Shown piece after piece: positions 1 to 5,041 of a stretch of DNA of 5,041 nucleotides. The stretch is from Thermoplasmata archaeon (lineage in GTDB: Archaea; Thermoplasmatota; Thermoplasmata; Thermoplasmatales; Thermoplasmataceae), in NCBI GenBank assembly GCA_021816385.1, contig JAKAYJ010000096.1, positions 1 to 5,041 on the forward strand, in the 5' to 3' direction. The position numbers and the translations under genes are program-made. Position 1 is the first letter of the stretch. Every line of letters begins with the position of its first letter. Below the pieces are notes generated by a model that was not told where the DNA came from, did no database searches, and saw only the letters and a list, made by a program, of their open reading frames with translations.

Positions 1-1278
1 CTGGTTGCTTCAATGTTACCAGCAAATTCAGTTAATCATAATAATCAAAAAAATGTTACATATATGCAAAACAGTTCTGGAAAAAATCTGGTAATAATAA
101 ATTTTGATTATTCAGTAGATCCTGGGGCAGTTGACATGTTCAATAGTGCATTAAGCGGGTTGAACAGCACAAACACTGCAGGTGTTGTTATTGAAATGAA
201 TACCCAGGGTGGCCTCATAGATAGCATGCTAACCATAATAGATGACATAAATCACACAGAATCAATCGGAATTCCTGTTTTCACTTATATTTCGACAAAT
301 GGTTTTGGTGCTTATGCCGGTGCATACATAGCAATGGCATCCACCCAGGTATGGATGGCTAGAGGTTCGGTAATAGGACCTGCAACTCCCTCGGAAGATG
401 CATCTGATTTCCAGGCATTGATGATTAGCCTTGCACAGGAGCATAATCATAACGTAACTGCAGCCTCTCTCATGGTTACCAGTGGGGAAACATACTCCTA
501 TTCAGGCGCTTCAAATAATGGACTCGTTAATGGAAACACCACAAGCTTCAGCAACTTTCTGGCAAGAATAGACATGGCTGGATACCATCAGGACACGGTT
601 TCTGAATCCTATTTTGATCAGTTTGTCAGTTTCATAAGCAATGCTACAGTTGATGGTCTTCTGATATCATTTGGCTCCCTTGCCATATTACTGGATTTAT
701 ACCACCGAACAATTTTTATGACATTACTCGGTCTAGGTTTGATAATTTTGGGGTTCCTTGGCTCACAGTTGATCGATGCGTCAGTGGTAGGTCTGGTTTT
801 CCTGGTTATGGGCTCCATACTCATATTCCTTGAATCCAAGACTGGACATGGAATAGCACTTATGGCTGGAGTCGCCGTGGATATCATAGGAACACTATTC
901 CTGGTCTCACCCCAGTATGATCTTACTGCACAACCATATTCTTCCGGATATTCACCATCACCCATAAACGACTCTTTCATAATAACTGCAATACTTGTAC
1001 TGTTGATTGCTGCTTTTATAGCCTATTATATAAATAGAATCGTAAAGTCACAGGTGAGAAAACCTGTTACTGGATGGGAGTCCATGATAGGCAGTGAAGG
1101 CACAGCAGATACTGATATAGATCCAGAAGGATGGGTTTCCCTTGAAGGGGTAAGATGGAAAGCGAGAACTGAATCAAGCGAACGAATTGAAAAAGGTGAA
1201 CATGTGATTGTTATAGGTATAAACAACCTGACACTGGTCGTAAAAAAGGTGGTAGATTCTGGACGTACTGGGATTTGA
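1..1278 (+). CDS. NfeD/ClpP-class membrane protein, 5'-truncated by window edge, predicted protease-dead
   Basis: This is an NfeD-family membrane protein. Family members such as Pyrococcus PH1510 are membrane-anchored ClpP-fold serine proteases that work with stomatin/SPFH proteins. The frame is open to base 1. The first residues (LVASMLPANS) look like the end of a signal peptide, so the ATG at 13 is probably internal and the true start lies upstream. Numbering from that ATG, residues about 25-190 form the ClpP/crotonase-like domain, with the oxyanion-type TQGG at 64-67. Five hydrophobic segments follow, at about 213-230, 233-252, 256-274, 279-299 and 321-341. A C-terminal OB-fold NfeD domain spans about 353-412 (GWESMIGSEG, then PEGWVSLEGVRW). 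Compared with PH1510 as I recall it (ASAGTY with Ser97; IKSLAQ with Lys138), this protein reads AYAGAY and MISLAQ. Tyr101 and Ile138 therefore replace the dyad. A scaffolding or membrane-organising role is inferred. No stomatin gene is seen downstream; one could lie to the left. The family call is firm, the inactivity less so. Confidence 0.85.
   Translation: MVASMLPANSVNHNNQKNVTYMQNSSGKNLVIINFDYSVDPGAVDMFNSALSGLNSTNTAGVVIEMNTQGGLIDSMLTIIDDINHTESIGIPVFTYISTNGFGAYAGAYIAMASTQVWMARGSVIGPATPSEDASDFQALMISLAQEHNHNVTAASLMVTSGETYSYSGASNNGLVNGNTTSFSNFLARIDMAGYHQDTVSESYFDQFVSFISNATVDGLLISFGSLAILLDLYHRTIFMTLLGLGLIILGFLGSQLIDASVVGLVFLVMGSILIFLESKTGHGIALMAGVAVDIIGTLFLVSPQYDLTAQPYSSGYSPSPINDSFIITAILVLLIAAFIAYYINRIVKSQVRKPVTGWESMIGSEGTADTDIDPEGWVSLEGVRWKARTESSERIEKGEHVIVIGINNLTLVVKKVVDSGRTGI
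1248..1252 (+). promoter_or_regulatory. Shine-Dalgarno for the ROK kinase, inside the nfeD-family gene
   Basis: GGTGG, preceded by a run of A, lies 6 nt before CTG 1259 and 3 nt before ATT 1256. The decamer AAAAAGGTGG at 1243-1252 is identical to the one at 2936-2945 in front of merA. This supports initiation here, before the DIGGSK loop, rather than at ATG 1379. Confidence 0.55.
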
Positions 1279-2257
1279 TATAGGTGGATCGAAAATTTCC
1301 GTATTTCTTTCCGAGAGTAATGGTGAAATCCATAAGAGGCTTAAGATTAAGACTCCTAAATTCAACTCTCCAGCGGAGATGGTAGAACTCATAGGTAACA
1401 TGGTAGACAGTATAGAGGAAGAAACTGGAAGAATTCCAGATGCTATTTCCGTTGTTATTGCAGGGGCAGTCGATGCTAGACGTGGCATAATAAGATCTTC
1501 TCCAAACCTGTTTGGCGGAACGGAGATTGAATTCTCAAAAATGCTAGAAGAGAGACTTGGAAAAATAGTGTATATAGAAAATGACGCCACAGCAACGGCC
1601 ATTTCAGAGAAGATATTTGGGAACGGCAAATCGCAGGATAACTTCCTTTATATTACAATGAGCACAGGCATTGGAGGAGGAGTATTCATCAATAACAGGA
1701 TATACAGGGGGTCCCTTGGAATGGCAGGAGAATTTGGCCACATGGTAATTGATCCTCTGGGCCCCATATGTGGATGTGGAAGAAGGGGCTGTTTTGAAAT
1801 CATGGCTGGAGGAAAGGGGACACTGAGAATAATGGAAGCGATGAACACCTATGCTAAATCGCCCTACCTGAAGAAAATTCCCACTGAAAAGCTGGAGGCA
1901 AGGCATGTTTTTGATGGTGCAGAGGCAGGAGATAAGGAATGTATCCGTGTTGTAGACAAGGTGGTTGAAAACATGACTAGAGGGGTTGCCAATCTGGTAA
2001 ATATATTCGACCCGGATGCCATAATGATAGGTGGAGGCCTATCCAATTCAAAGGAACTGGTTGTTGATGGTATCGCGGAAAGACTCCAGGATGAGTTGAA
2101 GACAATGAGGAGAGACGTGGAAATATACAGGACGAACCAGATAACTGTTGAACTCTCGCCTCTCGCAGTGGTTCTTTATGAAAAGGAGATGCCATCGTTC
2201 AATTATGAAAGGATTATAAGAGAAATGAGGGAAAAGATCACAGAAAAGACAAAATGA
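1259..2257 (+). CDS. ROK-family sugar kinase with non-canonical start codon
   Basis: This is a cytoplasmic ATP-dependent sugar kinase of the ROK family (glucokinase, N-acetylhexosamine kinase and relatives). The sugar cannot be told from sequence. Numbered from the CTG at 1259 (332 aa), the phosphate loop DIGGSK is at 7-12, the likely catalytic Asp109 lies in ENDATATA, and STGIGGG is at 135-141. GEFGH is at 157-161. The zinc ligands His161, Cys171, Cys173 and Cys178 match the spacing of the ROK zinc site (H-x9-C-x-C-x4-C). The adenosine-side GGG is at 258-260. No DNA-binding domain precedes the kinase, so it is an enzyme and not a Mlc/NagC-type repressor. The frame is closed by TAG at 1253 and holds no ATG, GTG or TTG before DIGGSK; the first ATG (1379) would delete that loop. 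GGTGG at 1248-1252 sits 6 nt before CTG 1259 and 3 nt before ATT 1256. The gene overlaps the NfeD gene by about 20 nt, which suggests translational coupling. Function is confident; the exact start is not. Confidence 0.85.
   Translation: MDVLGFDIGGSKISVFLSESNGEIHKRLKIKTPKFNSPAEMVELIGNMVDSIEEETGRIPDAISVVIAGAVDARRGIIRSSPNLFGGTEIEFSKMLEERLGKIVYIENDATATAISEKIFGNGKSQDNFLYITMSTGIGGGVFINNRIYRGSLGMAGEFGHMVIDPLGPICGCGRRGCFEIMAGGKGTLRIMEAMNTYAKSPYLKKIPTEKLEARHVFDGAEAGDKECIRVVDKVVENMTRGVANLVNIFDPDAIMIGGGLSNSKELVVDGIAERLQDELKTMRRDVEIYRTNQITVELSPLAVVLYEKEMPSFNYERIIREMREKITEKTK
2232..2254 (-). terminator. Possible T-tract terminator for the regulator transcript
   Basis: Read on the minus strand, just beyond the regulator stop codon, there are three T4 tracts (2251-2254, 2244-2247, 2232-2235). 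Archaeal RNA polymerase can terminate on U-rich tracts without a hairpin. The stretch lies inside the 3' end of the kinase gene, where lysine codons also explain the A-runs, so this is tentative. Confidence 0.25.
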
Positions 2258-2259
2258 GA

Positions 2260-2631
2260 TTAATCCTTTGATATTTCCTCATCGCTCACAAGTTTAATGA
2301 AAGGTTTGAGGGAAGCCAGTACCTCAGTACCAAACTTTGTAAGACTGTAGGTCAACCTCCCATCTGTATTATTCTTGTATATGAGACCTGAATCTAGCAG
2401 TTCCCTGAGTCTCTTTGAAATTATTGTAGAACTGGATAGGGGAATGTGCGATTTTACATTATTGAAGTTGGAGTTTATGCCATTGATCTTAATGCTAAGC
2501 ATAACAAGCAGAGAATATTTCCTGGATAGTACCCTGAGAACAGGCAGTGAAGGATCAATACAAAGTTTTTTGCCGTCTACTTCTATCATGCAAATCTCAA
2601 GCCTGTTCTGCCTCCTTGAATATTCATCCAT
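2260..2631 (-). CDS. HxlR-like winged-helix regulator, putative mercury-responsive
   Basis: This is a small DNA-binding protein of 123 aa from the ATG at 2631. Residues about 36-115 form a winged helix of HxlR type: RKYSLLVMLSI corresponds to the GKWTLLIL helix, the recognition helix is about 66-84 (SSSTIISKRLRELLDSGLI), and the wing is about 85-98, ending TYSLT. Cys14 and Cys24 precede the domain. Several HxlR-family sensors (such as YodB and HypR) use an N-terminal cysteine, so thiol or Hg(II) sensing is plausible. A TTG at 2673 would add 14 residues but lies inside the putative operator, so it is unlikely to be the start. ATG 2631 sits about 24 nt from a TATA box, which fits a leaderless mRNA. 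The gene is divergent from the HMA-merA pair and convergent with the kinase, with two bases between stop codons. Control of the mer genes is inferred from position. An ArsR- or PadR-like winged helix is the alternative. It is not a MerR-family protein. Confidence 0.75.
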   Translation of the reverse strand: MDEYSRRQNRLEICMIEVDGKKLCIDPSLPVLRVLSRKYSLLVMLSIKINGINSNFNNVKSHIPLSSSTIISKRLRELLDSGLIYKNNTDGRLTYSLTKFGTEVLASLKPFIKLVSDEEISKD

Positions 2632-2650
2632 ATGAACAGAAGTTTGAAAA

Positions 2651-2658
2651 TAATATAA
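2651..2658 (-). promoter_or_regulatory. TATA box of the regulator promoter
   Basis: The minus strand reads TTATATTA, centred about 24 nt upstream of ATG 2631. Archaeal transcription usually starts about 25 nt past the TATA centre, so the transcript would begin at or within a base or two of that ATG and be leaderless. Confidence 0.6.
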
Positions 2659-2664
2659 TCTTTT

Positions 2665-2682
2665 AGTAAACAAAAGTTTACT
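2665..2682. promoter_or_regulatory. 18-bp palindromic operator candidate between divergent promoters
   Basis: This is a perfect inverted repeat, AGTAAAC-AAAA-GTTTACT, with 7-bp arms and a 4-nt spacer. It ends exactly 6 nt from each of the two TATA-like boxes (2651-2658 and 2689-2696), so it abuts both TFB-recognition (BRE) positions. The size and symmetry suit a dimeric winged-helix protein such as the adjacent regulator. A dimer bound here could block or assist TFB/TBP at both promoters. Whether it acts as repressor or activator cannot be told from sequence. Confidence 0.7.
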
Positions 2683-2688
2683 TTGCCC

Positions 2689-2696
2689 TATTTATG
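2689..2696 (+). promoter_or_regulatory. TATA-like box of the HMA-merA operon
   Basis: TATTTATG is centred about 24-25 nt before ATG 2717, the spacing expected for a leaderless archaeal transcript. No GGAGG-like sequence lies just before the ATG, which fits leaderless translation. The box is a weaker TATA match than the one for the regulator, as might be expected of a regulated promoter. Confidence 0.55.
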
Positions 2697-2716
2697 CATG
2701 GCATCAATTTCCATAT

Positions 2717-2950
2717 ATGGTAGAAAGGAAAATTGAACTCAAAATCTATGGAATGACCTGCGAGGACTGTGCGTTTACCATAAAAAATGAAATGGAAAAA
2801 ATAGGGGCAAGAGATGTTAATATCGATTACAGGAAAGGTATGGGTAGCCTCATACTGGACGATACAGAAAACCCCAGGGATAAAATACTGAAAAGCAGGG
2901 TTTTCGCACCAGAATCCCATTACAAGGCCATAATCAAAAAGGTGGAGTGA
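2717..2950 (+). CDS. Cytoplasmic HMA-domain Hg(II)-binding protein (MerP/NmerA-like)
   Basis: This 77-aa protein is a single heavy-metal-associated domain (ferredoxin-like fold). The metal-binding motif is GMTCEDC, with Cys15 and Cys18. There is no signal peptide, so unlike bacterial periplasmic MerP it should stay in the cytoplasm. Its body resembles the N-terminal HMA domain of bacterial MerA: YRKGMGSLIL against YPKGTAQLAI, and HYKAII against GYKATL, as I recall the Tn501 protein. The gene lies directly upstream of merA and its TGA overlaps the merA ATG by one base, so the two are probably translated in a coupled way. The likely job is to bind Hg(II) through its cysteine pair and hand it to the C-terminal cysteines of MerA. 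Metal specificity is inferred from context; HMA domains also bind copper. There is no earlier in-frame start near the promoter. Confidence 0.85.
   Translation: MVERKIELKIYGMTCEDCAFTIKNEMEKIGARDVNIDYRKGMGSLILDDTENPRDKILKSRVFAPESHYKAIIKKVE
2941..2945 (+). promoter_or_regulatory. merA: Shine-Dalgarno that sets the merA start
   Basis: GGTGG, within AAAAAGGTGG (2936-2945), lies 4 nt before ATG 2950 but only 1 nt before the in-frame GTG at 2947. This favours the ATG as the true start. Confidence 0.6.
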
Positions 2951-4380
2951 TGGAAGAGGAGTTCGATATTGCAATTATGGGTCGGGGAGCAGCAGCTTTC
3001 TCCTGTGCCATAAAAGCATCAGAACTCAGTCACAATCAGGCTGAAATAGTTATGATAGGTTTTGGGTTCATAGGAGGAACATGTGTTAATGTGGGATGCG
3101 TCCCATCAAAGTACATCCTTGAATCTGCCAGATACTATCAAAAGCTGAAAAATCCGCCATTTCCCGGTATATCATCCAGCAATAATTCACTGGACTTCAG
3201 GGAACTGATGGAAAGTATCGAACATTTGACATCTGGGGAAAGGAAGACAAAATACGAGGATGTGGTAAAATATTATCCAAACATTCACGTAATGAATGGT
3301 CATGCTAGGTTTCTGGCCCAGGATAGGATAGAGATCATCAATGGTAGTGAAATATCAGAAATCACTGCTTCCAATGTTGTGATTGCAACGGGCTCTTCAC
3401 CATCATTGCCCGATATCCGTGGTTTGAGGGAACTCCAGGGAGAAATTCTGACAAGTGATAGCGTCTGGAATTTAAGGGAAAAGCCCTATTCTATGGGTAT
3501 AATTGGCGGAGGCTATATAGCTCTGGAGTTAGGCCAGGCTCTTTCAATGCTTGATGTTAACGTAACTATTTTCAAGCATCATGAGACAATAAACAGGATG
3601 GGTGATAGGGATATTGATCTTAAATTGATCGAATCCATAAAATCGGACCATCTCAAAGTTTTGACAGGATACTCAGTGAAGGAGGTTAAAAAGAATGGAA
3701 GTTCATACATTATAGTTGCAGAAAATGGGGGAAATATTTCAGAATTCGAGTTTCAGAAATTAATGATAGCTTCTGGAAGAAGGCCAAATATAGAAGGTCT
3801 TGATCTTGGAAAAGCTGGTGTGAAATATGACGCGTCCGGTATAATTGTGGATAACACCATGTCAACATCAAACCCGCTGATATTTGCTGCAGGTGATGTT
3901 GTAAAACAGAAATTCAACCTGGAAACAGTTGCGGCGAGAGAAGGGACAATTGCAGCAAACGCCATGTTCGGCCAGCCATTTGTACCCATTGAAGAAGCAT
4001 ACATTCCATGGGGAATATTCACAGATCCACAGGGTGCTTTTGTGGGTTACAGTGAAAGTGAGCTGAGGCAGAAAAATATTAGTTACGAGTCAGTGCAGAT
4101 AGGCATTGAATCTGTTCCAAAAGCCAGAATAATAAATGAAGATAAGGGAATCTATAAACTGTTGTTCGCAGCAGATAATCATGAAATCCTCGGAGTACAG
4201 GTTATTTCACCCATGGCAACTGAGATCATAATGGAGGGTTCATACATCTTGAGAAATAAGATGACTCTTGAGGACCTTGTATCCATGACACATATATTTC
4301 CTACTATTTCAGAGGGAATAAAAATTGCTGCACAGTCCTACTCAAGGGATATCTCAAGAATGAGCTGCTGCATGGAATGA
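2950..4380 (+). CDS. merA: Mercuric reductase MerA, short form without N-terminal HMA domain
   Basis: MerA is a cytoplasmic FAD disulfide oxidoreductase that reduces Hg(II) to volatile Hg(0) with NAD(P)H. From ATG 2950 the protein has 476 aa. The FAD-binding motif GRGAAAFSCAIKA is at about 11-23. The redox-active pair Cys45/Cys50 lies in GGTCVNVGCVPSK. A Tyr in TKYED (residue 102) matches the active-site Tyr194 of Tn501 MerA. The NAD(P)H Rossmann motif GIIGGGYIALELGQ is at about 183-196, followed by basic KHH, which hints at NADPH. The second FAD motif FAAGD is at 312-316, and the dimerisation domain runs from about 350. The tail ends SCCME: the vicinal Cys473/Cys474 are the diagnostic Hg-binding pair that separates MerA from lipoamide dehydrogenase. 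The segment FPTISEG replaces FPYLTMVEG of Tn501, so the second active-site tyrosine (Tyr441) seems absent. The length fits MerA cores lacking NmerA, and the HMA function is supplied by the upstream gene. Confidence 0.95.
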   Translation: MEEEFDIAIMGRGAAAFSCAIKASELSHNQAEIVMIGFGFIGGTCVNVGCVPSKYILESARYYQKLKNPPFPGISSSNNSLDFRELMESIEHLTSGERKTKYEDVVKYYPNIHVMNGHARFLAQDRIEIINGSEISEITASNVVIATGSSPSLPDIRGLRELQGEILTSDSVWNLREKPYSMGIIGGGYIALELGQALSMLDVNVTIFKHHETINRMGDRDIDLKLIESIKSDHLKVLTGYSVKEVKKNGSSYIIVAENGGNISEFEFQKLMIASGRRPNIEGLDLGKAGVKYDASGIIVDNTMSTSNPLIFAAGDVVKQKFNLETVAAREGTIAANAMFGQPFVPIEEAYIPWGIFTDPQGAFVGYSESELRQKNISYESVQIGIESVPKARIINEDKGIYKLLFAADNHEILGVQVISPMATEIIMEGSYILRNKMTLEDLVSMTHIFPTISEGIKIAAQSYSRDISRMSCCME

Positions 4381-4387
4381 TGGAAAG

Positions 4388-4402
4388 TTTTTCAATATTT
4401 TT
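4388..4402 (+). terminator. Probable archaeal T-tract terminator after merA
   Basis: Two T5 tracts (4388-4392 and 4398-4402) lie just past the merA stop codon, in the 58-nt gap before the methyltransferase gene. No stable hairpin is needed for archaeal termination. They would end the HMA-merA transcript, though read-through into the next gene is possible. Confidence 0.45.
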
Positions 4403-4415
4403 ATGTTAGCTATGA

Positions 4416-4433
4416 ATCAGGGTTCTAACTGAT
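4416..4433. repeat. Short inverted repeat upstream of the methyltransferase gene
   Basis: ATCAG (4416-4420) and CTGAT (4429-4433) form 5-bp arms around an 8-nt spacer, ending 5 nt before ATG 4439. A second weak pair, GTTAG (4405-4409) and CTAAC (4425-4429), overlaps it. Either could be an operator or chance; the arms are short. Confidence 0.25.
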
Positions 4434-4438
4434 CTAAT

Positions 4439-5041
4439 ATGAAAAAATTGAGGCTCATAAAATATCCCGGCTCGAAATGGGTTTCCATCCCGGATATAAG
4501 GGAAGTATGGAAAAAATCAAACATGGATGCATTCGCTGATGTGTTTGGAGGTTCAGCCACGGTTTCTCTGAACATGGGTGCAGAGAATGTAATATATAAT
4601 GAGATAAACCGGGATATATATGATCTTTTACTGAGCCTGAGGGATTCATATGACTCATTCATGGAATATGTAAAACAGTGGCTGACATCACCTAAAAATT
4701 TCATTGAATTTAGGAAACAGATGAGAGAGGAACAGGAGGAAAAGAAAGAAGATAGAACATACAGTGCTTTCAAGACGTTTTACAGGTATAACACAACCTT
4801 TGGAGGAATGGGTGAAACATACTCAACATCCAAAGAAAAAAGTTCATTCACTGCAATGGGGAAGACAATTGGCGTTCTGCCAGCAATACAGAAGAACATA
4901 TCTTCATGGAAGCTTGAAAATATGGATTACCTTACATTCCTCAAGAAATATGACAACGAACGCACTTTCTTCTATATGGATCCGCCCTATCCTGGCAAGA
5001 ACTGGTATGAACATAATTTCTCAATGAAGGATTACAGGAAT
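4439..5041 (+). CDS. D12-class (Dam-like) adenine-N6 DNA methyltransferase, 3'-truncated by window edge
   Basis: The frame runs open from ATG 4439 to the end of the window (201 codons, no stop). The protein has the hallmarks of D12-class adenine methyltransferases, which transfer a methyl group from S-adenosylmethionine to adenine N6 in a short DNA site. These are the N-terminal KYPGSK (8-13), SAM-binding FADVFGGSATVSLN (32-45, the FxGxG-type motif I), YNEIN (53-57), the aromatic segment FKTFYRYNTTFGGM (111-124) and the catalytic motif IV DPPY (181-184). Motif I precedes DPPY, as in Dam and DpnM. Family members are typically about 260-290 aa, so the last 60-90 residues probably lie outside. 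The target site cannot be read from the sequence. It may be a solitary methylase or half of a restriction-modification system whose nuclease lies to the right. No strong Shine-Dalgarno precedes the ATG; a T-rich TATA-like stretch near 4395-4404 would give only a short leader. There is no evident tie to mercury resistance. Confidence 0.9.
   Translation, partial: MKKLRLIKYPGSKWVSIPDIREVWKKSNMDAFADVFGGSATVSLNMGAENVIYNEINRDIYDLLLSLRDSYDSFMEYVKQWLTSPKNFIEFRKQMREEQEEKKEDRTYSAFKTFYRYNTTFGGMGETYSTSKEKSSFTAMGKTIGVLPAIQKNISSWKLENMDYLTFLKKYDNERTFFYMDPPYPGKNWYEHNFSMKDYRN

Follow-up and report, generated by a model that had tools for sequence, protein, structure and literature searches.

The CopR system of Pyrococcus furiosus is among the described systems closest to the locus reported here. 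The CopR site is placed directly upstream of the TFB-recognition element (BRE), between divergent TBP/TFB sites, and in vitro copA was raised and copR lowered (available part of PMC7830388). The same source relates that the CopR of Thermococcus onnurineus, whose layout is nearly the same, was reported as a repressor. Weak TFB sites are rescued by upstream activators, as described in the accessible text of PMC5512572. According to the available portion of a review (PMC3466566), archaeal mer operons often consist of merA alone, some are accompanied by an ArsR-like regulator, and a merP homologue is found only in Ferroplasma. In the text available from a later survey (PMC8261052), word counts find neither HxlR nor ArsR, and a single occurrence of words for regulation. 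In a search of the open-licence literature, no paper dealing with a mer regulator of the HxlR type came up.

The window, which is the whole stretch of 5,041 nt that was analysed, contains a mer operon placed divergently from an HxlR-family gene. Its genes are:

1-1278, plus strand: NfeD-like protein
1256-2257, plus strand: ROK-family protein
2260-2631, minus strand: HxlR-family winged-HTH regulator (123 aa; Cys14, Cys24), candidate binder of the operator (PF01638 and 3df8 matches)
2717-2950, plus strand: HMA-like metal-binding protein of 77 aa with the motif GMTCEDC, opening the mer operon (Pfam HMA match at E 6e-4, below the Pfam cut-off)
2950-4380, plus strand: mercuric reductase MerA, 476 aa (TIGR02053 match)
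from 4439, plus strand: Dam-like methyltransferase, start of the gene

MerA belongs to the TIGR02053 equivalog family (463.7 bits, with a cut-off of 454.45) and its redox and C-terminal cysteine pairs (C45, C50, C473 and C474) are invariant in 25 sequences. The merA ATG overlaps the HMA stop codon in TGATG. A small HMA-like protein directly precedes merA in all 69 distinct loci of the searched order with at least 280 nt upstream. The top-scoring named relatives of MerA belong to Cuniculiplasma sp. SKW3 and a Thermoplasmatales archaeon, each with 46% identity, and closer relatives exist. Scans with this single protein confirmed no match in genome contigs and none in viral contigs; the plasmid search gave at least 5000 records, all below 60% identity among the matches listed. 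Further upstream, the ROK frame contains no ATG, GTG or TTG from the upstream stop to the conserved DIGGS motif (window 1253-1280), so ATT or CTG is the probable start codon, with an overlap into the NfeD gene.

The gap between the HxlR and HMA genes is occupied by two promoters and a repeat:

2651-2658, minus strand: TATA-like box of the HxlR gene
2659-2665, minus strand: TFB-recognition position on the HxlR side, TAAAAGA, 6 purines in 7, good BRE
2666-2681, no strand: putative operator core GTAAAC-AAAA-GTTTAC, of the GTAAA-N6-TTTAC family (10/10 match and order-wide conservation)
2682-2688, plus strand: TFB-recognition (BRE) position on the mer side, TTTGCCC, 1 purine in 7, poor BRE
2689-2696, plus strand: TATA-like box of the HMA-merA operon, 7 nt past the core

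An earlier note on this DNA had described an 18-bp perfect palindrome at 2665-2682. The sequence is in fact AGTAAAC-AAAA-GTTTACT, with 7-bp arms around a 4-nt AAAA spacer and 14 of the 18 positions symmetric. This is the sole perfect repeat of its kind (arms of at least 7, spacer of 0-8) within the 5041-base window. Significance of the repeat by itself was rejected, since one of this kind turns up in 347 (11.6%) of 3000 sequences made by dinucleotide shuffling of the 85-nt gap; a repeat so near chance leaves the case to rest on conservation. The geometry given in the note is correct: a TATA-like box lies 6 nt off the repeat on either side, TTATATTA at 2651-2658 on the minus strand and TATTTATG at 2689-2696 on the plus strand, and the ATG codons at 2631 (minus) and 2717 (plus) are nearly equidistant from the centre at 2673.5, by 42.5 and 43.5 nt. 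These start positions fit leaderless transcripts, and the spacing from TATA to start is near-constant over the mer loci. A role of the repeat as an RNA hairpin was set aside because it would lie upstream of both predicted start points.

Conservation was followed through two locus sets. The MerA protein alignment gave 80 loci, with L001-L006 from Thermoplasmata, and the order of genome G002, taken to be Thermoplasmatales, was searched in 117 genomes (HxlR match at 1e-10 in 70, MerA match at 1e-90 in 64). The tblastn set comprises 12 of the 80 alignment loci and every locus from L081 on. From the extracted loci, 77 distinct sequences upstream of HMA matches were obtained, 43 with a divergent HxlR gene and 34 without. 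Five were dropped as lying outside the order, namely L084, L086, L087 and L088 of G004 (the last is not a mer locus) and L005 of G005, leaving 72 with the window included. In all 72, the end of a GTAAA-N6-TTTAC core lies 34-37 nt before the HMA start codon (35 nt in 51, 36 nt in 18, 34 nt in two and 37 nt in one). The best cores score 10/10 in 48 upstreams, 9/10 in 18 and 8/10 in six. Among 3850 mononucleotide shuffles, a score of 10 was reached by none, 9 by 43 and 8 by 467, and consequently the 8/10 cores count through their place and not their score. For L177, the best core chosen by the script was exchanged for an equal-scoring one 5 bases upstream, which moves the distance to the ATG from 30 to 35 nt; this locus is excluded from the TATA and BRE counts. 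Removal of upstreams at least 85% alike leaves 54 and an unchanged picture, with the consensus A-R-GTAAA-N6-TTTAC-T/G-T, whose inner positions 6-9 are nearly all A or T. The conserved flanks widen the window operator to about 2665-2683. Of 71 mer promoters, 63 have a TATA-like box that begins 7 nt past the core. The six 8/10 sites include two, L157 (GTTAA/TTAAC) and L139 (GTAAG/CTTAC), in which the changes came in pairs and the arms are still perfect, as a dimer would predict; the operator inner positions 5 and 10 show no covariation.

The repeat is thus well supported, by comparison of the upstream sequences, as an operator of the mer operon at a fixed place in this archaeal order, for both site and target. 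A single operator between divergent regulator and mer genes, abutting TFB-recognition positions, was proposed in the earlier note and is supported. By that note, lack of conservation of the palindrome beside orthologous gene pairs would speak against the proposal; on the mer side the site is conserved (34-37 nt in 72 of 72). On the HxlR side the distance varies.

The pattern RGTAAAN6TTTACKTT has 60 sites in 48 of the 117 genomes. Thirty-seven of them precede a MerA match by no more than 500 bp (252-298 nt), and 35 of these 37 are on the MerA strand. The reversed control pattern gives 24 sites in the 117 genomes, which places the 23 remaining sites at roughly chance. Four of these 23 are found at HxlR or mer contig ends (G044:C33, G081, G118 and G032), one precedes a second operon discussed below, and 9 of the 19 inspected fall inside ORFs of more than 120 codons. 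A large regulon was rejected on the control count and on these ORF positions. In 400 kb sampled from G053, the mer site is the only one. Before HxlR genes away from a divergent HMA gene, 18 of the 19 distinct upstream regions fetched score 6-8/10; the exception, L171, scores 10 and lies at a contig end. Autoregulation through this operator is therefore not general for HxlR genes away from mer.

The two promoters of the window were then compared with those of the relatives. For the HxlR gene, the distance between core and candidate ATGs ranges over 15-98 nt in the 40 order-level gaps (1-98 nt when GTG and TTG candidates are included). The mirrored layout is clear in the window, L119 (G053) and L090 (G054), with 34, 34 and 37 nt; in L095, L097, L105 and L175 it hinges on the choice of start codon and was not counted as clear. 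With at most 7 of 40 gaps compatible with it, mirror symmetry does not hold as the design principle that the earlier note had seen in it. In many relatives the A/T-rich core itself falls at the expected TATA position of the HxlR gene, and in others the core is far away. The window and L119 share an identical 39-nt block at 2647-2685 (38 of 38 over 2648-2685), followed by 8 of 11 identities at 2686-2696 and 19 of 36 in the remaining gap. With full identity confined to this block, both promoter edges seem to be constrained in the clade of the window, L119 and L090.

Ordinary promoters were taken from one genome, G053, as the 66 of 181 intergenic upstreams that have a good TATA box (36%, against 6% at random positions). 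In the 7 nt upstream of TATA, the mer promoters have on average 1.9 purines (58 distinct sequences) versus 4.4 in the ordinary ones (n=66; Mann-Whitney 1.5e-17), and at least four purines in seven occur in 4 of 58 mer versus 51 of 66 ordinary promoters. A smaller background of 19 promoters gives a difference in the same direction. In the window the layout is symmetric and the promoters are not: the regulator side looks strong and the mer side looks weak. On the other hand, the conserved flank of the operator reaches into BRE positions -7 and -6, and the pyrimidines of the BRE stretch may belong to the regulator footprint and not mark a weak promoter.

The divergent HxlR protein is the candidate binder. 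It belongs to the HxlR family (PF01638, 30.9 bits, cut-off 20.8), and the best-matching solved structures go by the names of HxlR-family or putative regulators. The closest by sequence is 3df8, a 'possible HxlR family transcriptional factor' (E 2.2e-19, 72.8 bits, residues 15-116), for which, to our knowledge, no function is known. Compared with L176, the 3df8 chain seems to begin at an internal Met past the first conserved Cys, and for this reason its structure could not show a two-Cys site. None of the six Pfam matches at E 0.1 is an ArsR-family HTH or, in this 123-aa protein, a C-terminal TRASH domain; a lone weak ArsR-named PDB chain matches (3f6v, E 0.033), and neither Pfam nor NCBIfam gives a MerR-family DNA-binding domain. 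The predicted structure (mean pLDDT 86, lower over the first 30 residues) shows a winged-helix fold whose short N-terminal strands carry the cysteines. Cys14 and Cys24 are both kept in all 43 mer-linked HxlR proteins, which makes them a likely Hg(II) site. They are also kept in 19 of 20 HxlR proteins that do not adjoin mer, where the pair may serve another thiol-reactive signal.

Several observations indirectly support this protein as the binder. HxlR is divergent across the site in 40 of 43 HxlR-HMA gaps. With a cut of about 1e-15, which excludes three weak genomes, HxlR is present in 58 of 64 MerA genomes versus 9 of 53 others (Fisher 1e-16, ignoring relatedness), and 4 of the 9 HxlR genomes without a MerA match have a partial merA. 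The class of the recognition helix also tracks the class of the operator: the 38 SS-helices face 30 sites of 10/10, seven of 9/10 and one of 8/10, and the two proteins with an SNRT helix have operators with GTTAC in the right half. In the outgroup G004, three mer copies (L084, L086 and L087) with a divergent HxlR gene have a gap of 266 nt. Their three ARSN-helix HxlR proteins face GAAAA-N6-TTTTC, which may be an operator variant matched to them, 34 nt upstream of the ATG; 106 of 20000 shuffles hold any such repeat at 34-37 nt. Taken from these sequence comparisons, the operator is probably bound by the neighbouring HxlR-type regulator.

The preferred reading, which is given a probability of about 0.6, is that the repeat is the operator of a two-Cys HxlR regulator. 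Much like CopR, this regulator would turn down its own strong promoter and, on Hg(II), turn up the weak one of mer. A dimer of the divergently encoded HxlR protein would bind GTAAA-N6-TTTAC next to the HMA-merA TFB-recognition position, on its upstream side. The pyrimidine-rich TFB-recognition position should leave the mer promoter weak alone. Binding of Hg(II) to Cys14 and Cys24 would alter HxlR, aid the loading of TFB/TBP and turn mer on. In the window and its two close relatives, the operator also abuts the TFB-recognition position of the HxlR gene, and because this position is purine-rich in the window, binding there would hold down the regulator gene. From the promoter anatomy and the CopR precedent, we infer that the cysteines sense mercury, that mer is activated and that the regulator represses its own gene, and with these steps the sign of regulation; this sign is not readable from the layout with certainty, as the T. 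onnurineus CopR was reported as a repressor.

The same operator and regulator could also work by pure repression, the dimer blocking TFB/TBP at mer (and at its own promoter where that is close) until Hg(II) releases it. This alternative is considered unlikely, yet it has points in its favor: the operator touches the BRE position, the core of many relatives occupies the would-be HxlR TATA region, a usual place for a repressor, and the available text of PMC3466566 describes the Sulfolobus solfataricus mer system as repression only. A repressor, however, needs no poor BRE, and the pyrimidines at this position are kept order-wide; the operator moreover stops 7 nt short of the TATA box instead of covering it, and activators typically bind upstream of BRE (accessible part of PMC5512572).

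Another order-wide factor or a TFB variant might instead read the operator, HxlR being a mere neighbour. The site is present in 32 of 72 upstreams without an adjacent divergent HxlR gene (contig ends included), where HxlR would have to act in trans, and HxlR was undetected in 6 of 64 MerA genomes (G003, G036, G076, G078, G116 and G119). In three of these, G036, G116 and G119, merA lies at a contig end. The co-occurrence of HxlR with MerA, the tracking of operator class by helix class, outgroup included, and the draft state of the genomes argue against this reading, which is held to be improbable. Very improbable is the model of the earlier note, a mirror-symmetric element on which one dimer gates both leaderless promoters equally. 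It agrees with the geometry of the window, L119 and L090 and with the 39-nt block identical in L119, but the HxlR-side distance varies in the relatives and the two BRE stretches of the window, TTTGCCC (mer) and TAAAAGA (HxlR), are opposite in purine content, which speaks against equal gating.

G053 carries two further loci of interest on L160. A second exact operator copy (L160 1604-1623) lies 38 nt before the gene of a 187-aa protein, in an operon at L160 1661-2830. The protein contains hydrophobic stretches and the motifs FCCTP and GCC, and a gene for a thioredoxin-like protein is next. Among the 117 genomes it occurs in three others, G114, G090 and G075 (loci L242, L243 and L244). The core scores 9/10 before the G114 and G090 orthologues, again at 38 nt, and 8/10 before that of G075, at 37 nt (read by eye). 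The MerTP and MerF models gave no significant match to two of the orthologues (E 0.51 and 4.7) and none to the G053 protein. For this reason mercury transport is only a lead, and the 187-aa membrane protein a possible mercury carrier. At L160 7447-9583, a further mer cluster adjoins a transposase. Its divergent HxlR paralogue (7447-7830) has a different recognition helix and neither of the two cysteines, and a tandem ACTAGGTATACTTTA repeat comes after it. The HMA upstream of this cluster is one of the six 8/10 sites and was interpreted as a different repeat.

The likeness to the P. furiosus CopR/copA pair, as given in the available part of PMC7830388, is that a divergent regulator and a metal-detoxification gene share one semi-palindromic site upstream of BRE. 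The sequence alone fits a CopR-like layout: the site abuts BRE, the target BRE is poor and, in the window, the regulator BRE is good, so that here too the regulator promoter would be strong and the target promoter weak. CopR differs in having a TRASH metal-sensing domain and in sensing copper, whereas the protein described here is of the HxlR family, with two N-terminal cysteines and merA as target. In bacterial mer promoters, the poor feature is the -35/-10 spacing, whereas here it is the TFB-recognition position, and the regulator family is unrelated to MerR. A poor promoter under the regulator would be common to both, and so would a divergent, autoregulated mer regulator (available portion of PMC3466566). 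The same portion describes the S. solfataricus mer regulator, like the putative one here a local archaeal regulator of merA, though of the ArsR family instead of HxlR and told there as repression only.

More tentatively, HxlR proteins with the two-Cys (Cys-x9-Cys) pair may add a third type of mercury regulator to MerR and ArsR. The order would then have independently reached a MerR-like operator with a deliberately poor TFB-recognition stretch, the same protein holding and firing mer, and a regulon that includes the second operon with its possible mercury carrier. Archaeal switches in which a metal regulator works on a weak TFB site are already known, and the HxlR-type mer version would be a variant of them. 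The archaeal order gains a concrete and testable mercury switch composed of one protein, one 16-bp site and one fixed geometry, and this invariant spacing makes the mer promoters suitable for measuring how an archaeal factor offsets a poor TFB site. If the activator reading is true, Archaea and Bacteria share the trick of a crippled promoter and a metal-bound regulator, achieved through unrelated proteins.
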